Under the pieces are notes generated by a model. The model did no database searches, was not told the DNA's origin, and worked only from the letters and a program-made list of their open reading frames with translations. The position numbers and the translations under genes were made by a program. Below are positions 1 to 64,000 of a stretch of DNA of 64,000 bases, one piece after another. Source of the stretch: Cryobacterium adonitolivorans (GTDB lineage Bacteria > Actinomycetota > Actinomycetes > Actinomycetales > Microbacteriaceae); assembly GCF_004402695.1 (NCBI RefSeq), contig NZ_SOFL01000044.1, positions 1 through 64,000 of the forward strand, in the 5' to 3' direction. Within the stretch, counting starts at the first letter, position 1. Every line of letters starts with the position of its first letter.

Positions 1-143
1 ACCGTGGGACCGAAAACCCGGAAGCGGTTAGCCGCCGACACCCACCTGATGCCTCGGCATCGGCCGACCCGGCATCCGACACCACCGGTACCCGACAACC
101 CGCCGTTCTAAGCGCTTACCCAGTGGTCCGAGAAGGCAATCCG

Positions 144-149
144 TAAACT
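144..149 (+). promoter_or_regulatory. leaderless-type -10 box of the Eis-like gene
   Basis: TAAACT lies 7 nt before the ATG at 157 and no Shine-Dalgarno sequence is visible. This fits a promoter that starts transcription at or next to the start codon, and it supports 157 over the in-frame ATG at 166. The first 120 bases of the window hold no gene I can support. Confidence 0.45.
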
Positions 150-156
150 CGGATTC

Positions 157-1449
157 ATGTCCCCGATGAGCGCAGAATACGAGATCCGTCGGTTTGAACC
201 GGCAGCCCCCGGCGAGTCCGGATACCCGGAAGCGACGGCCTGGGACAACGCGGTGACGTTCGGGTTCCATGAGGAGCGCCGCACCGATGAGCGGGTGCGC
301 GAGTCCATCGCCATGAGCCGCGAAGACGGCGCCGTGTTCACCGGGGCGTACCAAACCGGCCAGCCGGCGCCGCATTCCCTGGCCAGCGAAATTCCAGTGG
401 CCACCTTCGGCTCACGGCCGAGCACGCTCAACATCGGCTTCGGCAGGTTGTTGGATGCGCATCTGATCACCGGCGTGACAGTGCGCACCTCGCACCGGCG
501 TCGCGGGCTGTTGCGCCGGATGATGACCGAAGACCTCGCCCTGGCACAGGGCAAGGGCATCGCGATCGCCGCCCTCACGGCGTCGGAGGCGTCGATCTAT
601 GGTCGATTCGGTTTCGGGGTGGCCACCTCGGAGCAGAGCATCACCGTGGATACCAGTGCCAAGTTCCAGCTGGACCACCTGCCGGTGGGAACCGTGGAGG
701 TCGCCGACCCCAAGGTGCTCCTCGAGCTGGCGCCGCAGGTCTTTGCTCGGCTGCACGGCGAACAACCGGGGTCCATCGGCCGGCAGGAGTTCTACCGCCA
801 GCTGGCCGCCGGGGCGACGAGTCGCGAGGGCGGCCCAGACTCCAAGGTGAAGGTGGCTCTGCACTATGCACCGGACGGCACGGTCGACGGATACGTCTCG
901 TACAGATTCGGCGGCTGGGACAAGACGCCCGCGACGATGGAGATCGTGGACCTCGTGGCCGCCACCCCGGCGGCGTACCTGGAGCTCTGGCAGTACCTGG
1001 CGGCCATCGACCTCGTCGAGCGCATCACCTGGAACGAGTCACCGGTGGACAACCCGCTCACCTGGGCCCTGACCGATCCGCGTTGCGTGGCGGCGTCGAA
1101 CCCGCGGGACATGCTCTGGTTGCGCATCCTCGATGTGCGCCAGGCACTCGAAACGCGCCATTTCGCCGCCGACGGCACCGTCGTCCTGAGGGTCACCGAC
1201 GGTCTGGGTCTCACCGCGGGAACCTTCTCGCTCGAGGTGCGCGACGGCGCGGCGCGGGTCACCGCATCCGCAGCGGCGCCCGACCTGGAACTAGACATCG
1301 CCGCGCTCTCCTCCATCTACCTGGGCGCGGTGAACCCCGTGTCGCTGGCGGCGGCGAACAGGGTGCACGAACACACCCCGGGTGCAGCGTTCTTGGCCGC
1401 CAGGCTCTTCGCCGTCGAGCGGCCCGCCCACTGCCTGACGCACTTCTAG
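157..1449 (+). CDS. Eis-family GNAT N-acetyltransferase
   Basis: A 430-residue protein with the architecture of the enhanced-intracellular-survival (Eis) family: an N-terminal GNAT domain, a second GNAT-like domain, and a C-terminal SCP2-type lipid-binding-like domain. The acetyl-CoA pyrophosphate loop is visible as VRTSHRRRGLLRRMM near residues 108-122. It is followed by the family hallmark ALTASEASIYGRFGFG, in which the Tyr-Gly-Arg-Phe-Gly-Phe stretch shapes the active site. The C terminus ends in HF; in Eis proteins the terminal carboxylate is catalytically important. Family members acetylate amines, including aminoglycosides at several positions, in the cytosol. The native substrate cannot be read from sequence. 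The gene appears monocistronic, with a leaderless-type promoter. Confidence 0.88.
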   Translation: MSPMSAEYEIRRFEPAAPGESGYPEATAWDNAVTFGFHEERRTDERVRESIAMSREDGAVFTGAYQTGQPAPHSLASEIPVATFGSRPSTLNIGFGRLLDAHLITGVTVRTSHRRRGLLRRMMTEDLALAQGKGIAIAALTASEASIYGRFGFGVATSEQSITVDTSAKFQLDHLPVGTVEVADPKVLLELAPQVFARLHGEQPGSIGRQEFYRQLAAGATSREGGPDSKVKVALHYAPDGTVDGYVSYRFGGWDKTPATMEIVDLVAATPAAYLELWQYLAAIDLVERITWNESPVDNPLTWALTDPRCVAASNPRDMLWLRILDVRQALETRHFAADGTVVLRVTDGLGLTAGTFSLEVRDGAARVTASAAAPDLELDIAALSSIYLGAVNPVSLAAANRVHEHTPGAAFLAARLFAVERPAHCLTHF

Positions 1450-1504
1450 CCGGATGCCGCAGCGGGCGCCCGGAGATCGGGCGTTCGCTCGGATGCGGGG
1501 CGGG

Positions 1505-2038
1505 TCAGGCCTGCCGGTCGAGCAGCACGTAGGCGTAGGCCGCGATGGTCGCCGCATCCACAATTTCGCCCTCCCGGATCATGCGCCGGAAGTCGTCTTC
1601 GCTGAACCACCGGTGCACCATGTCCTGCTCGGTGATCTCGCGCTCCGGTGGCCCGGGCGTGAGATCGGTAGCCAGATACAGATCGCAGCCCTGACTGCTG
1701 TGACCGTAGGCGCTGTAGAAATTCGCCAGGTGCCGCACTTCGCCGGCGCGCATCCCGGTCTCTTCCTGCAGCTCGGCGCGGGCCAGGTCCTCCTGGCTGC
1801 CGTCGTTCTCACCGGGCCAGGAGCCTTGAGGGAACTCCCAGGCCCGGCGCCCCACGGCGTACCGGAACTGCTCGACCAGCCAGAACCCGGCGTCGACATA
1901 CGGCACCACGATGGCGAAGTCAGGCTTGTCGATGACGCCGTAGATGCCCGTCGAGCCGTCCGGACGGCGTACGACGTCCTCGCGCACGGTCATCCAGGCA
2001 TTGCGGTACACCTCGCGGGTTGAAATGGCTTCGATCAT
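1505..2038 (-). CDS. Nudix hydrolase (ADP-ribose pyrophosphatase-like)
   Basis: A 177-residue Nudix protein. The Nudix box runs from GSWPGENDG through ELQEETGM and keeps the REUXEEXGU core as ARAELQEETGM, with the metal-binding glutamates. The early VVPYVDAGFWLVEQFRY segment and overall size resemble ADP-ribose/nucleoside-diphosphate-sugar pyrophosphatases, which split X-pyrophosphate bonds with Mg2+ in the cytosol. AAGGAG lies 10 nt before the ATG. Its last 71 codons have a degraded second copy just downstream in the window (2119-2338). The substrate is not determined by sequence. Confidence 0.88.
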   Translation of the reverse strand: MIEAISTREVYRNAWMTVREDVVRRPDGSTGIYGVIDKPDFAIVVPYVDAGFWLVEQFRYAVGRRAWEFPQGSWPGENDGSQEDLARAELQEETGMRAGEVRHLANFYSAYGHSSQGCDLYLATDLTPGPPEREITEQDMVHRWFSEDDFRRMIREGEIVDAATIAAYAYVLLDRQA

Positions 2039-2118
2039 GGCGTGTATTCTCCTTGCTCCTTCACCGACGCTAACAGTCCCGCCATTCGAAGCGAACCGGT
2101 AAAGGTCCTGCGGGATAA

Positions 2119-2338
2119 CTAAACCTGCCGGTCAAGTAGCACATAGGTGTCCGCGGCGAGCGTCGCTGCATCCACGATTGCGCCCTCCCGGATCATGCGC
2201 CGGGAGTCCTCTACGCTGAACCACCGGTGCACCATGTCTTGCTCGGTGACTTCTCGCTCCGGCGGACCGGGCGTGAGATCGGTGGCCAGATACAGATCGC
2301 AGCCCTGGCTGTTGTGGCCGTATGCGGTGTAGAAGTCA
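2119..2338 (-). pseudogene. 3' fragment of a duplicated Nudix hydrolase gene
   Basis: Translation from about 2336 down to the stop at 2119 gives a near copy of the last 71 residues of the intact Nudix protein at 1505-2038. I count 11 differences over those 71 positions, starting at FYTAYGHNSQG. The Nudix box and everything upstream are missing, so it cannot be an active hydrolase. The fragment overlaps, in another frame, the 3' end of the aldose epimerase ORF. That suggests one deletion removed both the 5' part of this copy and the epimerase stop codon. Confidence 0.8.
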
Positions 2339-3173
2339 TGGTGCCCATTCTCCCGCAGAGGCTGGCACGGTCTCGATCGACCCATGCCGTCAGCTTCACC
2401 CACCACCGAAAAGGGCGGCCGGGCTCCAGCATGCGGATGCGCCCCTCGGCCACGGCTCGGGCGGCCGAGTCCCCGAACGCCGTCGACGGTTCGATCGCCA
2501 CAACGGGCGTTTCAGTGAATTCTCCGCCGTCCCAGTAGAGGCCGAGATAGGGCAGCAGTGCGGGGTCCCATTCCAGGGTGAGGGTGTCGCCGTTGGCGTG
2601 CACGACGGCGGCGCTCGACCGGGCGCCGTCGGTAAATGCCTTGATCGCGGCGTCGCCCACGGCGCCCGGCCAGTCGCGGGGTCTGCCCCGGTGGGGGTAT
2701 TCCTCGATGAGCCGTGGCTCCGGCGCGGCCGCCACGAGGCGGGTGTCGGCGTCGGCAACGAAGAGCGGATGCGCGCACCAGGCCAGCGGCACCGGCCCCG
2801 CGGCATCCGTGCTCGCCGTGTAGGTCAGCCGGATGCCGGTGTCGGTGGCCTCGATCCGCCGGGTGAGGCTGATCTGCAGGCTGGGGAGCCCCACGCTGGT
2901 CTGCACGTGCTGAGCGTCAGCCGAGTCGAGGGTCCAGGCGGCCTGCCAGCCGTCGCCGTGATCGGCCAGCGCCGTGCCGTCGGCCAGGGTGCAGGCGGCG
3001 ACGGTAGGAACGACCTCGTCCCATCCGCCACTGCCGGGCTGCACGAACACCCCCGGCGACCGGGGGCCGCTGGGGGCGAGCCACTCCCGGCCGCCGGCGG
3101 TGAGGCTGGTAATGCGGGCCCCGTCGGCGACGTCGAACTGAACGGTGATGCCGCCGCCGCTGACCGAAGACAT
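2211..3173 (-). CDS. aldose 1-epimerase (galactose mutarotase-like) with acquired C-terminal tail
   Basis: Starts at the ATG that shares one base with the permease stop (TGATG at 3173). The 320-residue product shows the galactose-mutarotase fold: a His in WCAHPLFVAD and the C-terminal catalytic-type Glu in VVAIEPSTAFGD. Homology stops around residue 290 after FRWWVKLTAW. The last ~30 residues are a frame-shifted reading of the Nudix remnant, so the native stop has been lost. It is the last gene of the sugar-ABC operon and would interconvert alpha and beta anomers of the imported sugar. It probably remains active, because the catalytic residues precede the foreign tail. Confidence 0.8.
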   Translation of the reverse strand: MSSVSGGGITVQFDVADGARITSLTAGGREWLAPSGPRSPGVFVQPGSGGWDEVVPTVAACTLADGTALADHGDGWQAAWTLDSADAQHVQTSVGLPSLQISLTRRIEATDTGIRLTYTASTDAAGPVPLAWCAHPLFVADADTRLVAAAPEPRLIEEYPHRGRPRDWPGAVGDAAIKAFTDGARSSAAVVHANGDTLTLEWDPALLPYLGLYWDGGEFTETPVVAIEPSTAFGDSAARAVAEGRIRMLEPGRPFRWWVKLTAWVDRDRASLCGRMGTMTSTPHTATTARAAICIWPPISRPVRRSEKSPSKTWCTGGSA

Positions 3174-4210
3174 CAGCCGGGTAGGCCGATGCGGCGCTCG
3201 CCCGAACGCAGCTGCTGGATGACCACGGCCACGATGAGCAGGGCGCCCTTGGCCACGTTCTGCCAGAACGAGTTGACACCGAGGAGCGTCATGCCGTTGG
3301 TGAGGATTCCGAGCAGGATCACGGCCAGGATGGTGCCGGCGATGGTGCCCTTGCCGCCCTTCAGGGCCGCTCCACCGAGCGCGGCTGCGGTGATGGCCTC
3401 GAGCTCGAGGCCCTCCGATCCCGAGACCGGCTGCCCCGACCCGGTGCGGGCGGTGATGAGCACCCCGGCGATGGCCGCAACGGCCCCCGTGGCTACGTAG
3501 ACACCGATGATGTACCGGTTGATGTTGATGCCGGCCAGGCGGGAGGCGATGTCGTTGCCGCCGACGGCGTAGATGTTGCGGCCGACGCTCGTGTACCGCA
3601 GCAGAACGTGGGCGAGCACGGCGATGATGACGAGCACCCAAATCAGGGTGGGCACGCCGAGGAGGGTACCGCGGGCGAGGAAAACGAAGAAGCCGTCGGC
3701 GCCGGTGTAGCCCTGGGCCCGGCCGTCGGAGATGAGTTGCGCCACACCCTTGTAGGCGGCGAGGGTGGCCAGGGTCGCGATCACCGGGTTGACCCGGCCG
3801 AACACGATGATGCAGCCGTTGAGTAGTCCGCAGAGCATCCCGATGCCCACCGCCCCGACCACGCCGAGGAACGGCCCGGTGGCGGTGAAGATCATGGCCG
3901 ACGACACCGACGTAAGGCCCGCGATCGAACCCACCGAGATGTCGAGGGCACCCATGATGATCACGATGGTCTGCACCACCGCAAGGAGGCCGGAGATCGC
4001 GATGGCGGTACCGATTACCCGCAGGTTGCCGACTGTGAAGAACAGCGGGTTCTGGCTGCCGATGACGGCCACGACGAGCGCGATGGCCATGAGCAGGGAG
4101 ATGTTCTGCACTCCCACGACCTCCAGCACCCGCCGGAAAACGCCCGGTCGGGCGCCGGTCTCGATGGGAGGCTGCGACCGCAGTGTCGCGGTGGACTGTG
4201 TTGTGGGCAC
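3173..4210 (-). CDS. sugar ABC transporter permease (RbsC/CUT2 type)
   Basis: About 345 residues with eight to ten membrane segments and the CUT2 permease signatures GALDISVGSIAGLTSV and LGGAALKGGKGTIAG. It forms the membrane channel for the ATPase at 4237-5808 and the lipoprotein at 5949-6992. Two starts are possible: an ATG at 4240 overlapping the ATPase stop as ATGA but with no ribosome site, and a GTG at 4210 with AGGAG 7 nt upstream. I prefer the GTG. The stop shares a base with the epimerase start, indicating translational coupling. Confidence 0.88.
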   Translation of the reverse strand: MPTTQSTATLRSQPPIETGARPGVFRRVLEVVGVQNISLLMAIALVVAVIGSQNPLFFTVGNLRVIGTAIAISGLLAVVQTIVIIMGALDISVGSIAGLTSVSSAMIFTATGPFLGVVGAVGIGMLCGLLNGCIIVFGRVNPVIATLATLAAYKGVAQLISDGRAQGYTGADGFFVFLARGTLLGVPTLIWVLVIIAVLAHVLLRYTSVGRNIYAVGGNDIASRLAGININRYIIGVYVATGAVAAIAGVLITARTGSGQPVSGSEGLELEAITAAALGGAALKGGKGTIAGTILAVILLGILTNGMTLLGVNSFWQNVAKGALLIVAVVIQQLRSGERRIGLPG

Positions 4211-4236
4211 CGGAGTGCTCCTTTCCAGAGGGCGGC

Positions 4237-5808
4237 TCATGAGGGAGAGATGGTGAGATCGGGATCGGCGGCAGATTCGTCCATGGCGAGCGCCAGGATC
4301 TGCTCTTCGGTGACGTGGTCGCGTGCGAGTTCGCCGGTGATGCGGCCGCCGGCCATGACGTAGATGCGATCGGAGAGGCCGATCACCTCGGGCAGCTCGC
4401 TGGATACCACGAGCACGGCCACACCGGCCTGGGCGAGTTCGTCGATGATCGCGTAGATCTCCGACTTGGCGCCCACGTCCACCCCGCGGGTGGGTTCGTC
4501 GAGCACGAGCAGACGCGGATGCGTGGCGAGCCAACGCGCCAGCACCACCTTCTGTTGGTTGCCGCCCGAGAGGTTGCCCACCAGCTGTTCGCTGGAGGGA
4601 GTGCGGATGCCAAGCCGCGCGACGTACTCGGCGGCGAGCGCCTTCTCGTCTGCCGCGCGTACGAAGATCCAGCGGCTCAGGCTGCGCAACCTGGCGAGCG
4701 CCACGTTGTCGCGCACCGACCGCTTGAGCAGCAGGGCCTCGGCCTTGCGCTCCTCGGGGGCGAAGCCGATGCCGGCAGCGATCGCATCCGCCGGGGCCCG
4801 GAAGCTCACGGCGGTGCCACCCATCAGCAGCTCACCGCTGTCGATGCGGAGGTCGCCGACGATGGTCTTCATCAATTCGCTGCGGCCAGCGCCGACCAGT
4901 CCGGAGACGCCGACGACCTCGCCGGCTTTCACCTCAAGGTGGATATCGGTGACGTGCGCATTGCTGACACCGCGGAGTTCCAGCACGGTTGCGCCGGGAA
5001 TCACTGGGTCGCGGTGGAAGAACTGGGACAGGTCGCGACCCACCATCATCCGCACCAGGTCGTCGTGGTTGGTGTCTGCGGTGGTCTTGGTGCCCACGAA
5101 CTTGCCGTCGCGCAGCACGGTGATGTTGTCGGAGAGTTGGAAGATCTCGTGCATGCGGTGCGAGACGTAACCGATGGCCACGCCCTCATCGCGCAACTGG
5201 CGGATGAGTTTGAACAGGATCACGACCTCTTCGTCGCCGAGTGAGGAGGTTGGTTCGTCGAAGCAGATCACCGAGGGGTTGTCCACCAGGGCGCGCATGA
5301 TCTCCACGATCTGGCGTTGCGCGGGCGAGAGGGCGCTGCCCAGGGTCTCCGGTCGGATCACCTTCTCGAAGCCGTAGCGACGCAGGTCGGTGTCGGCGCG
5401 GGCGAGCAGGGCCGCCCGGTTGAACATCAGGCCCTGCCGGCCGATCGCACCCACGTAGATGTTCTCGGCCACCGAGACGTGCAGCAGCACCTCGGGCTCC
5501 TGGGCGATCACACGGAGGCCCGCCAGCCGGGACTGCCGGGGATCGGTGAAGCGCACCTCGGTTCCGGCCGAGGTGAGCGTGCCGGCATCCGGCTGCAGGT
5601 CGCCGGTGAGGATCTTGAGCAGCGTGGACTTGCCGGCGCCGTTCTCGCCCATCAGCGCGGTGACCTCGCCGGCGCGCAGCTCGAGTTGCACGCCCTGCAA
5701 CGCGCGCACCGGGCCGAAGCTCTTCTCGATGCCCGCGGCGCTGAGCATCACGGTGCCGGGCGGCGCCGGGTCGGTGCCGGATGCCGTCGGTGCAGGTGTC
5801 TTAACCAT
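4237..5808 (-). CDS. sugar ABC transporter ATP-binding protein (two ABC domains)
   Basis: A 523-residue tandem ATPase of the RbsA/XylG/AraG type. The first domain has Walker A GENGAGKST, a divergent signature LSPAQRQIVEI and Walker B VICFDEPTSSL. The second has a degenerate Walker A GLVGAGRSEL, intact signature LSGGNQQKVVLARWL and Walker B LLVLDEPTRGV. This pairing of one canonical and one degenerate Walker A is usual for CUT2 importers of monosaccharides. It sits on the cytoplasmic face with the permease encoded immediately downstream (possible 4-bp overlap). Confidence 0.93.
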   Translation of the reverse strand: MVKTPAPTASGTDPAPPGTVMLSAAGIEKSFGPVRALQGVQLELRAGEVTALMGENGAGKSTLLKILTGDLQPDAGTLTSAGTEVRFTDPRQSRLAGLRVIAQEPEVLLHVSVAENIYVGAIGRQGLMFNRAALLARADTDLRRYGFEKVIRPETLGSALSPAQRQIVEIMRALVDNPSVICFDEPTSSLGDEEVVILFKLIRQLRDEGVAIGYVSHRMHEIFQLSDNITVLRDGKFVGTKTTADTNHDDLVRMMVGRDLSQFFHRDPVIPGATVLELRGVSNAHVTDIHLEVKAGEVVGVSGLVGAGRSELMKTIVGDLRIDSGELLMGGTAVSFRAPADAIAAGIGFAPEERKAEALLLKRSVRDNVALARLRSLSRWIFVRAADEKALAAEYVARLGIRTPSSEQLVGNLSGGNQQKVVLARWLATHPRLLVLDEPTRGVDVGAKSEIYAIIDELAQAGVAVLVVSSELPEVIGLSDRIYVMAGGRITGELARDHVTEEQILALAMDESAADPDLTISPS

Positions 5809-5948
5809 GGCTGGATGTGCCTTTCGGGTAGCCGGGTGGCTGAGGTGCGGGGACAGCAGGGGTGAAACGAGGGTGAAGCGGGGAGCACCGGGGCGGGGGC
5901 GACAAATCGTCCCCGCCCCGGTTACTCGATCGAGCGGAGCAGGTCGGC

Positions 5949-6992
5949 CTAGGTGCAGACCACGCCCTTCTCTTCCCAGTTGTCGGCGTTCACGATCTCG
6001 GTGTTGGCAATAGACACGGGCGGTAGTGCGGTGCCGTCGCGCAGCAGGCCCACCATCGAGTTGATGGCGGCCTTGCCCACCTCAGCGCCGGAGATGAACA
6101 GCGACGCCTTGTTGCCGGTGTCCTGGCCAGCGGCCCAGTCCTTGCAGGTGAGGTACGCGCCCAGGCCCACGCCGATGATGTCGGCCGGGGCCACACCGGA
6201 GTTCTGCAGCGCGGTCACGACGCCGGTCTCGCTCTCGTCGTTGCAGCCCCAGACGACCCAGTGCTTGACGCCGGCGTTGGCGGTGATGATGGCGCCGGCC
6301 TTATTCTGCGCATCCGTGGCGGAGTTGTCGGTGCCGATGTCAACGATGGCGGGCACCTCGGGCACGGCTTCACCGAATGCTGCGGTGGCACCTTCGACGC
6401 GCTGGGTGCACGCCGTGAGGTCCTGCTTGTAGGCGGAGATGATGCGGGTGTCGGCGGCATTCCAGCCGGCCTCCGTGTAGAGGCGGGCGGCCTCGCCACC
6501 GACGAGTTCACCCATCGAGGTGCCATCGAAGCCGGAGAACGGGGCCTCGGCGCCGCTGGCATCGGCGATGATGTCGTCCGACGCCATCAGCGGGATGCCG
6601 GCGGCCTTGGCGGCCTCGATCACCTGCGGGCCGATCTGCTGGTCGGGCACCACGATGACGATTCCGTCCACCTTCTGAGCGATCACGGAGTCGAGCTCGC
6701 TGATGGCCTTGTTCGAGTCGGTGCCGAGGTTCACCACCTTGATGTCCACCTCTCCAAGCTCGGCTGCGGCGGCCTTGGCGCCGTCGGCCTGGTCCACGAA
6801 GTACTGCTGGTCGCCCTGCTTCTGCAGGTACGCGATGGTGAGCTTGCCGCTCTTGGGACCGGCCGCGGCTGGTCCCTCGGTGGTCTCCATGCCCGACGAA
6901 CAGGCGCTGAGCCCCACGATTGCTATCACCAGGACGGCGAGAGCGCCCATGCGGCGGCGCTGCCGGGTTGAGCTCCTACTGATTACGTTCAT
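5949..6992 (-). CDS. sugar-binding lipoprotein of the CUT2 ABC transporter
   Basis: 347 residues from the ATG at 6992, preceded by AAGGAACACAGC. The signal peptide ends in the lipobox GLSAC, so the mature protein would be lipid-anchored outside the membrane. The body is a periplasmic-binding-protein type I fold (RbsB-like): LTIAYLQKQGDQQYFVDQ, then VDGIVIVVPDQQ and IPLMASDD. It should deliver a monosaccharide, or a related compound, to the adjacent ATPase/permease. The sequence does not reveal the ligand. It lies between the DUF5107 gene and the ATPase gene in the operon. Confidence 0.9.
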   Translation of the reverse strand: MNVISRSSTRQRRRMGALAVLVIAIVGLSACSSGMETTEGPAAAGPKSGKLTIAYLQKQGDQQYFVDQADGAKAAAAELGEVDIKVVNLGTDSNKAISELDSVIAQKVDGIVIVVPDQQIGPQVIEAAKAAGIPLMASDDIIADASGAEAPFSGFDGTSMGELVGGEAARLYTEAGWNAADTRIISAYKQDLTACTQRVEGATAAFGEAVPEVPAIVDIGTDNSATDAQNKAGAIITANAGVKHWVVWGCNDESETGVVTALQNSGVAPADIIGVGLGAYLTCKDWAAGQDTGNKASLFISGAEVGKAAINSMVGLLRDGTALPPVSIANTEIVNADNWEEKGVVCT

Positions 6993-7027
6993 GCTGTGTT
7001 CCTTCTTCCCTAGGTTGCTCATCAGCG

Positions 7028-10000
7028 TCACTGCCGGTGAGGGGCGGCCGCCGAAGCGGCCGAAGCGGTTGAACTCGCGGTGAGTTCGCCCAATTTGCTG
7101 CGCAGGGTGTGCACGTAGGTGTCGTGCACGCTCTGGGGGTCGTCGTGGAAGAGCAGCATCGCTGGCAGCGATGTCGCGAAGTAGTCGACGCGGGCGGGCG
7201 TCGCCGCGAGTTCGACGAGGTAGTCGTCGAATTCGTCAATGAGCGTAGCGGCCGCAACATGGTCGCCGAGCCGGCGCAGAGCACGAATTGAGAACAGTGT
7301 CTTTTTGCTGAACCGGCGGTTGCTCATGTCGATGAAGTCACCGGTGGCGTGCGCGGCGGCGGTCCAGGCCGCGCTGGCGCCTTCGTCGTCGCCGGCCGCG
7401 AGCAGTGCTTCGCCGAGCAGCCAATACAAATCGGCCGAGTTGGCCAGCGGATGCCGCGCCTCGCCGAGCGATTCCGGCGGTGTGATCGCCGCGTGCATGT
7501 GCTCCAGCGCGGCGGCCGGATTACCGGAGTCGAGAGCGTGCTCAGCCAGGGCGGTGCAGGCGTTCTGCCAGGCGAGGAGCACCTGGCCTTCGCCGCCCTC
7601 CCAGGGCTGGAACACCCGGCCGAGCATGAGCGCGCGGGCCTCGTTGGAGCGGTCGACCGCGGTGAGCAGGCCGGCGTGCACCACGGTGAGGTCGTCGCGG
7701 CGGCCGGCGAGCTGCCGGTGCGCCTCGAGCCGGTCGAGCCGCTCGGTAGGGGTCGCGCCGGTGCGGGCGAGCAGCTGGTCGTATTCGTAGAGCAGCTTGG
7801 CGTCCTGCGGGGCGTGTCCCACGGCGGCTGCAAAGTGCTCGAGGGCAGCGGCCGGGTCGCGCTGCACGTTGTAGGCGGCGATTCCGAGGTTGCGGTGCAC
7901 GAGCGCGGCGGTCGCAGCGTCCGGGGCGTGCGCGGCGGCGGCTTGCCACACGGTGATGGCGTCTGTGTAGCGCTTCTTGTCGTAGTACCAGGAGCCTAGG
8001 AGTGCGGCGGCGCGGGCGTCGGTGCCGTCGGCGCGCAGAGCGGCCTCGAGCGCGGCAACGTCGGCGAGCCGGGAGGGCAGGCAGTGCCGGGCGTCGGAGG
8101 TTCGGGCGTCCGTCCGGGCGGATGTGGCCTCGGTGGGCCGGCCGGCCGCGTCGAGCAGCTGGGCGCGGTGGTAGTGCGCGAGCGGGGCTACTTGCACCTG
8201 GCCGAGGGCGGTGTTGGTGGAGGCGGCGGCCGCGGCGGCCAGCAGTTCTAGGGCCGTGTGGGTGTGCCCGGTTTCGGCGTATTCGAGGGCCACGTCGAGC
8301 ACAGTGGGGGCGTCGGTGCTCAGCTCGAGTCCGGCGAGGTGCCGGGTCCACTGGTCGAGCGGGTCGCGGGCCCGCTGCTCGGCGAGCACGGTGTCGGCAA
8401 GCGCAGTATCGGCCTCGGCGACGGCACCGCTGCCACGCAGGGTGAGGGCGAGCAGCGCGTTGGCCTGCAGGTGTTCGGGGTTGTGGCGCAGCAGTTCGAG
8501 CAGAGCGTCGCGGCTGGCGGCGAGGTCGCCCGCGCGAGCGTGCAGCCGGGCCAGGGCGTGGCCGGCGGGCACCCGCCAGGCGTCGTTCCAGGTGGCCTTG
8601 GCCAGGAAGCCCAGCGCCTCGGCGTCGCGGCCCTGGTGCACGAGGGAGATACCCAGCCGGTAGTGCGCCTCGCCGTCGGCGGGGTTGGGCACCCGGGCGA
8701 GCAGCCGGTCGATGGCGGTGCGCAGGTGCGTCTCGGCGTCGGTGTGCCGGCCGGCGCGCTCCCGCCGGGCGGCCAGGGCCACGTTGCAACGCACGTCGCG
8801 GGGGTCGCGGCGCAGGGCCTCCTCCCAGTACGGCTCGGGCGCGCGGGTGGCGTGCCGGTACTGGTCGAGGTACTGCCCGGTGTAGAAGAGTTCGTCGATC
8901 GACGCGATGGTGACGGGGTCGGCCGGTTCGGTGGCCGGGGCGGGGACCTCGGCGTCCTCGGTGGGGTCTCTTGGGGTCCAGGTGACGAGCACGGTGTCGC
9001 CGTCGCGCACGGTGAGGGTGAGTTCGCTGGCACGGTAGCCGCCGTCGAGGCTCAGCCCGTGCCGGTAGGCCTGGCTGGGGGCGAGATCGGCGGCGGCGGT
9101 GAACACGACGCGGCCGGCGGCATCCGTCAGCTCGATGGTGGCGTCGGCGATCACCCGGGTGGCGGCCACGCCGATCACCACGGTGGTGGCCGCGTCTGCC
9201 TCGTCACTGTCGTCGGCGGTGACGTCGAGGCGCACGGCGGCGTCGCGGGAGGCCTGGTGGGCGGCGCCGATGCGGGTGATCGGGTACCAGAACTGGCTGA
9301 AGGTCTTGGTCTCGCCGGGGGCGATGAAGCTGAAGTCGGGCTGGTTGTCGGTGAAGGCGCCGGCCATCAGCTCCACGTAGGGGCCGTCGCCATCGGTGAG
9401 GTTGCGGTCCCAGGCCCAGCCGAATTCGGCGTTTCCCCAGGTCCACTGCTTCTTGCCCGGCGCCACGGTGTGGTCGGCCCAGTAGACGAAGCCGGCCTCG
9501 AGGCCGTGGTCGTAGCCGCCGAAGAAGTCGTCCTGGGTGGCTACGACCATATAAGAGGTGGGCACCGGAATGTTGCGGTACCAGTCGAGCCGGTCGCCGT
9601 CGGGGCGGTCGGCGGTGACCTGGGCGGGGTAGTCGACGCCGTAGTAGTGGCCGTCGACGGCGGGGAAGGTGGCCACGGCACGCTTGGCATGGTCGGCGAC
9701 GAACTCCACGTCGGTGGGGAAGAAGGACTGGTAGTCGTCGTTCACGGCAGCGGCCACGTTGGCCCACCAGAGGAAGGTCTGGGTGGCGTCGGTGCGGTTG
9801 TAAAGGCGCACCCGGGCTTCGACCACCGAACTGTCGGGGCGCAGGCGGATGCCGTGCATGCCCTTCATGCGATTCATCGGGTCGTGGTCGCTGCACCACA
9901 CCGTGATGGCGCCGTCGGCTTCGCGTTCGATCTCCCAGTCGGTGGGTAGGAACGTGCCGGGCCGGTGGTGTTGCGGCCAGTTGAATTCGACGCCGCCCGA

Positions 10001-10459
10001 GATCCACGGGCCGGCCAGGCCCACCAGGGCGGGCTTGATCACGTTATTGCGGTAGAAGAAGTCGTAGTCGGCCACTTTGTCGTAGCCGATGTGGATGCGG
10101 CCGCCGAGTTGCGGCAGGATCACCAGGCGCACCCATTCGTTCTCGAGGTGGATAGCGTCCCAGGCGAAGGGCCGCTTCTCCTGCTCGATGCGTTCGTGGA
10201 ACGGCAGCGGGTAGACCTTGCCCGAGGAGCCCTGGTAGACCCGGTTCTCCAGGAAGGCCGGGTAGTCCTCCGGTTCCACCGGGAGGTAGGTATCGATGAT
10301 CAGGGACTCGGACCAGGCCGCGACCTTGTCACCGGCGAACTCGGCCGGAACGGGCGGCAGCTCAATCGTCGACTCCCCATCGGTGACCGTGGTCTCGCCA
10401 TTGATAGGCGGAATCACGCGGTCAGGCGTAGAGGGGAAGTCGTTCTCGGCGTTGAGCAT
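7028..10459 (-). CDS. DUF5107 / tetratricopeptide-repeat protein of the sugar operon
   Basis: A 1143-residue cytoplasmic-looking protein without a signal peptide. Roughly residues 30-390 match the DUF5107 type, a mutarotase-like beta-sandwich: LENRVYQGSSGKVYPLPFHERI, WVRLVILPQLGGRIHIGYDK, GVEFNWPQHHRP. A beta-rich linker follows, then roughly residues 560-1100 of tetratricopeptide repeats (DEGxxxAxxxW-like helices such as AALEHFAAAVGHAPQDAKLLY). It is the first gene of the operon with binding protein, ATPase, permease and epimerase. In this setting a carbohydrate-active role is likely, but no activity can be assigned from the sequence. Promoter: TAATGT lies 6 nt before the ATG, so the message may be leaderless. 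Confidence 0.85.
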   Translation of the reverse strand: MLNAENDFPSTPDRVIPPINGETTVTDGESTIELPPVPAEFAGDKVAAWSESLIIDTYLPVEPEDYPAFLENRVYQGSSGKVYPLPFHERIEQEKRPFAWDAIHLENEWVRLVILPQLGGRIHIGYDKVADYDFFYRNNVIKPALVGLAGPWISGGVEFNWPQHHRPGTFLPTDWEIEREADGAITVWCSDHDPMNRMKGMHGIRLRPDSSVVEARVRLYNRTDATQTFLWWANVAAAVNDDYQSFFPTDVEFVADHAKRAVATFPAVDGHYYGVDYPAQVTADRPDGDRLDWYRNIPVPTSYMVVATQDDFFGGYDHGLEAGFVYWADHTVAPGKKQWTWGNAEFGWAWDRNLTDGDGPYVELMAGAFTDNQPDFSFIAPGETKTFSQFWYPITRIGAAHQASRDAAVRLDVTADDSDEADAATTVVIGVAATRVIADATIELTDAAGRVVFTAAADLAPSQAYRHGLSLDGGYRASELTLTVRDGDTVLVTWTPRDPTEDAEVPAPATEPADPVTIASIDELFYTGQYLDQYRHATRAPEPYWEEALRRDPRDVRCNVALAARRERAGRHTDAETHLRTAIDRLLARVPNPADGEAHYRLGISLVHQGRDAEALGFLAKATWNDAWRVPAGHALARLHARAGDLAASRDALLELLRHNPEHLQANALLALTLRGSGAVAEADTALADTVLAEQRARDPLDQWTRHLAGLELSTDAPTVLDVALEYAETGHTHTALELLAAAAAASTNTALGQVQVAPLAHYHRAQLLDAAGRPTEATSARTDARTSDARHCLPSRLADVAALEAALRADGTDARAAALLGSWYYDKKRYTDAITVWQAAAAHAPDAATAALVHRNLGIAAYNVQRDPAAALEHFAAAVGHAPQDAKLLYEYDQLLARTGATPTERLDRLEAHRQLAGRRDDLTVVHAGLLTAVDRSNEARALMLGRVFQPWEGGEGQVLLAWQNACTALAEHALDSGNPAAALEHMHAAITPPESLGEARHPLANSADLYWLLGEALLAAGDDEGASAAWTAAAHATGDFIDMSNRRFSKKTLFSIRALRRLGDHVAAATLIDEFDDYLVELAATPARVDYFATSLPAMLLFHDDPQSVHDTYVHTLRSKLGELTASSTASAASAAAPHRQ

Positions 10460-10465
10460 GCTGCA

Positions 10466-10471
10466 ACATTA
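10466..10471 (-). promoter_or_regulatory. leaderless-type -10 box of the DUF5107 sugar operon
   Basis: On the minus strand TAATGT is followed by 6 nt and then the ATG at 10459. The 90-bp divergent gap to the AraC gene must also hold the regulator's binding sites. I could not define a clear direct repeat there. Confidence 0.4.
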
Positions 10472-10549
10472 TGAGGTGCTTTCGCGGATGCGTAGGAGAT
10501 TTCTCCGAGCTTTCTGGACGAAACGCTGATTTGCCGCCACACTGGGCGG

Positions 10550-11416
10550 ATGACAATCGCCGACGGTTTCCCGGGCCAGCGCATGCTCGTGCTCCCCCGC
10601 CCGCGGGTGCGGGAGGCGCTGCAGCAGCCCGGCACGTCCCACCTGGTGGTGACCGACTGCGGCTACTTTCCCGAGGCGCACTCGCACGGCCGGGTGCGCA
10701 CCACCCCGATCTCGCAGGCGGTGATCATCGTCTGCGCCAAGGGAGGCGGATGGTGCGAAACCCCGGCCGGCCAGTTCCCGGTCACCGCCGGCCAAGTGAT
10801 CATCCTGCCGCCGGGGCATCCGCACTCGTACGGCTCGAACGAAGACACCCCGTGGACGCTGTGGTGGCTGCACGTAACCGGCCGCGACCTGCCCGAGTTC
10901 CTCACCGCCGCCGGCATGACCCCTGACGCTCCGATTCGCACCCCGTCAGACGTCTACCGCGTGGTGGCGCTGATCGCCGAGGTACTGCAGTCGATGGAGC
11001 GCGACACCACCACCGCCAGCCTGCTCGCCGCCGCCGGCGCCGCCTGGCACCTGATGGCCCTGCTCGCCTCCGACCGCTCCACCGGCGACGGCCGCTACGC
11101 CGCCATCGACCGGGCCGCCGAATACCTGCGCACCCACATCGACGACCACGTGAGCGTCGCCGAGCTCGCCGCCATGTCGCGCCTGAGCGGCTCCCACTTC
11201 GCCGCCCTCTTCAAGAGCCGCATCGGCTACCCCGCACTGCAATACCAAACCCAACTACGGATGGCGCGGGCCCGCGAACTCCTGGACACCACCGACCAGT
11301 CCATAGCCGCGGTCGCCGCCGCCACCGGCTACCCCGACAGCTTCTACTTCGCCCGCCAGTTCAAGAAGGTGCACGGGGTGACGCCGTTCGGGTACCGGGG
11401 GCAGCGGAAGGGCTAG
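10550..11416 (+). CDS. AraC-family transcriptional regulator
   Basis: 288 residues: an N-terminal cupin sensor domain (ITxPP-type barrel with FPEAHSHGR and VIILPPGHPHSYG) and a C-terminal double helix-turn-helix AraC domain (VSVAELAAMSRLSGSHFAALFKSRIGYPALQYQ, then SIAAVAAATGYPDSFYFARQFKKVHGVTPFGYR). It is transcribed divergently from the DUF5107/ABC/epimerase operon, so it is the likely sugar-responsive activator of that operon. The cupin histidines suggest ligand binding in the cytosol. The gene ends in a TAG that overlaps a GTG of the kinase remnant. Confidence 0.92.
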   Translation: MTIADGFPGQRMLVLPRPRVREALQQPGTSHLVVTDCGYFPEAHSHGRVRTTPISQAVIIVCAKGGGWCETPAGQFPVTAGQVIILPPGHPHSYGSNEDTPWTLWWLHVTGRDLPEFLTAAGMTPDAPIRTPSDVYRVVALIAEVLQSMERDTTTASLLAAAGAAWHLMALLASDRSTGDGRYAAIDRAAEYLRTHIDDHVSVAELAAMSRLSGSHFAALFKSRIGYPALQYQTQLRMARARELLDTTDQSIAAVAAATGYPDSFYFARQFKKVHGVTPFGYRGQRKG

Positions 11417-11799
11417 TGGATACGGCTCTCCGGCCCGTGGCACACCGATGGGCTGCGGAAATGACAGACATCGGGTCGATCGCGACGGTGCTCGAGCCGG
11501 GCGCGTCCGACGTGGCGCGCCTGGTCGAGGCCCGCCGCGCGACGGCCACCATCACCTTCGATCCGAACACCCGGCCGACAGTGGTCGACACCGTCGGCGC
11601 CGGCGACACCGTCATGGGCGCTCTCCTCGACGTGCTGATCGACGCGGACCTGATCGGGGCCGACCGCCGCCAGGCACTGCGCGACGTGCCGCTTGGCGTA
11701 CTGGAGAGCATCATGCGGCGGAGCGCCGACGCGGCCGCCGTCACGGCCGCCCGCTCCGGGGCCGACCCGCCCACCCGTGCGGAGCTCGCCGCGGTGTAA
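11416..11799 (+). pseudogene. remnant of a PfkB-family sugar kinase
   Basis: The frame contains two recognisable PfkB pieces fused together. A central piece (LEPGASDVARLVEARRAT...FDPNTRP) carries the conserved Asp-Pro-Asn. The C-terminal catalytic motif VVDTVGAGDTVMGALLD carries the anion hole and catalytic Asp. About 90 residues that normally separate them are absent, as are the N-terminal ~140 residues. It overlaps the AraC stop by one base. A kinase would suit the sugar operon across the AraC gene, so this is probably a lost partner of it. Confidence 0.75.
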
Positions 11800-11949
11800 T
11801 TCGCGTCGCGCCCGCTATAGCGGGAAGGCTGGGCCATATCCGGTGCGACGACTCAATACTGTAGGTCGTAAGGCCCTACGCCAGCGGCAATGGGCGTTGC
11901 GCGTCGAGAGGATGATTCGTAGCTGGCGGCTCTTTGACGAGAGCGGTCA

Positions 11950-11970
11950 CGCCACATGTTCGGTGTGGCG
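11950..11970 (+). promoter_or_regulatory. inverted repeat upstream of carbonic anhydrase
   Basis: CGCCACA, 7 nt, then TGTGGCG form a perfect 7-bp inverted repeat 27 bp before the ATG at 11998. TTGACG precedes it at about 11935. It could be an operator or a 5' UTR hairpin. The rest of the gap from 11800 holds only a 14-bp palindrome centred on TATA (11811-11824) and no gene. Confidence 0.3.
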
Positions 11971-11997
11971 GATTTCTCTACAGTTCCAGGAGTTCCC

Positions 11998-12807
11998 ATG
12001 TCCGCACGATCCTTGCTCATCGCCTCGGCCCTCACGGCGGCCGCCGTCACGCTGGCCGGCTGCGCACAACCCGCGCCGGCGCCCACCGAGCCGCCGGTGG
12101 CGGAGCCGGCGCACTGGTCGTACGACGGGGAGAGCGGCCCGGAGTCATGGGCCGGATTGGACTCTGACTTCCAGGCCTGCGAGGCCGGAACGAAGCAGTC
12201 CCCGATCGACCTGCCGGCGACCGTTCCCGCGCCGAGCACGAGCATCCAGTTGAGCGCCGACGAAGCGGACGGCGACGTCTTCGACACCGGGCATGCCGTG
12301 GAGTTCGAGTCCGACGGAGAGGGCGAGACCCTGACGTTCAACGGCGATGAGTACAGCCTGCAGCAGCTGCACGCCCACGTGCCGTCCGAGCACACCGTCG
12401 CGGGCCAGCCCGCCGCGGCCGAGCTGCATCTCGTGCATGCGGATGCGAACGGCAACCTGCTGGTGCTCGGCATCCTCGTGACCGAGGGGGCGGCATCCGA
12501 CGCGTTGACGCCGTTCATCGAAGCAGCCACCCACCTGGCCGACGAGGAGGATGTCAAGCTGGACGTCGCCGCCATACTGCCGGCGTCGCTGGAGAACTAC
12601 GAGTACTCGGGCAGCCTGACCACCCCGCCGTGCACCGAGGACGTGCAGTGGGTGGTGATGGGCACGCCGGTTTCGATGTCGGCTGAGCAGATCGGCACGC
12701 TGGACGCCGCGCACAGCCACAACGCCCGGCCCACGCAGCCGCTCGGCGCCCGCGCTGTGGTTGGAGGGGCCGGGGAGGTCGAGGCACGACGTACGCTTGA
12801 CCGATGA
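11998..12807 (+). CDS. alpha-class carbonic anhydrase, lipoprotein
   Basis: 269 residues starting at the ATG with AGGAG just upstream; the in-frame ATG at 11956 lacks a ribosome site. The signal peptide ends in the lipobox TLAGC (Cys22), so the enzyme is probably tethered outside the membrane. The alpha-CA core is complete: KQSPIDLP; zinc ligands His125 and His127 in QLHAHVPSEH and His144 in ELHLVH; and SLTTPPCTE containing the substrate-orienting Thr. It would interconvert CO2 and bicarbonate at the cell surface. The stop overlaps the next gene's start as ATGA. The last ~15 residues (GAGEVEARRTLDR) look less conserved. Confidence 0.93.
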   Translation: MSARSLLIASALTAAAVTLAGCAQPAPAPTEPPVAEPAHWSYDGESGPESWAGLDSDFQACEAGTKQSPIDLPATVPAPSTSIQLSADEADGDVFDTGHAVEFESDGEGETLTFNGDEYSLQQLHAHVPSEHTVAGQPAAAELHLVHADANGNLLVLGILVTEGAASDALTPFIEAATHLADEEDVKLDVAAILPASLENYEYSGSLTTPPCTEDVQWVVMGTPVSMSAEQIGTLDAAHSHNARPTQPLGARAVVGGAGEVEARRTLDR

Positions 12808-13658
12808 CGGATGTTGCACTGATCGGCCCGGTGACCGCACCCGAGTTGCACGTCATGACCTTCAACATCCGCCGACGCTTCGCCCAGCTGTTGCCCGGCA
12901 ACCCGGACCGCTGGGAGACCCGCAAGCCGCTCCTGCGGCGCATCCTGTCCACCGAACAGCCGACGCTGCTTGGCGTGCAGGAGGCGCTCGCCGACCAGGC
13001 GGAGTGGGTGGGCCAGGCCCTCGGGCCGCACTACCGCGGGGTCGGCCGCGGCCGCAACGCCGACGGGGACGACGAACGCTGCGCCATCTTCTACGACTCC
13101 CGGCGCCTCGAGCTCACCGGCTGGACCCAACGGGCGCTCTCCGACACACCTGACGTGCCCGGCTCCCGGGCCTGGGGCAATCGGGTGCGCCGGGTGCTGG
13201 TGTCGGCCGAGTTCACCGATCTCGCCACCGGCGGCCGGGTACTCGCGTTCAACACCCACCTGGACCACCATTCCTGGCGGTCCCGGCTGCGCTCGGCCGA
13301 GTACCTGTTGGAGCTGGTGCGCACGGCGCACACCGCCGAGCCGACGGCGGCGATCGTGGTGACCGGCGACTTCAACGCCGCCGCCGACTCGGCGGTGCAC
13401 CGGCGGCTGACCGCCGACGGCACTCTGCGGGATGCCTGGCTCGCGGCGGCCGAGCGGCTCAGCCCGCAGTGGGGCACCTTCGGCCACTACAAGCGGCCCA
13501 AGCCCGGCGGAAAACGCATCGACTTCATCCTGGCGGGGCCCGGCGTGACCGTGCTGCGTACCGGCATTAACGCGGTGCGATTCAACGGCCTGGCCGCCTC
13601 CGACCACGAGCCGGTGCAGGCGGTGTTGCGCGCCGACGCCGGGCCCCCGGAGAGCTGA
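12804..13658 (+). CDS. endonuclease/exonuclease/phosphatase-family protein
   Basis: 284 residues of the EEP fold (DNase I/sphingomyelinase-like). Visible active-site motifs are VMTFNIRR, LGVQEAL (metal-binding Glu), FNTHLDHHS (catalytic His), VVTGDFNAAAD (Asp and Asn), KRIDFIL and the terminal ASDHEPV (Asp-His pair). No signal peptide. Such proteins cleave phosphodiesters of nucleic acids, lipids or small molecules; the substrate is not evident. The start overlaps the carbonic anhydrase stop, and TACGCT 6 nt before the ATG could also drive a leaderless message. A broken copy of its N terminus lies at 19162. Confidence 0.88.
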   Translation: MTDVALIGPVTAPELHVMTFNIRRRFAQLLPGNPDRWETRKPLLRRILSTEQPTLLGVQEALADQAEWVGQALGPHYRGVGRGRNADGDDERCAIFYDSRRLELTGWTQRALSDTPDVPGSRAWGNRVRRVLVSAEFTDLATGGRVLAFNTHLDHHSWRSRLRSAEYLLELVRTAHTAEPTAAIVVTGDFNAAADSAVHRRLTADGTLRDAWLAAAERLSPQWGTFGHYKRPKPGGKRIDFILAGPGVTVLRTGINAVRFNGLAASDHEPVQAVLRADAGPPES

Positions 13659-13698
13659 GCCCGGCTGTCGACGATGACCCTCAGCCTGCACGAGGAGT

Positions 13699-14514
13699 TC
13701 AGATGCGCGCCGGTTCTTCGTCGAGGGAACGCTCGGTACCGGCGAACGCTGGGTCGTCATCGAACGACTTGATGCGGGCCACCTGGAAGATGATCAGCGC
13801 GTAGACGGCCTTGGCCAGGATGTCGGCGACAGAGTAGCCGATCTGCTTGTAAACCCAGGCGTCGGAGCCTTCGATGTTGAGCAGCGGCAGCAGGTACGCG
13901 ATCGGGTAGACCCCCCAGCTCAGCAGCAGCAGGAAACGCAGCTGGCTGAGAATCTTGCGCACACCCACTGGCTGCTTGTTCAGCGATTTGCTCAGCTGCA
14001 CGAACAGCACATAGAGAATGTAGAGAAACGGCAGAGTGGAGAGCAGCCCGAACAGGCCGCGGATGCCGTTGTCGTCGCTGATCTCACCGGGGTAGCCGAG
14101 GATGATCATGAGCGCAGCGGCCGGAACGAGCCGCACGAGGAGACCGCGCTGCACGCTGCGTGCCAGGGCAAGTACGGCGATCAGTTCGACCAGCAACAGC
14201 GGAACCGTGAGCAGCCAGTCCACGTAGCGGTAGCCCTCGTTGAACCCCGCCCCCGCGGCCTGGGCATAGTCGCCCTGGCCACCGACGGCGTCGGTCACGA
14301 AGGCATCCTTGAACGAGTCGAAGATGCGGAAGTAGTGATACGCCGCAATACCGCACACCACGATGGCCACGGTGATCGCCTGCCGGTATCGCGGCAGGAT
14401 GCGCGGCAACGCGATGAGCAGGAACACGGCAGTGAACAGCTGCGCGGCGATCACCAGCGAGAGGAAGTTGTAGACGGTGTCGTACTGGCCTGGCGAGAGG
14501 GTGTCGGGAATCAT
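13699..14514 (-). CDS. light-driven proton-pump rhodopsin (xanthorhodopsin/actinorhodopsin-like)
   Basis: 271 residues with seven membrane helices. Helix C reads VDWLLTVPLLLVE and gives the proton-pump triad Asp99 (acceptor), Thr103 and Glu110 (donor), equivalent to Asp97/Thr101/Glu108 of proteorhodopsin. His60 in helix B matches the acceptor-pairing histidine. The retinal Schiff-base lysine is Lys235 in VADILAKAVYAL. Leu107 sits at the proteorhodopsin tuning position 105, which predicts green absorption. The helix E segment LGYPGE is typical of the xanthorhodopsin branch. Pumping protons outward in light would raise proton-motive force. No retinal or carotenoid genes lie in the window. It is divergent from a MarR gene. 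Confidence 0.95.
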   Translation of the reverse strand: MIPDTLSPGQYDTVYNFLSLVIAAQLFTAVFLLIALPRILPRYRQAITVAIVVCGIAAYHYFRIFDSFKDAFVTDAVGGQGDYAQAAGAGFNEGYRYVDWLLTVPLLLVELIAVLALARSVQRGLLVRLVPAAALMIILGYPGEISDDNGIRGLFGLLSTLPFLYILYVLFVQLSKSLNKQPVGVRKILSQLRFLLLLSWGVYPIAYLLPLLNIEGSDAWVYKQIGYSVADILAKAVYALIIFQVARIKSFDDDPAFAGTERSLDEEPARI

Positions 14515-14563
14515 GAGCTACTCCATCGGGGTTGACGGTGCCTGATTTGCCTTATTGGCTAAG

Positions 14564-14578
14564 TTACTTATTCAGTAA
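14564..14578. promoter_or_regulatory. candidate MarR operator between rhodopsin and marR-like gene
   Basis: TTACT-TATTC-AGTAA is a perfect 5-bp inverted repeat. It lies in an unusually AT-rich stretch of the 157-bp gap between the rhodopsin start (14514) and the MarR start (14672). Its position would let one dimer control both divergent genes. Confidence 0.5.
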
Positions 14579-14671
14579 ACAACATTTTCAGCTTGTTTGG
14601 GGTGAATTGGCTACGATTGAATGCATGATGTCGAGTGGACGGGACGTGCTCCCGCGCCGGCCGGAGGAGAC

Positions 14672-15130
14672 ATGACCCAACCCGAACCACTCGCGCACGT
14701 GCTCACCGGCTTTCCGGCGGCGGCCACAGCGTTCGTGAGCGCCCTCGACGGCAACCGGCAGCGCATAGCCAAGGATGCCGGGGTGAGTCCCACCGAATTG
14801 CGTGCACTCTTCCGAGTGGGTCGATCGGTGAGCATCACCCCCAAGGAGCTGGCCGATCACCTGGGAATGACCACGGGAGCGATAACGGCGATCGCCCGCC
14901 GGCTCGTCGAGGCGGACCTGGTCTGCCGGGTGGACCATCCCGGCGACCGCCGCAGTCTCTACCTGGAGCTGACGCCGCGCGGGCACGAGGCGATGGGCGG
15001 CATCCACCGGGACTTCTCTGAGATGCTCGCCGCCTCCACCTCCAGCCTGACCGCCGAGCAGCTGACCGCCTTCACCGCGGCGCTCACATCGGTCGCGGCC
15101 GAGGTGCGCACCCGATCGACGAAGCCCTAA
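14672..15130 (+). CDS. MarR-family transcriptional regulator
   Basis: 152 residues from the ATG at 14672, chosen because GGAGGAGAC directly precedes it; an earlier in-frame ATG at 14621 has no ribosome site. It is a winged-helix MarR protein: ITPKELADHLGMTTGAITAIARRLVEADLV is the recognition helix-turn-helix, and HPGDRRSLYLELTPRG is the wing with its Asp-Arg pair. It lies divergently next to the proton-pump rhodopsin and shares an AT-rich promoter region carrying an inverted repeat, so control of the rhodopsin gene is plausible but unproven. Confidence 0.9.
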   Translation: MTQPEPLAHVLTGFPAAATAFVSALDGNRQRIAKDAGVSPTELRALFRVGRSVSITPKELADHLGMTTGAITAIARRLVEADLVCRVDHPGDRRSLYLELTPRGHEAMGGIHRDFSEMLAASTSSLTAEQLTAFTAALTSVAAEVRTRSTKP

Positions 15131-15240
15131 CTCGCAGGCCGCCGCGTCGCCGCGCCCGCCGGCATCCGACGGGGTCTCCCGCCTGCTCCATACTTGGATG
15201 GATGGGCATTCGCCCACCACGATCCACGGAGATGAGACCG

Positions 15241-15999
15241 GTGTCAGACCCCAGCCTTCGCCTGCCCAACACGCAGTTCTGCGCGGTGCTCAACCTCGGC
15301 GTGCTGCCCCTGGTGGCGCCCCCGCTGCCTCCTCGCTTCGCCCAGCCGGTTCTGGATGCCCAGTGGCTGGAAGACGGCGCCGCGATCTACATTGGCTTCG
15401 AAGACGGGGAACTCCACTTCGACGTGCTGGAGACCGCCGTCGAACACCATTTTCATGACGCCGACGGCAGCGATACCGACATCAGCCCGTGGCCGGCCGT
15501 CGACACCGCGGGGCTGGTGGCCTGGGCCGTGCCCTTCGTCACGCACGTGAGCAATGTGCTGGAAGAACTCACCATGGACGCCGCGGAAGCGGCCGAATGG
15601 AGCGCGCTGGGCCTGACCGTCTACGCCACCAGCCCGCCCGAACCGACGCAGCTCGAGGTTGTGGACCTCGAACTCGAAGGCGAACAGCTGATGCTGCCCT
15701 GGCTGGGCGCCGGCCACGTGGGCCACGACCACATCGACGGCCCCAACCACCCGATTGCGCTGCTTTGGAACGCCCAGCACGAGGAGCCCGACGTGCCCCT
15801 GGCATCGGCCTGGACCGACCCCACCACCGGCCAGCCGGCCGTGCTCGCCCGCCCCCAGGTGGACTGGGATGCCGTAGGCCTGCCCGAGGCCGAGGTGCTG
15901 GAGTGGCTGGAGGGCCTCTACCTCAACCACCACCTGCTCGCCGACCCCGAAGAGCTCATCCTGCGTGCCGGGCTGGAGCGGATCGCCGGAATCCGCTAG
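15241..15999 (+). CDS. conserved hypothetical protein, acidic, cytoplasmic
   Basis: 252 residues from the GTG at 15241, with GGAG 9 nt upstream; ATGs at 15202 and 15232 lack a well-placed ribosome site. I recognise no domain. The protein is rich in Glu/Asp, Trp and Leu, lacks a signal peptide or membrane segments, and has a hydrophobic N-terminal patch (FCAVLNLGVLPLVAPPLPP). It follows the MarR gene on the same strand by about 110 bp and precedes the DoxX-like gene by 41 bp, so it may share a transcript with the latter. Confidence 0.7.
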   Translation: MSDPSLRLPNTQFCAVLNLGVLPLVAPPLPPRFAQPVLDAQWLEDGAAIYIGFEDGELHFDVLETAVEHHFHDADGSDTDISPWPAVDTAGLVAWAVPFVTHVSNVLEELTMDAAEAAEWSALGLTVYATSPPEPTQLEVVDLELEGEQLMLPWLGAGHVGHDHIDGPNHPIALLWNAQHEEPDVPLASAWTDPTTGQPAVLARPQVDWDAVGLPEAEVLEWLEGLYLNHHLLADPEELILRAGLERIAGIR

Positions 16000-16040
16000 C
16001 CGAGAGACCGAATTTCGCCGAACAAGAACAAGGAGAACCC

Positions 16041-16463
16041 ATGACACAGCACCGCAGCTCGCCCGCATCCACGGCACGCACCGTGGGCCGTATTGCGCTC
16101 GGCGCGATCCTCGTCTTGGCAGGCACGAGCCACCTCACCTTTGGCCGGGACGACTTTCGCGCGCAGGTACCGGAGTTCGTGCCGCTCAAGGAGGACACCA
16201 CGGTGCTGCTCTCCGGAGTGGCCGAAATCTCGCTCGGCTCCGCACTGCTGTTCGCGCCGACCAGCCTGCGCGGCAAGGTGGGGCTGCTCGCGGCCGCGTT
16301 CTTCACCGCGATCTTCCCCGGCAACATCGCCCAAGCCGTTCACCACAAGGATGCGTTCGGGCTGGATTCCGACGCCAAGCGGATCGGGCGCTTGTTCGGT
16401 CAGCCGCTGCTGATCGCCTGGGCGCTGTGGTCGACGGCGGCGCTGGTGCGGCGCACGAAGTAG
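16041..16463 (+). CDS. DoxX-like small membrane protein
   Basis: 140 residues with four predicted membrane segments: GRIALGAILVLAGTSHLTF, TVLLSGVAEISLGSALLF, VGLLAAAFFTAIFPGNIAQAV and a C-terminal helix. The first helix followed by SHLTFGRDDF, plus the GNIAQ stretch, resembles DoxX/DUF4267-like membrane proteins. These are often linked to redox or thiol stress, but their biochemical role is unsettled. AAGGAG lies 6 nt before the ATG. It converges on the HxlR regulator. Confidence 0.78.
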   Translation: MTQHRSSPASTARTVGRIALGAILVLAGTSHLTFGRDDFRAQVPEFVPLKEDTTVLLSGVAEISLGSALLFAPTSLRGKVGLLAAAFFTAIFPGNIAQAVHHKDAFGLDSDAKRIGRLFGQPLLIAWALWSTAALVRRTK

Positions 16464-16499
16464 CTGTTCGCACGAATCGCAGGCCCGTCTCGGGGGCAG

Positions 16500-16847
16500 C
16501 TAGCTTGGTGTTTTGGTTCGCTGGTGGGCGTGGCTCCAGGTGACCAGTGGGTGCAGCAGGGAAATCAGCTGGCGGCCGGACGGCGTGAGCTGGTAGCTGA
16601 TCGAGACCGGGGTGGTGGGCTGCACATCGCGTTCGATCAGGCCCTCCTCCTCGAGCTCCTTGAGCCGGGCGGCGAGCACCCGGTCGGAAATGCCTTCCAC
16701 CAGGGTGCGGTACTCGCTGAACCGGCGAGCGCCGCGCGCGCCGGCCATCAGGATCGCGGCGCTCCACTTGCGGCCGGCAAGTTCCACCGAGAGCTGGAAC
16801 CGGCGGCACTCTTTTTCGTCGATGTGGGCGAATTCGAGATCGCTCAT
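16500..16847 (-). CDS. HxlR-family transcriptional regulator
   Basis: 115 residues, the usual size. The HxlR winged helix reads ELAGRKWSAAILMAGARGARRFSEYRTLVEGISDRVLAARLKELEEEGLIERDV. There is an N-terminal Cys (KECRRF) near the position used as a redox switch in this family. It is divergent from an NADPH:F420-reductase-like gene with a matching inverted repeat between them (16856-16872). Control of that oxidoreductase in response to electrophile or quinone stress is the usual arrangement and is inferred here. Confidence 0.92.
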   Translation of the reverse strand: MSDLEFAHIDEKECRRFQLSVELAGRKWSAAILMAGARGARRFSEYRTLVEGISDRVLAARLKELEEEGLIERDVQPTTPVSISYQLTPSGRQLISLLHPLVTWSHAHQRTKTPS

Positions 16848-16855
16848 GACACCTC

Positions 16856-16872
16856 ACTAACTATTTATTAGT
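16856..16872. promoter_or_regulatory. candidate HxlR operator
   Basis: ACTAA-CTATTTA-TTAGT, a perfect 5-bp inverted repeat with a 7-bp spacer, starts 8 bp before the HxlR start codon in the divergent gap to the oxidoreductase gene. The ACT...AGT form resembles sites bound by HxlR/YodB-type regulators. Confidence 0.5.
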
Positions 16873-16971
16873 AGCTTACCTCCTGGTGGCGGCTGCCGCG
16901 TTAAGTGTGCATAGTTGTGACTCAGCGGGCCGCACTCGGGCGCCGCAGGCACACCTGCAGAAAGGACCTCC

Positions 16972-17640
16972 ATGGTCACTACGATCGGCATCCTCGGAGC
17001 GGGCCGCGTGGGCTCTGCCATCGCCCGCACCGCCCTCAAGGCCGGTTACGCCGTGCACATCGCCGGCTCCGGCCCGGCCGCCGACATCGAGCTGATCGTC
17101 GACATCGTCACCCGCGGCGCCGTGGCCATGACGGCAGCGGATGCGGTCGCGTCCGCCGACCTCGTGGTGCTCGCCGTGCCGCTGCACAAGTACCGCTCCG
17201 TGTCCCCGGCCACCCTTGCCGGCAAGATCGCGCTCGACACCATGAACTATTGGCAGCCGATCGACGGCGACCTGCACGAGTTCACCGCGGATACCCGCAG
17301 CAGCAGCGAGGTGGTCGGTGACTACTTCGCCGGCGCCCGCCTGGTGAAGACGCTCAACCACATCGGCTACCACGACCTGGAAACCGACGCCCGGCCCGCC
17401 GAAGCCCCCGACCGGCACGCCCTGGCGATCGCCGGCGACGCGGATGCCGCATCCGTCGTGGCCGAGGTCATCAACCGGTTCGGGTTCGACCCGGTCTACG
17501 CCGGTCCGCTGGCCAGCGGCGCCGCGTTCGAGCCAGGCTCGTCGATCTTCGGCGGCCGGCGCACCGCGGAAGAACTCACGGCCGAGCTGGGCCTGGCCGC
17601 ACCGGAGACGGCCGCGCTGGAAACGGCCGAGGCCGCCTAA
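16972..17640 (+). CDS. NADPH:F420 oxidoreductase-like NAD(P)-binding protein
   Basis: 222 residues. The N-terminal Rossmann fold begins TIGILGAGRVGSAIARTAL, where GxGxxG binds dinucleotide. ADLVVLAVPLHKY and LDTMNYW follow, and HIAGSGP replaces the second-strand residues, as in F420-dependent NADP reductases (NPD family). No membrane segment. It would move hydride between NADP(H) and F420 or a related cofactor in the cytosol. AAAGGAC precedes the ATG. The next gene on the same strand is a luciferase-like oxidoreductase, a class that often uses F420H2 or FMNH2, so the pair may work together. It is divergent from HxlR. Confidence 0.82.
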   Translation: MVTTIGILGAGRVGSAIARTALKAGYAVHIAGSGPAADIELIVDIVTRGAVAMTAADAVASADLVVLAVPLHKYRSVSPATLAGKIALDTMNYWQPIDGDLHEFTADTRSSSEVVGDYFAGARLVKTLNHIGYHDLETDARPAEAPDRHALAIAGDADAASVVAEVINRFGFDPVYAGPLASGAAFEPGSSIFGGRRTAEELTAELGLAAPETAALETAEAA

Positions 17641-17652
17641 CTGTTCCCCGTG

Positions 17653-17690
17653 CGGACAATTGCGTCCGGCACACCGGGTGCAATTTTCCG
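17653..17690. repeat. dispersed palindromic repeat, family A, copy 1
   Basis: 17-bp arms with a 4-nt loop: left arm CGGACAATTGCGTCCGG, right arm CCGGGTGCAATTTTCCG, with 3 mismatches in the stem. A near copy, including the flanking CCCGTG, occurs at 39369-39406. It lies between two co-directional genes and could fold as a hairpin in mRNA. Confidence 0.75.
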
Positions 17691-17742
17691 CTTCGGGCAC
17701 AGTTGCGCAGAAACCTAGACCCACAAGACATTGGACTGAACC

Positions 17743-18786
17743 ATGGAAATCGGCGCCTACAGCTTCGGCGACACCCCGTTGAACCCCGACGGGAGCCCGC
17801 GCGGCACCGCGGAGGGCATCCGTAACCTCTTCGACGCCATCGTCCTAGCCGACCGGGCCGGGCTGGACTACTTCGGCGTCGGCGAACACCACACCGTCAG
17901 CATGCCCGCGTCCTCCCCCGGCGCGCTGATCGCCGCGGCGGCCGCGGCAACCGACCGGATCATCCTGGGCAGCGCGGCGAGCATCATCAGCACCGACGAC
18001 CCGGTGCGGGTGTTCCAGCAATTCGCCACGGCCGACGCCATCTCCGGCGGCGGCCGGATAGAGATCACCGCTGGCCGCGGATCCTCCGTCGAGACCTTCC
18101 CCCTGTTCGGCTACGACCTGCGCGACTACGACACCCTCTACGCCGAGAAGCTCGAGCTGCTGTTGAGAATCAACGACAGCCCCTCGGCGGATGTCACGTG
18201 GTCGGGCACCGTGCGGCCGGCCATCGACAACCTGGCCGTAGTGCCCCGGCCGGTCAACGGCCGGCTGCCGATCTGGCTGGCCACCGGCGGGAACGCGGCC
18301 TCGTCCGCGCGGGCCGGGCGGCTGGGCCTGCCGGTGTCGTACGGCATCATCGGGGGCGAGCCGCACCGATTCGCGCCTCTGGCCGAGCTCTACCGGCGTT
18401 CGGCCGGGCAGGCCGGCCACACCGGCGAGAACATCAAGGTGTCAGTGGCCACCCTCGGCCTGGTCGCGCCGACCAAGGCAGAAGCGCTGGAGCGCTTCCA
18501 CCCGGCCTGGCACAACCTCACCGTGGAGATGGGCCGGCTGCGCGGGTGGCCGGCACCGGACCGCCGCCAGTTCGAGGCACAGTCACAGGCGCCGGGCGCC
18601 TATTACGTCGGCGACCCCGACGACGTCGCCAAACGCATCGCGCACCTGCACGGCTACCTGGGTCACATGCGTCACTTCCTACAGTCCGATGTGGGCGGGC
18701 TGCCGCACGAGCACCTGCTCGAGTCGATCGAGCTGCTGGCCACCGAGGTGAAGCCGCGGGTGGCGCGACTGCTCGCCGCCAAATAG
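17743..18786 (+). CDS. LLM-class (luciferase-like) flavin-dependent oxidoreductase
   Basis: 347 residues of the bacterial-luciferase TIM-barrel superfamily. Signatures include GLDYFGVGEHHTVSMPASSP, LGSAASIISTDDPVRVFQQFATADAISGGGRIEITAGRGSS split over residues ~70-110, and LPIWLATGGNAASSARAGRLGLPV. The C terminus has the typical YVGDPDDVAKRIAHLH insertion. Such enzymes use FMNH2 or F420H2 for monooxygenation or hydride transfer. The preceding F420-reductase-like gene could supply reduced cofactor. The substrate is unknown. Confidence 0.9.
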   Translation: MEIGAYSFGDTPLNPDGSPRGTAEGIRNLFDAIVLADRAGLDYFGVGEHHTVSMPASSPGALIAAAAAATDRIILGSAASIISTDDPVRVFQQFATADAISGGGRIEITAGRGSSVETFPLFGYDLRDYDTLYAEKLELLLRINDSPSADVTWSGTVRPAIDNLAVVPRPVNGRLPIWLATGGNAASSARAGRLGLPVSYGIIGGEPHRFAPLAELYRRSAGQAGHTGENIKVSVATLGLVAPTKAEALERFHPAWHNLTVEMGRLRGWPAPDRRQFEAQSQAPGAYYVGDPDDVAKRIAHLHGYLGHMRHFLQSDVGGLPHEHLLESIELLATEVKPRVARLLAAK

Positions 18787-18823
18787 TGTGACCGCGCGTG
18801 ATGCGAACCGCTGGTGGGCACGA

Positions 18824-19125
18824 TCAGATCGATGCCCGCGAGACGACCGGGCAGGAGATGAGCAACGGGGATTCCTGGGGGACTTCCTGGATCCCGAGCA
18901 GAACACACACTCCGGCGGCGCCCAGTTCGTAGTGCGGCAGGGCAACCGTGGAAAGCGGGGGCGAAGGTGGGCCGCGATGACCTCCTGGTTGTCGAACCCG
19001 GCGATCGCGATGTCCCGGGGGATCCTCAGGCCGCGCTCCCGCACGCCGTCCTAGAGGCACATCGCGACCCGGTCGTTGTGGCAGAGCAAGGCCGTGACCT
19101 TCAGCTCGAGCAATCGGAAATGGGG
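18824..19125 (-). pseudogene. C-terminal remnant of a LacI-family regulator
   Basis: On the minus strand the text reads LELKVTALLCHNDRVAMCL, an in-frame TAG, then DGVRERGLRIPRDIAIAGFDNQEVIAAHLRP. After a frameshift it continues LSTVALPHYELGAAG...ISCPVVSRASI and a stop at 18824. These are the conserved C-terminal parts of a LacI ligand-binding domain (CHNDxxAxG, RGxxxPxDIAxxGFDN, PxxELG). The DNA-binding half is absent. One nonsense and one frameshift mutation make it non-functional. Confidence 0.82.
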
Positions 19126-19161
19126 CGGCGGGCGCACAGGCGCGAGGGTACGGTGGGCCGC

Positions 19162-19374
19162 ATGACGGATACGTCGCTAATCGGCAGGGTGAGCGCGCCC
19201 GACCTGCACGTGATGACCTACAACATCCGCCGCAGGGTGCCGACCCTGCGGCGGGGCAGCGCCGACCGGTGGGATACCCGCAAGCTGCTGCTTCAACGCC
19301 TCCTCGCGGCACCCGATCTTCTGCAACAGCCGGCGCCTGAAGATCACCGCTGCGCCGCCCGTCCGGGCCGCTAG
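19162..19374 (+). pseudogene. N-terminal fragment of an EEP-family gene (copy of 12804-13658)
   Basis: MTDTSLIGRVSAPDLHVMTYNIRRR...ADRWDTRKLLLQRLL matches the first ~50 residues of the intact EEP protein at 12804 almost position by position, then homology ends and the frame runs into unrelated sequence. Even the leaderless-type -10 (TACGGT, 7 nt before the ATG) is kept. All catalytic motifs after the first are missing. Confidence 0.8.
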
Positions 19375-19387
19375 CCGGGCGCTTCGA

Positions 19388-19628
19388 ATGCTTCATTTCG
19401 CGCAGACGGGCCGGCTGCCCGTCTTCGCCGGCGGCAACGCGGATGTCGACATCGAGATTCGTGAAATTCGCGCTGATCGTCAGGCACGACGACAACCAAC
19501 GCGAATTCGCGTACACCTCCGGGGCCGAAAAGGCCTTCGGCCGGGCCGCGGTGCTCGGTTGGACCGTGGTGAGCATCACAGAGGACTGGTCCACCGTCTT
19601 CGGTGTCAGCTCAGCGCCACCGCGGTGA
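19388..19628 (+). pseudogene. C-terminal remnant of a HAD-superfamily phosphatase
   Basis: HFAQTGRLPVFAGGNADVDIE (HAD motif IV region, GNxxxD) is followed by a one-base frameshift near 19458. The text then continues in the next frame as RFVKFALIVRHDDNQREFAYTSGAEKAFGRAAVLGWTVVSITEDWSTVF, split here by the domain's natural order. This is the C terminus of a haloacid-dehalogenase-type acid phosphatase. Motifs I-III are absent. It abuts the EEP fragment, so the two may mark one deletion junction. Confidence 0.7.
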
Positions 19629-20415
19629 TGCGGGCGCGGAAGAACTCACCCTCTGGCTGCCGTGCGGTACCCCACCACCAGCCGGCGGTCAGCGTGGCCG
19701 GCAGCGTCAGACCCCCATACTGCTGCTCGGTGTGCGCGGTGCATCCGAAGGGATATCGCCCGAATGGCGCCCCGTCTGGGTTCCCCCAGCGGGACAAGAA
19801 CGCGGATTGCACCTCTCCCAGCGGCCCGATGCGCAGCTCGACGGATTCCTCTTCGCCGCCGATCTGAAAGGTGCCGATGACGTGATCCGCCGAACGGCCG
19901 GCCGTCCAGATCGCCGAGCGAAAACCGGTGGGGGCGAGCACGATTTCGCTGGCCAGGCGCCCGGCGGCGCTGCGGGCCACGTCGGCGCCGACGGCGGTCA
20001 CCACGGGAAAGAGCCCGAGCATCCGCCAGCGCATCTCGCCGGTGCCGGCACTGAACCGGTCGAAGCCGCGCACGGGCAGGCCGGCCACCCAGGCCGTTGC
20101 GGCCCAGATGTAGCCGGCGCCGGGAACGATGACCTGACGCGCGGAAAACCGCCGCCAGGCGCCGAGCCTGATCTCGCCGCGCATGGTCACCTGCACCGAG
20201 CCCGAGAGCGGTGTTCCCGTGGGGATGGCGTGAATCAGCCAGCGCCGCGCGGGTTCGGGCAGCTGTGCCACGAGCTCAGGAGCGAAGACGTCGGTCGAAG
20301 CGACGTCGGCCAGTTGCTTCCACGCCTCACTCGCCTGCCGGGCTTCCGCCGGTACTCGATCGGCTCGCACGGCATCGGCTCTCACGGCATCGGTTCCCAC
20401 GGCATCGGCTCTCAC
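19606..20415 (-). CDS. DUF6920/DUF6544-like conserved protein
   Basis: 269 residues. I recognise the pattern of the DUF6920 (former DUF6544) family: LPEPARRWLIHAIPTGTPLSGSV, LGAWRRFSARQVIVPGAGYIWAA, GFDRFSAGTGEMRWRMLGLFPVV and a Trp-rich C terminus. Function is unknown; no signal peptide is clear. It starts at a GTG whose codon overlaps the TetR stop as GTGA, so it is coupled to TetR and probably repressed by it. The first 25 residues are a 5-residue repeat (VRADA, VGTDA, VRADA, VRADR, VPAEA) produced by a 15-bp tandem repeat, and each unit offers another GTG start. Confidence 0.78.
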   Translation of the reverse strand: MRADAVGTDAVRADAVRADRVPAEARQASEAWKQLADVASTDVFAPELVAQLPEPARRWLIHAIPTGTPLSGSVQVTMRGEIRLGAWRRFSARQVIVPGAGYIWAATAWVAGLPVRGFDRFSAGTGEMRWRMLGLFPVVTAVGADVARSAAGRLASEIVLAPTGFRSAIWTAGRSADHVIGTFQIGGEEESVELRIGPLGEVQSAFLSRWGNPDGAPFGRYPFGCTAHTEQQYGGLTLPATLTAGWWWGTARQPEGEFFRARITAVALS

Positions 20416-20428
20416 GGCGTGGCCCCCG
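20354..20428. repeat. 15-bp tandem repeat spanning a stop/start junction
   Basis: ACGGCATCGGCTCTC at 20369-20383 is repeated with two changes at 20384-20398 and exactly at 20399-20413, flanked by degenerate units on both sides. The array contains both the TetR stop codon and the GTG start of the DUF6920-like gene. On the minus strand it encodes a pentapeptide repeat of the VRADA type. Confidence 0.85.
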
Positions 20429-21086
20429 CGTTCGCGGTGCGATACGGGTGCCGCGGCACGCCGCTAGCCGGCGCCATCCCGTAGCGGGCGAGCACGAGTT
20501 GCACCGCGAGCCGCGGCGCGTCCGGATCGGCCGGCGCCCCGGTGATGAGCACCCGAACGTAGAGCGGGCCGGCAAGCGCGTCGAGCACGAACTCCACATC
20601 GGTGTCCGGCAGCAGTTCACCGGCGGCCATGCCGCGCTCCACGGCATCCCGCCACAGCCGTCGAGTGGGCTCGATGATCAGGGTGCGATAGCTCGTGGCG
20701 AGCTGTGGGTCGGTCTCCATCGCGGCGACGAGCCCGGGCAGCACCCGACCAAGCGGCGTGTGCGTGAGCGTCACCGACAACCGGGTGGCGTAGTCGAGAA
20801 GCTGTTCGGCGACGCTGCCGATACGCACGCCGGTCTCCCTCGGCATCTGCGTCGCCATCGCCTCGACGACGAGCTGGGACTTCTGCGCCCACCGGCGGTA
20901 CACGGTGGGCTTGCTCACACCGGCCCGCCGGGCGACTCCGGCGATGGTGAAGCCGGCGTAGCCGACCTCGGCGAGCAATTCGAGGGCCGCGGCGACGATG
21001 GCTGCGTCGATGTCGGGATGCCGCGGTCGCCCGCGCTCCCGCGCGTGCCCGCGTTGCGGCCGTGCCGCCATGTCGTCCGGTGTCAT
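20412..21086 (-). CDS. TetR-family transcriptional repressor
   Basis: 224 residues from the ATG at 21086, which has GGGGGGAG 6 nt upstream; a TTG at 21092 has no room for a ribosome site. The N-terminal helix-turn-helix is canonical: AAIVAAALELLAEVGYAGFTIAGVARRAGVSKPTVYRRWAQKSQLV, written across residues ~30-75. A C-terminal ligand/dimer domain of the TetR_C_16/AcrR-like type follows. A perfect 25-bp palindrome sits 15 bp upstream of its start codon. It is transcribed ahead of the DUF6920-like gene, with which it overlaps. Confidence 0.92.
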   Translation of the reverse strand: MTPDDMAARPQRGHARERGRPRHPDIDAAIVAAALELLAEVGYAGFTIAGVARRAGVSKPTVYRRWAQKSQLVVEAMATQMPRETGVRIGSVAEQLLDYATRLSVTLTHTPLGRVLPGLVAAMETDPQLATSYRTLIIEPTRRLWRDAVERGMAAGELLPDTDVEFVLDALAGPLYVRVLITGAPADPDAPRLAVQLVLARYGMAPASGVPRHPYRTANAGATP

Positions 21087-21101
21087 AGTCAACTCCCCCC
21101 A

Positions 21102-21126
21102 ATAACGTTACGGCCCGTAACGTTAT
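21102..21126. promoter_or_regulatory. TetR operator (perfect 25-bp palindrome)
   Basis: Arms ATAACGTTACGG and CCGTAACGTTAT are exact reverse complements around a single central C. The position, just upstream of the TetR ATG, fits autorepression. PadR lies on the other side, so the site could also influence it. Confidence 0.82.
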
Positions 21127-21170
21127 GGCAAGTGTATCAATGTGCGGCGGACGCTCGCTTTCGGCTCGCG

Positions 21171-21196
21171 TATCTGATAGATATATCTATTAGATA
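21171..21196. promoter_or_regulatory. PadR operator (26-bp near-perfect palindrome)
   Basis: Arms TATCTGATAGATA and TATCTATTAGATA pair with one mismatch in an AT-rich island. The site ends 1 bp before the AAGGAG of the padR-like gene, so a bound dimer would block initiation. PadR autoregulation through such sites is common. Confidence 0.8.
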
Positions 21197-21208
21197 TAAG
21201 GAGTCTTT

Positions 21209-21790
21209 GTGGCAACGACAGACCAGACCCAAATGGCCGTCCTCGGCGGCCTCAGCATCGCGCCGATGACGGGCTACGCTCTGCGGGAACAGATCCGGGA
21301 CGCCCTCGGGCATTTCTGGGCGGAGAGCTTCGGCCAGATCTACCCCGCGCTCACGGCACTCGAACGCGACGGGCTGATCCAGCGCCAGGCGGCCCTCCGT
21401 GCCGGCTCCTCCACATTCGCCATCACGCCCCGGGGCACCGAGCGGCTGCGGGAGTTGCTCGCCGAGGCGCCGGTGATGCCGAAGCCGCGAAACGGTGTGC
21501 TGCTGCGGCTGTTCTTCGGGCGCCAGGTCGGCGAGGAGGCCTGCCGGCAACTGGTGCAGGACACGCGGGCCAGGGCCGAGACCGAACTCGCCGAGATGCG
21601 CCACATCCGCGATGAGCTGCAGGCCGACACCGGCCCGGATGCGCCATACATCCTGCTCACCGTACTTGCCGGCGAGCACGCCGCGCGCGCCTCGCTCACC
21701 TGGGCGGATGAGGCGCTGGGAGTTCTCGACAGCCTTACGCCCCAGCACTCGCCCGCACCGGCTCCAGCCATCGTGAAAGATCACCCATGA
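21209..21790 (+). CDS. PadR-family transcriptional regulator
   Basis: 193 residues starting at a GTG with AAGGAG 5-6 nt upstream. The PadR winged helix is clear: MAVLGGLSIAPMTGYALREQIRDALGHFWAESFGQIYPALTALERDGLIQRQ. A C-terminal dimerisation coiled-coil (ARAETELAEMRHIRDELQ) follows. The stop overlaps the downstream membrane-protein start as ATGA, giving a three-gene operon with two paralogous membrane proteins. In this family, small membrane proteins or exporters are typical targets. Confidence 0.93.
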   Translation: MATTDQTQMAVLGGLSIAPMTGYALREQIRDALGHFWAESFGQIYPALTALERDGLIQRQAALRAGSSTFAITPRGTERLRELLAEAPVMPKPRNGVLLRLFFGRQVGEEACRQLVQDTRARAETELAEMRHIRDELQADTGPDAPYILLTVLAGEHAARASLTWADEALGVLDSLTPQHSPAPAPAIVKDHP

Positions 21791-22281
21791 ACCGCACCTC
21801 GACCACACCAGCACCCCCGCACCGCCCCGCCGCCTGGCATCGGTGGCAGTGGACCTCGATCGCCGTGACGGTCGGTTTCCTGATCGTCGTGGGTTTCCAG
21901 CTCAGCCTTCTGCTCGGAGCCCCGTGGGGCGCCGCCGCCCTCGGCGGTGCGAACGCGGGCACACTGCCGGCCGAGCTGCGGGTCGTCAGCGCCGTGAGCG
22001 CGGTGATCTGGGGTGTCGCCGCCGTCATCGTGCTCGCCCGGGGTGGGTTCTCGATCCTGCGCGTGCCACCGGCGCTGAGCCGCTGGGGCACCTGGGTGCT
22101 GGTGGGGTATCTCGCGCTGGGCGTGCTCCTGAACCTGGCCTCGTCCAGCCCCTGGGAACGATTCGGCTGGGCGCCGTTCACGGCAGTGCTGTTCGGGCTG
22201 ACGCTGCTCCTGGCTCTCAGCGGCCGCGAGGGTCAGCCGGCCGGGCCGACGGGGGCGCGGCCGCGAGCGAAGCGGTGGTGA
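21787..22281 (+). CDS. small membrane protein, paralogue 1 of a tandem pair
   Basis: 164 residues with four hydrophobic segments: WTSIAVTVGFLIVVGFQLSLLLG, SAVSAVIWGVAAVIVLA, WGTWVLVGYLALGVLLNLAS and FTAVLFGLTLLLALSG. No known domain is recognised. The signature GAPWGxxxxGG...LPxxLR and WVLxGYLxLGxLLN...APxxAVLxGLTLLxALS recurs in the next gene, so the two arose by tandem duplication. It starts inside the PadR stop (ATGA) and is probably co-regulated by PadR. Confidence 0.8.
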   Translation: MNRTSTTPAPPHRPAAWHRWQWTSIAVTVGFLIVVGFQLSLLLGAPWGAAALGGANAGTLPAELRVVSAVSAVIWGVAAVIVLARGGFSILRVPPALSRWGTWVLVGYLALGVLLNLASSSPWERFGWAPFTAVLFGLTLLLALSGREGQPAGPTGARPRAKRW

Positions 22282-22655
22282 CCGGCGCGGCCGCCGTGTT
22301 CTGCGTGCTCATGGCGGGCCTGATCGTCTTCCAGGCCGCCCTCATCGCCGGGGCTCCGCTGGGGCACTTCGCCTGGGGCGGTCAGGACCGGGTGCTCCCG
22401 ATCCGCAAACGCCTGGGCAGCGCCACCTCGATCGGCCTCTACCTGATCTTCGCGGTGCTGGTCCTGCACCGGGCGGGGCTGGCCGACGTCATCCCCTGGC
22501 CCGGGTTCGTCGCCATAACGACGTGGGTCCTGGCCGGCTACTTCCTGCTCGGGATCGTCCTGAACGCGGCCTCACGTTCGCGGCCGGAGCGGTGGACCAT
22601 GGCGCCGCTCTGCGCGGTGTTGGCCGGCCTCACGGTGCTTATCGCCTTGAGCTGA
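22278..22655 (+). CDS. small membrane protein, paralogue 2 of a tandem pair
   Basis: 125 residues from the GTG at 22278, which overlaps the previous stop as GTGA; another GTG lies at 22275. Three to four membrane segments: AAAVFCVLMAGLIVFQAALIAG, IGLYLIFAVLVLH, WVLAGYFLLGIVLNAAS and a C-terminal helix AVLAGLTVLIALS. It lacks the N-terminal cytosolic stretch of its paralogue but aligns with it throughout. Possibly the two form a hetero-oligomer; function unknown. Confidence 0.75.
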   Translation: MTGAAAVFCVLMAGLIVFQAALIAGAPLGHFAWGGQDRVLPIRKRLGSATSIGLYLIFAVLVLHRAGLADVIPWPGFVAITTWVLAGYFLLGIVLNAASRSRPERWTMAPLCAVLAGLTVLIALS

Positions 22656-22681
22656 CTGCGCGTGGCTCGGAAATCACGAAG

Positions 22682-22711
22682 GCGGCGGCTGCCTGGCAAG
22701 GCAGCCGCCGC
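22682..22711. terminator. strong hairpin between convergent transcripts
   Basis: GCGGCGGCTGCC, loop TGGCAA, GGCAGCCGCCGC: a perfect 12-bp stem between the PadR operon (ends 22655) and the sugar ABC operon (ends 22729). There is no T-run, but the convergent position supports a bidirectional terminator. Confidence 0.7.
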
Positions 22712-22728
22712 GAACTCGAGGAGTGGGT

Positions 22729-24093
22729 TCAGTCGTTGGCGAAGAGCTTGTTGACGTCGGTCGCGGCCTCCTTGAGCGACTCGGGCTCGGCCTCGAAGAT
22801 CAGTACAGACTCCACGGCGGGTTCCATGATCGCGAGCACGTCGACCCAGTGATTGGCGATCGGCGCGAGTTCGACGGAACCGGCGGCGACGGCGTCGAAG
22901 TAGACCGAAACATCGATGCCAGCAGCGGTGAAGGCCTCACGGGCCCTTTCGCTCGAGCTGTTTAGGGCTGGGAAGACCACCGCGGCGTCGGCGACGACGT
23001 TCTGGCAAGCTTCGGTGGACATGTAACCGACCCACTTCTTCGACAGTTCAGGATTCTCGGAGGACGCCAGCACCGAGTCGGCGAGGCCGTTCAGCACGCC
23101 AACACGTTCACCGGTGGGGCCCGTGGGCAACGGAGCGATTCCGGCGTCGATGCCCTCGAAGCCGTAATAGCTGCGGGCGTTCCAGCTCCCGTCCGTGACG
23201 AGCGCGTAGCTGCCGGCCCCGAAGGCGTCCTTGATGCCAACGCCGGACGACGCGGCCTGGTAGCTGGGCATGTAGCCCTTCTCGATCAGCGAACGCCACC
23301 AGGCGATGGTGTCGATGTACTCATCGTCGGCATAGTTGAACTCGGTGCCGAACGGGTTCTTGTCGGAGTACTCCCAGCCGGCGCTGAGCGCGTACATGCT
23401 CCACTGCGTTTGACCGAACGCGCCAATTCCCGACTTCGACTTGAGGCCGAGGCCATAGACCTCCACGTTTTGAGGGTCGTAGCCGGCCTCGTCACCGCGC
23501 ACGCCGTTCTTGTCGATCGACAGGTGCGCGATGGTGTCTTCCCATGTGCCTCCGTCTTCGGGGTTCCAGTCCAGATTGACCAGGCTTTCCGGGGTGAGGC
23601 CTCCCTCGGTAAGGTAGGCCGCGTTATAGATGGTGGCGACGGTGTCCCAGTCCTTGGGCATGCCGTATCGGTCACCGTCCTCGCCGACCCAGAGTTCGGG
23701 GATGCCCGCCTGGTAGTCATCGAAGTTAATGCCTTCGCTCTCCACGACGTCGTCAAGGGCAAGCAGTTGGCCAGTGCTGGCCAGCTGGGGGAAAAACGAC
23801 GGGTGGTTGGTGATCACGTCAGGGGCGTTGCCTCCGACAAGACTGGTGGTGAGGGTCTGGAAGTAATCGTCGTAGCCGTACTGTTCGATCTTGATGCTGG
23901 CGCCCGGGTTGGCGGCCTCGAAGTCGGTTGCGCACTGCTGGTAGGCGGGCTGCTGGTTGGAATCCCAGAGCCAGTAGGTGATCGAGCCCGCGGCTGCCGC
24001 GTCGGCATCGCCGCCGCCGCCGCCAGAACAGGCGGTCAGAGCGAGCAGCGGCATTGCTGCGAGAAGCGCGAGTGCTCTCGTGGTCTTCTTCAT
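22729..24093 (-). CDS. sugar-binding lipoprotein of a CUT1 ABC transporter
   Basis: 454 residues with signal peptide and lipobox LLALTAC, then the poly-Gly linker common in actinobacterial lipoproteins. It belongs to extracellular solute-binding family 1 (MalE-like): ITYWLWDSNQQPAYQQC, LTTSLVGGNAPDVITNH, YGMPKDWDTVATIYNAAYL. It is the last gene of the operon alpha-galactosidase, MalF-type permease, MalG-type permease, binding protein, so the ligand is probably an alpha-galactoside such as raffinose or melibiose. AAAGGGAAAG precedes the start. Confidence 0.92.
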   Translation of the reverse strand: MKKTTRALALLAAMPLLALTACSGGGGGDADAAAAGSITYWLWDSNQQPAYQQCATDFEAANPGASIKIEQYGYDDYFQTLTTSLVGGNAPDVITNHPSFFPQLASTGQLLALDDVVESEGINFDDYQAGIPELWVGEDGDRYGMPKDWDTVATIYNAAYLTEGGLTPESLVNLDWNPEDGGTWEDTIAHLSIDKNGVRGDEAGYDPQNVEVYGLGLKSKSGIGAFGQTQWSMYALSAGWEYSDKNPFGTEFNYADDEYIDTIAWWRSLIEKGYMPSYQAASSGVGIKDAFGAGSYALVTDGSWNARSYYGFEGIDAGIAPLPTGPTGERVGVLNGLADSVLASSENPELSKKWVGYMSTEACQNVVADAAVVFPALNSSSERAREAFTAAGIDVSVYFDAVAAGSVELAPIANHWVDVLAIMEPAVESVLIFEAEPESLKEAATDVNKLFAND

Positions 24094-24137
24094 TTCTTTC
24101 CCTTTCGTGGTGCAGGTGGTTGGTGTGCTGTGGAGAA

Positions 24138-25094
24138 CTATTTGACGCCTGAATAACCGATCGAATTGATCACCCGGCGGCCGAGGAAGATGAACATGAC
24201 GAGGATGGGCAGGGCCGCGATCAGGGTCGCCGCCATCAGGCCGGCCCAGTCCGGTCCGCCCTGCGGTGTCTGGGACCTGAAGACACCCAGCGCGACCGTG
24301 AGCACTCGTACCTCTTCTTCGCGGCCCACAAGCTGCGGCCAGAAGTACTCATTCCACGAGGTGATGTAAGTGAGGATGGCAAGGGTGACGATGGGCGCGG
24401 AGCCAAGCGGCAGGATTACCTGGAAGAACCGGCGCAGGGTGCCGGCGCCGTCGATGATGGCCGCCTCCTCCACCTCCCGGCTGATGCCGAGGAAGAACTG
24501 GCGCAGGAAGAAGATCGCGAACGGTGTCATCAGCAGGGTCGGCAGGATGATGCCCGCGTAGGTGTTGAGCAGGCCCAGCTCGCGAATGGTGACGAAGTTA
24601 GGGATGGTGGTAAAGATCGGCGGCACCATCAGAGCGGCGATGAAGGCGGAAAAAACGAGGTCACGGCCTCGCCACTGGAGCCGAGCGAAGGCGTATGCGG
24701 CCATTGAGCAGAACAGCACCTGGCCGATGGTGGTGACAGTCGCCACGATCAGCGAGTTTCGCAGGTAGACCCAGAAGTTGATGGATGCGCCCGAGCCGCC
24801 TTCCGCCAGAGCCTCGGCAGGGGTGGCCAAGCCGAGCACTCGCTCGTAAGCCCCGAAAGTGAAGTCCACCGGCAGCAGCGAACCGGGGTCGCTTCCTAGC
24901 GAGGTGGAGGTGGAGAAGGAGGTGCGCAGCATCCAATAGAACGGGATGAGGGTGATAAGCATGACAGCGCCGAGGGCGACCCAGGCCATCGCGCGGCCCA
25001 AAGTGAACTTCGGTGTGGTTCGACGGCGCGGGCGGGGGGCCCTGTCCAGCTCCTGTGGGGCGGTGACTGCGGGGGCGTTGATAATCGTTGTCAT
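24138..25094 (-). CDS. CUT1 sugar ABC permease, MalG type
   Basis: 318 residues, six membrane segments after a ~30-residue cytosolic N terminus. The permease EAA loop that docks on the ATPase reads EEAAIIDGAGTLRRFFQVILPLGSAPIV. It lies 7 bp downstream of the MalF-type permease gene. No ATPase gene is in the operon, so a shared MsiK-type ATPase encoded elsewhere probably powers the system, as is usual in actinobacteria. Confidence 0.92.
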   Translation of the reverse strand: MTTIINAPAVTAPQELDRAPRPRRRTTPKFTLGRAMAWVALGAVMLITLIPFYWMLRTSFSTSTSLGSDPGSLLPVDFTFGAYERVLGLATPAEALAEGGSGASINFWVYLRNSLIVATVTTIGQVLFCSMAAYAFARLQWRGRDLVFSAFIAALMVPPIFTTIPNFVTIRELGLLNTYAGIILPTLLMTPFAIFFLRQFFLGISREVEEAAIIDGAGTLRRFFQVILPLGSAPIVTLAILTYITSWNEYFWPQLVGREEEVRVLTVALGVFRSQTPQGGPDWAGLMAATLIAALPILVMFIFLGRRVINSIGYSGVK

Positions 25095-25101
25095 GGTCGG
25101 C

Positions 25102-26046
25102 TCATCCCAGATCGGATTTGTTGGCGCGGGTGAGGCGCAGTTGCACGAAGGTGAAAACGGCCAGCAGCACGAAGAGCGCGAGTGCCATCGCCGAGCCGTA
25201 ACCGAAGTCGAACCGGTTGAAGGCCATATCGAAGATGTAGTAGTTGATCACTCGCGTGGCGTTGACCGGGCCGCCCTGGGTAGTGACCGCGATGGTGTCG
25301 AAAATTTGAAACGACCCGGTGACGGTGACGACGAGCACCATGGCCAGCACCGGCCGCAGCAGGGGCAGGGTGATGCTGCGGAACATGCGGAGCTCGGAGC
25401 CGCCGTCAATGGCGCCGGCCTCGTAGACGTCCTTGGGGATCGCCTGCAGCCCCGCGAAAATCAGCAACGCCGTGTAGCCCATGTGGCGCCAGACGTTGAT
25501 GAAAGCGACCGTGGGGATGGCCCACTCGCTTTCCCCGAAGAAGGCGACCCGGTCAAGTCCGATGCCGGCGATGATTTCGTTGATGATGCCGAACTGGAAG
25601 TCGAACATGTAGAACCAGACCAGCGCGGCGATCACGTTGGCGATCAGGTATGGAAGCATAACCACTCCCCGGACCACCATCGACTGGGTGAGCCGTTGCA
25701 TAAGCACCGCGATTCCCAGGGCGAGCACGGTCTGCAGACCGATGTTGATCAACACGTACCAGCTGGTCGTGCCGAGTGCGTTCCAGAACAGGGGGTCGCT
25801 CAGCAGGCGCGTATAGTTCGCCACGCCTATGAACTCGGGCGCTGTGAGCAAGTCGAAGTCGGTGAAGCTGTAATACAGTCCACTTATCGCGGGCCAGAGG
25901 TAGAACGCGATGAAGCCGACCAGCGCCGGGGCGACGAACAGCCAGGCGGCAATTGCCTCCCGGCGTTTCAGGCCGAACAGGTTCTTCTTTGTGGGGGTGC
26001 GAGCCGAGCTACGCGCGGGTCGTCGGTCGATGGCAGGTGCGGTCAT
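25102..26046 (-). CDS. CUT1 sugar ABC permease, MalF type
   Basis: 314 residues with six membrane segments. EAA loop: VYEAGAIDGGSELRMFRSITLPLLRPVL. It forms the membrane channel with the MalG-type partner. It starts 5 bp after the alpha-galactosidase stop, indicating tight co-expression. Confidence 0.92.
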   Translation of the reverse strand: MTAPAIDRRPARSSARTPTKKNLFGLKRREAIAAWLFVAPALVGFIAFYLWPAISGLYYSFTDFDLLTAPEFIGVANYTRLLSDPLFWNALGTTSWYVLINIGLQTVLALGIAVLMQRLTQSMVVRGVVMLPYLIANVIAALVWFYMFDFQFGIINEIIAGIGLDRVAFFGESEWAIPTVAFINVWRHMGYTALLIFAGLQAIPKDVYEAGAIDGGSELRMFRSITLPLLRPVLAMVLVVTVTGSFQIFDTIAVTTQGGPVNATRVINYYIFDMAFNRFDFGYGSAMALALFVLLAVFTFVQLRLTRANKSDLG

Positions 26047-26051
26047 CGGAC

Positions 26052-28226
26052 TCAGCCTTCCGTGGCGGTGATTGAGGTGACGTGCACCAGGGCGAGGTGC
26101 TCGGGGGCAAGCGCCGGGGCCTGCAGGCCGACGCGGGCCAGAGCGTGCCCACTGAGCTCAATGCCGTCTACCCACCAGGCCGGGCCAGCATGGTGGTTGA
26201 AGGTGAGGATGCCGCTGCCCGGAACCAGTGGTGCTACCCGGTAGCTGCGCCTGGGGTCGAGCCCAGGCAGACGCACCATGCCGGGCGGGTTCTGAACCGA
26301 GGTAGCCATAGCCACGAAAGAGTAGAGCGCCTCGTCGCGATCGGCGGAAACCACACCGCGCAGCCAATAGGCCGGATCCGGGTGGTCGCCGCGAACCACG
26401 GTTCCGCGGTGCATCCAGGCACGCACCTTCTTATAGAGCTCAATCCACTGCGTGAGCTGCTCAACTTCGTCGGCGCTTGCCAGGGAGAGATTCTGTTCGA
26501 TACCGAAGCTGCCGAAGATGGCAGTGCCCGCGCGAAAAGAAATGTCCTGCACCCGCTTGGTGGAGTGCGCGATGGCCGCGCCTACGTGGGATCCGATGAG
26601 TTCCGGTGGAACAGTGAGGCCCGTCCAGCGTTCGATCCGCTGGCGTTCAAGGGCGTCGATACAGTCGCTGGCCCAGATGCGGTCACTGCGTTCGAGCACT
26701 TCGAGGTCGGCGCGGGCGCCTCCCGAGGAGCAGGCCTCAATCTCCAACTTGGGGAAACGGGCGCGCAGGTCGTCGATCAGACGGTAGAAGGCGAGGGTTT
26801 GGTCGTGCACCCCCGCGACGCCTGAACCAGGGTGGCCGGCGTCGACCAGGTCGCGGTTGTGATCCCACTTGATGAAGTCGATGTCGTACCGAGCGATCAA
26901 GCCGCTCATGCTCTCGAGCACGTGCGCGAACGCGGCCGGGTTAGCGAGGTCGAGCACCTGCTGGAACCGCGCGGTCGGCGGCAGCCGGTGCCCGGGCGAC
27001 ATGATCCACTCGGGGTGCTCGCGGGCCGCGTCGGAGTCAGGGTTAATCATTTCGGGCTCGAACCACAGACCGAACTGCATGCCCAGTGACCGCACCCGCT
27101 GCACGAGCGGATCGAGGCCCTCCGGCCAGACAGTGTCATCGATGCGCCAGTCGCCGAGACCGGCCGACTTGTCGCGGCGCCCGTGGAACCAGCCGTCGTC
27201 CAGCACGAACCGTTCCACGCCGACTTCGGCGGCCCGGTCGGCGAGAGCCAGCAAGGTGTCGAGGTCCTGATCGAAGTAGACGGCCTCCCAGGTGTTCAGC
27301 ACAACCGGGCGCGGTGTCGTAGGGTAAGCAACCCGGCTGCGCACGAAGGCGTGAAACCGGGTGCTGAGGTCGTCAAGCCCGCTGCCGTAGGAAGCGTATA
27401 GCCACGGGCTGGTGTAGGAGTCGCCGTCATTCAGCCGAATCTCGCCGGGCAGCAGCAGTTCGCCGCCGCCGATTACGCCGCGGCCATTCGGCATCCGCTC
27501 CGCGTAGGTACGGTGGTTCCCACTCCACGCCACCTGCACGCCCCAGACCTCGCCCGATTGGAAGCCAAACCCGTGCGAACCAACCGCGTACAACAGCGAC
27601 GCATCGTGTCCGGTGCGGCCGCGGCGGCCCTCGTTCACGTGCGTGCCGAAGGTGAAGTCGTGCCGTTGCGGACTGCTTTCCCGCATGTGCCGGCCCGTGA
27701 AGTCGAGGATTTCCTGAGCGTGCATCGGAACCGGCAGCGCTAGCTGCAGGCCGTCTAGTGTGTAAACCCCTGCGCTGGTACCGGTGACGGTAGCGCGAGA
27801 GCGCAACACACCAGAATCGGAAAGCTCAATCACCAGCTCGACAACGAGGCCGGCATCGACGTCGGCCAGGGTGGCGACGAAGCGGCGGTCGGAGAAGCGG
27901 ATGTCCGGTGAAGTGCCGACGGAGGCGTCGGTGAGCGCTAGCAGCGGAGTGAAGTGGGTGCCGTCACGGTGGCCGGCGATTCCCGGTGTACCGGCCCAGC
28001 CGGCGGCCTGCTCGGGAAGCACACCGAGCGGCACCGGGTTGTCGATACTGTTGGACACGATCTGCGGCTGCGACGCGCTGACGAGCTGCTCGAGGCCGGC
28101 CGTCGTTGCTCTCTCCAGAGGCGCGCCCCAGTGCACGATTCGGGGAACCCCGGAGCCTCGCGCATCGATGACGACGCTGACACCGCCCGCCAACAAATGG
28201 AACAGTCGGGTGGTCTCTGACAACAT
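26052..28226 (-). CDS. alpha-galactosidase, GH36
   Basis: 724 residues from the ATG at 28226 (AAGGAAG 5 nt upstream), the usual size for intracellular GH36 enzymes. An N-terminal beta-sandwich is followed by the TIM barrel: RFVLDDGWFHGRRDK, FGLWFEPEMINPDSD, nucleophile Asp455 in DFIKWDHNRD, EACSSGGARADLEVL, and acid/base Asp521 in IWASDCID. No signal peptide, so it cleaves imported alpha-1,6-galactosides in the cytosol. It heads the operon with the ABC importer and faces the ROK regulator across a promoter with a clear operator. Confidence 0.95.
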   Translation of the reverse strand: MLSETTRLFHLLAGGVSVVIDARGSGVPRIVHWGAPLERATTAGLEQLVSASQPQIVSNSIDNPVPLGVLPEQAAGWAGTPGIAGHRDGTHFTPLLALTDASVGTSPDIRFSDRRFVATLADVDAGLVVELVIELSDSGVLRSRATVTGTSAGVYTLDGLQLALPVPMHAQEILDFTGRHMRESSPQRHDFTFGTHVNEGRRGRTGHDASLLYAVGSHGFGFQSGEVWGVQVAWSGNHRTYAERMPNGRGVIGGGELLLPGEIRLNDGDSYTSPWLYASYGSGLDDLSTRFHAFVRSRVAYPTTPRPVVLNTWEAVYFDQDLDTLLALADRAAEVGVERFVLDDGWFHGRRDKSAGLGDWRIDDTVWPEGLDPLVQRVRSLGMQFGLWFEPEMINPDSDAAREHPEWIMSPGHRLPPTARFQQVLDLANPAAFAHVLESMSGLIARYDIDFIKWDHNRDLVDAGHPGSGVAGVHDQTLAFYRLIDDLRARFPKLEIEACSSGGARADLEVLERSDRIWASDCIDALERQRIERWTGLTVPPELIGSHVGAAIAHSTKRVQDISFRAGTAIFGSFGIEQNLSLASADEVEQLTQWIELYKKVRAWMHRGTVVRGDHPDPAYWLRGVVSADRDEALYSFVAMATSVQNPPGMVRLPGLDPRRSYRVAPLVPGSGILTFNHHAGPAWWVDGIELSGHALARVGLQAPALAPEHLALVHVTSITATEG

Positions 28227-28273
28227 TTTGGCTTCCTTGCCTAGGGCCCAACGGGCTTCGTGCGACAACTAAT

Positions 28274-28305
28274 ATTATTACGATAGAAAACACTTGACGT
28301 CAAGT
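28274..28305 (-). promoter_or_regulatory. promoter and overlapping ROK operator of the alpha-galactosidase operon
   Basis: On the minus strand the -35 TTGACG (28298-28303) and the -10 AATAAT (28274-28279) are 18 bp apart. The -35 lies inside the perfect 14-bp palindrome ACTTGACGTCAAGT (28292-28305). A dimer bound there would exclude RNA polymerase. The ROK gene starts about 130 bp away in the other direction. Confidence 0.75.
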
Positions 28306-28437
28306 TGTTCCCGAATAAAGCTCAGTCGCCTGTATTTGAGTCGGCGCCACGGAGATGCGCTCGGCGGATTATTATTGAAGGCAAAAGCAATTTCGTAAGG
28401 CCTGGGTCTCGGCCTAAGCACAAATGGGGTGTGAATC

Positions 28438-29619
28438 ATGAGTCTCAGAGAAGTCGCTCCAGGAACCATGGCCATCGAGTCGGCCAGGGCCGCCGCCAGA
28501 GAAGTGGTAAAGAACGGCCCGCTCTCGCGCAGCGAGGTAGCGCGTCGGCTCAACCTCTCGCCCGCCAGCCTTACCCGCCTCGCTAAACCCCTGGTCGACT
28601 CCGGCCTGTTGGTGGAAGGAGAACCGCAGGCCGACCCCGTACACGGCCGCATCGCCCGACCCCTGGATACGTCCGATAGCTTGCGGTTCCTCGGCGTGAA
28701 GGTGAACGTCGACGCCCTCTATGCGGTGGTCACCAACGCCCGCGCGGAGATCGTGGCACGTTCCAGCCGGTCCTTGGCGTCGACTCAACCGGATCATGTC
28801 ATGGCGGGCATCGTGGCGATCGCCCAGTCCTTACTCGGTGACGTCGGTCACGCAGAGAGCATCGGCGTCGCGCTCGGCGGACACTCCGTCGACGGCCAAA
28901 TCGTGAATGTATCGCGATCCCTCGATTGGCACGATATCGCCCTTGCCGCCACGGTGGCGGCCGAGTGCGGCATCCGCGCCGTGGTGGAGAACGACGTATT
29001 GGCCCTCACCCAGGCGCAGCACTGGTTCGGCATGGGGCGCGGGCGCAGCGACTTCGCCCTCATCACCGTGGGCGTGGGCGTGGGCTGCTCGTTGGTAATC
29101 CATGACAGCGTGGTGCGCCGCGAGCACCCAAACACCCCCACAGTCGGGCACTTTGTGATCGACCGTACGGGGCCCATCTGCGCCGACGGTCACCGGGGTT
29201 GCGCGATGGCGTACCTCTCCTCCGGCAGCATCTGCCAGACCGTTTCAATCGGCCTCGGCCGGGTCGTGGCATATGACGACGTGCTCGATCTCGCAACCGC
29301 GGGCGATCCGGTGGCCGCCCGGGTGGTTCAGGAATCAGCGACCGCCCTCGGCCGACTGATCTCGTCCGTGTCGATGCTCACCGGCATCCAAGACGTATTG
29401 CTTTCGGGCGAGGGCATCGGGCTGGCAACGTCGGCGCCGGACGCCGTCGCCGCCGGTATTGACAGCGACCGCCCTGCCTGGGCACTTCCGATCGCTACGC
29501 GCGTCGAGCCGATGGACTTCTACGAGTGGGCCAGGGGCGGTGCTGTCGTCGCGATACAGGATTACCTTGACACATATCCGATCGAATTCGCCCCGGCCCG
29601 GAACGCCGCCACCGCCTGA
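28438..29619 (+). CDS. ROK-family transcriptional repressor
   Basis: 393 residues: an N-terminal winged helix (GPLSRSEVARRLNLSPASLTRLAKPLVDSGLLVEG) and a C-terminal ROK sugar-kinase-like domain (ESIGVALGGHS, VVENDVLALTQAQHWFG, TVGVGVGCSLVI). The ROK zinc motif CxCGxxGCxE is altered to CADGHRGCAM: the second Cys is Asp and the final Glu is lost, so structural zinc may be absent. It is divergent from the alpha-galactosidase operon and the likely repressor acting at the palindrome on its -35 box, released by an intracellular sugar. Its 3' end overlaps the convergent kinase gene by 58 bp. Confidence 0.9.
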   Translation: MSLREVAPGTMAIESARAAAREVVKNGPLSRSEVARRLNLSPASLTRLAKPLVDSGLLVEGEPQADPVHGRIARPLDTSDSLRFLGVKVNVDALYAVVTNARAEIVARSSRSLASTQPDHVMAGIVAIAQSLLGDVGHAESIGVALGGHSVDGQIVNVSRSLDWHDIALAATVAAECGIRAVVENDVLALTQAQHWFGMGRGRSDFALITVGVGVGCSLVIHDSVVRREHPNTPTVGHFVIDRTGPICADGHRGCAMAYLSSGSICQTVSIGLGRVVAYDDVLDLATAGDPVAARVVQESATALGRLISSVSMLTGIQDVLLSGEGIGLATSAPDAVAAGIDSDRPAWALPIATRVEPMDFYEWARGGAVVAIQDYLDTYPIEFAPARNAATA

Positions 29620-31025
29620 GTGAGCGCTTCGTCGCCGCCCACATTGCCGGGGAAGACCGCGTACGGTGTGGCCGCGACCCCGTCAAGGCTTGGGTCACCG
29701 GATTGCCAGATGGAGACCATGCCGGGCAGCAACGAGCCAAGGATGGTGGCCCTGCGCAGCCCTACGGCGGCGGTGGCGAGGTCGCTCGAGGTGATACCGC
29801 CCTTACCGATGAGGAACGCCGGCTGCGCCCGTCGGAGCACCTCACGGGTTACGGTCACCAGCGCCCCCGAAACGACGCGAGCGATGCGTAGGCTGTCGTC
29901 GCCGTCGACGCCGTCAATGCGTTCCCGGGAGGTGGACAACACGACATCCTCGTCGGCGAGGACCGTCACGGCGTAGTGCACGATGCGGGCAAGGATGGCG
30001 GCCGGGTTTGGGCTGCGCATCAGGGTCGGCACATCGATCATGATCTCGCGCACGCTGGAGTCGTGTGCCAGCAGGTCACCTAGCTGGCGGCTGCTGAGGG
30101 GAACGTGGGAGCCGACGACGACGAGGCCGTGCTTTGTCGCAGGGTGTGCCCGGGCGACCGCGGCGCCTACCTCCGTTGTGGAGAGCGGGGGCTGCGGCAG
30201 CTGGGCCAGCCTGGGGCGGAGCAGGCCGGGGCTAGTGCGGTAGAGCAGCCTCCGCCCGCGGGACTCGGCGCGCATGGCGGCCAGGGCGATGCTACGCAAA
30301 TCGTTCTCATCGGCCGCGTCGATGACCAGGTGACGGCCGCCACTCACACTGGCGATCGCATCGACGAGTTCGAACGGGTCGCCGCGCACCTCATCCAGGG
30401 TGATGCGGTCGACCTCGTCTGCCCGAAGGGTGCCGTACGAGCGTTCCGCGATGAACTCGCGAAGGTCACTCGAGGAGTACCCAAAAGTCGCGTCCCCAGC
30501 GAAGCTGGAGTCGCCCGCTGGTAGCCAGGCGCCGTTTTCGAAGATCCAGTGTATGGAATCGATCGTGACACGCTGGGCGTCCGGAAAGGCCGGCACGACA
30601 AGGACGGCGTCAACACTGCCCCAGCCCACCCGCGCCAAGGTGCGGCAGGCCTCGTCGATCTCATCGACGTGGTGGCCGCGCAGTGTCGAGTCCCCGCGGC
30701 TGATAATGACGTAGAGACGGCCCGCAGCCGCCGCGTGTACCGCTTCGAGCACGCTTGCATTGCGAGCGCGGGCGTCGACCACCGAAAGACTGCGCGTGTT
30801 GGTGAGAATGCAGAAGCCAGTGCCGCCCTGCTCGAACGCCCAGCGAAGGTCGTCAGCCTCCCAGCGCGTGAGGATCGGCAGCGCGGTGACGGTTTGCGTA
30901 CCTGTGGGATCGTCATCGAGCACCACTACAGTAGGCCCGGCCTCCGCTGCCTGGAGCAGTACCGTCTGGTCGACGAGCTGGGACGGTGGCGCGGTGCCGA
31001 GCGCAAATTCCAGGCCGGGCTTCAT
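29562..31025 (-). CDS. four-carbon acid sugar kinase family protein (DtnK/OtnK-like)
   Basis: 487 residues. N-terminal sugar-acid-binding domain: VVVLDDDPTGTQTV, CILTNTRSLS, IISRGDSTLRGHH, PAFPDAQRVTIDSIHW. C-terminal nucleotide-binding domain: GLVVVGSHVPLSSRQL and the ATP loop LIGKGGITSSDLA, with FPGNVGGDEAL near the end. Family members phosphorylate threonate, erythronate or related acids at C4. It overlaps the pdxA-like gene as TGATG (alternative GTG start at 31028), so kinase and dehydrogenase are made together. Together they can convert a threonate-type acid to dihydroxyacetone phosphate. Confidence 0.88.
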   Translation of the reverse strand: MKPGLEFALGTAPPSQLVDQTVLLQAAEAGPTVVVLDDDPTGTQTVTALPILTRWEADDLRWAFEQGGTGFCILTNTRSLSVVDARARNASVLEAVHAAAAGRLYVIISRGDSTLRGHHVDEIDEACRTLARVGWGSVDAVLVVPAFPDAQRVTIDSIHWIFENGAWLPAGDSSFAGDATFGYSSSDLREFIAERSYGTLRADEVDRITLDEVRGDPFELVDAIASVSGGRHLVIDAADENDLRSIALAAMRAESRGRRLLYRTSPGLLRPRLAQLPQPPLSTTEVGAAVARAHPATKHGLVVVGSHVPLSSRQLGDLLAHDSSVREIMIDVPTLMRSPNPAAILARIVHYAVTVLADEDVVLSTSRERIDGVDGDDSLRIARVVSGALVTVTREVLRRAQPAFLIGKGGITSSDLATAAVGLRRATILGSLLPGMVSIWQSGDPSLDGVAATPYAVFPGNVGGDEALTQAVAAFRAGANSIGYVSR

Positions 31026-32041
31026 CACGCTGTCAGCGCGGTCGACGTAGCGGCGAGCGAGCGAGCGAGCAGATAGGCATTGCGGGTGGATGTCACCGTC
31101 GCGGTGCCCATTCCAACCCGGTCAAAGGCCGTTCCATGAGCGGGGGTGCAGACTGCGATGCCGATGCCGCCCTCCACTGTCACTCCACCGTCGAAGCCGA
31201 TCATCTTCATCGCAATCTGGCCCTGGTCATGGTACATCGTCACAACGCCGTCGAAATCACCGTCTCGAGCGCGTAGAAAGAGGGTGTCAGCCGGGAACGG
31301 TCCGACGGCGTCGATGCCGGACGCGCGGGCCAGCGCTATGCCAGGCGCGATCTCATCGATCTCCTCGGAGCCGAACTTCCCGCCCTCGCCGCCGTGCGGA
31401 TTGAGCGCGCATACGGCGATGCGCGGCTTGGGAACTCCGGATCCCACGAGGTAGGCGTTGAGCAAGCCAGTCGCGCCACGCACACGATCCGCCGTAATTT
31501 GGGCCGGGGCATCCCGGTGCGACACATGAGAGGTCACTCTGGAAGTCCACAGTCCGCTGATTGCGTTCAGCTCTGAGACCACGCCGGTGACACCGAGACG
31601 CTTTTCGAACCAGCGCAGCTCGTCGTTCTCGTGCATTCCAGCCTGGTGCAACGAGGACTTGTTCAGCGGAGCGAACACGATTGCATCCACTTCATCCCGC
31701 TCATGTGCGGCGAGCGCGAGTTCGAGATTGTTGAGCGCCCAGCGCCCGCCTCGTTCGGAGGCCACCCCAACGGGCATATCCGCGAAGTCGGCGCCGGTCT
31801 CGACGATGGTTATGTGTTCAGCCCCGTCGACCACGGCGCGGTCAGCGCCAGAGCCGGCCTGGTCGAAGGCCCTGTCGAGCTCAGCAGCGGTGGTGTAGAC
31901 GACGACGGGCTGACTTGAATCGGACGCGATTTCGGTGAGCAGTCGGGCTACGAGCTCGGGGCCGATGCCCGCGGGGTCGCCGGTCGTGATAGCGACGCGC
32001 ACCGAGGTCGAGCGGTCGGTGAGAAAGGAGCTGGGCGTCAT
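31025..32041 (-). CDS. pdxA: PdxA-family 4-phospho-sugar-acid dehydrogenase (PdxA2-like)
   Basis: 338 residues from the ATG at 32041 (GGAAG 8 nt upstream). The PdxA fold is plain: VAITTGDPAGIGPEL, DAIVFAPLNKSSLHQAG, metal-binding histidines in TSHVSHRDAP and VTMYHDQGQIAMKM, and VCTPAHGTAFDRVG. True PdxA makes pyridoxal precursors. Linkage to a four-carbon-acid kinase instead points to the PdxA2 role: NAD-dependent oxidation and decarboxylation of 4-phospho-threonate or erythronate to dihydroxyacetone phosphate. It is the first gene of a two-gene operon with a 31-bp palindrome upstream. Confidence 0.88.
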   Translation of the reverse strand: MTPSSFLTDRSTSVRVAITTGDPAGIGPELVARLLTEIASDSSQPVVVYTTAAELDRAFDQAGSGADRAVVDGAEHITIVETGADFADMPVGVASERGGRWALNNLELALAAHERDEVDAIVFAPLNKSSLHQAGMHENDELRWFEKRLGVTGVVSELNAISGLWTSRVTSHVSHRDAPAQITADRVRGATGLLNAYLVGSGVPKPRIAVCALNPHGGEGGKFGSEEIDEIAPGIALARASGIDAVGPFPADTLFLRARDGDFDGVVTMYHDQGQIAMKMIGFDGGVTVEGGIGIAVCTPAHGTAFDRVGMGTATVTSTRNAYLLARSLAATSTALTA

Positions 32042-32093
32042 TACCACGTCTTCCGTCGGGGCCGACGTTGGTCGTCGGCGATGGGTTCACTCA

Positions 32094-32124
32094 CGGTATC
32101 ATTTCCATCACGGAAAACATACCG
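32094..32124. promoter_or_regulatory. 31-bp operator-like palindrome upstream of the pdxA/kinase operon
   Basis: Left arm CGGTATCATTTCC, centre ATCAC, right arm GGAAAACATACCG: 11 of 13 positions pair. It lies 53 bp upstream of the pdxA-like start in the 300-bp divergent gap to the membrane acyltransferase gene (32042-32341), which otherwise shows no gene. No regulator gene adjoins it. Confidence 0.65.
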
Positions 32125-32341
32125 CGTGGATGCGCCGAATTTCCCCGCGACTCGGGATTTCGCGGGGTCGGACATTTTCTTGCCGAAATAATCTCGCCAA
32201 GGTCCAGACAACTCGATGTCCGGTCGAACGACAGAGAGAATTCTCGAGGCCGATTCAAATCGACGATCTGCAGTACGGTGAACGCAAATGCAATCAGGAG
32301 CGCATCGGCGGGATTCTCAAGACCGCAGTCGAGAGGTGAAA

Positions 32342-33442
32342 ATGACAGGTGTGGCTGTCATGACCCCGGTGGCACCCCGCCTGCAGCAGGATCGGTATCT
32401 CCTGCCCGATGTGGCGCGCGGACTGGCCATTCTGGCCATGCTCATCGCCCACGCCGGCCCCATCATGGTCGACCAGCCCGCCGCCACGGCCTTCCTGCAG
32501 GGACAGTTGAACGACATGGCCTCCCCCCTGTTCGCCACCACCATGGGCGCCGCCGCGGCGATCGTTCTCGCCAAGGCCGGCCGCAGCCCGGCCAACGTGC
32601 GAATGGTGATCGTGCAGAACGTCATCCGGGGCGCCATCCTGGTGCTGCTCGGGCTGTTCCTGGCCACCTGGGGCAGTTGGATCGCGATCGTGCTCTCGTT
32701 CCTGGGCATCGTGCTCGCGATCGGCACGCCACTGGTGCTGCTGGGCACCCGCGCGCTGATCGCCGTGCTTGCGGCGGTCCTGATTTTCGGCGCCCCGCTC
32801 AATGAGCTCATCCTGGCCGCCACCGGCCCGCTGATCACCGGGGGCGAGCGCACCCCGGCGAGCTTTCTCCTCGAGTGGCTCTTCCTCAGCCCGCACTACC
32901 GGGTGACCAACCTGCTGCCGTGGTTCCTGTTCGGAGCGCTGCTGTTCCGCATCCGTTTCGGAGGCCGCCGAGCGGGCTGGATTCTGCTGGCGATCGCCGT
33001 GCCCGCCTGGTGGCTCGGCCCGCTCTGGCGGGGCACCACCGGCGAAGAGTTCAGCCCGTCGGGCAGCTACCTCGACACCCTGCACGACGCCGGGCTGGTA
33101 CTCGGGGTGCTGGGCGTGATCATCCTGCTCGCGTCACTGCGTGGGCAGCGAATCGCCTCCGTGGTGCACGCGGTGTTCCTGCCTTTCGAGGCGATCGGGT
33201 CGATCTCGCTGTCGCTGTATGTGTTCCAGGTGGCGGTGGTCGCGTGGATGGCCGACAACGGGATCAGTTTCGGCACCACCGATCCCGTCGCCTGGATCGT
33301 GCTCGTGATCGGCGTGCCGATCGTGGGGATCCTCTGGTGGCGCTTCGTGGGCAAGGGGCCGATCGAGTGGCTGATCGGCGTGCTCTCTGGCCGGTACCGG
33401 CCCCGGCGGGCCTCCCCCGTGAAAGCCAGCTCCGCGCCGTAG
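32342..33442 (+). CDS. DUF418 / DUF1624-like membrane acyltransferase
   Basis: 366 residues from the ATG at 32342 (AGAGGTG just upstream), with about ten membrane helices. It opens DVARGLAILAMLIAHAGP, the hallmark of the heparan-glucosaminide-acetyltransferase-like/DUF418 group. It ends with a helix containing GSISLSLYVFQ and a basic tail. Such proteins are thought to transfer acyl groups to cell-envelope molecules, but few are characterised. It is not obviously co-transcribed with a neighbour. Confidence 0.8.
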   Translation: MTGVAVMTPVAPRLQQDRYLLPDVARGLAILAMLIAHAGPIMVDQPAATAFLQGQLNDMASPLFATTMGAAAAIVLAKAGRSPANVRMVIVQNVIRGAILVLLGLFLATWGSWIAIVLSFLGIVLAIGTPLVLLGTRALIAVLAAVLIFGAPLNELILAATGPLITGGERTPASFLLEWLFLSPHYRVTNLLPWFLFGALLFRIRFGGRRAGWILLAIAVPAWWLGPLWRGTTGEEFSPSGSYLDTLHDAGLVLGVLGVIILLASLRGQRIASVVHAVFLPFEAIGSISLSLYVFQVAVVAWMADNGISFGTTDPVAWIVLVIGVPIVGILWWRFVGKGPIEWLIGVLSGRYRPRRASPVKASSAP

Positions 33443-33605
33443 CCACGCACCCGCTACGGCATCACGCGGAGGCGGGTGGTCGCCCGATGGAAGGTACGAG
33501 CGCCGAGTCGAGGGACGCGTTGGGTGCCGCGGCACGCGTTAGGCATCGCGGCACGTGATGGCCACCGGGGTGTTCCTACTCCTCTGACGCCCGCGACCTG
33601 CCCCG

Positions 33606-33649
33606 CTGCGGACGAAGTGCCCCGGCGGAGCGGGGCAGCTCGTCCGCGG
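33606..33649. repeat. dispersed palindromic repeat, family B, copy 1
   Basis: 19-bp arms CTGCGGACGAAGTGCCCCG and CGGGGCAGCTCGTCCGCGG with a 6-nt loop and 3 stem mismatches. The element and its flanks (GACCTGCCC before, GTGGGAAACTCGGCG after) recur at 42347-42390. The surrounding gap 33443-33718 has no gene. Confidence 0.78.
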
Positions 33650-33718
33650 GTGGGAAACTCGGCGTCTCGGCGGCATACTGACGGCAACATCCGTCAGCCG
33701 CACCGCGGAAGGAACCTC

Positions 33719-34534
33719 GTGAGCTTCTGGATCTGTGCCACCTGTGGCGTCGAACACGCCGGGAACACCGGCCTCTGCGCCATCTGCGCCGATGAACGGC
33801 AGTGGGTCCCTGCCGCCGGGCAGCAGTGGGTCACGCTCCCCGGCCTGCACGCGGCAGGGTACCGGGCCGACCTCCTCGAGCTCGAACCCGACCTGTTCGG
33901 CATCGAAAGCACCCCGACGGTGGGCATCGGGCAGCAGGCCAAGCTGCTCTGCACCCCCACGGGCAGCGTGCTCTGGGACCCGATCGGCTTCGTGGACGAC
34001 GACATTGCCAGCCGGGTGCTCGAACGCGGCCCGGTGCGCGCGATCGTGGCCAGCCATCCGCACATGTTCGGCGTGCAGGTGGAGTGGAGCCGGGCGCTCG
34101 GCGGCGTGCCGGTGCTGGTTGCCGAGGCCGACCTCGCCTGGGTGGCCAGGCCTGATCCTGTGATCCGCCCGTGGTCGACCGAGGTGCGCCTGCTGCCCGG
34201 CGTCACCCTGGCGCAGGTGGGCGGGCACTTTCCCGGCAGCGGCGTGCTGCACTGGGCGGCCGGAGCGGCGGGGCGCGGCGTGCTTCTCAGCGGCGACACC
34301 GTGTTCGCCAACCCCGACCGCACCTCGGTGAGCTTCATGCGCAGCTATCCCAACCGGCTGCCGCTGTCGGGCCCGGTGGTGGAGCGGATCGCCCGCTCCC
34401 TCGAGCGATTCGACTTTGATCGGCTGTACGGCAACTTCGACAACGTGATCACGGCTGCTGCCCGCGCCGTTGTGCGCCGGTCGGCCGACCGGCACTGGGG
34501 CTGGGTGCGCGGCGACTTCGACGACCTCACCTGA
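33719..34534 (+). CDS. metallo-beta-lactamase-fold protein with N-terminal zinc ribbon
   Basis: 271 residues from the GTG at 33719 (GGAAGGA 5 nt upstream). A short zinc ribbon with CATCG and CAIC opens the protein. An MBL-like domain follows: IVASHPHMFGVQ as a reduced HxH site, VGGHFPGSGVLHW with a metal-type His, and VLLSGDTVFANPD with the bridging Asp. The usual HxHxDH is incomplete (HPHMFG), so the metal site is altered or single. Possibly a hydrolase acting on a thioester or glyoxalase-type substrate; not certain. Confidence 0.8.
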   Translation: MSFWICATCGVEHAGNTGLCAICADERQWVPAAGQQWVTLPGLHAAGYRADLLELEPDLFGIESTPTVGIGQQAKLLCTPTGSVLWDPIGFVDDDIASRVLERGPVRAIVASHPHMFGVQVEWSRALGGVPVLVAEADLAWVARPDPVIRPWSTEVRLLPGVTLAQVGGHFPGSGVLHWAAGAAGRGVLLSGDTVFANPDRTSVSFMRSYPNRLPLSGPVVERIARSLERFDFDRLYGNFDNVITAAARAVVRRSADRHWGWVRGDFDDLT

Positions 34535-34548
34535 GGCACGCCGCGGGC

Positions 34549-34632
34549 GAGTCAGTAGGGGCGAGTCAGTCGGGGCGAGTCAGTCGGGGTGAGTCAGTCG
34601 GGGCGAGTCAGTCGGGGTGAGTCAGTCGGGGT
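34549..34632. repeat. 14-bp tandem repeat, six copies
   Basis: Six head-to-tail copies of GAGTCAGTCGGGGC or GAGTCAGTCGGGGT; the first reads GAGTCAGTAGGGGC. The array lies between two convergent genes, and the minus-strand stop codon of the DUF7882 gene falls in the last unit. No spacers, so it is not a CRISPR array. Confidence 0.92.
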
Positions 34633-34942
34633 GCTGCGTCCGCTCGGGCGGTTCAGGGAGAATCCGCAGGCCCGCCGGGGTGTTCGCCACCTGCACGAGC
34701 TCGTCGATCCAGGCCCGGTTGAGGGTGGGCTCACGCTTGCCGGAGAACTCGAAGTCAAGCGGCACCGCAGGGTTCAACCAGATAGAACTGTGGCCGCTGC
34801 CCGATTCCTTCGACCGCTCCCAGGAGAACGCAAAACTCTCGCCGCGGCGCAACTTGGCCACGATCACGACTTTGAGGTGCGCAAGTGTGCGGTCGTCGAT
34901 CTCTACCGAGATCGCCGGCGTCCCATAGATGAACTTGCCCAT
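34622..34942 (-). CDS. DUF7882 family small protein
   Basis: 106 residues from the ATG at 34942 with AGGAA upstream. It matches the small Microbacteriaceae protein beginning MGKFIYGTPAISVEIDDRTLAHLKVVI, with AKLRRGESFAFSW and SSIWLNPAVPLDFEFSG. This family (DUF7882) is often labelled ATP-dependent DNA ligase in databases, but it has no ligase motif (no KxDG) and is far too short. Function unknown. Its last codons and stop lie in the 14-bp tandem repeat, so C-terminal length may vary between strains. Confidence 0.82.
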   Translation of the reverse strand: MGKFIYGTPAISVEIDDRTLAHLKVVIVAKLRRGESFAFSWERSKESGSGHSSIWLNPAVPLDFEFSGKREPTLNRAWIDELVQVANTPAGLRILPEPPERTQHPD

Positions 34943-35062
34943 CGGATTCCTCGTTTGGCTGGAGGGCCCGCACGGTCCGAGTACCGGCGCGGCCCGGTGT
35001 CTCACGACGGAGTGTAGGCCGGCGCGGCTCCGCTGGCTACGACGCGCGGCGCGAGATCGTCG

Positions 35063-35443
35063 TCAACGGTCGAAGTCGAGGCCGGTGCCCTGGTCGATTT
35101 CTTCGACCGCCTTGTTGAAGTCTGCGGCGCGGGCCTTGGCCTCGGCTTCGGTCTCGGCCGAGGGCTCCTCCACAGCGAGCACATTGGTGGGCGGGAAGAC
35201 CGGCAGGGGAAAGAGCCCGACCTCGCCCGCGAGGGACACCTCCGCGACATCCGCCACGTTGAGTTCGGTGGCCGGGCCGAGCACGAGAGTGTGGGTGCGG
35301 GTGCTGCCGTCGGGTTCGAGCACCTTGATGTCAACCGCAACGCTCTCCTCACCCTGGGAGTGCGCGGTGACGTAGTCGAGCAAGGCCTCCGCGACGTCGT
35401 CGCCGGTGAGGATGGTGCCGCCGGCGTAGGTGATGAGCTTCAT
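35063..35443 (-). CDS. hypothetical protein
   Basis: 126 residues from the ATG at 35443. No domain recognised. N-terminal half: MKLITYAGGTILTGDDVAEALLDYV, a small alpha-beta region of the kind seen in short actinobacterial proteins that bind a partner. The C-terminal third is a charged helix (AEAKARAADFNKAVEEIDQG). No signal peptide. It stands between the DUF7882 gene and another hypothetical gene on the same strand. Confidence 0.65.
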   Translation of the reverse strand: MKLITYAGGTILTGDDVAEALLDYVTAHSQGEESVAVDIKVLEPDGSTRTHTLVLGPATELNVADVAEVSLAGEVGLFPLPVFPPTNVLAVEEPSAETEAEAKARAADFNKAVEEIDQGTGLDFDR

Positions 35444-35498
35444 GCCACCGACGATAACCGCGCGGCGGGGTCTTGGGAATGACCCGACCCTGCGGCCG

Positions 35499-36431
35499 CT
35501 ACCCGACGAGCGCCTGCACAGCGGCCGATCCTTCAGGCAGCACCATGTTGATTCGGGCAGCGCCCAGGCGGAGGGTGACGACGGAGGCGCCCAGGTAGGT
35601 GGGGAGCGGCTGCAGCACGATCTCATCGATCGCGGTGAACGGAACAACCGTGTGCGCGCTGGACAGATCGGGGGTGTTGCCGCGCACCAGCCATTCCTTG
35701 CGGCCGACGATGTGCAGCTCGCGCTCGGTGCGGCAGAGCACCGCTCCGTGCAGGGTCATCGGGTACATGGCGTGCACGGCCCGGGTGACCATACCGCCGC
35801 TGGGCGGAAGAACGGTTCGGCCGTGAGCGGCGAGCAGGGTTGCCCCGAGCTCGTGGCGCATCACGTCGAAATACGAGGTGACGAGGCCCACATCCTCCTT
35901 ACCCAGGTCGAGCAGATCGAGGTCGGCGGGCGGGGCATCCGACTCGGGGAGCGTCACGGCGGGCGTGGGAGGCAGCGCCGCCAGCGAGAGTTCGCTCAGC
36001 ACGTCGATGAGGCGGGTGATCACGTGTTCGGACGACCCGTTGTAGGGCACGGTGAGGGTTTGGCCCGTGCGCGCCAGGATGTCGATGCGGCCGTCGACAA
36101 GATCGACGGTGTCGGTGACCGCGGCGACGTCGCCGTAGCCGAGGGTGCTCTCCGTGTATCCGAGGGTACTGCCGGTGGCCCCGGCATCCGTCCGGGTCAG
36201 CACGACGAGCGCCTCCGGGGCCACGATGATCAGGTAATCGTAGAGGTCCATCGTGGGTAGCGCGTCGCGGCGGCCGATGTTGCGAGGCACCTTGAGCACG
36301 AGCCGGCTGGTGGCAAAATCCACCGGATAGTGCCGGTACAGGCCGGGGAGTTCTGTTGCGTCGTGCACCCGGTCCACCCAGGGTCCGAAGGCGTCGAATT
36401 CCGCCGATCGTGTTACATCCGTTGAGCTCAC
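35499..36431 (-). CDS. hypothetical protein
   Basis: About 310 residues from the GTG at 36431; the open frame continues far upstream without a credible start. No family recognised. The central part repeats short beta-strand phrases such as YDYLIIVAPEALVVLTRT and VLCRTERELHIVGRKEWLVRG, suggesting a PH-like or beta-sandwich fold in two halves. No membrane segment or signal peptide. GGAAAG about 5 nt before the GTG is a weak ribosome site. Confidence 0.65.
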   Translation of the reverse strand: MSSTDVTRSAEFDAFGPWVDRVHDATELPGLYRHYPVDFATSRLVLKVPRNIGRRDALPTMDLYDYLIIVAPEALVVLTRTDAGATGSTLGYTESTLGYGDVAAVTDTVDLVDGRIDILARTGQTLTVPYNGSSEHVITRLIDVLSELSLAALPPTPAVTLPESDAPPADLDLLDLGKEDVGLVTSYFDVMRHELGATLLAAHGRTVLPPSGGMVTRAVHAMYPMTLHGAVLCRTERELHIVGRKEWLVRGNTPDLSSAHTVVPFTAIDEIVLQPLPTYLGASVVTLRLGAARINMVLPEGSAAVQALVG

Positions 36432-36656
36432 TGGCCGCTTTCCGGGACGCCGCGCCGGTGCGAGCCCCCCGCGGCCACAGGTGCCGCTGAGGATCAGGCT
36501 AGACCTTTCGCAGCCCCATCCGTAACCACGGCTTTCCGAACAGCTCGCCATCCTCACGCAGGCGAATCCGCCTTCGAGAGTGCTAGCACGACGAGGGGAA
36601 CCATAGACATCGCCGCGCCGGACCATGCCGGAGAAGTGCACAGCTCTCTCCCCAGC

Positions 36657-36732
36657 TTTTCCACCGCGCAATCCACAGCCTTAGCGCGGTGATCCCGGGG
36701 TTTTCCACACCCTGTCCACAGGGTTATCCACA
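36657..36732 (+). promoter_or_regulatory. cluster of five DnaA-box-like sequences
   Basis: All in the same orientation: TTTTCCACC (36657), CAATCCACA (36669), TTTTCCACA (36701), CTGTCCACA (36712) and the consensus TTATCCACA (36724). No dnaA, dnaN or other replication gene is in the window, so this is more likely a DnaA-binding regulatory or titration locus than oriC. The whole gap 36432-36833 has no credible gene; a 77-residue minus-strand frame over it lacks any familiar feature. Confidence 0.65.
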
Positions 36733-36821
36733 GGTTCGGGCGGGAAATTGTGTTCGAATAACTGAGAACCCAGGTGGTCGGGAGCACGTGGCGAGCCCTA
36801 GGAGGGTGACGCGGCCGGAGC

Positions 36822-36827
36822 TACACT
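36822..36827 (+). promoter_or_regulatory. leaderless-type -10 of SRPBCC gene 1
   Basis: TACACT followed by 6 nt and the ATG at 36834. The block CCGGAGCTACACTC is repeated before the second SRPBCC gene, so the promoter was duplicated along with the gene. Confidence 0.6.
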
Positions 36828-36833
36828 CACCGC

Positions 36834-37316
36834 ATGGAGACGCAGCATTTCTCAATTCTGGTGAATGCGCCGGCCGCCGTCGTCTGGCAGACGATGTTCG
36901 ACGCTTCCACCTATCGACAGTGGACGAGCGTGTTCAATCCGGATTCGTATTTCGAGGGCGATTGGTTGCCCGGCAGCGAGATCCGATTTCTCGGCAGTAA
37001 TTCCGACGGTGGAATGAACGGCCTCAACGGCATGTATGGGGTGATCACCGAGCACCGTCCGTACGAGTTCGTTCTGATCGAGTACCAGGGTCAGATCGTG
37101 AACGACCTGGATGACACCACCAGCCGCGAGGCCCGGCAGTTGATCGGCGCCCGCGAGGCTTACTCCTTCAGCGAGGCGGACGGGACGACGACGGTGACGA
37201 TCGACGTGGACACTGCGGACACCTACGCCGAGCTGTTCGGTGAGCTGTGGCCGAAGGGCCTGGCCAAGCTCAAAGTTCTCGCGGAGTCCGCCGAGCACCG
37301 CGCGCAGACAGACTGA
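36834..37316 (+). CDS. SRPBCC (START/Bet v1-like) domain protein, copy 1
   Basis: 160 residues of the AHSA1/SRPBCC lipid-pocket fold: FSILVNAPAAVVWQTMFDASTYRQWTSVFNPDSYF, WLPGSEIRFLG, GVITEHRPYEFVLIEYQG, and a C-terminal helix with ELWPKGLAKLKVLAE. It probably binds a hydrophobic small molecule in the cytosol; ligand unknown. It is followed 35 bp later by an equal-length paralogue. Each copy carries its own leaderless-type promoter. Confidence 0.85.
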   Translation: METQHFSILVNAPAAVVWQTMFDASTYRQWTSVFNPDSYFEGDWLPGSEIRFLGSNSDGGMNGLNGMYGVITEHRPYEFVLIEYQGQIVNDLDDTTSREARQLIGAREAYSFSEADGTTTVTIDVDTADTYAELFGELWPKGLAKLKVLAESAEHRAQTD

Positions 37317-37351
37317 CTGCGCAACGGCGGGACCGGAGCTACACTCCCCCC

Positions 37352-37834
37352 ATGGAAACCTTGCATTTTTCAACACAGATCAATGCCGCGGCCGAGAACG
37401 TCTGGGAGACGATGCTCGACGATGCCACCTACCGGGAGTGGACCAGCGTGTTCAATCCGGGGTCGTACTTCCTCGGCAGTTGGTTGCCCGGTAGCGAAAT
37501 CCGTTTTGTCGGCAACGACGAGAACGGCGAGTTGGGTGGCATGGTCGGGGTGATCGCCGAGCACCGGCCGCATGAGTTCGTGTCAATCGAGTACCGCGGG
37601 CAGATCGTGAACGGCATCGAAGACACCACCAGTGACGAGGCCAAGCGGCTGATCGGCACCCACGAGAACTACACCTTCACCGAGAACGACGGGGTGACAA
37701 CCCTTACGGTGGATGTGGACGTGGACGATGAGTGGGTGGGCATGTTCGCCGAACAGTGGCCCCTGGGCCTGGCGAAGCTCACCAAGCTTGCGGAGATCGA
37801 GGTGGCCACGCGCGGCCAGCATCCCGCCGACTAG
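37352..37834 (+). CDS. SRPBCC (START/Bet v1-like) domain protein, copy 2
   Basis: 160 residues, aligning end to end with copy 1: INAAAENVWETMLDDATYREWTSVFNPGSYFLG, WLPGSEIRFVG, GVIAEHRPHEFVSIEYRG, GLAKLTKLAE. TACACT stands 6 nt before the ATG. The stop TAG forms part of CTAG, which is also the stop of the convergent gene 37831-38073, so the two genes overlap by 4 bp tail to tail. Confidence 0.85.
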   Translation: METLHFSTQINAAAENVWETMLDDATYREWTSVFNPGSYFLGSWLPGSEIRFVGNDENGELGGMVGVIAEHRPHEFVSIEYRGQIVNGIEDTTSDEAKRLIGTHENYTFTENDGVTTLTVDVDVDDEWVGMFAEQWPLGLAKLTKLAEIEVATRGQHPAD

Positions 37835-38073
37835 TCAGACTGCTCCGGCGGGGCGTAAGTGGCCGGATCGCGGTCGCCGATTTTTTTAAGCCGTTTCTTC
37901 GCCGCTCTCTCCGTGAGGATCGTGAGGAAATCCCGCACCGGACGGTCGGCGAGACCCGTGAACTCGGCTCGGGCAACGTTTTCTATCTGGGCCCGGGGAA
38001 TGTCCGGGAATTTCTTTTCAAGTCGCTCTACGACCTGTCGAATGGTTTCCTCATCATCAATGTCAGTGGTCAC
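37831..38073 (-). CDS. small three-helix-bundle protein
   Basis: 80 residues from a GTG at 38073 with GAGGAG about 9 nt upstream. The sequence IRQVVERLEKKFPDIPRAQIENVARAEF, VRDFLTILTERAAKKRLK matches the small three-helix-bundle dimerisation domain common in actinobacteria. The start overlaps the upstream gene's stop as GTGA, so it is co-expressed with the nucleotide-sugar-like protein at 38070-38486. Function unknown. Confidence 0.75.
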   Translation of the reverse strand: MTTDIDDEETIRQVVERLEKKFPDIPRAQIENVARAEFTGLADRPVRDFLTILTERAAKKRLKKIGDRDPATYAPPEQSD

Positions 38074-38486
38074 ATTCCGAGTCTCCTCACAATGCCAGGC
38101 GTCGTCAACATGGCGGCCGCGGAGACGCCGGGGATGTCGGCGAGGCTCGTGTAAACCGGGATGCCCCGGCTCCGCGCGATGGCGACATCCTGGTCGGCAC
38201 CGCGCGACTCGCCGGGCAGCCGCAGGACACCGTCGCACCTCTCGAGCAGCCGCTCAGCCGTGGGATACATCACCTCGGCGGCCAGCGGATGGGCCACATC
38301 CGTCACCCCCGCACTGGCGAGCACCGGCAACGCCACCCACTCGCCAATCATCGGCAGGTGCCCGGCCTCGAAGATCGGCCAGGCCGCCTCCTGGAGGCGG
38401 TCGAGGTTCTGGCGCAGGAGAACAGGGTCGTCGCCAGTGCCCGAACGGTAGGGGCCGGCGATCAGAATCATCAGGGAGCTGGTCAT
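38070..38486 (-). CDS. nucleoside 2-deoxyribosyltransferase-like (DUF4406-type) protein
   Basis: 138 residues from the ATG at 38486. Starts MILIAGPYRSGTGDDP, then QEAAWPIFEAGHLPMIGEWVALP, CDGVLRLPGESRGADQDVAIARSRGIPVYTSL. This is the Rossmann-like arrangement of nucleoside 2-deoxyribosyltransferase relatives (GPYR at the N terminus, G-[DE]S-x-GAxxD). It may act on a nucleotide or nucleoside base. TACTGT 7 nt before the start suggests a leaderless message. It is divergent from a DeoR regulator, so it is a candidate target of it. Confidence 0.75.
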   Translation of the reverse strand: MTSSLMILIAGPYRSGTGDDPVLLRQNLDRLQEAAWPIFEAGHLPMIGEWVALPVLASAGVTDVAHPLAAEVMYPTAERLLERCDGVLRLPGESRGADQDVAIARSRGIPVYTSLADIPGVSAAAMLTTPGIVRRLGM

Positions 38487-38498
38487 GTCCGCTACAGT

Positions 38499-38524
38499 AG
38501 TACAACGTGCACAAACATGCACAA
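38499..38524. promoter_or_regulatory. direct-repeat operator, probably for DeoR
   Basis: TGCACAA at 38508-38514 and 38518-38524, with a degenerate third unit AGTACAA at 38499-38505, gives a 9-10 bp period in the divergent gap. The -10 of the minus-strand gene overlaps the first unit. Direct repeats on one DNA face are typical of DeoR-type regulators. Confidence 0.6.
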
Positions 38525-38542
38525 GTCGGAAGGAATGTGGAA

Positions 38543-39304
38543 ATGCTCGCTGCGGAACGTCAGGCTCTCCTGCTCGAACGCCTCGCCAGGGACGGCAAGG
38601 TCGTGGCCAAGGAAATCGCCGCGGAACTGGGGCTCTCCGACGACAGTGTGCGCCGCGACCTGCGCGAGCTCGCGGCTGCGGGCCGGTGCCAGCGGGTCTA
38701 CGGCGGCGCCCTGCCGGTGTCGCCCGCGCTGGCGCAGTATGCGGAACGCACGCTCGTGGAGCCCGACAGCAAGGACCGGGTCGCCGCCCGCGCCGCCCGG
38801 CTGATCGTGCCGGGCAGCACCGTCATCCTCGACGGCGGCACGACCACCCTCGCGGTGGTGCACGCGCTGCCGCCGACCCTGACCTGCACGATCATCACCC
38901 ACAGCCCCACAATCGCCGCCGCGCTGGTGCCGCATGAGGGAGTCGAGGTCTTCCTGCTGGGCGGCCGACTGTTCAAACACTCCGCCGTGACCTGCGGCGC
39001 CGCCGCGGTCGAGGCCGCCCAGGCGATCACGGCCGACCTCTTCCTGCTCGGCGTCACTGGCGTGCATCCCACCGCCGGGCTCACCACGGGCGACGTGGAG
39101 GAGGCCGCGATGAAGCGAGCGCTGGCGGGCCGGGCGGCCGACACCTTCGTTCTGGCGAGCGCCGAGAAGATCGGGGTGGCCTCGCCATACAGGGTGCTGC
39201 CGTACGCAGAGATCGCCGGTATCATCACCGACACCACCGCCGACGATCCGACTCTTGCCGAACTGCGCGACGCCGGCGTCAGCATCCTGGCCGCCGGCGC
39301 CTGA
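38543..39304 (+). CDS. DeoR-family transcriptional regulator
   Basis: 253 residues from the ATG at 38543 with AAGGA upstream. N-terminal HTH: RQALLLERLARDGKVVAKEIAAELGLSDDSVRRDLRELAAAGRCQRVYGGALP. The C-terminal sugar-phosphate-sensing domain has VPGSTVILDGGTTTL, CTIITHSPTIAAAL and LLGVTGVHPTAGLTTGD. Sugar-phosphate effectors are typical. The divergent neighbour (38070-38486) shares the TGCACAA repeats and is a likely target; no catabolic operon adjoins it. Confidence 0.9.
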   Translation: MLAAERQALLLERLARDGKVVAKEIAAELGLSDDSVRRDLRELAAAGRCQRVYGGALPVSPALAQYAERTLVEPDSKDRVAARAARLIVPGSTVILDGGTTTLAVVHALPPTLTCTIITHSPTIAAALVPHEGVEVFLLGGRLFKHSAVTCGAAAVEAAQAITADLFLLGVTGVHPTAGLTTGDVEEAAMKRALAGRAADTFVLASAEKIGVASPYRVLPYAEIAGIITDTTADDPTLAELRDAGVSILAAGA

Positions 39305-39368
39305 CCGCGGGCAAGCGAACGCAGGCGGCTGACCGCAGGCGGCAGTCCCGGGGCAAGTGTTACCCGTG

Positions 39369-39406
39369 CGGACATTTGCGTCCGGCGTACCGGGCGCAAA
39401 TGTCCG
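39369..39406. repeat. dispersed palindromic repeat, family A, copy 2
   Basis: CGGACATTTGCGTCCGG and CCGGGCGCAAATGTCCG form a 17-bp stem with a 4-nt loop and one mismatch. It is homologous to 17653-17690. It lies between convergent deoR-like and mmpL-like genes and could also terminate transcription. Confidence 0.78.
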
Positions 39407-39440
39407 ATTCTGCATCAGCTGCGGCTCAGAGGACAGGCGG

Positions 39441-41741
39441 CTATTCGCTCAGGCCGAAGCGGGTGTGGATGGGGGCGCTCCAGCGTGGGGCCCACCAGAG
39501 GACGCGCTCGAGGGAGGTCATCACCGCGGGCACGAGCACGATCCGCACCAGCGTCGCATCCAGCAGCACGGCCACGGCCAAAGCGGTGCCGATCTGTTTC
39601 ATCTGCATCAGCTCACCGGTGGCGAAGCCCGCGAACACCAGCACGATGATCAGCGCGGCCGAGGTGATGATGCGGCCCGAGCTCTGCAGGCCGGTCTCGA
39701 TGGCCTTGCGGGTGCTCTCGCCGCGATCGTGGTGCTCCTTGATCCGGGCGAGCAGGAACATCTCGTAGTCCATTGCCAGGCCGAAGCCGAAGGTGAGCAC
39801 CAGGGTGAGTACGAGGGCGTCGACGCCGGAAATGGTGTCGGGATCGAAGTTCAGCGGGCCAGACAGGTTGCCCTCCTGGAACCCCCAGACCAGGACGCCG
39901 GCGGCCGCGCCCAGGGAGATCGCGCTGATCACTAGGGCGGTGAGCGGGATGATCACCGATCCGGTCATCAGGAACAGCAGCACGAACGTGGCGATGGCAA
40001 TGATCAGCACCGCCCAGGGGGCTCCCCTGGCCAGCGAGTCGAGGTAGTCGACGGCCTGCGCGTCGGCGCCGGCGACCCAGCTGTGGAAGGCCGGCGGGTC
40101 GGCGCGGATCTCCCGCACGACGTCGGCGCCCTGGTGGGTGTCGACGGTGACCCTGGACACCCAGTAGCCGTTCTGCTCGACCGGCGGCGCCACATCCGTC
40201 ACCCCGGGCAGGTCGGCGACGTCGTTCGCCCAATCGGTCGAGCCGGACAGGTCGGTGTTCGACACCAGCAGCACCCGGGGCGCGGTGGCCAGCGGGAACT
40301 CCTCGTTCAGGGCGGTGATGAAGTCGTACTGGCTGGAGGATCGGGGAATGGCGTCGTCGGCGCTGTTGGCCACCGTCATCGACAGCACCGGGCTGCTCAG
40401 CAACAGCAGCACCGCGGTGCCACCGAGCGCGACGAGCGCCGGCGCGCGCTGTACGAGCCGGGCCAGCTTGGAGAAGACGCCTTCCTCTGGCGCAATGTCG
40501 CCAAAGCGGGTGAGCCACCGGCCGACTCCCGGGATGCGGGTGAGAACGCCGGGCCGTACCAGCCGTTCGCCGAGGTAGCCGAGCAGCGCCGGCACCAGGA
40601 CCAGCGCGGTGAGGATGGCGATGAGCACCACGCAGATCGCGCCGATGGCGATGGCCCGGATGATCGACGGTTCGAACACAAGCAGCCCAGCGGTGGCGAT
40701 CGCGAACGTCAGCCCGGAGAACAGCACGGTGCGCCCGGCCTTGTTGACGGTGCTACCCACGGCCTGGAGCATCAGTTCGCGACGGCTGTGCCGGTGGTGC
40801 GGCAGGGTGGCCAGCTCTCCCGTTTCGAGCGGCGGCAGGTCTGCGAACGGCTCCCCGTGCGGGCCCGGCGGGGCGTCGGGCCCGCCGCCCACCCGCGCCC
40901 GGAACTCCTCCCGGAACCGGCTGACCATCAGCAGGCCGTAGTCGATGGACAGGCCGAGCCCGATCACGGTGATCACGTTCATCACGGTGATGCCGATGTC
41001 CATCACGAAGGTGAAGACGTAGAGCATCCCAAGCGCCCCAATGATCGACGCGATAGCGCCGACCAGCGGAATGCCGGCCGCGAGGAAGCCGCCGAAGATG
41101 ATCAGCATCACCAGCAGCGCGATCGGCAAAGCAATCAGTTCGCCCTTCTGCAGGTCGGACTCGGCAACAGCGACGAGAGACTCCACGATCACGGGCGCTC
41201 CGCCCACCTCCACCTGCGCGTTCGGGTCGAGTTGGCCGATCTCCTCTGCGGCCGTCTGGAGGCGGCGTTCCACATAGGTGAGCAGCGAGTCGCTGACGGT
41301 TCCGTCGGTAGTCTCCATGGCCACGGTGAAGAGCATCCCCTCGCCATCGGCGGAGAGCAGCGGCGCCGCCACCGGGCTGGGGCTTTCGGCGGGCGACGGC
41401 GGGATGACGAGCGGGTTGACCACGCGGCTGACCCCGTCGACGTGTTCGAGCCGCAGGGCGGCGGTGTCGAGGATCGCGGCGAGGTCGGGCGAGCCGAGGT
41501 CGGTGGGGTGCACGAGCAGCGAGAGAAATTCGGTCTGCTGGTCGGCGGGTCCCTCGATCAGGTCGGTGGCGGTTTGCGCCTCGCCCTTTACCGACGGGCC
41601 CGCGCTGGACAGCCGCTGGAAGAGACTCTCCCCGGTGCCCCCGAGGAGGGCCGTGGCCACACACGCGGCGAGCGCCACAGCCCAGCACACCAGAGCGATC
41701 AGGCGGTGGCGGGCGACGCTCACGCCCAGTTTTCGCAACAT
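39441..41741 (-). CDS. MMPL-family membrane transporter
   Basis: 766 residues, RND/MMPL architecture: one N-terminal helix, an extracytoplasmic loop with substrate-porter folds (~residues 60-200), five helices, a second large loop (~residues 460-570) and five more helices. The motif GLGLSIDYGLLMVSRFREE and its repeat GFGLAMDYEMFLLARIKEHHDRG contain the conserved Asp-Tyr pairs for proton coupling. MMPL proteins export lipids or other hydrophobic molecules using proton-motive force. No lipid-synthesis gene is adjacent. The start ATG is at 41741. Confidence 0.92.
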   Translation of the reverse strand: MLRKLGVSVARHRLIALVCWAVALAACVATALLGGTGESLFQRLSSAGPSVKGEAQTATDLIEGPADQQTEFLSLLVHPTDLGSPDLAAILDTAALRLEHVDGVSRVVNPLVIPPSPAESPSPVAAPLLSADGEGMLFTVAMETTDGTVSDSLLTYVERRLQTAAEEIGQLDPNAQVEVGGAPVIVESLVAVAESDLQKGELIALPIALLVMLIIFGGFLAAGIPLVGAIASIIGALGMLYVFTFVMDIGITVMNVITVIGLGLSIDYGLLMVSRFREEFRARVGGGPDAPPGPHGEPFADLPPLETGELATLPHHRHSRRELMLQAVGSTVNKAGRTVLFSGLTFAIATAGLLVFEPSIIRAIAIGAICVVLIAILTALVLVPALLGYLGERLVRPGVLTRIPGVGRWLTRFGDIAPEEGVFSKLARLVQRAPALVALGGTAVLLLLSSPVLSMTVANSADDAIPRSSSQYDFITALNEEFPLATAPRVLLVSNTDLSGSTDWANDVADLPGVTDVAPPVEQNGYWVSRVTVDTHQGADVVREIRADPPAFHSWVAGADAQAVDYLDSLARGAPWAVLIIAIATFVLLFLMTGSVIIPLTALVISAISLGAAAGVLVWGFQEGNLSGPLNFDPDTISGVDALVLTLVLTFGFGLAMDYEMFLLARIKEHHDRGESTRKAIETGLQSSGRIITSAALIIVLVFAGFATGELMQMKQIGTALAVAVLLDATLVRIVLVPAVMTSLERVLWWAPRWSAPIHTRFGLSE

Positions 41742-41924
41742 GGCGGGTCATTCCTCAGCTAGTGGATGCGCACCCGCTGCGCCCGGATGCGCCGGGCCCC
41801 GTGCCTTACCGCGGCCAAACTACTCCCCTCTGGGCTGTCCTGCGGGTGGGCCGAGCCACTCAGCAGGTTTCGCTCAACCAACGGGTTCGGGCGCGACCGG
41901 GCAGACGGGGCTACCCTGCAGCAC

Positions 41925-42305
41925 ATGACCGCATTGGCGAAGACCATTCCACTCGAGCAATACTTCGCGGGACGCGATCCGCTCGCGCGGACGCTCTTCG
42001 ACGCCGTCTCTGCGGCAGTAATGTCCATCGGGTATGCCGATGTGCGTGTGACGACGAGCCAGATCGCGTTCCGCCGGCAGCGTTCCTTCGCCTGGACCTG
42101 GCTGCCGGGCCAGTACCTCTCCGGAAGCGTGTCCCCGCTCGTACTCACGGTCGACCTGGACAGATTCGACACCTCCTCGAGGTGGAAGGAGGTGGTGGAG
42201 CCCACCCTCAACCACTTTATGCACCACCTCGAGTTGCACTCCGGAGACGACCTCGACGCCGGCGTGCTCGCCTGCCTGCGCGAGGCCTGGGCGAAGGCCG
42301 AGTAG
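41925..42305 (+). CDS. DUF5655-like small protein
   Basis: 126 residues. The pattern LEQYFAGRDPLARTLFDAVSAAVMSIG, VRVTTSQIAFRRQRSFAWTWLP, TVDLDRFDTSSRWKEVVEPTLNHFMHHLEL resembles DUF5655, which in other proteins is a small alpha-beta domain thought to bind DNA or nucleotides; function is not established. TACCCT 7 nt before the ATG indicates a leaderless message. Confidence 0.75.
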   Translation: MTALAKTIPLEQYFAGRDPLARTLFDAVSAAVMSIGYADVRVTTSQIAFRRQRSFAWTWLPGQYLSGSVSPLVLTVDLDRFDTSSRWKEVVEPTLNHFMHHLELHSGDDLDAGVLACLREAWAKAE

Positions 42306-42346
42306 CCGAGCGACGGCGCCTCCTCCGCATCCGGCGACTTGCTCCG

Positions 42347-42390
42347 CTGCGGACGAGTTGCCCCGGCGCAGCGGGGCACCTCGTCCGCAG
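42347..42390. repeat. dispersed palindromic repeat, family B, copy 2
   Basis: CTGCGGACGAGTTGCCCCG and CGGGGCACCTCGTCCGCAG, loop GCGCAG: a 19-bp stem with one mismatch. It is homologous to 33606-33649 and lies between convergent genes (DUF5655-like and LCP), where it may also act as a terminator. Confidence 0.8.
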
Positions 42391-42415
42391 GTGGGCAACT
42401 CGGCGGCGCCACAGC

Positions 42416-43666
42416 TCAGTCGTTGGCCACCTGGGCGCAGGTCTCGTCGTCGGCCGTGCGCCCGGTGAGGCCATCCAACGCCTCCGGGGTCGGTGTTGGT
42501 GTCGCGGGCGGCGCCGCGGCATCCGTTTTGACGGGCCCCTCGGGGCTCTCGGCCGGCGGTCCGGCGACGAGCGGTTCGTCGGTGGGCGGGGCGGCAGTGA
42601 GGGAAAACGGCTCGTCGGCGGCGATCTTGGCAAACATCGTGTCGGCGAGGCCCTGCAGCGGAACGACCTTGCCCGGGAAGTCCGGATCCTCAGTGGTGCC
42701 CGGATACTGCACGAAGACCAGCCTGTCCAGGTCGATGTCCGCCAGCGCCAGCGCCATCGACACCATGGTGTCGGTGTGGGCGAGGCTCGTGGAAAGGCTG
42801 ATGCTGCTGGCCGCGGCGTTGGCCAGGGCGTACAGCCTGGGCAGGTCGGTGAAGGTGCCATCGCCCCGTACCGTGCGCATGAGCGAAGCCAGGTAAAGCT
42901 GCTGCGACGAGATGCGCGCTAGGTCGCTGCCGTCACCGACGCCGTGACGGCTGCGCAGGAAAGCCAGGGCGGTAGCGCCGGACACGATGCTGGTGCCGGC
43001 GGGCAGGGAGAGGCCGGCCTTCGGGTCGTCGACGGGTTCGGACAGGCAGACCGGCACGCCGCCGACCGCATCGCTGAGCCGAACGACACCGGCGAATGAG
43101 GCCAGCCCCGCGTAAGGGATGTCCAGACCGGTGAGTTCTTCAACGGTGGTGACCACGCAGGGCAGGCCGCCGCGGCCCATCGCCTCATTCACCGGGGCGG
43201 CACCCAGTTCCCTGTACACCTCGCCGGTGGTGGCGTCGGTGCACTCGGGGTGCGCCACGACGAGGTCCCGGGGGATGCTCACGACCACCGCGTTGGCGTG
43301 GTCGGCCGACACGTGGACGAGGATGTTCACATCATTGAGGGTGGTCTCCCGCACGCCATACGCCGCGCCCTGGGCCGAGTCGTTGTCGACGCCGACGATG
43401 AGAATGTTGAAGCCGCTCTCGTAGCTGCCTATCCCCGGGGGCGGGGCGACATCAGCGTCGTCGATGTCGATGTCGATCGAGTTGGCGGCCACGGTGCGGC
43501 TGAACTGCCAGAGGGCGAAGGCAGCAATGGCCGCGCCGCCCACGAGGATCACGGCCAGGCCCAGAGCCACTACTCGCAGCAACCCCGTCGCGGCGTGGGA
43601 CCTCTTCAGTCGTCCATGCCGGGCAATGCCCGTCGTGTGCTGCAGTTCGGTCACCGGTCGGCCCAT
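42416..43666 (-). CDS. LytR-CpsA-Psr (LCP) family cell-wall glycopolymer ligase
   Basis: About 416 residues from the ATG at 43666 (a GTG at 43675 is possible; neither has a strong ribosome site). One N-terminal membrane helix (VVALGLAVILVGGAAIAAFALW) anchors an extracytoplasmic LCP domain: FNILIVGVDND, LNDVNILVHVSADHANAVVVSIPRDLVV, and the phosphate-binding ALAFLRSRHGVGDGSDLARISSQQ. The C terminus is a Pro/Thr/Ala-rich tail. LCP enzymes attach teichoic-acid-like or arabinogalactan-like polymers to peptidoglycan from lipid carriers. Confidence 0.9.
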   Translation of the reverse strand: MGRPVTELQHTTGIARHGRLKRSHAATGLLRVVALGLAVILVGGAAIAAFALWQFSRTVAANSIDIDIDDADVAPPPGIGSYESGFNILIVGVDNDSAQGAAYGVRETTLNDVNILVHVSADHANAVVVSIPRDLVVAHPECTDATTGEVYRELGAAPVNEAMGRGGLPCVVTTVEELTGLDIPYAGLASFAGVVRLSDAVGGVPVCLSEPVDDPKAGLSLPAGTSIVSGATALAFLRSRHGVGDGSDLARISSQQLYLASLMRTVRGDGTFTDLPRLYALANAAASSISLSTSLAHTDTMVSMALALADIDLDRLVFVQYPGTTEDPDFPGKVVPLQGLADTMFAKIAADEPFSLTAAPPTDEPLVAGPPAESPEGPVKTDAAAPPATPTPTPEALDGLTGRTADDETCAQVAND

Positions 43667-43780
43667 CCGTTGCACTGCTCGAGACGGAATCTAGCGCGCT
43701 GCTACGCCCCTTGGACGGAGCATAGTCTGGCGACGGAATCGCGGCCAGAGGGTCGACGACGGCGCAGCTCGCCGGGCAGA

Positions 43781-44245
43781 TTAGATGGTGACGTCTCCGC
43801 GCCAGCCGCCGGACTGGTTGGCCGGGTTCTCCACGAAGGTCTTGAACTGCTTGAGGTCCTTGCGAATCACGTGGTCGTCGATGCCGAACATGGCACCGAC
43901 CTTCTCGAGGAAGCCTTCGGCCTCCCAGTCCAGCTGCACGGTGACACGGGACGACGTGTCGCTCAGCCGGTGAAACGTGACCACGCCGGCGTGCTTCTCG
44001 TCTCCGGAAATGCTCTTCCAGGCGACGCGCTCATCGGGGTGCTGCTCGGTGATTTCAGCATCGAACTCACGTTCGGCTCCGCCGATCTTCACCTTCCAAT
44101 GGGTGTGGGTGTCGTCCTGCTGCGTGATGCTCTCGACGAAGTCGAGAAAGTGCGGGAAGGATTCGAACTGGGTCCACTGGTTATACGCCGTCCGCACGGG
44201 AACGTCTACGTCGATTGTCTCGATTACCTGGGTCACGGAATCCAT
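43781..44245 (-). CDS. SRPBCC-family (coenzyme Q-binding/cyclase-like) protein
   Basis: 154 residues: IETIDVDVPVRTAYNQWTQFESFPHFLDFVESITQQDDTHTHWK, AWKSISGDEKHAGVVTFHRLSDTSSRVTVQLDWEAEGFLEKVG. This matches the COG5637/polyketide-cyclase-like SRPBCC group of small hydrophobic-ligand proteins often induced by stress in actinobacteria. It is a different subgroup from the SRPBCC pair at 36834-37834. CAGAGG directly precedes the ATG. The dps-like gene lies upstream on the same strand, across a hairpin. Confidence 0.83.
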   Translation of the reverse strand: MDSVTQVIETIDVDVPVRTAYNQWTQFESFPHFLDFVESITQQDDTHTHWKVKIGGAEREFDAEITEQHPDERVAWKSISGDEKHAGVVTFHRLSDTSSRVTVQLDWEAEGFLEKVGAMFGIDDHVIRKDLKQFKTFVENPANQSGGWRGDVTI

Positions 44246-44358
44246 CCTCTGGTTCTTTAGAGCGTGTCCTGTCGTGCCGTTCGTGTCTGGCGGGGACTCG
44301 ATATACGAAGTGCTCCTTTGTTCTTAGACGCATCCCGGCGACCATTCGTCACGGCGGA

Positions 44359-44384
44359 GGCCGGATTCTCAGCAGAATCCGGCC
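44359..44384. terminator. hairpin downstream of dps
   Basis: GGCCGGATTCT, loop CAGC, AGAATCCGGCC: a perfect 11-bp stem 12 bp past the dps stop. There is no T-run. The position fits termination of dps. Confidence 0.65.
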
Positions 44385-44396
44385 GCCGGAAGCGAG

Positions 44397-44891
44397 CTAC
44401 GCCTTGCCGACCGGACGGGTCGAGTCCTTCGTCGTGGGCTTCCTGGGCTTCCGGCCCTCCGCGCTGACCATCCAGATGTACTGCTCGAGCTTCACAATAA
44501 AGCCGTTCAAGATATCGGCGCTGGCCGGGTCTTCTTCATCGACAGCCTCGTGAATTTCGCGGATGTTGTCGACGGTTGCGGTCAGCAAGGCCGTGACCAG
44601 GCCCACGGTTTCGGTGGTGTCCACCTCGCCCGCGGGGAACCTGGGCAGGTGCGTGGTCTTGGTAACCGTCTCCGTGCGACCGTCGGGCAGGGCGTCGAGC
44701 GCGCGCATCCGCTCGGCCAGCTCATCGGTGAAGATTCGGGCGTCATCGATGATCTCGTCGAGCTGCAGGTGAAGATCGCGGAAGTTCTTTCCCACGACGC
44801 TCCAGTGCGCTTGCTTGCCCTGGACGTGCAGTTCGATCAGGTCGACCAGGACCGACTGCAGATTGCTACCGAGTTCTGCGGATGCCTTCAT
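44397..44891 (-). CDS. dps: Dps-family DNA-protection ferritin
   Basis: 164 residues from the ATG at 44891 (AAGGGAA upstream). The interfacial ferroxidase ligands are present: His29 in QAHWSVVG, His41 and Asp45 in LHLQLDEIIDD, Asp56 and Glu60 in TDELAERM. The protein forms a 12-mer that oxidises Fe(II) with peroxide, stores iron and shields DNA in stress or stationary phase. The C-terminal tail is basic (KPRKPTTKDSTRPVGKA), suited to DNA binding. It is likely a single-gene unit. Confidence 0.93.
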   Translation of the reverse strand: MKASAELGSNLQSVLVDLIELHVQGKQAHWSVVGKNFRDLHLQLDEIIDDARIFTDELAERMRALDALPDGRTETVTKTTHLPRFPAGEVDTTETVGLVTALLTATVDNIREIHEAVDEEDPASADILNGFIVKLEQYIWMVSAEGRKPRKPTTKDSTRPVGKA

Positions 44892-45254
44892 TGGGATTCC
44901 CTTCGTCACCGGCGGGGATGGAGATTGGCCGAATGGTCAGCCGCCGCCCCGCCTGTTCTGAGAGCACACACTAGCAGCGGTCGGCGACAGAATTGCCACT
45001 CTCGATGCGCCCGGGTCCGGCCGGGATTTACGGGCCATGCTGGGCAGACTGTCGGCGTTTCGTGCGAGAACGCAGGGTCAGCGCAGCGTCCGCGCGGGAA
45101 CAGCTTGCGCTTGTGTTTCAGCGTCGGCCAAGATGGAGTTGCCACCAGTGCCAATTTTGGGGTTCGAGCACCTGGTGTCCATCCTCTGACTCGTTGTTTG
45201 GGGCGCACACCGTCTTGCGCTCTGGACCCCAGCATCCGTCGAAAGGCACCACCA
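44892..45254. other. intergenic region, no gene seen
   Basis: A 363-bp divergent gap between dps and the septum-formation lipoprotein. It must hold the promoters of both. I see no convincing -35/-10 pair, repeat or small gene. Confidence 0.5.
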
Positions 45255-45764
45255 ATGTCCCGCACCACCGCAGGCCTGCGCACCGGTTTGATCGTCGCCG
45301 CGTTCTCGGTTGGAGCGCTGACCCTCTCCGGCTGCGGCGCTATAAGCGACCTGTTCCCCAAGGAGGCCGCACGCGATGCCGAAACTCAGGAGATCAGCGA
45401 GGCCGGGGAGGCCGACGTCTTCTCGCTGGCCGTCGGCGACTGCTTCAACGACCAGGATGCCGACGAGGTAGACAGCGTCCAGGCCACTCCGTGTGCGGAT
45501 GCGCATGACTACGAGGCCTACTTCGCCTTCAATGTGAGCGAGGACGGAGCCTTCCCCGGCGACGAGGCCCTCGCCCAGATCGCTGAGGAACGCTGTGTCA
45601 TCGAGTTCACCACCTTTATCGGCAAGTCCTACGAGGAATCCACCCTGGATTTCAACTACCTCTCCCCCAGCGAGGGCAGCTGGGACAGTGGCGACCGCGA
45701 GATCCTCTGCCTCGCCATGGGCCCCAACAAGGTCACCGGCTCGCTCGCCGGCACGGGCCTCTAG
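45255..45764 (+). CDS. septum-formation family lipoprotein
   Basis: 169 residues. The signal peptide ends in lipobox LTLSGC. The mature part has the Septum_form pattern: SLAVGDCFND, VQATPCADAHDYEAYFAF, ERCVIEFTTFIGKSYEESTLDFNYLSPSEGSWDSGDREILCLAM. Four cysteines probably form two disulfides outside the cell. These actinobacterial proteins are named after one member needed for septation; the exact role is unclear. AAAGG lies 9 nt before the ATG. Confidence 0.85.
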   Translation: MSRTTAGLRTGLIVAAFSVGALTLSGCGAISDLFPKEAARDAETQEISEAGEADVFSLAVGDCFNDQDADEVDSVQATPCADAHDYEAYFAFNVSEDGAFPGDEALAQIAEERCVIEFTTFIGKSYEESTLDFNYLSPSEGSWDSGDREILCLAMGPNKVTGSLAGTGL

Positions 45765-45900
45765 GGCCACCCGACCGAGAACACCGCCGGAGCGCGCGGC
45801 GTCCACGGCCGGCACATAGAAAACTCCGAGGTGGCGTGCAGCCCACATGCAGCCCAAGAGGCGTACGGTTACACGTGGAGTTCCCCCACTCCAACGATTG

Positions 45901-45953
45901 GCCCCGGTGCCAGCTCCCTTTCCCCCAAAGCGTGAGCGGCACCGGGGCTTTTT
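45901..45953 (+). terminator. hairpin with T-run downstream of the septum-formation gene
   Basis: GCCCCGGTGCC and GGCACCGGGGC form a perfect 11-bp stem with a 26-nt loop, followed by TTTTT. The T-run on the plus strand indicates intrinsic termination of plus-strand transcripts about 190 bp after the stop. Confidence 0.7.
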
Positions 45954-45994
45954 CACGCCCGGGAGCATCCGCGCAGACTGCAACGGAATACACG

Positions 45995-46026
45995 AAAGCG
46001 GCACCGGCGTGAACCGGTGCCGCTTT
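45995..46026. terminator. bidirectional intrinsic terminator of the giant surface-protein gene
   Basis: AAAGCGGCACCGG, loop CGTGAA, CCGGTGCCGCTTT: a perfect 13-bp stem with A-run before and T-run after, so it can terminate both strands. It lies 20 bp beyond the stop of the giant gene. Its arms share GGCACCGG with the hairpin at 45901-45948, so the two structures could pair alternatively. Confidence 0.85.
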
Positions 46027-46045
46027 CGCTCGACATGCGCTGGTA

Positions 46046-49000
46046 CTAGCGAACGTTCCGCAGGACGCGCCTGTGGCGGTCACGCCACAGCAGTCCTGCT
46101 CCCAGGATCAGCGCCAGTATGGCTATCGTGACCCCGATGAACAACATGAGGGCGTCGACGCCCGTTTGCGCCAACCCGAAGATCGTCTGCGCGGCCCGCA
46201 CTTTGGCTGTGTCCGAAGCGGTGATCGGCGTCTGAGCCGTATCCACGGAGGGACTCTCAGCAGTAACCGTGCCCGCTACCTGCGGGGGTGCGCTCTGGTG
46301 CAGTTTCACCGTGAGCGTCACTGTGCGGCTTTCACCGACCGCGAGGGGCCCGGCGAACACGCAGGTCACGGTCTGCCTGGCCAGGAGGCAATTCACGTTC
46401 TTCCCGGTGCTGCCCACGTAGGTGACCGAGTCAGGAAGCACGTCGACGATGGTGAAGGTGCCGGGGTTCTCCGTGGGCCCGGAGTTCGTGACCGTGATCA
46501 GGTAGTCCAATTGCTGGCCCGCCCGGGCGTCACCGACGTGAGTCTTCGTGAGCCCGAGGCTCACGAGCGGGTCGACCACGAGCGCGTCTGACGCCGTGTT
46601 GTTGTCGGCTTCGGGATCGGGTGTCACGGCGGAAACCGCCGCGACATTCTCGACCGACGGGTAGGCGAGCGCCCCCACCGATGCGTTCACGACGAGTTCG
46701 GGTGCGATCTGTCGCGGGCCGAGGTCCGTGGCCAGGGAGCAGGTCACCGGCGTCGTGCCGGCGGCCGGGTCGGTCGCCGCCGCGACACAGCTCCACAGCG
46801 GGTCGCTGCCGGCGGCATCCACGAAGCCGAGGCCGCGGGGAAGCGTATCCAGCACGGTGATTCCGGACGCCGTGGAGGGTCCGTCGTTGGTGACAACCAG
46901 TCGAAAGGCGGTGTTCGTGCCGATGCGGCCGGCGCCGGCGTGCGACTTGAGAATGCCCAGTTCGGCGCTCTGGCCAAGCGTGACCGTGGCCTCGCCGGTG
47001 TTGTTGGCCAGCGTTGTCTCGGTACTCGGAGTGGAGACGGTCGCGGTGTTGGTGAGGGTGACCACGCCCAACGCGGGGTCGGAACTCGTGGTGATCGTGA
47101 GTGCCGTGGCGGTTCCGCCCGCCCCGAGCCCGACGGAACCGTCACCCAGGGTGCAGGTCACGGGCTGGGGATCGGTGTCTGGCACCGCGTCGGCGAGGCA
47201 GGACCAGTCGGGGGTATTCGCCTGCCAACGGATGCCCGCGGGCAGGGTGTCCACGAGTGTGATGGCGCCGACGGCGTCAGATGGCCCGTCGTTGACCAGC
47301 ACCAGGTCGAAGACGATGTCACTGCCGGCCATCACGTTGGCGCTCGGTGTGGACTTGGTCAGTTCCAGGTCAACGAGGGCCACGACGGTGACCGGAACGG
47401 TGTCCGAGTCGGAGTGCGGGGTGGGGCGGCTGTCGGTCCATCCGACGGTGGCCGTGTTGGTGGCCACCGTTGTGTCGAGGATGGCCGAGGACACGGCGGC
47501 AGTGACCGTGATCACGGATGCTGTGTCCCCGAGCGTCGCTCGCGCGCAGCTCACCGTGGCCATTGTGCAGGTCCAGCCGTCACCGGAGATCGCGACCGCG
47601 GTGAAGCCGGCGGGCAGCAGGTCGGCGACGGTGAGCCCCTCGGCGTTCGACGGGCCGGTTTTCGTCACGGTGAGCGTGTAGCTGATGCTCGTACCGGCCA
47701 CGACCTCCGTGGCGATGGGGGCGATCGCCTTTACGATGGTGACCTCGGCGAGGGTGGTGACCACGGTCGGGTCTTCGGCCCGGTTGGGGTTGCGGTTGTC
47801 GGCGGGCTCGGGGAGCACACCGACGACCGTGGCGACGTTCGTGAATGTCGCCGCGCCGACACCCGCCGGGATCGACACGAGCACGGTGATGGGGTCTGCG
47901 GTCGCTCCGGCGTCAAGGATGCCGGCGCTCGTGCAGGTGACGTCCTGGCCCACGGGGGCGGCGCAGTTCCAGCCGCTTCCCGTTGCCGAGACCGGTACGA
48001 GGCCCACGGGCACGTGGTCGACGACGACACTGCCGAAGGGGGCGTCGGAGGGGCCGAAGTTGGTCACGGTGAGCGCGTAGTCGACGTTCGTTCCGGCCAG
48101 GACCTCGCCGGTGGGGTGCGACTTCGTGATGCCGAGGTCGGACTCGCCGGTGAGGGCGGTGTCGGTCGTGCCGGTGGCGGGCACGGTGTTCGCCGAGGAG
48201 ACGGTGGCGCTGTTGCGCACGTTACCGGTGAGCGAACTCGGTACGTTCACCAGGACGTCGACCGTTTCGGTGCCGCCGGCGACCAGTGTTCCCGTCAGGG
48301 CGCAGCCGATCGTGGCGGGTGCCGGGCTCGTCTCCGAGCAAGCCCAGGTGCCGGGGCCCGCTGCGCCGGGGCCGGCGTAGGTGAGGTCGTTCGGCAGGAC
48401 GTCTTCGATGGCGACGGTGCGGGCATCCGCGAAGCCGGTATTGGTCACCACGAATCGGTAGGTTGCTGTGGTTCCGGGAACCAGCGTCGGCTCCACGAGC
48501 GACTTGTTGATGCCGAGGCTCGTGGTCGTGTCGACCGGCGTGGCGGTTTCGGAGTCGTTGTTTACCGGCACCGGGTCGGTGGTGGTGCCCGACACCGTGG
48601 CCGTGTTGGTGAGGCTGCCGGTGAAACCGGAGTCGACCAGGGCGGTGACCACGATGCGGGTGGTGGCGTTGAGGGCCAGGGCACCGTTGAGCGTGCAGGT
48701 GACCGTGCCTCCCGTCACGGCACAGGTGGCGTCGGCGCCGGTGACGACCACGTTGGAGATGTTGCCGGGCAGCGTGTCGGTGACGGTGATCGGGCCCGCG
48801 GAGTTCGACGGGCCGAGGTTGACGACATCGAGGTGCCAGCTGGCCTGCTGGCCAGCTGCGAACGTGCCCTGTGCCGTCTTGGTGACGGCCAGGTCGGCGC
48901 TCGTGGTGACGGCGATCGTCGCCTCGCTGGTGTTGTTGGCGGGTGTGGGGTCGTAGGTTCGGGCGGCGACGCCGGCCGAGTTGGTGACGGTGGTTGCGTC

Positions 49001-52000
49001 GGCGACGGTGGAGGCCACGGCGACGGCCACGACGATGGCCGGCCAGGCCACGCCGTTCGCGAGCGTCTCGTTGGCGTTGCTGCGTTCACAGTCGAACGCA
49101 CCGGTGGTCACGTTCGGAGCGGTGCAGGTCCACCCGGTTCCAGATGCCGCGGTGACCGTGATGCCGGCGGGCAGTGGCTGGGCGGGCAGGTCTGTCACAA
49201 CGAAGTTGCGCCCGCCCAGGCTACCCACCGCGGTGTCCGGTCCGGCGTTGCGCACGGTGAGCGTCCAGGCCCTCGGCGTTGTCGTGCCGGCCAGGAGCGG
49301 GTCGCCGGCAGCCTTGGCGATGCGTACGTCGGCGGACTGAATGAAGGCGTCAGCGGTCGCGGTGCCGGGTGCGTAGGACGTGGGGCCGGAACGGCCTGAC
49401 GCGTCCGTCGCATCCGTTGCCGTGGCGGTGAGCGTGTTGCGGTGCTGCACGCCCGCCCCGCTGCCGGGAGTGGTCGCCGCGGCCGTGGTGGGCTGCGCCG
49501 AGAACCGGATGACGATGACCGTCCCCGGGGCGACGGCGGTCAACGGCGCCCAGACCAGGGTCTGCACGCCTCCTGCCGTGCTCAGCACCGGGTCGGCGAG
49601 GGTGACGGCGGCCGCGGCCCCGATCTTCACGGTGCCGGTTCCGGCGGTGTAGACCCAGTTGCGCGGGAGTACGTCGGTCGGGGTCACCGTCTTGGCGGTA
49701 CCGGTACCCGTGTTTCGCAGGGTGAGCATCCAGCCGAAGTCGGTGTTGAGGTACCCCGTCGAGCCGTTGGCAGCGGCCTTGGCCACGGTGACGTTCGGGA
49801 AGGCGGGGGTAACGGGTGCGGTGGCGGTCGGCGGATTCGCCGTGTATTCGCGTTCGTCGGTCGCGGCCGTGGGCAGCGAGCGATAGGTGGGAACGCTAAC
49901 CCGGTTCACGATGGCACCGGTGCCGAGCGTCGACGAGGCGGCGAGCCTGGCCTGGAAGGTCTGCACGTCGCTGCCGCCCTTGGCAATGGTCGCAACCGTC
50001 CAGGTGATGGTGTTGCCAGAGAGCACGCCACCTCCGCTGATGTTCGCGATGCTGGCAAGGTCGATACCGCTGGGGATGGTGTCGACGACACTCACATCGA
50101 AGGCGTCGCTCGTGGTGGCGGTGCTGCCATTGCGGGTGGTGACGGTGTAGGTGATCACCTGGCCGGGTTCCGGCGTGGTGTCGGACGCGGCCTTACCGAT
50201 GGTCAGCCTGGGTTCGAGAACGGTCACGTCGGCGGTCGGTGAGGCTGCTGTCTCGTCGAACGTGGCGTCGGCGGCTGTCGGGTTGGCTCCGTTGGCGCGG
50301 TTCCAGCCGAGGAACGCGCTGTTTTTGAGGATGTCACCCGCCGTGCCGGCGAGCACGGTAGCGGAGAACGTCACCGTGATGGTGCGGTTCTCGGAGGAGG
50401 CGAGCACGTCGCCGAGCACCCAACCGATCTTTTGGCCTGAAGCGGTGAGCTGTGCTCCGTTACCGGGCAGGTCGCCGGCGCAGGAGACGCCCTGGGCGGT
50501 GAGGCAGGTGACGGTGGCGCTGCCCGGGCGGATACCCGCCGGCAGGGTGTCGATGATGGCGGCGTCGTAGAACTGCACGTTCAGCGGCAAAGCCACGGAG
50601 ACCGTGTAGTCGACCGTGCCGCCGATGGTGGCGGAGGCCGGCTGCACCGTCTTCACGGTGACGGCCCCTTCGACAGTGACGGTGGCGGAGGACGTTGCCG
50701 CCACGACGAGTTCGGTCGCCGAATCGTTGACCGGCGTCACGTTCTGGCCGGGGTCGTTGTCGAGGGTTGACCCGGTCACGAACGCGGTGTTGATGTACTT
50801 CACCAATCCAGCAGAATCCGGGTCGACGACGGCCCCGAAGGTGACGGTCGTGACAGCCGGGTTCAGCAGCGCCCCGCTGGCCGGCAGGGTCCAGGTGAGT
50901 TTCGTGGTGCCGCTGGCGCAGCCGTTCGCGCCGGTTCCGGCCGCGGACGCGGTCACCGTTCCGGCGGGCGAGGTGAGAAACCCGGTGCCCGGCGTGAAGA
51001 GCAGGCCGCCGGGCAGGCAGTCGGTGATGACGGAGTCGAAGGCCGCCGGTCGGCCCGCGGCGTTGCCCGCGGTCAGGGTGAACGTGACGAGCTCGCCACC
51101 TCGCGCGGTGGGCTTGTCGACCGATTTGGCCAGCGTGGGCGCCGGGGCGACGACGGTGACGGTCTTCGTCGCGGTGCGCGGGGCAACCGCGGTGCCCGCC
51201 GGGGTCGCGTTGCTGGCGAACCTGGCGGTGTTGGTGAGAGTCCCGGAGGAAAGCCCGACGCCCACGAGCACGCCCGGCACGGTCACGGTGAAGGTCTGGT
51301 CGAGTGCGGAGACATTGTCGTAGGTGCTCGGGAACGTCAGGGCGCCTGTGGCGCTGTCGAGGCTGAAGCCAGCGGTCACCGGCGAATATGTCGCTCCCGT
51401 GGCCGGCTTGGTGAGGCCGGCGACCATCGGGTCGGACAGCACTCCGTCGAAGACCGTTGAGCCGGCGGGTACGGTGACGCTGAAGGTGTAGTCGACCGTT
51501 TCACCGGCGACGACCTGGGAGTTCAGGTCGTTGTTGCTCGCGACGATGTTGGTGACGCCGGTTTTGGCGACGAGGGTGTCGGGCAGGTGCACCTCGGCGG
51601 TGTCGTTGGCCGGCGGGGCCGTGCCATCGACATTGTGGCTCGGGTCGAGGGAGCCCTTCGGGAAGAACGTGGTGTCGCCCCCGCTGGTGTTCGGCGAGGT
51701 GAACGCCACAACGGATGCCGTGTTGGTGAATTTCGAGGTGACGCTCACGTTCTGCGGCACTGTGATGCTGTAACTCACGCCGGTCGAGGCGCCGGCCGCG
51801 AGGGGGCCGGGCACGGTCCACACGATGACGCTGCGCGGATCCGATCCGAGGGTGGCCGGGTATCCGGGGTCTCCCGGGTTCACGCAGGTGCCGGAGTTGC
51901 TGATCGACGCGACCGTCCAGCCGGTGCACGTGTAGTCGGCGGGCAGGGCATCCCATACCGCGATATCCGCTACCGGCACGTTGTTGTTGTTCGTCGCGGC

Positions 52001-54394
52001 GAAGGGCTTGTTGGCGATGTCGACCGAGAAGGTGACCAGGTTGCCTTCCCGCACCAGGACGCTGTCGTTCGGTGCGGCCGGGGCCACCCCGTTGACGAGG
52101 GCAACGGCCTTGTCGAGGGTGAGCACCGGTGCCGGCGCGATGCCGAAGTCCACCTGGTCGCGCAGGGCGAGCACGGTTCCGTCGGTGGAATTCTGGCGAT
52201 ACTTCATGAGGTTGGCGGTGATGTCCACCTCGGTGCCCGTGGACTGGCCCGTGACCGTGGCGCTGACATAGAGGGTGAGCACAGCGCCCTGGGGAACGAA
52301 ACGATCGCCGCCGGACCCGACATCGCCGAGCGCCCACGCGGCCGGGAACGCGTTCGCGTCGGTGGGGGTCGCGGCCTGGGTGCCCGCAACCGGCGTGACG
52401 GTGACGCCGCCGTCGTCGTCGAAGCCGGCGAACGTGGTGCCAACGGGAACGAAGTCGGTGATCTGCGCGTTGCGGGTCTTGCTCGACGTGGAGAATGCAA
52501 CGGTCAGCTCGAAGCACACGGTGTCGCCGAGTTGATAGGTGGGCGTGTCGGAGTCGGTGTAGTTTCCTGCACTGGCCTCGCAGTCCACGGCGGTCCCGCC
52601 GGTCGGGCGCGGGAGGACCTTCTTGTTGATGACCGGGCCGCTCGAGTCGAGGCCGGCCTCTGAGTCATCCGTGACGGCCTTGGCGCCCTCGCCGGGCGTG
52701 CGCCCCGCGGTGGTGCCGGTGATGCTGACTACGTTCAGGAAGCCGTCGCCGGCCGCGGTGGGCACACCGGTTCCGGTTCCGGTTGAGGTCGTGCCCTCGT
52801 AGTTGGCGCCCATGTAGGCGTCGTAGCTGATGGTCAGGCTCGTGTCGTGGGCGAGAGCCGTCGGAGCCGGCGTCATCGTCACGGTGAAGGTGCCGTCGGC
52901 GTTGGCGACAGCGCTGTCGACGGTGGCGCCGGTGACGACACCGTCGGCGCAGCCTGCGCTCCGGGTGAAGACAACGCTCGCCGGCAGCATCGGGCAGAGG
53001 CCGTTGGGGATCACGTCGACGATGGTCATGGCGCTGTCATCGGTGTACTCACCAGCGCGGAGCAGCAGGCTGAATGTCGCCACTTTGCCGGCCCCGAAGC
53101 CCGAGGTGCCGGTCTTGACTATGGAGAGGTCCATGGCCCGCACCGTGACGCTGTCGCTCGAGGTCGTTGCGCGGTCGGCCTCCGTTGCGACGAGGCCGGA
53201 GTAGCGTCCGGAGGCCGTCGCGGTGTTCGTGAGCGCCTGGCCCGCGTTCGCGGCGTCTTCCTGACGGGTTGACGCTCCGGTGTTGTTGTCCAGGTTTGCA
53301 CCCTGCAGGCCAGAGCTGGAATCCGGCGCCGTGCCGGCCGCCCACCTCTCGTTGGCGAGCAGCGGGATTCCCGCGGCATAGTTGACGGTGACGGTGGCGC
53401 CCGCAGCGAGGGTGCCGAGGTTCCAGGTGACCTTGGTGAAGACCTGCCCGATAAAGTCCGGGCGGTCAGTGACGGTCTCCACTGACTCCGCTACGACGCA
53501 GTCAGCGGGTACGGCAGCGGTCTGGTCGAGGCGCCCGGAAGAAGGGTACTCCTCGGTGGCCTGGGCGCTGTTGTCGGTGGCGCCGCAGCCGAGGAATTCG
53601 AGCCCCGCGGGCAGGTAGTCCACGAGAACGACGTTGTCGGTGGGCGCGATGGTCGTGTTGCGGGTGGCGATCGTGTACACGGTGGCTTGGTGCTGCACAC
53701 CGCGCATGAGCTCGTGCTCGGGACTCGGCTCGGTCTTCGTGACCTCGATTGCCGCCACCTTCGTCGCGGTGGGGGTCGCCGTGGCCGAGGCGGTGAAGTT
53801 GCTCGCCGCGCCGGTGGTGGCGGTGAACTTCACGAGCAAGCGCGGGTTGGACTGGGCGTACACCGCTGCCGCGCCCGGGATGGTCGAGCCCACCGGGTAG
53901 CGAACCGGGTCGGGAACGACGGCGAACGACAGGGGTGCGGCCACTCCGGCGGGGAGGTCGGCGACGTTCGACCACACGAGCACCTGGTGCGTCACGGCGG
54001 GCACACCCGGGCCGGCCGGTGTGTCGGTGATCGTGATGACGGTGGGGTCGACGGTTGACCCGTTCGTGGCGGAGCTGCCGGGGGCGTAGCTCACGCCAGC
54101 GGGAAGCTCGTAGCGGAAGGCCAGGTTGAAGTGGTCGGTGGCGCTGGAGGCCTGCGCCTCCAGCGAGATGGTGACCTGCTCCCCGTGCAGAACCGTGGTG
54201 GCCTCGGTCGCGGTCAGGGTGATGAACTCGTCGGCAACGGCCGGGCTCAGGAACACTCCGACCGTGAGCCCGACGGCTACGAGCAGGCTGGCCACCGCAC
54301 CGGCGAGAACACGCATGTGACGCCGGGTCGGGGCGAGAAACCCGCGGGTGAACAGTGGACGACGGTGGCGCATGCGGGCAGAGGGCAGGGGCAT
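46046..54394 (-). CDS. giant DUF11-repeat cell-wall surface protein with LAXTG anchor
   Basis: 2782 residues. GGAG lies 6 nt before the ATG. A long signal peptide (AGAVASLLVAVGLTVGVFLSPAVA, cleaved after AVA) opens it. By eye there are 18 beta-sandwich units of about 110-190 residues of the DUF11/isopeptide-like type, each beginning with a strand such as DLAVTKT or SLGINKS and containing [VI]xDxLPxG and NTATV. The first ten units are longer and more divergent; the last eight are regular. The C terminus has LAQTG (residues 2741-2745), a hydrophobic helix and WRDRHRRVLRNVR, a class E sortase sorting signal. It is probably covalently attached to peptidoglycan as an adhesin or stalk. No sortase gene is in the window. 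Confidence 0.93.
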   Translation of the reverse strand: MPLPSARMRHRRPLFTRGFLAPTRRHMRVLAGAVASLLVAVGLTVGVFLSPAVADEFITLTATEATTVLHGEQVTISLEAQASSATDHFNLAFRYELPAGVSYAPGSSATNGSTVDPTVITITDTPAGPGVPAVTHQVLVWSNVADLPAGVAAPLSFAVVPDPVRYPVGSTIPGAAAVYAQSNPRLLVKFTATTGAASNFTASATATPTATKVAAIEVTKTEPSPEHELMRGVQHQATVYTIATRNTTIAPTDNVVLVDYLPAGLEFLGCGATDNSAQATEEYPSSGRLDQTAAVPADCVVAESVETVTDRPDFIGQVFTKVTWNLGTLAAGATVTVNYAAGIPLLANERWAAGTAPDSSSGLQGANLDNNTGASTRQEDAANAGQALTNTATASGRYSGLVATEADRATTSSDSVTVRAMDLSIVKTGTSGFGAGKVATFSLLLRAGEYTDDSAMTIVDVIPNGLCPMLPASVVFTRSAGCADGVVTGATVDSAVANADGTFTVTMTPAPTALAHDTSLTISYDAYMGANYEGTTSTGTGTGVPTAAGDGFLNVVSITGTTAGRTPGEGAKAVTDDSEAGLDSSGPVINKKVLPRPTGGTAVDCEASAGNYTDSDTPTYQLGDTVCFELTVAFSTSSKTRNAQITDFVPVGTTFAGFDDDGGVTVTPVAGTQAATPTDANAFPAAWALGDVGSGGDRFVPQGAVLTLYVSATVTGQSTGTEVDITANLMKYRQNSTDGTVLALRDQVDFGIAPAPVLTLDKAVALVNGVAPAAPNDSVLVREGNLVTFSVDIANKPFAATNNNNVPVADIAVWDALPADYTCTGWTVASISNSGTCVNPGDPGYPATLGSDPRSVIVWTVPGPLAAGASTGVSYSITVPQNVSVTSKFTNTASVVAFTSPNTSGGDTTFFPKGSLDPSHNVDGTAPPANDTAEVHLPDTLVAKTGVTNIVASNNDLNSQVVAGETVDYTFSVTVPAGSTVFDGVLSDPMVAGLTKPATGATYSPVTAGFSLDSATGALTFPSTYDNVSALDQTFTVTVPGVLVGVGLSSGTLTNTARFASNATPAGTAVAPRTATKTVTVVAPAPTLAKSVDKPTARGGELVTFTLTAGNAAGRPAAFDSVITDCLPGGLLFTPGTGFLTSPAGTVTASAAGTGANGCASGTTKLTWTLPASGALLNPAVTTVTFGAVVDPDSAGLVKYINTAFVTGSTLDNDPGQNVTPVNDSATELVVAATSSATVTVEGAVTVKTVQPASATIGGTVDYTVSVALPLNVQFYDAAIIDTLPAGIRPGSATVTCLTAQGVSCAGDLPGNGAQLTASGQKIGWVLGDVLASSENRTITVTFSATVLAGTAGDILKNSAFLGWNRANGANPTAADATFDETAASPTADVTVLEPRLTIGKAASDTTPEPGQVITYTVTTRNGSTATTSDAFDVSVVDTIPSGIDLASIANISGGGVLSGNTITWTVATIAKGGSDVQTFQARLAASSTLGTGAIVNRVSVPTYRSLPTAATDEREYTANPPTATAPVTPAFPNVTVAKAAANGSTGYLNTDFGWMLTLRNTGTGTAKTVTPTDVLPRNWVYTAGTGTVKIGAAAAVTLADPVLSTAGGVQTLVWAPLTAVAPGTVIVIRFSAQPTTAAATTPGSGAGVQHRNTLTATATDATDASGRSGPTSYAPGTATADAFIQSADVRIAKAAGDPLLAGTTTPRAWTLTVRNAGPDTAVGSLGGRNFVVTDLPAQPLPAGITVTAASGTGWTCTAPNVTTGAFDCERSNANETLANGVAWPAIVVAVAVASTVADATTVTNSAGVAARTYDPTPANNTSEATIAVTTSADLAVTKTAQGTFAAGQQASWHLDVVNLGPSNSAGPITVTDTLPGNISNVVVTGADATCAVTGGTVTCTLNGALALNATTRIVVTALVDSGFTGSLTNTATVSGTTTDPVPVNNDSETATPVDTTTSLGINKSLVEPTLVPGTTATYRFVVTNTGFADARTVAIEDVLPNDLTYAGPGAAGPGTWACSETSPAPATIGCALTGTLVAGGTETVDVLVNVPSSLTGNVRNSATVSSANTVPATGTTDTALTGESDLGITKSHPTGEVLAGTNVDYALTVTNFGPSDAPFGSVVVDHVPVGLVPVSATGSGWNCAAPVGQDVTCTSAGILDAGATADPITVLVSIPAGVGAATFTNVATVVGVLPEPADNRNPNRAEDPTVVTTLAEVTIVKAIAPIATEVVAGTSISYTLTVTKTGPSNAEGLTVADLLPAGFTAVAISGDGWTCTMATVSCARATLGDTASVITVTAAVSSAILDTTVATNTATVGWTDSRPTPHSDSDTVPVTVVALVDLELTKSTPSANVMAGSDIVFDLVLVNDGPSDAVGAITLVDTLPAGIRWQANTPDWSCLADAVPDTDPQPVTCTLGDGSVGLGAGGTATALTITTSSDPALGVVTLTNTATVSTPSTETTLANNTGEATVTLGQSAELGILKSHAGAGRIGTNTAFRLVVTNDGPSTASGITVLDTLPRGLGFVDAAGSDPLWSCVAAATDPAAGTTPVTCSLATDLGPRQIAPELVVNASVGALAYPSVENVAAVSAVTPDPEADNNTASDALVVDPLVSLGLTKTHVGDARAGQQLDYLITVTNSGPTENPGTFTIVDVLPDSVTYVGSTGKNVNCLLARQTVTCVFAGPLAVGESRTVTLTVKLHQSAPPQVAGTVTAESPSVDTAQTPITASDTAKVRAAQTIFGLAQTGVDALMLFIGVTIAILALILGAGLLWRDRHRRVLRNVR

Positions 54395-54545
54395 CGTGAG
54401 CTCCAGGACGGGTGCGGCGCAACGGATCAGCGCTATTGCCTGCCCCGGGACGTGATTTCATCAAGGTTTGCACACGCGTCGATCTGGCCGGATCAGAAAT
54501 CCTCCTGTTCGGGGGACGAGATCGGACAAACGTTACACAATCGCG

Positions 54546-54983
54546 ACCTATGAACCATGCGATGCCGGCCCGGCGTTCCATCCAATGCCCGGGGGCGGCC
54601 ACGACGTCGAAGCCGAACTTGGCATACAGGCCGTGAGCGGTCGAGGTTGCCAGCGCCACCCGTCGCAGGTTCAGGGCGTCGAGCGTCGCTCCGACGTTGT
54701 GGATCAGCGCCACGCCCACGCCGTTGCCACGCACGCCGGGGTCAACGAACACATCGCAAAGCCAGGCGAACGTGACCGAGTCGGTCACCAGACGCGCGTA
54801 AGCCACCTGCCGGCCCGTAACCACATCGAACATGCCGAAGTTGAGGGAGGAGTCGATCGCGGCATCCTGCACCGACCGTGCACGACCGAGGGCCCAGTAC
54901 GCCTCCGTGCTCAGCCAGAGATGGATTCGCTCGCGGTCCATCTCGTCCCGGTCGGCAGAGAAGCTGTACCAGTGATCTGTCAT
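54546..54983 (-). CDS. GNAT-family N-acetyltransferase with damaged 3' end
   Basis: From the ATG at 54983 (GAGGG 7 nt upstream). GNAT features: STEAYWALGRARSVQDAAI, acceptor-fold VTFAWLCDVFVDPGVRGNGVGVALI with the acetyl-CoA loop RGNGVG, and LYAKFGFDVVAAPGHWMERR, the normal C terminus. No stop follows in this frame: it stays open to 53502, running ~890 bp inside the giant gene in another frame. A TAG in the next frame at 54546-54548 suggests the native end was lost by a small indel. If translated as is, it would carry ~350 alien residues. The gap 54395-54545 shows only the giant gene's leader. Confidence 0.65.
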
Positions 54984-55051
54984 GGGGTCCCTCAACCGGA
55001 ACCGGCCGGGTCACGCAAACCCGACGCCGGCCCGACTTTCCGGCCTGCTTT

Positions 55052-55135
55052 TTGCATAACTCCTGCAATTTCTGCCGCCCGGGGGCGAAACGGCCAGTTT
55101 GAGCCCGAATCTCGAAAAATGCAGGAGTTGTGCAA
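55052..55135. repeat. large imperfect inverted repeat (family C) at the edge of the kdp remnant
   Basis: 23-bp arms (55052-55074 and 55113-55135) pair with 4 mismatches: the left arm starts TTGCATAACTCCTGCA, the right ends TGCAGGAGTTGTGCAA. The 38-nt loop has no gene. It lies between the GNAT start and the broken kdpB sequence, about 40 bp from where kdpB homology begins. Confidence 0.75.
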
Positions 55136-55176
55136 CCCGCACTGGGCGGTGGGGTCGGGCAGGGCTGCGAGGCGGG

Positions 55177-55617
55177 CGTATCCTGTCGGCGATCATCTTC
55201 AATGCCATCATTATCGTCGCGCTGATTCCGCTGGCCCTGCGGGGCGTGCGCTACCGCCCGGCGAGCGCGTCGAGCATCCTCGGCCGCAACCTGCTGATCA
55301 CCCTGGTCGGCCAGTTCTTCACGGATGCGGACGGCGTGGCCCTGCCCGAATGGTTCCGGTTCTGCCCCTCCGCGGCCGGCGAGATCCCCGCGGGCGCCGT
55401 CACCGCGTCCGCCTCCGGCCTCGACCCGCACATCAGCCCGGCATACGCCCTGCAGCAGGTGCCGCGCGTGGCGGCGGCCCGCGACCTGTCTGGGGCAACC
55501 GTGCGCGCGCTCGTCGAGTCGGTCGAACAGGGGCGTGACCTCAGGTTTCTCGGCGAACCGACCGTGAATGTGCTCAACTTGAACCTCGAGCTCGCGAAGC
55601 TCGACTCCAGCAGATGA
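55177..55617 (+). pseudogene. kdpB-kdpC deletion remnant
   Basis: The frame opens with the last membrane helix of the KdpB ATPase ([31 protein letters not shown]). It jumps after NLLI into the KdpC subunit at VGQFFT, skips the middle of KdpC, and ends with a normal KdpC C terminus ([34 protein letters not shown]). Thus kdpA, most of kdpB, and the KdpC membrane anchor and core are gone. The rest has no transporter function. It lies 8 bp before kdpD in the usual kdpABCDE order. Confidence 0.9.
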
Positions 55618-55625
55618 GGTAACCC

Positions 55626-58154
55626 ATGAAACGCGGCCGATTGCGCGTGCTGCTCGGCGCCGCCCCCGGCGTCGGCAAGACCTACAGCATGCTCGAAGAA
55701 GGTCGCCGGCTGCGGGACGAGGGCAAAGATGTGGTCGTCGCGGTCGTGGAAACCCACGGCCGCGCAGCCACCGCGCTCATGGCGGAGGGCCTCGAGGCGG
55801 TACCGCGAATACTCGTTCAGCACCGCGGCATCGAGCTGAGCGAACTCGACCTGGCCACCGTGCTCGACCGCCGGCCCGAGATCGCCCTGGTCGATGAGCT
55901 CGCCCACACCAACGCCCCCGGCTCGGCGCACTCCAAGCGCTACCAGGACGTGGAGGCGCTGTTGGCGGCCGGAATCGACGTGATCTCGACCGTCAACATC
56001 CAGCACATCGAATCCCTCAACGATGTCGTGCAGCAGATCACCGGGGTGCCGCAGCGCGAGACGCTGCCGGATGTGGTGCTGCGCACCGCCGATCAGGTGG
56101 AGGTCGTCGACCTGGCACCGCAGGCCCTGCGCGACAGGCTCGCCGAGGGCAATGTGTACCCGGCGGCCCGCATCGACGCGGCACTGTCAAACTATTTCCG
56201 GCTCGGCAACCTCACCGCCCTGCGCGAGCTGGCGCTGCTCTGGCTGGCCGACGAGGTCGACACGGCGCTGCAGAGCTACCGAGCCGAGCACGGCATCTCG
56301 AACAAGTGGGAGGCCCGCGAACGCGTGGTCGTGGCGCTCACCGGAGGCCCAGAGGGCGACACCCTGATCCGCCGCGGCGCTCGCATCGCCGCGCGCTCGG
56401 CCGGCGGCGAGCTCATGGCCGCGCACGTGATCAGCCAGGACGGCCTGGCCGCACCGCATCCGGGCGCGCTGGCGGCGCAACGGGCGTTGGTGGAGGAACT
56501 CGGCGGCAGCTACCACCAGGTAGTCGGTGACGACATCCCCCGGGCGCTGGTGGAGTTCGCCCGCGCCGCCAACGCCACCCAGCTGGTGATCGGAGTCAGC
56601 CGCCGCAACCGGCTGACCGCGGCGCTGTCCGGGCCGGGCATCGGCAGCACCATCACGCGCGAGTCCGGCGACATCGACGTGCACATCGTCACCCACTCCG
56701 CGGCCGGCGGAAAGTTCGCCCTGCCCAGGCTCGGCGGCTCGCTCACCGTGCGGCGGCGCCTGGCCGGATTCGCCCTGGCCCTGGTCGGCGGGCCGCTGCT
56801 GACCTGGCTGCTCGTCAGCTTCCGCAGCGAGGAGTCGATCACCAGCGACGTGCTCAGCTACCAGCTGCTCGTGGTGGTCGTCGCGCTGGTCGGCGGGCTC
56901 TGGCCGGCGCTGTTCGCGGCTCTGTTGAGCGGGCTCACGCTGGACTACTTCCTGGTGCAGCCGCTGTACACGGTCACGGTGGCCGAGCCGCTGCACCTCT
57001 TCGCTCTCTCCCTCTACCTCGTCAACGCGCTCCTGGTGAGCATCGTCGTCGACCAGGCGGCCCGGCGCAGCCGGACGGCCCGGCGGGCGGCGGCCGAATC
57101 CGAGCTGCTGGCCACCGTGGCCGGCAGCGTGCTGCGCGGGGAGGACGCCCTGCAGGCGCTGGTCACCCGCACCCGCGAGGCGTTCGGACTCGACCGGGTG
57201 CGACTGCTCGCCAATGGCGCGGTGCTGGCCGAGGCGAGTGCGGCGGATGCGGCGGCGCCGGGCGCGGCGGCACCCGCGGGCACGATCATGCCCATCGGCA
57301 GCCGGGCCACCCTGGAGCTGTCCGGCCCCGACCTCGCCGCGTCCGAGCGCCGGCTGCTCAGCGTAATCGCGAGCCAGATCGATGCCGCCCTCGAGCATCG
57401 CGACCTCGCCCAGACGGCCAGCGAGATCGGCCCGCTGGAGGAGGCGGACCGCATGCGCAGCGCCCTGCTCGCCGCCGTCGGCCACGACCTGCGCCGGCCC
57501 CTCGCCGCCGCGACCACGGCCATCAGCGGGCTCAGGGCCACCGACATCACCCTCCCCGAGACCGACCGCACCGAACTGCTGGCCACGGCCGGCGAAAGCC
57601 TGGACACCCTCGCCTCGCTGGTGACCAACCTGCTCGACGTGAGCCGGTTGCAGGCCGGGGCGCTGGCCGTGGCGCTGGAGCCCGTCGACCTCGCCGACGT
57701 GGTTATGCCGGCGCTCGACGAGCTCGGCCTCGGGCCGGACACCGTGCAGCTCGATCTGCCGGGCGAGACCGCGCCGGTGCTCGCCGACCCCGGCCTGCTG
57801 CAGCGCGCGGTGGTGAACCTGCTCACCAACGCCATCCGTTTCTCGCCGCCCGGCACACCCGCCCGGGTGTCGGCCAGCCGGTTCGCCAACACCGTGCAGC
57901 TGCGCATCATGGACCAGGGACCCGGCATCCCGGCCGACCGGCGGGGAGATGTGTTCGTGCCGTTCCAGCGGCTGGGCGACATCGACAATGCCACCGGCCT
58001 AGGTCTCGGCCTGGCCCTGTCGAAAGGGTTCGTCGAGGGCATGGGCGGCACCCTCGAGGCCGACGACACCCCCGGCGGCGGGCTCACCATGGTGATCACC
58101 CTGCCGGCCGTCGAGTACACCGCAGAGCCTGACAGCGACGAGGTCAGGCCATGA
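55626..58154 (+). CDS. kdpD: KdpD sensor histidine kinase
   Basis: 842 residues, complete. N-terminal KdpD domain with Walker A GAAPGVGKT (11-19) and LVDELAHTNAPGSAHSKRYQDVE; a USP-like domain (~250-360); a DUF4118 four-helix membrane block (~375-470: LALVGGPLLTWLLVSF onward); a GAF-like region; then HisKA with phospho-acceptor His620 in VGHDLRRPL, N box LLTNAIRFSP and G boxes DQGPGIPADR and GLGLGLALSKGF. It senses K+ limitation or turgor and phosphorylates KdpE. Its cognate transporter genes are deleted next door, so it is an orphan here or drives other genes. The start overlaps nothing; the stop overlaps kdpE (ATGA). Confidence 0.95.
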   Translation: MKRGRLRVLLGAAPGVGKTYSMLEEGRRLRDEGKDVVVAVVETHGRAATALMAEGLEAVPRILVQHRGIELSELDLATVLDRRPEIALVDELAHTNAPGSAHSKRYQDVEALLAAGIDVISTVNIQHIESLNDVVQQITGVPQRETLPDVVLRTADQVEVVDLAPQALRDRLAEGNVYPAARIDAALSNYFRLGNLTALRELALLWLADEVDTALQSYRAEHGISNKWEARERVVVALTGGPEGDTLIRRGARIAARSAGGELMAAHVISQDGLAAPHPGALAAQRALVEELGGSYHQVVGDDIPRALVEFARAANATQLVIGVSRRNRLTAALSGPGIGSTITRESGDIDVHIVTHSAAGGKFALPRLGGSLTVRRRLAGFALALVGGPLLTWLLVSFRSEESITSDVLSYQLLVVVVALVGGLWPALFAALLSGLTLDYFLVQPLYTVTVAEPLHLFALSLYLVNALLVSIVVDQAARRSRTARRAAAESELLATVAGSVLRGEDALQALVTRTREAFGLDRVRLLANGAVLAEASAADAAAPGAAAPAGTIMPIGSRATLELSGPDLAASERRLLSVIASQIDAALEHRDLAQTASEIGPLEEADRMRSALLAAVGHDLRRPLAAATTAISGLRATDITLPETDRTELLATAGESLDTLASLVTNLLDVSRLQAGALAVALEPVDLADVVMPALDELGLGPDTVQLDLPGETAPVLADPGLLQRAVVNLLTNAIRFSPPGTPARVSASRFANTVQLRIMDQGPGIPADRRGDVFVPFQRLGDIDNATGLGLGLALSKGFVEGMGGTLEADDTPGGGLTMVITLPAVEYTAEPDSDEVRP

Positions 58155-58852
58155 GAATCCTGATCGCCGACGATGACCCGCAGATCCTCCGGGCCCTGCG
58201 CATCACCCTCGGCGCCCGCGGCTACGAGATCGTCACCGCCCACGACGGCGTGACCGCTCTGGCGGCAATCGTGGAGTACCACCCCGATCTGTTGATGCTG
58301 GACCTCGGCATGCCCGCCCTCGACGGTCTCGCCGTGATCGACTCGGTGCGTGCGTGGAACAGCGTGCCGATCCTGGTGGTGAGCGGCCGCAGCGGCGCCT
58401 CCGACAAGGTGGAGGCCCTGGACCGGGGCGCCGACGACTATGTCACCAAGCCGTTCTCGATCGACGAACTGCTGGCCCGCATCCGCGCCCTCACCCGCCG
58501 GATGCCCACCAGCGGCGACGAACCCGTGGTCACCTTCGGCAACATCACGGTGGACCTGCCGGCCAAGACCATCGTGCGAGCCGCCGCCGGCGGAGCCGAG
58601 CACGTGCGGCTGACCCCGACCGAGTGGCAGATCCTGGAGCTGCTGCTGCGCACCCCGGGCAAACTGGTGACCCGCCAGGCCCTCTACGCCGAGGTCTGGG
58701 GCCAGCACAAGATGACCGACACCGGCTACCTGCGGCTCTACCTCGCCCAGCTGCGCAAGAAGCTCGAGACGGACCCGTCCCGGCCCCGCTACCTGATCAC
58801 CGAGGCCGGTATGGGCTACCGTTTCGCGCCAGACCCGCCCGCCGGCGCCTGA
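58151..58852 (+). CDS. kdpE: KdpE response regulator
   Basis: 233 residues, OmpR/PhoB type. Receiver domain: acidic pocket IADDDPQI, phospho-acceptor Asp51 in LLMLDLGMPALDG, conserved Lys in DDYVTKPFSIDELLARI. C-terminal winged helix: LTPTEWQILELLLRTPGKLVTRQALYAEVWG, YLRLYLAQLRKKLE. It starts inside the kdpD stop. It normally activates kdpABC in response to KdpD; with that operon deleted, its targets must lie elsewhere or it has none. Confidence 0.95.
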   Translation: MRILIADDDPQILRALRITLGARGYEIVTAHDGVTALAAIVEYHPDLLMLDLGMPALDGLAVIDSVRAWNSVPILVVSGRSGASDKVEALDRGADDYVTKPFSIDELLARIRALTRRMPTSGDEPVVTFGNITVDLPAKTIVRAAAGGAEHVRLTPTEWQILELLLRTPGKLVTRQALYAEVWGQHKMTDTGYLRLYLAQLRKKLETDPSRPRYLITEAGMGYRFAPDPPAGA

Positions 58853-58950
58853 GCCGAGCGGATGCCCTGCGCCTGCGGATGCCTGCGGTTGCGCGCTCTG
58901 CGGGTCAGGCGATCCCCGCAATCACGCCGAGCTCACCCTGATCAACCGCC

Positions 58951-59718
58951 TCAGCTCACCGCTTTCGCCAGGGGGCGGTCATACCGGGGACGCCGCACCA
59001 ACAGGGAGCTGACGTCTCCGGCGACGTTTCGCGGCGCGCGCCCTCGTTCGAACAGGATACCCGGTTCGGCCGGCAGCGGATCCGCCGAGCCGCCGCCGAC
59101 CACGGCGAGCGCGCAGGCCAGCGTCGAGGTGACACTGAGGTGGGTACCCTCGCGCAGGCCCAGGACCGGCACGTCGTTCTCATCGAGGAACTCCGTCAGC
59201 CGGGACTCGCGGGAGTCACCGGTGTGCACGCCTGCCGGGTCGGTGTCGAGGTAATGCGGGTTGATCTGGAACGGAACCAGGCCGAGCGCATCGAACGACT
59301 CGGGCTGCACGATGGGCATGTCGTTGGTGGTGCGGATGCTGGGCGCGGTGATGGTGGCTCCGGCGCTGGAGCCCAGGTAGGGCAGGCCGTTCTGCACCCG
59401 GGCGCGGATGACCGGTATCAGGCCGAGACGCTGCAGGGCGGCGAGGAGGCGGAACGTGTTGCCCCCGCCGACGAAGAGCGCCTGGGCGGACGCGACAGCG
59501 GCGACCGGGTCGGCCGCCTCGTGCAGTCCGCGCGCCGCGATGCCGTGCGGCTCGAGGGCTGCCCGCACCGACGCCGTATAGGCGTCGAGGTCGCCGCCCG
59601 CGAAAGGCACGAAAGTGACCACGGTCACGCCGTGCAGAAAAGCGAGCACCTCGGGCAGTGCGTGCTCGAGGTAGCCCTGGCCGGGGCTGGTGCAGTTGGC
59701 GAGGAGGAGCAGCTGCAT
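58951..59718 (-). CDS. pepE: peptidase E (S51 alpha-aspartyl dipeptidase-like)
   Basis: 255 residues from the ATG at 59718 with AAGGACCCC upstream. Class-I-glutamine-amidotransferase-like fold with the S51 serine nucleophile in YLGSSAGATI. FVGGGNTFRLL precedes it; INPHYLD supplies the catalytic His. The usual substrate is Asp-X dipeptides, cleaved in the cytosol. It stands alone, with kdpE converging on it. Length is close to the family norm. Confidence 0.9.
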   Translation of the reverse strand: MQLLLLANCTSPGQGYLEHALPEVLAFLHGVTVVTFVPFAGGDLDAYTASVRAALEPHGIAARGLHEAADPVAAVASAQALFVGGGNTFRLLAALQRLGLIPVIRARVQNGLPYLGSSAGATITAPSIRTTNDMPIVQPESFDALGLVPFQINPHYLDTDPAGVHTGDSRESRLTEFLDENDVPVLGLREGTHLSVTSTLACALAVVGGGSADPLPAEPGILFERGRAPRNVAGDVSSLLVRRPRYDRPLAKAVS

Positions 59719-59919
59719 GGGGTCCTTCCGATCGGGATGGTTCACTGGGGCGCTCGACGTGAGACCCGAGGAGGCCCATTCCGTCGCTCGAGAGGTGATA
59801 CTACCTCTCTCCAGACGGAGCCGCCGGGGAGGTTTTCCCTTCCGGTCGTGAACCCGACAGCCGCCAGGGGGCCCGGGTTCTTAGGATGGGAGCACGCCCC
59901 ATCGACCACGGAGGTCATC

Positions 59920-60810
59920 ATGTCTGCCATCAACCCGCAAATGCCCGAACTACCGTCGTCCGTCGAACTGGGGATGGGCCAGGGCGGCCTCGCCGTGGCC
60001 CGCGTATTCGCCCCCACCGGCACCGCCGAGATCTATCTCCGCGGCGCTCACGTCAGCGCCTGGGCACCCACCGGCGGCAGATCGGTGATCTGGATGAGCG
60101 CAAAGAGCGAGTACGTGTCGGGCGTGCCTCTGCGCGGAGGCGTGCCGATCTGCTTCCCCTGGTTCGCCGCGCATCCCACGGATGCCACCGCCCCGTCACA
60201 CGGATTCGCACGACTGGCCGACTGGCGCCTCACCGAAGCGCGCGAGGCCGGCGATGACGTGGTGCTGGTCTTCGTGCTCACCGACACCGAGGCCACCCGG
60301 GCGTCCGCCTGGCCGCACCGGTTCGAGGCGCGTTACACAGTCACCGTCGGCGCCCAGTTGTCGCTCTCGCTGCAGGTCACCAACCGCGACAACGTGCAGC
60401 TGAGCTTCGAGCAGGCCCTGCACACCTACCTCGACGTCGCCGACATCCGCCAGACCGAGGTGTCGGGACTGGAAGGTGCCCCGTTCACCGACCGCCTGAC
60501 CGGCGCGCGCCCCGCCGAGAGCGAGCCCGTGCGCTTCGGCGCCGAAACCGACCGGATCTACCTGAACTCCACGGCCGCCACGACGGTGACGGATGCCGCG
60601 ACCGGCCGGGAGATCACCGTCACGAAGCAGGGCTCGGCGAGCACCGTTGTGTGGAACCCGTGGATCGACAAGGCCGCCGCGATGGCCGACTTCGGCGACG
60701 CTGAGTACACCGGCATGGTGTGCGTGGAGACCTGCAACATCCGCGACAACGCGATCACCCTGACCCCGGGCGCCAGCCACGAGATGAGCGTGCGCTACTC
60801 CGTGGCGTGA
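59920..60810 (+). CDS. D-hexose-6-phosphate mutarotase (YeaD-like)
   Basis: 296 residues from the ATG at 59920 (GGAGG 5 nt upstream). Aldose-epimerase-like beta-sandwich of the YeaD subfamily: EIYLRGAHVSAWAPTGGRSVIWMSAKSEY, PLRGGVPICFPWFAAHP, catalytic-type His in EQALHTYLDV, Glu in CVETCNI, and VWNPWIDKA. It interconverts anomers of glucose-6-phosphate. It is a different subfamily from the sugar-operon epimerase at 2211-3173. Confidence 0.92.
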   Translation: MSAINPQMPELPSSVELGMGQGGLAVARVFAPTGTAEIYLRGAHVSAWAPTGGRSVIWMSAKSEYVSGVPLRGGVPICFPWFAAHPTDATAPSHGFARLADWRLTEAREAGDDVVLVFVLTDTEATRASAWPHRFEARYTVTVGAQLSLSLQVTNRDNVQLSFEQALHTYLDVADIRQTEVSGLEGAPFTDRLTGARPAESEPVRFGAETDRIYLNSTAATTVTDAATGREITVTKQGSASTVVWNPWIDKAAAMADFGDAEYTGMVCVETCNIRDNAITLTPGASHEMSVRYSVA

Positions 60811-60836
60811 GCCCGGTGTGCGGGGCAGGCGGCGCG

Positions 60837-61154
60837 TCAGCCCTTGCGGCCCGGCGTGGCGTACCCGCCGGCGCTCGCGGGGCCGCCGAAGGCGATGGCC
60901 ACCCCGATCATGAAGCCGAAGTTGTACCAGTTGCCGTCGTTCCGCACCTCGTAGATGTTCACCTCGGCGTTGAACAGCGAGACGATGAAGGTGATCGGGC
61001 TGATGAAGCCCTGCCACAGGCCCAACCAGAAACCCGCCAGCTCGTCGGGCGGCACCGTGGCCGGCACCTCGTTGGCGCCCGGCGCGCACCCGGTCAGCAC
61101 CAGCGCCGCCAGCATGACCACCACGGCGAGCGCCGCGACCCTCGACCTGCCCAT
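60837..61154 (-). CDS. small membrane-spanning lipoprotein
   Basis: 105 residues from the ATG at 61154 with GGAGGAATC upstream. Lipobox LVLTGC, then a hydrophobic segment (FWLGLWQGFISPITFIVSLF) and VRNDGNWYNFGFMIGVAIAFGG. This small protein type is widespread in Microbacteriaceae, but I know no function for it. The open frame continues upstream to 62801, but that extension is the complement of the reductase gene and is ignored. Confidence 0.78.
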   Translation of the reverse strand: MGRSRVAALAVVVMLAALVLTGCAPGANEVPATVPPDELAGFWLGLWQGFISPITFIVSLFNAEVNIYEVRNDGNWYNFGFMIGVAIAFGGPASAGGYATPGRKG

Positions 61155-61328
61155 GATTCCTCCAGGGAGCGACCGCTCGGCCCGCGGCCGGCGCCGCGCG
61201 CCGGCCTGCCGACGTCGCACACGGTAGGCGCGCTCCCTCACCCCAGCAAGGTGCCCGGCCCGAACCCGAACCGCCGGCCGGCCGGCCGGAGCGGAATTCC
61301 CTGGCCGGTCACTCTGTTGTCCTCCGTG

Positions 61329-62462
61329 ATGCCTACTCCAGACGACGCCCTGCCCATTCCAGCACCCCACACCGTCGGTCCCGCCGGCACCCCGAGCCGG
61401 CCAGGGCGCACCGCCCTCGTCGCCGGTGCCAGCGGCATCGCCGGATCGGCACTGGTGGACCTGCTCACCGAGCAGGGCTGGAGCGTCATCGCCCTCTCCC
61501 GCACACCCGTCACCCCGCGCCCCGGCGTGATCCCGGTGAGCGCCGACCTCCGGTCCGTCGACTCTCTGCGCACCGCCCTGGCCGGCCACGCACCCACCCA
61601 CGTGTTCTTCACCGCGTGGCTGCGCCAGAACACCGAGGCCGAGAATATCGTCGTCAACTCCGCCATGGTGCGCGACCTGCTCACCGCGCTGGCTGACGCC
61701 CCGGTTCGGCACGTGGCCCTGATGACCGGGCTCAAGCAGTACCTCGGCCCGTTCGAGGCCTACGGCCAGGGCGAGGTGCCCGACACCCCGTTCCACGAAG
61801 ACGAGCCGCGCCTCTCGGTGGAGAACTTCTACTACGCGCAGGAGGACGAACTCTGGGCCGCCGCCCGGGCACGGGGCTTCACCTGGTCGGTGCACCGCGC
61901 CCACACCGTGATCGGCCACGCCGTCGGCAACGCCATGAACATGGGCTCCACCCTCGCCGTATACGCGGCCGTCTGCAAGGAACTCAATCGCCCGTTCATC
62001 TTCCCCGGCTCCGAGACCCAGTGGAACGGCGTCACCGACATGACCGACTCCGGCCTGCTCGCCGACCAGATGGTCTGGGCCGCCACCACCCCGGCCGCCG
62101 CAGACACCGCCTTCAACATCGTCAACGGCGACACCTTCCGGTGGCGCTGGCTCTGGCCGCGCCTGGCCGCCTATTTCGGCGTCGCGCCGGAGGGTTTCAA
62201 GGGCGCCCCGCGGCCGCTCGAGACGCAAATGGCGGATGCCCAGCACGTCTGGGACCGCATCGTGGCCCAGCACGGCCTCGTGGAGGCCGACCTCGCCCGC
62301 CTGGCGTCCTGGTGGCACACCGACGCCGACCTCGGCCGCACCATGGAGGTGTTCGCTGACATGGGCCGCAGCCGGACCGCGTGCTTCACCGACTACCGCA
62401 ACACCGAGCAGGCGTTCCTGGATCTGTTCGACCGGTACCGCGCCGAGCGTCTCATTCCCTAG
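61329..62462 (+). CDS. PRISE-type SDR oxidoreductase (progesterone 5-beta-reductase-like)
   Basis: 377 residues. Rossmann N terminus: ALVAGASGIAGSALVDLLTEQGWSVIALSR. PRISE-family marks are HVFFTAWLRQN, VALMTGLKQYLGPFEAYG (catalytic Lys), FYYAQEDEL (catalytic Tyr), WSVHRAHTVIGHAVGNAMN and a C-terminal IVNGDTFRWRWLWPRLAAYFG. Members reduce enones or related carbonyls with NADPH. The start ATG is preceded by GTG, and no strong ribosome site is seen. Confidence 0.88.
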   Translation: MPTPDDALPIPAPHTVGPAGTPSRPGRTALVAGASGIAGSALVDLLTEQGWSVIALSRTPVTPRPGVIPVSADLRSVDSLRTALAGHAPTHVFFTAWLRQNTEAENIVVNSAMVRDLLTALADAPVRHVALMTGLKQYLGPFEAYGQGEVPDTPFHEDEPRLSVENFYYAQEDELWAAARARGFTWSVHRAHTVIGHAVGNAMNMGSTLAVYAAVCKELNRPFIFPGSETQWNGVTDMTDSGLLADQMVWAATTPAAADTAFNIVNGDTFRWRWLWPRLAAYFGVAPEGFKGAPRPLETQMADAQHVWDRIVAQHGLVEADLARLASWWHTDADLGRTMEVFADMGRSRTACFTDYRNTEQAFLDLFDRYRAERLIP

Positions 62463-62490
62463 ACGGTCCTGATGCCCAGGGAGTCGAGGC

Positions 62491-62793
62491 CTAGGAGGCC
62501 ATCCGCTCTGAGGCGCCGGCACCGGAGCCGGCCGGTTCGACACCGCGTTCGGGCCGGTTGATCTCGGCCCACACCGTATCGAGGGAGAGTCCGAGAACCT
62601 CGGCGATCGCCGCGATGGTCGGGAAGGCCGGGGTCGCGATGCGTCCCGACTCGATCTTCCGGAGGGTCTCCGGTGAGACGCGGGCATCCAGCGCGGTGTG
62701 GAGCATCGAGCGCTCCCCCCGGGCGGAACGCAGGAGGGCACCGAGGCGTGCTCCGCGCTCGAGCTGGGCGGGTGTGAGCGGCAACCTGACCAT
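62491..62793 (-). CDS. XRE-family helix-turn-helix regulator
   Basis: 100 residues. HTH: LGALLRSARGERSMLHTALDARVSPETLRKIESGRIATPAFPTIAAIAEVLGLSLDTVWAEI. Pro/Ala-rich C-terminal tail. It is divergent from the methionine aminopeptidase gene, 63 bp away, with an inverted repeat between, so it may regulate itself and map. Confidence 0.88.
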   Translation of the reverse strand: MVRLPLTPAQLERGARLGALLRSARGERSMLHTALDARVSPETLRKIESGRIATPAFPTIAAIAEVLGLSLDTVWAEINRPERGVEPAGSGAGASERMAS

Positions 62794-62804
62794 GACGCCA
62801 ATTC

Positions 62805-62826
62805 TACCGGGATAATATGGCCGGTA
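62805..62826. promoter_or_regulatory. candidate XRE operator
   Basis: TACCGG, 10 nt (GATAATATGG), CCGGTA: perfect 6-bp arms in the divergent gap. The spacer resembles a -10 box (GATAAT), so binding would block a promoter. Confidence 0.55.
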
Positions 62827-62856
62827 TAGTTATTGGTTCACCGAGAAGGGCGCCGC

Positions 62857-63639
62857 ATGATCGAAATCCTGCACCCCACCGAACTGGTCCGAGCGCGGGA
62901 GTCAGGCGCGCTGGTCGCTCACATCCTGCAGACGCTGAAGAGCCGCAGCACGGTCGGCACCAACCTGCTGGACATCGACCGGTGGGCCCAGGCCATGATC
63001 ATCGAGGCCGGCGCGCAGTCCTGCTACGTCGACTACGCGCCGTCCTTCGGGCGCGGGCCGTTCGGCCACTACATCTGCACGGCCGTCAACGACGCGGTGC
63101 TGCACGGACTGCCCCGCGACTACGCGCTGGCCGACGGCGACCTGCTCACCCTCGACCTCGCCCTCTCCACCAACGGGATCGCCGCAGACTCGGCCATCAG
63201 CTTTCTGGTGGGTGACTCCAAGCCCTCGGAGAGCGTCGCGATGATCGACGCGACCGAACGGGCGCTACACGCGGGGATCGCCGCTGCCGGGCCGGGAGCT
63301 CGGATCGGCGACATCTCCTTTGCCATCGGCTCGGTGCTCAGCGAGGCGGGCTACCCGATCAACGTCGAGTTCGGCGGCCACGGCATCGGGTCGACGATGC
63401 ACCAGGACCCGCACGTGTCGAACAGCGGGCGGCCCGGCCGCGGCTACCGGCTGCGGCCCGGGTTGCTGCTGGCGCTGGAACCGTGGGTCATGGTCGACAC
63501 CGCCGAACTGATCACCGATGCCGACGGCTGGACGCTCCGTAGCGCGACGGGCTGCCGCACAGCACACAGTGAACACACGATCGCCATCACCGACGACGGA
63601 GCCGAGGTCCTCACCCTGCCGTCGCCGGCGCATCCGTGA
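62857..63639 (+). CDS. map: type I methionine aminopeptidase
   Basis: 260 residues from the ATG at 62857 (AGAAGGG 6 nt upstream). Pita-bread fold metal ligands: Asp in LTLDLALST, Asp in AADSAISF, His in VEFGGHGIGSTMH, Glu in LALEPWVM and Glu in AHSEHTIAI; the substrate-positioning His is in NDAVLHGLP. It removes initiator Met from nascent proteins. This copy lacks an N-terminal SH3-binding extension and is divergent from XRE; a housekeeping copy may also exist elsewhere. Confidence 0.93.
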   Translation: MIEILHPTELVRARESGALVAHILQTLKSRSTVGTNLLDIDRWAQAMIIEAGAQSCYVDYAPSFGRGPFGHYICTAVNDAVLHGLPRDYALADGDLLTLDLALSTNGIAADSAISFLVGDSKPSESVAMIDATERALHAGIAAAGPGARIGDISFAIGSVLSEAGYPINVEFGGHGIGSTMHQDPHVSNSGRPGRGYRLRPGLLLALEPWVMVDTAELITDADGWTLRSATGCRTAHSEHTIAITDDGAEVLTLPSPAHP

Positions 63640-63681
63640 CCGGGCCGGTCCCGGTCGGCTGCCTCGCCGGCGCCGGCTGGG

Positions 63682-63943
63682 TCAAAGGTTGAGGGAATAC
63701 AGGCTGAGCGCGTTCCCGTCCGGATCGGTGAAGTCGAAGTAGTCCACGACCGCCGGCACGTGCTCGAGCGGGCCGAGCGCCAGGCCCGCTGAGTTGCAGG
63801 TCGATGGGCCCGACCGCGAGTTCGATCACCCCTGGAGCCGGTTCCACCGAGGGCGACGACACCTCGAACACCCGCCGATACCAACTCTCGGCGGCCGGCA
63901 GATCGCGAACGGGCAGGCCTACTGTTGCGCTCGTCACTTTCAT
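63682..63943 (-). pseudogene. VOC (glyoxalase-fold) gene with deletion and frameshift
   Basis: From the ATG at 63943: MKVTSATVGLPVRDLPAAESWYRRVFE...GVIELAVGPIDLQLSG, then the frame is lost. The C-terminal half continues in another frame as LALGPLEHVPAVVDYFDFTDPDGNALSLYSLNL and a stop at 63682. About 20 residues are missing between the two parts. The metal-ligand Glu region is disrupted, so it is probably inactive. Confidence 0.78.
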
Positions 63944-64000
63944 GCACACCATCTCACCGCGTGGCAGGCACGCGGAAGGGCCCGCACCCGCGTGAGCGGA

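Follow-up and report, generated by a model that had tools for sequence, protein, structure and literature searches.

Why would a bacterium keep an intact KdpDE two-component system beside the wreck of its own potassium pump operon? The question is raised by a kdp locus in the window, the 64,000-nucleotide stretch of Cryobacterium adonitolivorans DNA analyzed here (Table 1). A tblastn search found no kdpA at this locus and KdpB reduced to 44 residues, and with no intact kdpA, kdpB, or kdpC beside kdpDE, there is no functional kdpFABC operon at this place. The first-pass annotation of this DNA had described a decayed operon in which kdpA and most of kdpB are gone and the end of kdpB is fused to two pieces of kdpC; tblastn and the alignment of relatives bear out the loss and the fusion, but delimitation against the intact operon of the relative G035 resolves three kdpC pieces rather than two. 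The last ~40 residues of KdpB are read in one open frame into kdpC sequence (whole frame 55180-55617). The kdpB/kdpC junction and the last kdpC junction have three shared bases each (ATC and CGA), and the middle kdpC junction lies at the similar stretches GGTCGGCCAG/GATCGGTCAG.

Table 1. Features of the decayed kdp locus and its flanks (positions in the window)
Feature	Position	Strand	Remarks
Flanking gene, synteny marker to the left of kdp	54498..54992	-	GNAT-acetyltransferase-like by eye; neighbor upstream of kdpA, 78-91% identical, in G035, G017, G004, G041, and G031
Palindromic repeat, left arm	55052..55071	.	One copy of dispersed repeat
Palindromic repeat, right arm	55116..55135	.	One copy of dispersed repeat
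44 bp separating repeat from kdpB relic	55136..55179	.	Search of 55136-55185 against L069-L074 and L007: no significant match (best E 0.097)
kdpB relic, C-terminal end	55180..55299	+	KdpB from eight relatives, 87.5-100% amino acid identity; exact DNA matches to G035
kdpC relic piece 1 (ITLVGQ)	55297..55314	+	18/18 bases identical to G035 kdpC
kdpC relic piece 2	55315..55382	+	70-74% amino acid identity to relatives; exact DNA matches to G035
kdpC relic piece 3	55380..55617	+	Pfam KdpC positions 109-181; 88.3% DNA identity to G035; stop codon position as in G035
kdpC-kdpD spacer GGTAACCC	55618..55625	+	Within 22-base exact match to G035; conserved there
kdpD, intact, 842 aa	55626..58154	+	
kdpE, intact, 233 aa	58151..58852	+	Overlaps kdpD by 4 bases
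Peptidase-E-like gene (by eye), right synteny marker	58954..59745	-	Right of kdpE in L068-L070 and L072-L076; absent there in L071

Both regulators are intact, as the first-pass annotation had stated. KdpD has its Walker A motif (residues 11-19), His620, and what we take to be the N (735), G1 (763), F (777), and G2 (791) boxes of the ATPase; KdpE keeps Asp51; and the 1075 codons of the two genes contain neither stop codons nor frameshifts. The Pfam domains are those of a complete sensor kinase (a KdpD domain with a G-X5-GKT Walker A motif, Usp, a DUF4118 membrane part, HisKA, and HATPase_c) and of a response regulator with a phospho-acceptor Asp in its receiver and an OmpR-type DNA-binding domain (Response_reg and Trans_reg_C). 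The solved chain that scores highest against this KdpE is 4kny, itself named KdpE.

Sequence comparison across the genus indicates that Cryobacterium has two kdp operon lineages and that the window operon is a degraded copy of one of them. The chromosomal place of the window operon is occupied by an intact kdp operon in the sisters G035, G056, and G017 and in others. A horizontal arrival of the window copy is not favored, since its gene neighbors are common to the sister genomes. The genome of C. adonitolivorans is not without a pump: contig C53 carries a complete kdpABCDE operon with a kdpF-like start and GTTAGG half-sites upstream, which rules out the absence of an intact pump. Among 57 Cryobacterium genomes, full-length KdpD occurs in 29/29 of those with KdpC and in 0/28 of those without it, a co-occurrence that linkage would predict if operons disappear as units.

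A GTTAGG-N5-GTTAGG direct repeat before kdpF is exact in five of the eight inner lineage-A operons and has one change in its second half in the remaining three. It is missing from the window locus, where the left edge of the deletion lies at most ~40 bases before the place of that repeat. Genome-wide, there are no exact copies and one copy with a single mismatch, versus five for the reversed control. The C53 operon keeps two half-sites with a spacing unlike that of lineage A. GTTAGG-N5-GTTAGG is probably the KdpE site; against this assignment, the KdpE site of Mycobacterium smegmatis is described as unlike other known ones (PMC5401905).

The reading that we favor, at a probability of about 0.43, is that both kdp lineages were once present in this genome, that the window pump was deleted, and that its KdpDE now acts in trans on the C53 pump. 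Comparison with sisters shows that a single deletion took kdpF, kdpA, the bulk of kdpB, and the region upstream of them, that further deletions took pieces of kdpB and kdpC, and that kdpDE and its start region were left intact. Loss of the window pump would have been tolerable because the complete C53 operon presumably supplies one. The window KdpE could then bind the GTTAGG half-sites upstream of the kdp operon on C53. KdpE residues 10-25, which we take to be the kinase-facing receiver helix, are the same in the window and C53 paralogues, so phosphotransfer between the two pairs may occur; the stretch TDTGYLRLYxAQLRKKxE, presumably the DNA-reading helix, differs only by L/I. The N-terminal serine kinase of the window KdpD might likewise act on C53 KdpB: the former has the Walker A motif and the latter the serine of TGES, which we assume to be the target serine of KdpD, as judged from the sequences. 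In PMC11018627, KdpD is presented as an atypical serine kinase with its target serine on KdpB, and KdpB was highly phosphorylated in KdpFABC from E. coli LB2003, which lacks kdpFABC and in which kdpDE was expressed.

The window kdpDE might conceivably be expressed from a weak promoter for kdpD lying within the end of kdpC. A scan of positions 54950-55700 returned zero sigma-70 promoters and zero terminators. In eight intact inner lineage-A genomes, synonymous conservation of a 15-codon block at the kdpC end is high, though other windows surpass it (18th among 2224 over kdpA-D); the best 10-codon window of kdpC lies outside that block and was equaled in 955 of 5000 shuffles. A conserved kdpD promoter within the kdpC end is thus only a suggestion, helped by the fact that an independent deletion in C. 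arcticum stops at the same block. In M. smegmatis, kdpDE is reported to share a transcript with the pump when K+ is low and is proposed to be transcribed under other conditions at a very basal level from a promoter of its own (PMC5401905).

Almost as probable as action in trans is that the window kdpDE no longer has a function of its own and that the deletions are too young for it to have broken. The dN/dS comparison that the first-pass annotation pointed to gives no sign of faster decay of kdpD/E than in the sister G056: branch values for kdpD are 0.114-0.116 in the window genome and 0.110-0.115 in G056 (tighter in G035, 0.056-0.064), and each of the former two has 3 private changes at the 536 KdpD sites that are invariant in the other 13. 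C. arcticum KdpD has five private changes, and its gene is under slightly weaker constraint (0.134-0.163) than kdpD of G044 (0.078-0.100). With the five junction codons left out of the bootstraps, the kdpC relic shows more nonsynonymous change than the intact kdpC of G056 (0.7%) but not clearly more than that of G035 (12%), in dN/dS it does not exceed G035 kdpC, and piece 3 alone gives nothing clear; pooling the kdpB and kdpC pieces leaves the same pattern (0.4% against G056, 8.1% against G035). Relaxation of the kdpC relic is therefore uncertain and the deletion may be young, which makes the preservation of kdpDE a weak ground for inferring a new function. A recent origin is also in keeping with a relic that is still one open frame, with its largest piece being as similar to G035 (88.3%) as G035 is to G056 (87.9%), and with the breakage of kdpDE elsewhere in the genus (a broken KdpE frame in G041 and truncated KdpD proteins in both G010 and G026). 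It sits less easily with the uninterrupted frames of both regulator genes, with the excess of change in the pooled relic over G056, and with C. arcticum having independently lost its pump genes and kept kdpDE, with different junctions.

The first-pass annotation had instead concluded that KdpDE now serves other genes. We regard such rewiring, to genes that have nothing to do with the Kdp pump, as improbable, even though in some pathogens KdpDE is described as having a regulatory part in virulence and survival that goes further than transport of K+ (PMC3610689). The intact C53 operon with its half-sites, which is the result that the first-pass annotation had set as its own refutation, the lack of an exact genomic copy of the lineage-A repeat, and the near identity of the KdpE DNA-reading region to that of the C53 paralogue all argue against it, and trans action is preferred over it because KdpD follows KdpC so strictly across the genus. 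An assembly artifact joining distant pieces would be conceivable in a draft genome of 58 contigs and yet is highly implausible here, where the locus lies inside a 91-kb contig with conserved neighbors on both sides and where three bases are shared at two out of three internal junctions, as often happens in real deletions. Overall, the case is mostly one of ordinary gene loss after redundancy.

The cause of the large deletion is a separate matter, compatible with any of these readings. The palindrome next to the breakpoint (arms 90% complementary, folding z-score -3.88) is one copy of a genus-wide dispersed repeat, not a one-off: its arm has 39 matches in the genome versus none for the reversed pattern, and at least 14 two-arm copies are present, mostly 91-93 bp from arm to arm. 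REP/BIME and MITE-type repeats are short dispersed palindromes with many copies. This element resembles both in these respects and, having terminal inverted repeats and dispersed copies, is MITE-like in makeup; the genome yielded no match to a Y1 (RAYT-type) transposase, so it is not a REP with RAYT. Rfam gave no matches within the window at gathering scores, and among the literature matches listed, no title concerned the window kdp locus or the repeat. That the repeat caused the deletion, e.g., through hairpin-induced breakage or recombination between copies, a role that the first-pass annotation had raised, is possible but less likely than not. A full copy does stand 44 bp from the kdpB breakpoint, and in the independent C. 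arcticum deletion the kdpC breakpoint is directly bordered by one arm (L068, about 9328-9351); however, the repeat also occurs upstream of intact operons (a whole copy in G038, a solo arm in G056), and at the internal window junctions there is no repeat, only similarity over 3 or about 10 bases.

Here a two-component pair has survived the loss of its own pump while an intact paralogue is present, a clean natural example that is found in two Cryobacterium species whose junctions differ. Such a locus lends itself to a simple test of whether paralogous sensor pairs remain insulated from each other, and of whether the serine-kinase role of KdpD alone suffices for its retention. Four of 71 kdpDE loci with enough flank, one of them in G003, lack kdpABC upstream on the same strand: those of C. 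arcticum SK-1 (L116), Diaminobutyricibacter tongyongensis (L161), isolate 3FA27C10 (L164), and Leifsonia virtsii (L181), all of them Micrococcales genomes with one KdpA. They resemble the window locus in keeping kdpDE with one KdpA elsewhere and differ in their junctions. Like the window locus, L164 has a kdpC relic before kdpD, but its kdpA lies nearby on the other strand. In the 300 bases read for each of L161 and L181 there is no relic, and the KdpD of this locus is the only strong one in L181. It is conceivable, though unlikely, that loss of one of two pumps with its KdpDE kept is a recurrent, selected end state in Microbacteriaceae. A single pump would then answer to two sensor pairs, and the extra pair, no longer tied to the promoter of its pump, would serve in trans as a constitutive second K+ sensor and as a serine kinase for KdpB.

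The window KdpDE matches the KdpDE/KdpFABC systems of E. coli and M. smegmatis in domain order and catalytic residues and differs from them in that its pump genes and upstream region are deleted and a second, intact operon lies elsewhere. Two kdp operons per genome are also indicated, by titles cited in PMC11018627, for Alicyclobacillus acidocaldarius and Anabaena L-31; C. adonitolivorans shares this duplication, but here one of the two operons has been reduced to its regulators.

The window carries a genuine decayed kdp operon whose sensor pair was kept, and redundancy mostly explains this arrangement. At 55180-55617, the end of kdpB and kdpC sequence form one open frame, followed by complete kdpD and kdpE. 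tblastn searches with KdpA, KdpB and KdpC from this genome's other, intact operon recovered no kdpA at this locus; KdpB was matched over 44 residues and KdpC in parts. The loss of kdpA and most of kdpB described in the first-pass annotation therefore stands, whereas comparison with the intact operon of the relative G035 divides the kdpC remnant into three pieces rather than two. The same annotation had raised the possibility of a second kdpABC, which we found complete on contig C53 of this genome (3.67 Mb in 58 contigs), where kdpA, B, C, D and E accompany a kdpF-like start. The window and C53 paralogues are 73% identical in KdpD and 67% in KdpE.

Features of the decayed kdp locus in window coordinates
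Feature	Position	Strand	Basis or sequence
kdpB relic, end of gene	55180-55299	+	tblastn, comparison with G035
kdpC relic, piece 1	55297-55314	+	comparison with intact G035 operon
kdpC relic, piece 2	55315-55382	+	comparison with intact G035 operon
kdpC relic, piece 3	55380-55617	+	comparison with intact G035 operon
Dispersed palindromic repeat	55052-55135		arms GCATAACTCCTGCA / TGCAGGAGTTRTGC

Comparison with relatives placed intact kdp operons of sister genomes at the same chromosomal position. Eight inner lineage-A loci have kdpABC (L069-L076; lineage A is that of the window locus); the right-hand peptidase-like neighbor recurs in seven of them, the left-hand neighbor in five, and an epimerase-like gene lies near kdp in all eight. 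A tree of 13 kdpD+kdpE sequences groups the window with G056 (C. zongtaii; support 81) and then with G035 (100). Together, the same-place operons and this grouping suggest that the deletion most likely occurred on the window's own branch. The KdpB relic itself is nearer to G004, G041 and G031 than to the tree sisters G035 and G056, its 40 residues being identical to theirs and its DNA 91.7% identical, versus 89.2% to G035; in a stretch of 120 bases, this mismatch could be due to chance or to local recombination. Window 46046-54394 (minus strand) encodes a 2782-residue repetitive surface-like protein that, by eye, ends in LAQTG and a membrane anchor.

The relic has three internal losses of 253, 78 and 120 bases (G035 coordinates). 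Three bases are common to both sides of the kdpB/kdpC junction and likewise of the last kdpC junction, and the middle kdpC junction falls at the similar stretches GGTCGGCCAG/GATCGGTCAG. The frame stays open after each loss and runs unbroken up to the kdpD start, which may have arisen by chance (odds of about 1 in 27 if the junctions are each free) or may reflect a need for translation up to kdpD. The palindrome, proposed in the first-pass annotation to have promoted the deletion, belongs to a dispersed family. Its arm has 39 matches in the window genome versus none for the control, and a slightly longer arm pattern is present in 49 of the 57 genomes of the genus, with single control matches in two. 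The 14 two-arm copies listed, from the window genome only and leaving out copies with changed arms or cut by locus ends, span 80-103 bases arm to arm, with most at 91-93 and the shortest, at 80, in the window. Neither a Y1 transposase in the window genome nor an Rfam match to the repeat within the window was found. Upstream of intact kdp operons, G038 has a whole copy and G056 a solo arm. A role of the palindrome in kdp deletions is possible.

In inner lineage A, kdpF is preceded by an 11-bp direct repeat, GTTAGG-N5-GTTAGG, a candidate KdpE site. The comparison covered the 14 of 24 loci that matched a kdpF pattern. The repeat is exact in G035, G056, G038, G017 (C. lactosi) and G044, and its second half carries one change in G004, G041 and G031. 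Two GTTAGG separated by 26 bases are present in C53 and in the lineage-B operons of G003 (C. arcticum SK-1) and G044; among the other judged operons, G052 has one, and G047 and G010 none. The large deletion removed this region from the window. Measured on G035, about 4 kb are missing: the left edge lies between 4568, where the last exact match stops, and 4608, where the direct repeat begins, and the right edge is at 8537. The whole window genome contains no exact copy of the repeat and one copy with one mismatch, versus five for the reversed control.

The key residues reported earlier (Walker A and His620 of KdpD, Asp51 of KdpE) were confirmed, and the Gly preceding His620 is no sign of decay because all 14 aligned KdpD sequences have it. 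Branch dN/dS, computed as three-point distances from pairwise counts without ancestral sequences, is 0.116 (0.067-0.187) or 0.114 (0.071-0.175) for the window kdpD, 0.115 or 0.110 for G056, and 0.064 or 0.056 for G035. For kdpE, it is 0.145 or 0.114 versus 0.087-0.155 in the sisters, and the C. arcticum kdpD gives 0.134-0.163 versus 0.078-0.100 in G044. Over 99 codons, with five junction codons left out, the kdpC relic yields 0.372 (0.166-0.776) or 0.398 (0.170-0.981), not above the intact G035 kdpC (0.48). Its non-synonymous change exceeds that of G056 (0.077 vs 0.024; bootstrap, 0.7%) and is not clearly higher than that of G035 (0.062 vs 0.034; bootstrap, 12%); piece 3 alone (77 codons) does not clearly differ from either. 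In 99.5% of bootstraps, the 99-codon relic exceeds kdpD on its own branch, but the intact kdpC of G035 is likewise faster than the kdpD beside it. On these values, kdpD and kdpE are not decaying, yet the deletion may be too young for decay to be expected; selection may be what keeps the pair.

Across the genus Cryobacterium, KdpC occurs in 29 of 57 genomes, all of which also match KdpD over its full length (in G031, as a pair of overlapping segments within a single open frame), versus none of the 28 KdpC-less genomes. Two of these 28, G026 and G010, retain KdpD in truncated form together with a KdpE. Seven genomes have two full-length KdpD (G000, the window genome; G003, G006, G032, G041, G044 and G056). 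Intact KdpC matches total 34, two fewer than the 36 full-length KdpD; G000 and G003 account for the difference. In G026 (L077, 6777-8629), the KdpD match is confined to residues 470-833, with KdpE present. In G010 (L078, 8298-10474), a kdpF-like start is followed by KdpA up to residue 225, fused directly to the last third of kdpD; kdpE comes next, making this another internal kdp deletion. In G041 (L075), a frame change at about 12950-12953 splits the lineage-A KdpE, KdpA-D match over their whole length, and a second KdpC and KdpD exist.

The C. arcticum lineage-A locus (L116) has also lost kdpFABC, with the last 21 kdpC codons left before intact kdpDE; one palindrome arm, sharing 18 identical bases with the window copy, adjoins the kdpC breakpoint, and a second kdp operon (KdpA, KdpC, KdpD) lies on a different contig. 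Of 80 named kdpD loci surveyed, the 71 with 5 kb or more of sequence ahead of kdpD were judged. A complete same-strand kdpABC precedes kdpD in 67; the four others are L116, L161 (Diaminobutyricibacter tongyongensis), L164 (isolate 3FA27C10) and L181 (Leifsonia virtsii). Each of these four genomes has one KdpA, and three have two strong KdpD matches versus one in L. virtsii. A kdpC relic lies within 300 bases before kdpD in L164, which has kdpA nearby on the opposite strand, and none was found in that interval in L161 or L181. The sole strong KdpD and sole KdpA of L. virtsii (G351) are on different contigs and naturally unlinked. In two further named loci, L139 and L168, the 6-kb flank downstream gave no match to KdpE.

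We infer that the window kdpDE would be produced at a low level that does not depend on K+ and would act on the C53 pump, because of data from E. coli LB2003 and M. smegmatis and the TGES sequence in C53 KdpB. That kdpDE encoded away from the pump can act on it is seen in E. coli LB2003, which lacks kdpFABC and expresses kdpDE: KdpB of KdpFABC produced there is highly phosphorylated, the responsible serine kinase being the KdpD N-terminal domain (PMC11018627). In M. smegmatis, low K+ leads to cotranscription of kdpDE with the pump, transcription from a promoter of its own at a very basal level being proposed otherwise, and the KdpE site is reported to be unlike other known ones (PMC5401905).
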